From Pseudomonadota bacterium (GTDB lineage Bacteria; Pseudomonadota; Alphaproteobacteria; Sphingomonadales; Sphingomonadaceae), in the NCBI GenBank assembly GCA_963205285.1, contig CAUJJQ010000072.1, forward strand, positions 1 to 14,918: DNA of 14,918 nucleotides, written 5' to 3'. Numbering within the stretch: the first letter of the stretch is position 1; the number at the start of each line of letters is the position of its first letter. The notes below the pieces were generated by a model. That model saw only the letters and a list, made by a program, of their open reading frames with translations. It did no database searches and was not told where the DNA came from. Below are positions 1 to 14,918 of the stretch, one piece after another. A program made the translations under genes and the position numbers.

Positions 1-1
1 G

Positions 2-3540
<3,539 letters not shown>

Positions 3541-3611
3541 TCGGCATGCGCGGCACCAAATGATCGCCCCCAACACCAATTGCTGTCCCGATTCGCCCCC
3601 ACCGATGTCGT

Positions 3612-3624
3612 GAAATATTATTAC
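3612..3624. promoter_or_regulatory. Candidate operator, 13-bp near-palindrome upstream of mmsA
   Basis: GAAATATTATTAC is an AT-rich near-palindrome in a GC-rich gap, 66 bases before the mmsA start. The 12-mer AATATTATTACG (3614-3625) recurs exactly at 10014-10025, ahead of the isovaleryl-CoA dehydrogenase gene, where the 13-mer is a perfect inverted repeat around a central T. The placement before both branched-chain catabolic operons suggests a shared regulator site. It could instead be, or overlap, a -10 element (TATTAT). No transcription factor can be named from the sequence. Confidence 0.5.
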
Positions 3625-3657
3625 GCGCGCCTTGCACAATCGCGCGTCTGGGCGCAT

Positions 3658-3674
3658 GGGAATCGCCGATTCCC
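3658..3674. repeat. Perfect 7-bp inverted repeat in the mmsA leader
   Basis: GGGAATC-GCC-GATTCCC lies 16 bases before the mmsA ATG, just ahead of its GAGG ribosome site (3682-3685). It could be a protein-binding site or a small mRNA hairpin with a 3-base loop. There is no U-rich tail, so it is not a terminator. The remaining bases of the 150-base gap (3541-3690) show no gene and no clear terminator for the czc genes. Confidence 0.45.
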
Positions 3675-3690
3675 TAAGCGCGAGGCATAG

Positions 3691-5184
3691 ATGCGACAGA
3701 TTGACCATTTTATCGCTGGCACCACCCCAAAGGCGACACGTTTCGGCGATATTTTCGACCCGAATGAAGGGCATGTGCAGGCGCAGGTTGCGCTGGGCGA
3801 CAAGGATGTTCTGGACGTTGCGGTCGCTGCTGCACAGGACGCACAGGGCGCATGGGCGGCGACCAACCCGCAACGCCGCGCGCGCGTGCTGTTCCAGTTC
3901 AAGGCGCTGGTCGAAGCAAATATGGACGAACTGGCCCATCTGCTGTCCAGCGAACATGGCAAAGTGGTCGCCGATGCCAAGGGTGACATCATGCGCGGGC
4001 TGGATGTTGTCGAATTCTGCATGGGCATCCCCCATGCGCTAAAGGGTGAATATACGCTGGGCGCAGGGCCGGGGATCGACGTTTATTCGATGCGCCAGCC
4101 GCTGGGCATTACGGTCGGCATCACCCCGTTTAATTTCCCCGCGATGATCCCGCTGTGGATGGGCGCGGTTTCCATCGCTTGCGGCAATGCCTTCATCCTG
4201 AAGCCATCCGAACGCGACCCCAGCGTGCCGGTGCGTTTTGCCGAATTATTTGCAGAGGCTGGGCTGCCCGCCGGTATTTTCCAGGTTGTCCATGGCGATA
4301 AGCAAATGGTCGATGCGATATTGGACCATCCGGCAATCAGCGCGGTCAGCTTTGTCGGTTCGTCCGACATCGCCCATTATGTCTATGAACGCGGTGTCGC
4401 GGCGGGCAAGCGGGTGCAGGCAATGGGCGGGGCCAAAAACCATGGCATCGTCATGCCCGATGCCGATTTGGACCAAGTGGTCGGCGATTTGGCAGGCGCA
4501 GCATTTGGCAGCGCGGGCGAACGTTGTATGGCGCTGCCGGTGGTCGTCCCCGTCGGCGAAGAAACCGCGCTGCGGTTGCGCGAAAAGCTCATCCCCGCCA
4601 TCCACGCGCTGCGCGTCGGCATTTCGACCGATGACAATGCCCATTATGGCCCGGTGGTCACCGCGCAGCACAAGGCCAAGGTCGAAGGGTGGATCGCCAA
4701 ATGCGCCGCAGAGGGGGCTGAACTGGTCATCGACGGGCGCGGATTTACCCTACAGGGGCATGAAAAGGGCTTTTTCGTCGGCCCGACCCTGTTCGACCAT
4801 GTCACCCCCGACATGGAAAGCTATAAAGAGGAAATTTTCGGCCCCGTCCTCCAGATGGTGCGCGCAAATAGTTTTGAGGAGGCGCTCACCCTCCCCAGCG
4901 CGCACCAATATGGCAATGGTGTCGCCATCTTTACCCGTAACGGTCATGCGGCGCGCGAATTTGCCGCCCGCGTCAATGTCGGCATGGTCGGCATCAACGT
5001 GCCGATCCCCGTGCCGGTTGCCTATCACACATTTGGCGGCTGGAAACGCAGCGCATATGGCGACACCAACCAGCATGGCATGGAAGGGGTGAAGTTCTGG
5101 ACCAAGGTAAAGACCGTCACCGCCCGCTGGCCCGATGGTGCACCCGACGGCGGCAATGCCTTTGTCATCCCCACCATGGGTTGA
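3691..5184 (+). CDS. mmsA: Methylmalonate-semialdehyde dehydrogenase (CoA-acylating)
   Basis: This NAD-dependent enzyme converts methylmalonate semialdehyde plus CoA to propionyl-CoA, the last step of valine degradation. The 497 residues match the usual family length. ALDH marks are GITPFNFPAMIP (143-154, with N148 in the oxyanion region) and the catalytic cysteine C279 in GSAGERCMALP. Where hydrolytic aldehyde dehydrogenases read ELGGK, this protein reads QAMGGAKNHG, the pattern of the CoA-acylating MMSDH group, which lacks the glutamate general base. The C-terminal TFGGWKRSAYGD and GVKFWTK segments are also typical. It is the first gene of a six-gene valine operon. GAGG sits 5 bases before the ATG, and two inverted repeats lie in the leader. 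The next gene starts 13 bases after its stop. Confidence 0.95.
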   Translation: MRQIDHFIAGTTPKATRFGDIFDPNEGHVQAQVALGDKDVLDVAVAAAQDAQGAWAATNPQRRARVLFQFKALVEANMDELAHLLSSEHGKVVADAKGDIMRGLDVVEFCMGIPHALKGEYTLGAGPGIDVYSMRQPLGITVGITPFNFPAMIPLWMGAVSIACGNAFILKPSERDPSVPVRFAELFAEAGLPAGIFQVVHGDKQMVDAILDHPAISAVSFVGSSDIAHYVYERGVAAGKRVQAMGGAKNHGIVMPDADLDQVVGDLAGAAFGSAGERCMALPVVVPVGEETALRLREKLIPAIHALRVGISTDDNAHYGPVVTAQHKAKVEGWIAKCAAEGAELVIDGRGFTLQGHEKGFFVGPTLFDHVTPDMESYKEEIFGPVLQMVRANSFEEALTLPSAHQYGNGVAIFTRNGHAAREFAARVNVGMVGINVPIPVPVAYHTFGGWKRSAYGDTNQHGMEGVKFWTKVKTVTARWPDGAPDGGNAFVIPTMG

Positions 5185-5197
5185 TCGGTCAGGCGCG

Positions 5198-5590
5198 ATG
5201 GAACGGCAAACACATAGTTCGGCATCCCCTTTTGAGCCGATATATGGCTATAGTCGGGCGGTGCGGGTCGGCAGCCACATCCATGTCGCAGGGACAGCGC
5301 CGGTGGAAGGCGACGGGACATCGACCATGGGTGATGCAGGGGTGCAGGCCGCGCGCTGCCTTACCATCATTGCCGAGGCACTGGGCGCGCTGGGTGCCAG
5401 TCCTGCCGATGTCGTGCGCACGCGGATGTACATAACCGATGCCGCCTATGCCGATGCGGTGGGCCGCGCGCATGGCGCGATGTTCGGCGACATTCGCCCC
5501 GCATCGACCATGCTGGTTGTCCCCGCGCTGATCCGCCCCGAATGGATGGTGGAAATCGAAGCTGATGCAATAGTGGAACATGCAACATGA
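5198..5590 (+). CDS. RidA/YjgF/UK114-family protein lacking the usual active-site arginine
   Basis: This 130-residue protein has the single-domain length of the family and its core patterns: VGSHIHVAGTAP (24-35), a helix with ALGALGASPADVVRTRMYITD (61-81), and a final strand VEIEADAIV (118-126). Classical RidA deaminates 2-aminoacrylate and other enamines using an arginine in the motif PARS. Here the motif reads RPASTM (100-105), with Ser103 at that position. It therefore probably does not belong to the canonical deaminase group and its activity is unknown. The ATG at 5198 was chosen because upstream codons in this frame overlap the end of mmsA, and residues 1-20 fit the family's N-terminus. 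The ribosome site is weak (AGG). Its stop overlaps the next start as ATGA, so it is firmly part of the valine operon. A role acting on a reactive imine or enamine from amino acid breakdown is only an inference. Confidence 0.85.
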   Translation: MERQTHSSASPFEPIYGYSRAVRVGSHIHVAGTAPVEGDGTSTMGDAGVQAARCLTIIAEALGALGASPADVVRTRMYITDAAYADAVGRAHGAMFGDIRPASTMLVVPALIRPEWMVEIEADAIVEHAT

Positions 5591-6732
5591 CCGACCAGTT
5601 TCAACTGACCGACGACCAGCTCGCCATTCAGGATATGGCGCGCAAATTCACCGCTGACCGCATCACCCCCTTTGCCGCGCAATGGGACGAAGAAAGCCAT
5701 TATCCGGTCGACGTTTGGAAGGCGGCGGGCGAATTGGGTTTTGGCGCCATTTATGTGGCCGAGGAATCGGGCGGCATCGGCCTTGGCCGGCTCGAATCCG
5801 CGCTGATTATGGAGGCGATGGCATATGGCTGCCCGGCGACCAGCGCCTATGTTTCCATCCACAATATGGCGACGTGGATGATCGACCGTTTCGGGTCGGC
5901 AGAATTAAAGGCGCGCTTCCTGCCCACACTCGTCAGCATGGAACAAATCGCCAGCTATTGCCTGACCGAACCGGGTTCCGGCTCGGACGCTGCCGCGCTG
6001 AAAGCCAGCGCGCGGCTGGATGGCGACCATTATGTGCTGAACGGCACCAAGCAATTTATCTCCGGCGCGGGGTATAATGATATTTATGTCGTCATGGTGC
6101 GCACGGGCGATGAAAAGTCCAAGGGGATAAGCTGTCTGGTCGTTGAAAAAGATATGCCGGGCCTGTCGTTCGGTGCGCCGGAAAAGAAATTGGGCTGGAA
6201 TGCATCGCCCACCGCGCAGGTGATTTTTGACGATTGCAAAGTGCCAATTGCCAACCGCGTCGGCGCAGAGGGGGATGGTTTCCGCTTTGCAATGGCGGGG
6301 CTGGACGGTGGGCGGCTCAACATCGGGGCCTGTTCGCTGGGCGGGGCGCAACGCTGCCTTGATGAAGCGGTGAAATATACCAAGGAACGCCAGCAGTTCG
6401 GACAGGCTGTCGCCGATTTTCAGAACACCCAATTCATGCTGGCCGATATGGCGACGGATTTGGAGGCGGCACGCGCGCTCCTCTATCTGGCGGCAGCAAA
6501 GGTCAGTGCCAATGCCCCGGACAAGAGCAAATTTTCGGCGATGGCCAAACGGCTGGCGACCGACAATGGCAGCAAGATTGTCAACGACGCGCTGCAATTA
6601 TTCGGCGGCTATGGCTATTTACGCGATTATCCCATCGAACGCTTCTGGCGCGATTTGCGCGTCCATTCGATTTTGGAAGGCACCAACCAAGTTATGCGGA
6701 TGATTGTTGGCCGCGACCTATTGCGCCAATGA
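5587..6732 (+). CDS. Acyl-CoA dehydrogenase, probably isobutyryl-CoA dehydrogenase
   Basis: This FAD enzyme of 381 residues would oxidise isobutyryl-CoA to methacrylyl-CoA, passing electrons to electron-transfer flavoprotein. Family marks are CLTEPGSGSD (125-134) at the flavin/substrate site, the segment GTKQFISGAGYNDIYVVM, the motif ERQQFGQAVADFQ, and the C-terminal LEGTNQVMR with the catalytic base at E364, the standard position for short-chain acyl-CoA dehydrogenases. This contrasts with the isovaleryl-CoA enzyme at 10060, whose base sits elsewhere. Substrate assignment rests on the operon: hydratase, hydrolase, mmsB and mmsA follow the same valine route. A general short- or branched-chain dehydrogenase is the alternative. 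It starts in the ATGA shared with the RidA-like gene and ends in the ATGA shared with the hydrolase gene, so expression of the three should be coupled. Confidence 0.92.
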   Translation: MTDQFQLTDDQLAIQDMARKFTADRITPFAAQWDEESHYPVDVWKAAGELGFGAIYVAEESGGIGLGRLESALIMEAMAYGCPATSAYVSIHNMATWMIDRFGSAELKARFLPTLVSMEQIASYCLTEPGSGSDAAALKASARLDGDHYVLNGTKQFISGAGYNDIYVVMVRTGDEKSKGISCLVVEKDMPGLSFGAPEKKLGWNASPTAQVIFDDCKVPIANRVGAEGDGFRFAMAGLDGGRLNIGACSLGGAQRCLDEAVKYTKERQQFGQAVADFQNTQFMLADMATDLEAARALLYLAAAKVSANAPDKSKFSAMAKRLATDNGSKIVNDALQLFGGYGYLRDYPIERFWRDLRVHSILEGTNQVMRMIVGRDLLRQ

Positions 6733-7796
6733 CCAGCGATGTCCTTAGCTTTGTCGACGGGGCGGCGGGGCGCATCCGCCTCAACCGCCCGGGTGCCATC
6801 CATGCGCTGACGCTCGATATGGTGGATGCGATGACACAGGCGCTCGTCGCGTGGCAGGGTGATGATGCTGTTACCGCCGTCATCATCGACCATGCAGCCG
6901 CGCCCGACGGCGACCCGAAAAAATCGCGCGGCTTTTGCGCGGGCGGCGACATTGGCTTTCTGCGCAACAGCGCATTAAACGATGGCGGGGTGTCGGGGCG
7001 GCGGTTTTTCCACGACGAATATCGGCTGAACCATCTGCTCTTTACCTATGCCAAGCCTGTCGTCGCCTTTATGGACGGCATCACCATGGGCGGCGGGGTC
7101 GGCATTTCGCAGCCCGCCACCTATCGGATCGCCACCGAAAATACGCGTTTTGCCATGCCCGAAACGGGCATCGGCCTGTTCCCCGATGTTGGCGGCGGCT
7201 GGTATCTGTCCCGCCTTGCTGGGCGATTGGGGCAATATCTGGCGCTGACTGGCGCGCGGCTCGACGGCGGGGAATGTCTGTGGGCCGGCCTTGCCACCCA
7301 TTTTCTGGAAAGCGCCGCGCTGGCCGACGCCAAGGCGCGAATTGCGGCAGGTGAAGCGCCCGGTGCCGTGCTCGATGCTTTGTCGTCTGCGCCGCCGCCG
7401 CCCAAAGTCGCCGCCCATGCCAGCGACATCGCCCGCGATTTCGCATCCGATGTGTTGGAGGATATTTTGGCGAGCCTTGCGGCGGATGATGGTGATTGGG
7501 CACGGGCGACGCTGGCGAGCCTCGGCACCAAAAGCCCGCAAACCTGCAAGGTCGCGCTGCGCCAATTGCACGACAGCCTGTCATGCGCCGATTTTGCCGC
7601 CAATATGAAAATGGAATATCGCATTGCGTCGCGTGTCCTCATCCGACCCGATTTTGCAGAGGGGGTGCGCGCGGTGATTGTTGACAAGGATGGTGCACCG
7701 CGCTGGAACCCGCCGACCGCTGCGGGCGTGACCGACGCATTGATCGAGGCTATTTTTGCGCCCCTGCCCACCAATGAAGAATGGACCCCGCTATGA
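6729..7796 (+). CDS. 3-hydroxyisobutyryl-CoA hydrolase (HIBCH-like, crotonase superfamily)
   Basis: This enzyme releases free 3-hydroxyisobutyrate from its CoA ester, the step that makes valine degradation unusual among beta-oxidation-like routes. The 355 residues are the HIBCH size, larger than a simple hydratase. The crotonase oxyanion segment is [13 protein letters not shown] (66-78), followed by [13 protein letters not shown] and [20 protein letters not shown] (144-163). E145 and D153 are spaced 8 residues apart, as are the catalytic Glu and Asp of HIBCH. A C-terminal extension with [13 protein letters not shown] and [14 protein letters not shown] is specific to this branch. Both ends are ATGA overlaps with its neighbours. 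Hydrolysing this ester quickly also removes methacrylyl-CoA pressure, which fits coupling to the hydratase next to it. The assignment over a plain enoyl-CoA hydratase is secure. Confidence 0.95.
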
Positions 7797-8566
7797 CTTA
7801 TGAAACCATCCTTGTGGAACAGCGTGGCGCGGTCACGCTGGTGACGCTCAACCGGCCGCAAGCGCTCAACGCGCTCAATTCGGCGGTGCTCGCCGATTTG
7901 CTCGGTGCCTTTGCCGCTTATGAAGCCGATGCCGGCCAGCGCTGTCTGGTGCTAACCGGTTCGGAAAAGGCGTTTGCCGCGGGCGCGGACATAAAGGAAA
8001 TGTCGGGTCAAGGCTTTGCCGACATGTATGGCAGCGATTTTTTTGCCGGATATGAACAACTGACCCGCACCCGCAAGCCATGGATTGCAGCGGTGGCGGG
8101 CTATGCGCTGGGCGGTGGCTGCGAACTGGCGATGATGGCAGATTTCATCATTGCTGCCGACAGCGCCAAATTTGGCCAGCCGGAAATAAAGCTTGCGGTC
8201 ACGCCGGGGATGGGCGGGTCGCAGCGACTGACCCGCGCGGTGGGCAAAGCCAAGGCGATGGATATGTGCCTGACGGGGCGGATGATGGACGTGGCAGAGG
8301 CGGAAAGCGCCGGGCTGGTCGCGCGCATTGTCCCTGCCGCCGACTTGGTGACAGAGGCGATGAAGGCCGCCGAAACCATTGCCGCCATGGCCCCGATCGC
8401 CGCGCTGGCCGCCAAGGAAATGGTCGACGCCGCCTTTGAAACGACGCTGGCACAGGGCGTCGCCTTTGAACGGCGGCTGTTCCATGGCCTGTTCGGCACC
8501 ATGGATCAGAAAGAGGGGATGGCCGCCTTTGTCGAAAAACGACCGGGCAATTGGACGGGTAAATAA
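7793..8566 (+). CDS. Enoyl-CoA hydratase (probably methacrylyl-CoA hydratase)
   Basis: This short crotonase-family enzyme of 257 residues would hydrate methacrylyl-CoA to 3-hydroxyisobutyryl-CoA. Visible motifs are [11 protein letters not shown] (oxyanion hole), [13 protein letters not shown] and [19 protein letters not shown]. The two catalytic glutamates are E111 and E131, 20 residues apart as in rat mitochondrial hydratase (E144/E164). The ATG at 7793 was preferred to an ATG 12 bases earlier because it forms the same ATGA overlap with the previous stop seen at two other junctions of this operon, and gives the usual N-terminus (MTYETILVE). Twelve bases separate it from mmsB. Broad short-chain hydratase activity is possible, so it may also serve other pathways. 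No separate methylglutaconyl-CoA hydratase gene for leucine is visible in the window. Confidence 0.93.
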
Positions 8567-8578
8567 GGAAAGCATGTC

Positions 8579-9445
8579 ATGAAAATCGCATTCATCGGCC
8601 TAGGCAATATGGGCGGCGGCATGGCGGCAAATCTGGTCAAGGCGGGGCACGACGTCCACGCATTTGACCTGTCCCCCGCCGCGCTGACAGCGGCTGCGGC
8701 GGCGGGCTGCACCACATATGACAATGTCGAGGCTGCGGTCGCCGGGGTTGATGCTTTGGTGTCGATGCTGCCCAATGGCCCCATCGTTGATGATGTTTAC
8801 CGCAACCATGTCATCGGCCATGCGCCCGAAGGTGCGATTTTAATCGATTGTTCGACGATTGATGTGGCGACCGCGCGCAGCGTCATCCACACTGCGGAAA
8901 ATGCCGGTTATATGGCCGTCGATTCCCCCGTTTCGGGCGGGATTGCCGCGGCCAATGCCGGTACATTGACCTTCATGGTTGGCGGCAACGATGCAGCCTT
9001 TGCCCGCGCAGAACCGATTTTGGCAGCGATGGGCAAGGCGGTGATCCATGCGGGGGACAGCGGGGCAGGCCAAGCGGCCAAAATCTGTAACAATATGCTG
9101 CTCGGTGCGTCGATGATCGCGACGTGCGAAGCCTTGCAACTCGCCAAACGGCTTGACCTCGACCCGCAGCGTTTTTTCGACATTGCGTCGGTTTCATCGG
9201 GCCAGAATTGGTCGCTGACCAGCTACTGCCCGCTGCCCGGTGTCGGCCCGACTAGCCCGGCGGACAATGGCTATCAGGGGGGCTTTGCCGCCGCCCTGAT
9301 GCTCAAGGATTTGCGGCTCGCCATTGCAGCGGCGGACAGCGTCGATGCGCCAACCCCGATGGGCCGCCATGCACGCGAACTTTACGAAGCCTTTGCCAAG
9401 GATAATGGCGGGCGCGATTTTTCGGCGATTATCGAAACATTGTGA
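8579..9445 (+). CDS. mmsB: 3-hydroxyisobutyrate dehydrogenase
   Basis: This NAD-dependent enzyme oxidises 3-hydroxyisobutyrate to methylmalonate semialdehyde, the substrate of the mmsA product at the other end of the operon. The 288 residues fit the family. The N-terminal Rossmann fold starts with FIGLGNMGGGMAANL, whose glycine motif is at residues 7-12. The substrate-binding signature is DSPVSGGIAAANAGTLTFMV from residue 115, and the catalytic lysine is K168 in GAGQAAKICNNMLLG. The C-terminus (GRDFSAIIETL) is complete. A good ribosome site, AAGGAAAG, lies just before the ATG. It is the last gene of the valine operon and converges with msrB, with only 13 bases between the two stop codons. Confidence 0.96.
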   Translation: MKIAFIGLGNMGGGMAANLVKAGHDVHAFDLSPAALTAAAAAGCTTYDNVEAAVAGVDALVSMLPNGPIVDDVYRNHVIGHAPEGAILIDCSTIDVATARSVIHTAENAGYMAVDSPVSGGIAAANAGTLTFMVGGNDAAFARAEPILAAMGKAVIHAGDSGAGQAAKICNNMLLGASMIATCEALQLAKRLDLDPQRFFDIASVSSGQNWSLTSYCPLPGVGPTSPADNGYQGGFAAALMLKDLRLAIAAADSVDAPTPMGRHARELYEAFAKDNGGRDFSAIIETL

Positions 9446-9447
9446 TT

Positions 9448-9459
9448 GGGGGCGCCCCC
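9448..9459. terminator. GC palindrome between convergent mmsB and msrB (possible terminator hairpin)
   Basis: GGGGGCGCCCCC is a perfect 12-bp palindrome starting 2 bases after the mmsB stop and touching the msrB stop. The flanking ATT and AAT can pair as well if one T bulges. There is no clear U tract on either strand, so it is at best a weak bidirectional terminator. Confidence 0.3.
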
Positions 9460-9908
9460 TAATCCGCCATTTTATCGATCGCCAGCGCGTTGATGCAATA
9501 ACGTAATTGACTGGGCGGCGGGCCGTCGGGGAAAACATGGCCCAAATGCCCCTCGCAGACATTGCAACGCACCTCCACCCGCACCATGCCATGGCTATGG
9601 TCGGCGAAATAGGCGATGACATTATCGGTGAGCGGCTGGGTGAAACTGGGCCAGCCGGTGCCGCTGTCAAATTTTTCGCCCGCATCGAACAGCGCGGTCG
9701 CACAACCTGCGCAGGCATAGCGTCCCGGTGCAAACAGGCCGCACATTTCAGAGCTGAATGCCGCTTCGGTGCCATGTTGGCGCAGCACATGATATTGGGT
9801 AGCGCTCAAAACCTCGCGCCAATCATCCTCGCGCCTGATGTCGCGGCGCGGTGGCGGCACATTGCCGCGTGCGCATAAATCCAAAATTGCCTGCCAATTT
9901 ACCTGCAT
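9459..9908 (-). CDS. msrB: Peptide-methionine (R)-S-oxide reductase MsrB
   Basis: This 149-residue enzyme repairs methionine-R-sulfoxide in oxidised proteins. Zinc-binding pairs are C66/C69 (YACAGC) and C115/C118 (CNVCEGHLGHVF), and the catalytic cysteine is C138 in RYCINAL. The conserved GWPSF (85-89) is present. The preceding residue is T84, where many MsrBs have the recycling cysteine (SGCGWPSF), so this one belongs to the group that must use another reductant or cysteine. The ATG at 9908 was chosen over longer starts because GGAG lies 6 bases before it and the protein then begins at the usual family N-terminus. A longer reading to 10232 would overlap the divergent leucine operon. No signal peptide is seen, so it is cytoplasmic. 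It is unrelated in function to the flanking catabolic operons. Confidence 0.95.
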   Translation of the reverse strand: MQVNWQAILDLCARGNVPPPRRDIRREDDWREVLSATQYHVLRQHGTEAAFSSEMCGLFAPGRYACAGCATALFDAGEKFDSGTGWPSFTQPLTDNVIAYFADHSHGMVRVEVRCNVCEGHLGHVFPDGPPPSQLRYCINALAIDKMAD

Positions 9909-9931
9909 ATCTCGCTCCGGCCCCCGGCGGA

Positions 9932-9960
9932 TATATAGTATGCCGCTACGGCAAAAACAG
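9932..9960 (-). promoter_or_regulatory. Possible msrB promoter with internal inverted repeat
   Basis: On the minus strand TATATA (9932-9937) could be a -10 box, with a weak CTGTTT 17 bases upstream as -35. Between them lies TGCCG-CTA-CGGCA (9941-9953), a 5-bp inverted repeat that could bind a regulator. The divergent gap 9909-10059 holds this site, the palindrome at 10012 and the ribosome site of the next gene, and nothing else was recognised. Confidence 0.3.
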
Positions 9961-10011
9961 GGGCTATGCGCCGCCCCCCCTTTTCGCCTGCCGCGCCATC
10001 GCCTATGGTCG

Positions 10012-10024
10012 GTAATATTATTAC
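10012..10024. promoter_or_regulatory. Candidate operator, perfect 13-bp palindrome upstream of the leucine operon
   Basis: GTAATA-T-TATTAC is a perfect 6-bp inverted repeat around one central base, 35 bases before the isovaleryl-CoA dehydrogenase ATG. It matches the site before mmsA (3612-3624) at 12 of 13 positions, and with the following G the two sites share an exact 12-mer. Both lie in the only intergenic gaps upstream of branched-chain catabolic operons in the window. This is consistent with one regulator for both, but the protein is unknown. Confidence 0.55.
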
Positions 10025-10059
10025 GGCGGCGGTCTGACACTGCCCAAGGGGGATAAATT

Positions 10060-11223
10060 ATGGAGCCGATGCTCGATTTTGCGCTGGGCGAAAATGCCGA
10101 CATGATCCGCGATAGCGCGCGCCGTTTTGCAGCGGAAAAAATTGCCCCGCTCGCGCAGCGTATCGATGCAGATGATTGGTTCCCGCGCGATGAATTATGG
10201 GCGGCGATGGGCGAATTGGGGCTGCATGGCATTACCGTCGCCGAAACGGACGGTGGGCTGGGTCTGGGCTATGTCGAACATGTCGTGGCGGTGGAGGAAA
10301 TCAGCCGCGCGTCCGCCTCCATCGGGCTTAGCTATGGCGCGCATTCGAACCTGTGCGTCAACCAGATCCGCCGTTGGGCATCGCCTGAACAAAAGGCCAA
10401 ATATCTGCCCGGACTGATTTCGGGCGCGCATGTCGGCAGTCTTGCCATGTCCGAAACGGGCGCGGGATCCGACGTCGTTTCGATGAAGCTGAAAGCCGAC
10501 GCGGTGCAAGGCGGCTATATCCTCAACGGCACAAAATTTTGGATTACCAACGCCACCTATGCCGACACGTTGGTTGTCTATGCCAAAAGCGCGCCCGAAG
10601 CCGGGTCGCGCGGCATCACCGCCTTTTTGATTGAAAAGGGGGATGCCGGATTTTCCATCGGCCAAAAAATCGACAAGGTCGGTATGCGCGGTTCCCCCAC
10701 CGCCGAACTGGTGTTCAACGACTGTTTCATTCCCGAAGACCGCATCATGGGACCGCTGCACGGTGGGGTCGGGGTTTTAATGTCGGGGCTGGATTATGAA
10801 CGGGTCGTCCTTGCCGGGCTGCAACTGGGCATCATGCAAGCATGCATCGACGTTACCCTGCCCTATATCCGCGAACGCAAGCAATTTGGTAAGCCGATTG
10901 GCAGTTTCCAACTGATGCAAGCCAAGGTCGCGGACATGGTCGTCGCACTCAATTCAGCGCGCGCTTATGTCTATGCGGTCGCCCGCGCGTGCGACGCGGG
11001 CAATACGACGCGCCATGATGCGGCGGGCGCGATTTTGCTGGCGTCGGAAAATGCGGTGCGGGTCGCGGGGGAAGCGATACAGGCATTGGGCGGCGCGGGG
11101 TACACCCGCGATTGGCCGGTCGAACGATATTGGCGCGATGCCAAATTGCTCGACATCGGGGCGGGCACCAATGAAATTCGCCGGATGCTGATTGGCCGCG
11201 AAATGGTCGGAGGTGCGCGGTGA
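10060..11223 (+). CDS. ivd: Isovaleryl-CoA dehydrogenase
   Basis: This FAD-dependent enzyme converts isovaleryl-CoA to 3-methylcrotonyl-CoA in leucine degradation. The 387 residues match the family. The flavin/substrate segment is [15 protein letters not shown], followed by [21 protein letters not shown] and [16 protein letters not shown]. The key specificity evidence is the catalytic base. In isovaleryl-CoA dehydrogenases it lies in the helix segment GLDYERVVL, present here as E247, while the position that holds glutamate in most acyl-CoA dehydrogenases reads GAGTNEIRR with A368. This cleanly separates it from the dehydrogenase at 5587. A strong AAGGGGG ribosome site lies 8 bases before the ATG. 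The stop overlaps the next start as GTGA, so it leads a leucine operon read together with the carboxylase genes. Confidence 0.96.
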
Positions 11224-12860
11224 CCGCCCCTGTTCTGCCGACCAGCTATAACCTCGACGACCCGGCGACAAAGGCGCGCATCGCGCATAATGTGGCGTTA
11301 AAGGATGCGCTATGGGCAAGCGTTGCTGAGGCTGCGCTGGGCGGCCCGGAAAAGCACCGCGAGCGGCATGTTTCGCGCGGTAAATTGCTGCCGCGTGCGC
11401 GGGTCGAACAATTGCTCGACCCCGGTTCCCCCTTCCTCGAAATCGGTCAACTCGCGGCCAATGGCATGTATGAGGGGGATGTCCACGGCGCATCGCTGAT
11501 TTGCGGCATCGGGCGGGTTTCGGGCCGCCAGTGCATGATCGTTTGCAATGATGCGACGGTAAAGGGCGGCACCTATTACCCGATGACGGTCAAGAAACAT
11601 TTGCGCGCGCAGGAAATCGCGCTCGAAAACCGGCTGCCGTGCATCTACCTCGTCGATAGCGGCGGGGCCAATTTGCCGCATCAGGCCGAAGTATTCCCCG
11701 ATCGGGAGCATTTCGGGCGGATTTTCTTCAATCAGGCGAATATGTCGGCGCGGGCCATCCCGCAAATCGCCTGTGTGATGGGCAGTTGCACTGCGGGCGG
11801 CGCCTATGTTCCCGCCATGTCCGACGAAAGCGTGATTGTGCGGGGACAGGGCACGATCTTTCTCGCCGGGCCGCCGCTGGTCAAGGCCGCGACGGGTGAA
11901 GAGATCAGCGCCGAGGATTTGGGGGGCGGCGACCTCCACGCCAAAAAATCGGGCGTTGTCGACCATCTGGCCGAAAATGACGAACATGCGCTGACCATCG
12001 TGCGCGATATTGTCTCACACCTCCAAAGTCCGTTCGTGTCGAGCGCAGTCGGGGCACGCGGGGGCACCTCTACGTCGCTCGATGCGAACGGTATGAAGGA
12101 AGCCCGCCCCCCCAAATATGATGCGAGCGACCTCTACGGCATCATCCCCGATGATGTGCGCGCGCCCTATGACGTCCACGAAGTCATCGCGCGGCTGGTT
12201 GACGGCAGCGAATTTCATGCGTTCAAGGCCAATTATGGCACCACGCTGGTTTGCGGCTTTGCGCATATCTGGGGGATGCCGGTCGCCATCCTCGCCAATA
12301 ATGGGGTGCTGTTCAGCGAAAGCGCGCTCAAGGGGGCGCATTTCATCCAACTGGCGCAGCAACGGCGTATCCCCCTGCTCTTCCTCCAGAATATCTCTGG
12401 CTTCATGGTCGGCGGCAAATATGAGGCGGAGGGGATAGCCAAGCATGGCGCAAAGCTGGTGACGGCGGTCGCCACCGCGACGGTGCCCAAGGTGACTTTG
12501 CTGATCGGCGGATCGTTTGGAGCCGGAAACTACGGCATGTGCGGGCGCGCCTATAGCCCACGTTTCCTCTTTTCCTGGCCCAATGCGCGCATTTCGGTGA
12601 TGGGCGGCGAACAGGCAGCAAGCGTGCTGGCCACCGTCCACCGCGACGCCGCCAAATGGAACGCGGAGGAAACAGAGGCTTTCAAAGCCCCGGTGCGCCA
12701 GAAATATGAGGATGAGGGGAATCCCTATTACGCCACCGCGCGGATGTGGGACGATGGCATCATCGACCCCGCACAAACCCGCGATGTGCTGGGGCTGGCT
12801 TTTTCGGCGTGTGCCGGTGCTCCGGTTGAGGAGCGGGGCTTTGGGGTGTTCCGGATGTGA
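11220..12860 (+). CDS. mccB: 3-methylcrotonyl-CoA carboxylase, beta (carboxyltransferase) subunit
   Basis: This non-biotinylated subunit moves CO2 from biotin to 3-methylcrotonyl-CoA, giving 3-methylglutaconyl-CoA. At 546 residues it has the usual size, with two crotonase-like halves. The N half holds [26 protein letters not shown] (146-155) followed by [20 protein letters not shown], and [15 protein letters not shown]. The C half holds [18 protein letters not shown] from residue 430 and then [14 protein letters not shown]. The pattern with [13 protein letters not shown] separates it from propionyl-CoA carboxylase. The start is GTG in a GTGA overlap with ivd. Its stop lies in another GTGA that starts an HNH nuclease gene, not the next pathway gene. 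Its partner subunit gene begins only at 14112, beyond about 1.25 kb of unrelated DNA, and is broken. Confidence 0.96.
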
Positions 12861-13462
12861 TTGACGAGACCTATCAGGGCGAGCTTACTGAAGACCAGAA
12901 GTTCGAGATGCTGCACGTCACATTCCCGGATAGCAGTTGGCCGACATATCTGCACAAAACGCCCGAGATCGAAGCTGCATATCGAATATGGCTTGCCAGT
13001 GCGTGTAATCACGACGAAGAACCCGGCATTCGGCGAAAAGCAATCAAAGGTGGCGGAGCGCAATACGTGCAGGTGTGCCTCGATTGTGGTTATCAGTTTG
13101 GCGGGCCCGTCGCCAAGAAAGACGTGCCGAACCTCGACGAGGTGCCTGATTTGGGAGAGCTTGCAGAAGATCGCTTCCTTCGTCTCCGGTTTGAGAATTG
13201 GCGCGATCAGAAACTGAGTTTTTGGGAGAAGCAGGCCGTTAAGGTCAGCAAGGAATATGCGGCCTACCTAAAATCCCCCGAGTGGCGGGCAAAGAGCCGG
13301 CAGGTCATTCTTCGCGCCCAAGGGATGTGCGAAGGCTGCCGAGAACGGCCAGCAACCCAAGTTCACCATCTGACGTATGAGCACCGATTCAACGAGTTTC
13401 TATGGGAGCTCGTAGCAATCTGTGAAAACTGCCACGCCCGTGTTCACCCTGAAAAGCACTGA
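12857..13462 (+). CDS. HNH endonuclease-like protein with N-terminal zinc site, inserted after mccB
   Basis: This 201-residue protein has a C-terminal HNH nuclease domain (about 137-201): [20 protein letters not shown]158/C161, the H170-H171 pair in VHHLTYEHR, and C189-x2-C192-H193 with H197. The two Cys pairs would hold zinc, and the histidines would bind the catalytic metal and activate water. The N-terminal half has a second likely zinc site, C50/H52 with C74/C77 (CNH and CLDCG), which may bind DNA. It starts at GTG inside the mccB stop (GTGA). Composition differs from its neighbours: two 60-base blocks at 12901 and 12961 each have 31 G/C, and Glu codons are more often GAG. It has no known part in leucine degradation. 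A free-standing homing-type nuclease, a phage remnant or a restriction enzyme are all possible, and its target is unknown. Confidence 0.8.
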
Positions 13463-13466
13463 CAGC

Positions 13467-13494
13467 AGCTTATGATAACCTCCCTCTTCATCGC
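13467..13494 (+). repeat. Direct repeat, left copy (duplicated mccA start region)
   Basis: These 28 bases match 14107-14134 at 26 positions, with differences at 13477 and 13487. The copy includes an ATG (13472) and the codons for MITSL, then diverges from mccA after 13494. An ORF from this ATG runs into the palindromic element and stops at 13675, so it is a remnant of the mccA start, not a gene. Confidence 0.8.
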
Positions 13495-13506
13495 CATTCA
13501 CCTTAA

Positions 13507-13652
13507 AATCCTCCCCGAGCTTGCCTCGGGGAGGGGGACCGCCGGACATCGTCCGGTGGTGGAGGGGTGGGTGCGCTTGATGCGCTCGCTTCGCTCGTGC
13601 CCCTCCGTCATCGCTGCGCGATGCCACCTCCCCGAGACAAGCTCGGGGAGGA
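13507..13652. repeat. 146-bp palindromic (MITE/REP-like) element with multiple hairpins
   Basis: The unit begins and ends with the same inverted sequence, TCCTCCCCGAGCTTG and onward, matching at 27 of 29 positions when 13652 is read backwards. Each end is itself a hairpin: stem 13510-13519 with 13525-13534, and stem 13627-13636 with 13642-13651. Between them are a 10-bp stem (13538-13547 with 13551-13560, one G-T pair), a GGAGGGG/CCCCTCC pair (13561-13567 with 13600-13606) and a small CATCG/CGATG stem (13609-13623). It lacks coding content and would fold strongly in RNA. Confidence 0.8.
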
Positions 13653-13667
13653 TATTCGGGGCTTTCC

Positions 13668-14102
13668 ATGTTTAAGGATCATGCGCCAAAGCCTGCTGCT
13701 GGCTCCGTCCAACGCGCCCGCAAATTGCGCAAGGAAATGACCCTGCCCGAGGTATTGCTTTGGCACCTACTGCGCGGGCAGCCACAGGGGGTGAAGTTTC
13801 GCCGTCAGCATCCAAGTGGGGAATTAGGCATCGATTTCTATTGCTCTGATGCGCGGCTGGTGATCGAGATTGATGGCATGGCGCATGATATGGGCGACCG
13901 GCCAGAACGCGATGTGCGGCGGGATGCGTGGTTAAAATCTGAGGGGCTGGATATAGTGCGGATTGCGGCGGCGGATGTTCTCAAGGATCATGTTGCTGTG
14001 GCTGACAGCATAATTCAGATGGCGCTTTCGCGCTTACCCCTACACCATCCGGCTGCCGCCGGACGGTCCCCCTCCCCGAGGCAAGCTCGGGGAGGATTAT
14101 AG
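13668..14102 (+). CDS. DUF559-domain protein (PD-(D/E)XK-like endonuclease fold)
   Basis: This 144-residue protein contains a DUF559/Vsr-like domain at about residues 14-121. It opens with QRARKLRKEMTLPEVLLWHLL, continues with GVKFRRQHPSGELGIDFYC, and has the core VIEIDGMAH. Likely catalytic residues are D56 in GIDF and E67-x-D69, together with nearby H73, as in very-short-patch-repair-type nucleases. The following segment RPERDVRRDAWLKSEGLDIVRI is also typical. Residues 122-144 (from LPLHHPAAAGRS onward) lie outside the domain and are encoded by the right inverted repeat, whose last bases supply the stop. The gene lies wholly within the palindrome-bounded unit, and its ATG is 16 bases after the 146-bp element. 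Members of this family are usually small orphan nucleases of unknown biological role. Confidence 0.85.
   Translation: MFKDHAPKPAAGSVQRARKLRKEMTLPEVLLWHLLRGQPQGVKFRRQHPSGELGIDFYCSDARLVIEIDGMAHDMGDRPERDVRRDAWLKSEGLDIVRIAAADVLKDHVAVADSIIQMALSRLPLHHPAAAGRSPSPRQARGGL
14064..14098 (-). repeat. Right 35-bp terminal inverted repeat of the DUF559 unit
   Basis: Read on the minus strand this equals 13507-13541 exactly. It contains the hairpin CCTCCCCGAG/CTCGGGGAGG with a 5-base loop and overlaps the end of the DUF559 reading frame. Confidence 0.85.
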
Positions 14103-14106
14103 GATA

Positions 14107-14134
14107 AGCTTATGATCACCTCCCTCCTCATCGC
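14107..14134 (+). repeat. Direct repeat, right copy (authentic mccA start region)
   Basis: This copy continues in frame into the biotin carboxylase sequence, so it is the original gene start. It matches 13467-13494 at 26 of 28 bases. AGGA at 14101-14104, just right of the inverted-repeat unit, is 7 bases before the ATG and may serve as its ribosome site. Confidence 0.8.
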
Positions 14135-14918
14135 AAACCGTGGCTAAATCGCCTGCCGCATCATCCGCACCGCGCGCGACATGGGTATCCGCACGGTGGC
14201 GGTATATTCGGATGCTGACGCGCGCGCGCGCCATGTCCGCATGGCCGATGCCGCAGTGCATATCGGCCCCAGCCCGGCGCGCGAATCCTATCTGGTGGGC
14301 GAAAAAATCATCGCTGCGGCCAAGGCAACGGGGGCAGAGGCGATCCATCCGGGCTATGGTTTCCTGTCGGAAAATGCCGAATTTGCACAGGCGGTCATCG
14401 ATGCAGGGATAATCTGGGTCGGGCCCAAGCCTGCCAGCATCACCGCCATGGGGCTGAAGGATGCGGCCAAAAAATTGATGGCGGCAGCGGGCGTTCCCGT
14501 GACCCCCGGTTATTTGGGCGAAAATCAGGACGCCGATTTCCTCAACCGACAAGCCGCCGACATTGGCTACCCCGTCCTCATCAAGGCGGTCGCGGGCGGC
14601 GGGGGCAAGGGGATGCGGCTGGTCGTAGCGGCGGGCGATTTTGCCGATGCCCTGTCGTCCTGCCAGCGCGAAGCAGCGGCCAGTTTCGGCAATGCCCATG
14701 TCCTGATCGAAAAATATATCCAGCGTCCGCGCCATATAGAGGTGCAGATATTCGGCGATACCCACGGCAACATCGTCCATCTGTTCGAACGGGATTGTTC
14801 GCTGCAACGCCGCCACCAAAAAGTGATAGAGGAAGCGCCAGCACCGGGCATGGATGCGGCGACGCGCGAGGCATTATGCGCCGCCGCCGTGCGCGCGGCG
14901 CAGGCGGTCGATTATGTC
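14112..14918 (+). pseudogene. mccA: 3-methylcrotonyl-CoA carboxylase, alpha (biotin carboxylase) subunit, nonsense codon 12; 3' end outside window
   Basis: The intact protein would carboxylate its own biotin using ATP and bicarbonate, then pass CO2 to the mccB product. From ATG 14112 the frame reads MITSLLIANRG, then TAA at 14145-14147 where the family has glutamate (ANRGEIA), then IACRIIRTARDMG and onward without another stop to the window end (269 codons seen). Motifs are intact: AIHPGYGFLSENAEFA, the ATP-grasp glycine loop KAVAGGGGKGMRL, HIEVQIFGD and ERDCSLQRRHQKVIEEAP. One base change, GAA to TAA, explains the lesion. The next in-frame start is ATG 14181 (codon 24), which lacks a ribosome site and would omit the first strand and helix of the N-terminal domain. 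A sequencing error or re-initiation is possible. The gene is otherwise so well preserved that any inactivation must be recent. Confidence 0.8.

Follow-up and report, generated by a model that had tools for sequence, protein, structure and literature searches.

What does a small nuclease gene do inside a pair of long palindromes? The 14,918-nucleotide stretch of sphingomonad DNA analysed here (the window) carries, between a carboxyl transferase gene and the gene of a carboxylase alpha subunit, a DUF559 gene framed by inverted repeats, and the question is whether gene and palindromes form a working pair. REP-type palindromes are common bacterial repeats; to our knowledge, the RAYT transposase is the only dedicated REP enzyme, and we know of no partner for the other palindromes. 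The initial annotation of the locus had suggested an analogue of a REPtron, in which the DUF559 protein acts on the palindromes and spreads them.

The boxed DUF559 gene of the window

In the window sequence, the two arms of the unit (13507-13541 and 14064-14098) form a perfect 35-bp inverted repeat, compared with a longest one of 18 in 200 simple shuffles of positions 13460-14140. The boxed ORF (13668-14102) is intact, encodes 144 aa and matches DUF559 in Pfam (PF04480, E = 1.8e-25), and its 3' end is overlapped by the right repeat, such that the last ~20 codons read into the arm. The first description of the locus, as a 144-codon DUF559 gene between 35-bp perfect inverted repeats whose ends form hairpins and are homologous past the perfect part, is borne out by these data: the arm homology covers 53 nt at 85% (13504-13556 and 14049-14101), and each arm is a double hairpin whose first stem, CCTCCCC...GGGGAGG, is joined by a linker to another, the folding of the three window arms being matched by none of 200 shuffles. 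The unit is asymmetric, with a full pair of half-repeats on the left (13507-13568 and 13595-13656) and a single half on the right, and the foot of the repeat, usually GGTGGAGGGG, is replaced by the variant GGTGTAGGGG in the window's right arm. The features of the locus are listed below; mccA and mccB are names assigned on our own reading of the sequence, the Pfam match for mccB being Carboxyl_trans.

11220 to 12860, forward strand: mccB-like carboxyl transferase gene, left neighbour of the insertion site (PF01039, Carboxyl_trans, E = 9e-152)
12857 to 13462, forward strand: additional ORF of 201 aa that overlaps the mccB stop and precedes the unit; Cys/His pattern HNH-like by eye
13467 to 13494, forward strand: left copy of a 28-bp direct repeat (duplicated mccA start), 26 of 28 positions identical to the right copy
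13507 to 13568, forward strand: left outer half-repeat, with hairpin 1 (13510-13534), linker, hairpin 2 (~13538-13560) and foot GGTGGAGGGG; holds the 35-bp perfect match to the right arm
13595 to 13656, reverse strand: left inner half-repeat in opposite orientation, foot CCCCTCCGTC; 91% over 33 nt; forms with the outer half a REPIN-like pair of ~150 bp
13668 to 14102, forward strand: DUF559 gene, 144 aa, domain at ~13710-14018 (PF04480, E = 1.8e-25); D56-F57, E67-x-D69-G70 and H73 conserved
14037 to 14098, reverse strand: right half-repeat, with hairpin 2 (~14044-14067) and hairpin 1 (14071-14095)
14107 to 14134, forward strand: 28-bp direct repeat, right copy, running across the beginning of the carboxylase alpha-subunit gene (mccA start codon at 14112 included)

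The 201-aa ORF gave no family match in Pfam, NCBIfam or PADLOC, and its spot is taken by different sequence in other genomes. The mccA frame of the window holds a TAA at codon 12 (14145-14147), which could stem from a genuine lesion or from faulty assembly.

The residues D56-F57, E67-x-D69-G70 and H73 are invariant in the 17 proteins of the clade to which the window gene belongs (clade W), and a profile of this clade matches, among solved structures, the endonuclease-like 3hrl (E = 5e-22), PvuRts1I (1e-5) and, weakly, the mobile intron protein 3r3p (0.017). The DUF559 gene is under purifying selection, with dN/dS values of 0.09-0.13 in four clades. PADLOC returned weak matches only, to DpdF and, for one member, to a homing endonuclease model (E = 0.0076), and a defence role for DUF559 was set aside on account of their weakness.

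Recurrence of the box and its match to the protein tree

PF04480 is present in 62 of 99 related genomes, at up to 12 copies per genome, and the box recurs with it. When unequal loops are allowed in the hairpin pattern, DUF559 genes of the genus carry hairpins on both sides in 94 of 100 cases, on one side in five and on neither in one (one more gene lies at a contig edge), compared with 0 of 814 control intervals on both sides and 37 on one. Likewise, an inverted repeat scoring at least 18 lies within 300 bp of the domain in 54 of 59 DUF559 genes, drawn from loci with as much as 4 kb of flanking sequence (L084 and L096 having been left out because of contig edges), versus 2 of 818 control intervals from the same loci. 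The genus loci came from a PF04480 search by E-value and from the mcc junction, with the addition of L162 and L169, two biased entries obtained by palindrome search. The two scoring controls (L095 and L105, near locus position 7500) contain GGATGCCGGATCAAGCCCGGCATGACG-like repeats that resemble CGTC REPs by eye; these lie near, not around, DUF559 and look to be of another type than the boxing repeats.

Beyond this set, 13 of 18 measurable loci among a further 20, mostly from families not sampled before, are boxed on both sides. A phylum-wide sample of 29 DUF559 loci has hairpins on both sides in 10, on one side in 10 and on neither in nine; an inverted repeat scoring at least 16 lies within 400 bp in 15 of the 29, and one of the other 14, L042, was scored at a mistaken position, at a contig edge. 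DUF559 genes that lack the repeats, an observation held from the outset to speak against a link, are thus rare in the genus and common in the phylum sample. Boxes of the CCCTCTCCC...GGGAGAGGG kind occur in several other families (L043, L047, L053, L056, L060 and L061), and L048, of the same class as the window, has a 101-bp inverted box. Eight loci were examined out of 37 plasmid records matched, and the five named sphingomonad plasmid loci among them (L262-L265 and L269) are all boxed, including those of Novosphingobium THN1, of Sphingobium RAC03, at the same mccB-mccA junction with the gene reversed, and three of Sphingomonas parapaucimobilis (L264, L265 and L269), one flanked by transhydrogenase genes, one separating sufB from sufC and one next to dnaG; the latter species thus has its boxed genes in or beside housekeeping genes. 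By eye, the cyanobacterial plasmid locus of Synechocystis B12 has hairpins on both sides, the Azospirillum TSH58 locus has them on one side and is not boxed, and an E. coli locus without an inverted box has dissimilar hairpins on its two sides, one of them imperfect and GGGAGAGGG-like.

Two further observations concern the reading frames: some boxed DUF559 domains of hairpin type D (L105, L106, L107, L110 and L112) lie in open frames of 420-480 aa, and in L070, L073, L097 and L109 the domain is open on both strands in the stretch viewed.

The mccB-mccA junction (L130-L159 and L172-L198) was read in 56 genomes (G015 being counted once), of which 55, G003 not among them, were resolved. The two genes abut or overlap in 11 genomes, leaving an empty site; a boxed DUF559 gene lies between them in 13 of the 56, once with a degenerate arm; and other sequence without DUF559, mostly with small ORFs, occupies the gap in 31 of the 55. 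The comparison of occupied with empty sites proposed in the initial annotation therefore finds the junction of related genomes empty or filled by something else, and in four of the 13 junction units, the window included, 300-650 bp of other sequence precedes the boxed gene. That the gap accepts so much other sequence speaks for a passive association, in which GC-rich hairpins and small accessory genes would share permissive gaps or DUF559 would insert preferentially into repeats. However, the hairpin pattern used found nothing in any of the 31 gaps, no control interval is boxed on both sides, and these hairpins were found within 300 bp of the Y1 transposase gene at none of 12 genus loci, leaving this already disfavoured explanation very improbable.

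The duplicated flank at mccA had also been taken as a mark of a real insertion event. The duplication is real, but it is found in the window alone among the units measured: no flank direct repeat scoring at least 10 was detected in 96 units, where the window's own was missed with its boundary set too far in. Target-site duplication, a trait of IS and MITE transposons, was accordingly ruled out as a general hallmark, the window's 28-bp repeat being the exception. In Sphingobium RAC03 (L263), the boxed gene runs against the operon direction, unlike the other copies at the mcc junction, possibly as a result of inversion between the inverted arms.

To relate the repeats to the proteins, hairpin types were assigned with at most one mismatch, leaving 6 of 102 proteins untyped. 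On the tree of all 102 (96 typed), the seven types require nine changes, with a minimum of six and a shuffled mean of 59, so that DUF559 phylogeny does follow the palindromes, a correspondence singled out at first reading as worth checking. The window gene falls in clade W with support 99, and all 17 proteins of this clade are of type W; 19 proteins are W-typed in all, L099 and L103 standing outside the clade. Such clustering is partly expected, since outside W a subclade amounts to a single inherited locus: by chained flank similarity, the 11 subclades concerned occupy one genomic context each. Clade W itself spans 38 loci in nine contexts, with up to three W genes per genome; L039 and L217, on contigs of 95,022 bases each, appear to be one locus, giving 37 distinct loci, and the plasmid loci L262-L264 were placed in the clade by similarity, not by the tree. 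From these nine contexts it follows that the block moved there on evolutionary time. The earlier idea of a unit moving as a block consequently stands for clade W, and gives way elsewhere to genes that keep one context per subclade, with no free hopping.

The nine contexts would also suit homing, in which DUF559 would be a free-standing homing-type nuclease gene at home in a repeat pair, cutting gene-less pairs such that recombination copies the gene between the halves, while the repeats spread by other means. The boxed gene does look like a repeat pair with a gene in its spacer, and the distant profile matches of clade W to 3r3p and of one member to the homing endonuclease model point the same way. 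The single site of each subclade outside W argues against homing, as does its prediction that repeats should be common where the gene is missing, to which the counts below are pertinent.

Gene-less copies and repeat number

The same double hairpins that box the genes of the mcc junction are found in copies without a gene. Genome G029 holds eleven such copies of 185-188 bp, each composed of two inverted double hairpins and 78-99% alike (median 86%), and G049 holds two of 137-138 bp. GAT stands to the left of the hairpins in nine of the 11 G029 copies and seven of 13 gene-bearing units, and ATC to their right in 11 of 11 and 10 of 13, respectively; GAT...ATC was therefore ruled out as an invariable pair of unit ends, these ends being usual, not universal. 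Several of the G029 copies (L199-L209) bear further inverted, GCGGACGTAGC-like flanks, so the repeated unit may exceed the hairpins.

Some compensation is seen in the stems. Among W repeats with the commonest length of hairpin 2 (14 distinct strings of 37 distinct W repeats), two of the four stem pairs covary, with 14 of 14 and 13 of 14 strings paired, values reached by 0 and 1 of 500 shuffles, the other two pairs being too constant; hairpin 1 has one covarying pair (10 of 11, 1 of 500 shuffles), all of these being counts that related sequences can inflate. Insertion polymorphism of the gene-less repeats was sought in 52 clusters, 23 of which have a candidate empty place; most cases are hairpin variants or alignment slips, and a few insertions of 96 bp look real (L127 versus L121; L076, L113 and L071 versus L102 or L078). 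An RNA family search returned one match only, far below the gathering score.

Repeat counts, which include the box hairpins unless stated otherwise, rise with gene number: those of CCCTCTCCC...GGGAGAGGG correlate with the number of DUF559 genes over 99 genomes (Spearman 0.78), and at least two are present in 43 of 52 DUF559-bearing genomes of the genus versus 0 of 8 DUF559-less ones. Typed gene presence covers 36 of the 60 genus genomes, W genes being those of at least 122 bits, a cut-off of our own placed where the list has a gap. There, by a test that ignores kinship, W repeats go together with W genes (p = 6e-5), as do A repeats with A genes (p = 3e-4), and either gene predicts its own repeat better than the other's. 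Subtraction of two repeats per W gene, to account for the boxes, leaves the W association at p = 0.009. There are exceptions: G002 and G033 have 39 and 10 W repeats, respectively, without a W gene, and in G032, G026, G027 and G006, which lack genes of clades A14, A6 and A7, A repeats number 42-74; G032 and G027 possess another DUF559 family boxed by similar repeats, and G006 one weak match that is not boxed. The assembly of the window contains four W-type strings in total, at least two of which are the box, and 12 of type A.

The eight DUF559-less genomes of the genus hold 0-2 W repeats each, and A repeats in the numbers 2, 21 (G007), 0, 5, 12 (G034), 0, 0 and 7. The occurrence of palindromes without any DUF559 gene, which had been named as evidence against the partnership, is hence true of type A (five of the eight) and hardly so of the remaining two that were searched, with 0-2 copies apiece. 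Over 249 genomes of the phylum, 62 of which have a strong DUF559 match, at least five hairpins of one type are found in 34 of these 62 and in 10 of the other 187, and permutation within the 13 mixed families gives p = 5e-5; the hairpins of the ten genomes reach 107, and three of the ten have a weak match. Repeats are therefore not common without the gene for two of the three types searched in the genus, nor in most phylum genomes, and we regard homing as unlikely.

DUF559 beside RAYT, CGTC and Vsr-like systems

The partnership has a close parallel in organization. As presented in the parts of the literature drawn on here, RAYT REPtrons and REPINs combine a persistent, vertically inherited enzyme with scattered repeats that are more numerous where the enzyme is present, the RAYT gene lying between inverted REPs and the repeats being dispersed as singles and inverted pairs (PMC8049555; PMC3733652). 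DUF559 genes are similarly flanked by inverted repeats (both sides in 94 of 100, an inverted match in 54 of 59), the repeats of their boxes are dispersed in the genomes, also as inverted pairs, and the gene is inherited in place, with one context for each of 11 subclades and all DUF559 together reaching 12 per genome. The enzymes, in contrast, are unrelated, DUF559 being a PD-(D/E)XK nuclease and RAYT an HUH Y1 tyrosine transposase (PF01797). Unlike RAYT repeats, those of the DUF559 box lack a conserved GTAG at the foot (among the 11 G029 copies, four contain the tetramer and three have it in the 15 bases beyond their ends), and each half-repeat has two hairpins. Y1_Tnp is present in 11 of 60 genus genomes, with G029, G030 and G055 among those that gave no match; nor was PF01797 found in the window's assembly (76% complete), where the boxed protein is PF04480.

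A second comparison concerns the CGTC-tagged REPs, described in the consulted part of a 2013 survey as predominant in alphaproteobacteria, with an 8-9 bp stem that begins with AT and a CCA tail and without a dedicated transposase (PMC3733652). The window's host would belong to this class, as judged from its sphingomonad relatives. One of the two half-repeat types has, by eye, a hairpin 2 of the form CGTC-hairpin-CCA (13595-13656; L038, L054 and L146), whereas the window stem measures 5-6 bp rather than 8-9 bp and hairpin 1 (CCTCCCC...GGGGAGG) is not a CGTC REP. Because this boxing hairpin 1 is a different palindrome, a CGTC link for the whole class was dropped, and the resemblance is limited to hairpin 2 of one half type.

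Finally, DUF559 might serve host maintenance, as a Vsr-like repair or cruciform-processing nuclease for which the adjacent repeats would be substrates, regulators or passengers that it does not spread. Caulobacter VsrA, a DUF559 protein, is a predicted mismatch-repair endonuclease needed for the DNA damage response that appears when a cytosine methylase is missing, according to the part of that report considered here (PMC12907096), and profile matches together with the same report place the boxed proteins in one superfamily with Vsr-like and homing PD-(D/E)XK nucleases (VsrA, 3r3p). Conservation of the genes in place and purifying selection would fit a maintenance role as well. Unlike the DUF559 boxes, however, VsrA comes with no palindrome named in the main text of its report, where the word 'repeat' appears twice, once for a LexA-type direct repeat (PMC12907096). 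Furthermore, repair alone explains neither the type-specific box on nearly every genus copy nor the gene-less copies with the same double hairpins, and we consider a purely host-serving function rather improbable.

A RAYT/REPIN-type pattern joined to an unrelated enzyme leads us to think that DUF559, though no RAYT, plays the part of a REPtron enzyme. We therefore favour, as the probable reading of these comparisons, a RAYT-independent, nuclease-based analogue of the REPtron made up of DUF559 and its hairpins, which appears to resemble the RAYT/REPIN system in its working with an enzyme of separate kinship. The window would then be one member of a widespread gene-repeat partnership between a single-domain PD-(D/E)XK nuclease and an inverted double-hairpin box, with the related repeats found elsewhere in the genomes as single copies and gene-less, REPIN-like inverted pairs. 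DUF559 would recognize its cognate folded repeat, probably in the hairpin form that single-stranded DNA takes up during replication, and would nick or cut it; from there, repair or strand transfer could place copies of the repeat pair elsewhere. The gene would mostly be kept in place like a domesticated enzyme, with the box as its own copy of the substrate. Of the REPtron analogue first suggested for this locus, the link between gene and palindromes is retained, in that the box recurs, its type follows the tree and the palindromes are scarce in most DUF559-less genomes; the freely hopping block is not.

A broader form of the proposal, to which we give an even chance, is that a second class of REP/REPIN elements, present across Pseudomonadota and possibly further afield (Synechocystis B12), is independent of RAYT and has DUF559 proteins as its dedicated enzymes, each matched to its own double-hairpin repeat and driving the spread of GGGGAGG/GGGAGAGGG palindromes; this class may connect to the CGTC repeats via the shared CGTC...CCA hairpin. 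The open-access literature searched gave no description of a link between DUF559 and palindromic repeats, which is not proof of its absence from print. A type-matched nuclease with its repeat box offers a concrete, cheap-to-test candidate enzyme for these palindromes and suggests a role for DUF559, a family named only as one of unknown function; if the proposal is true, the REPtron arrangement arose with unrelated enzymes.
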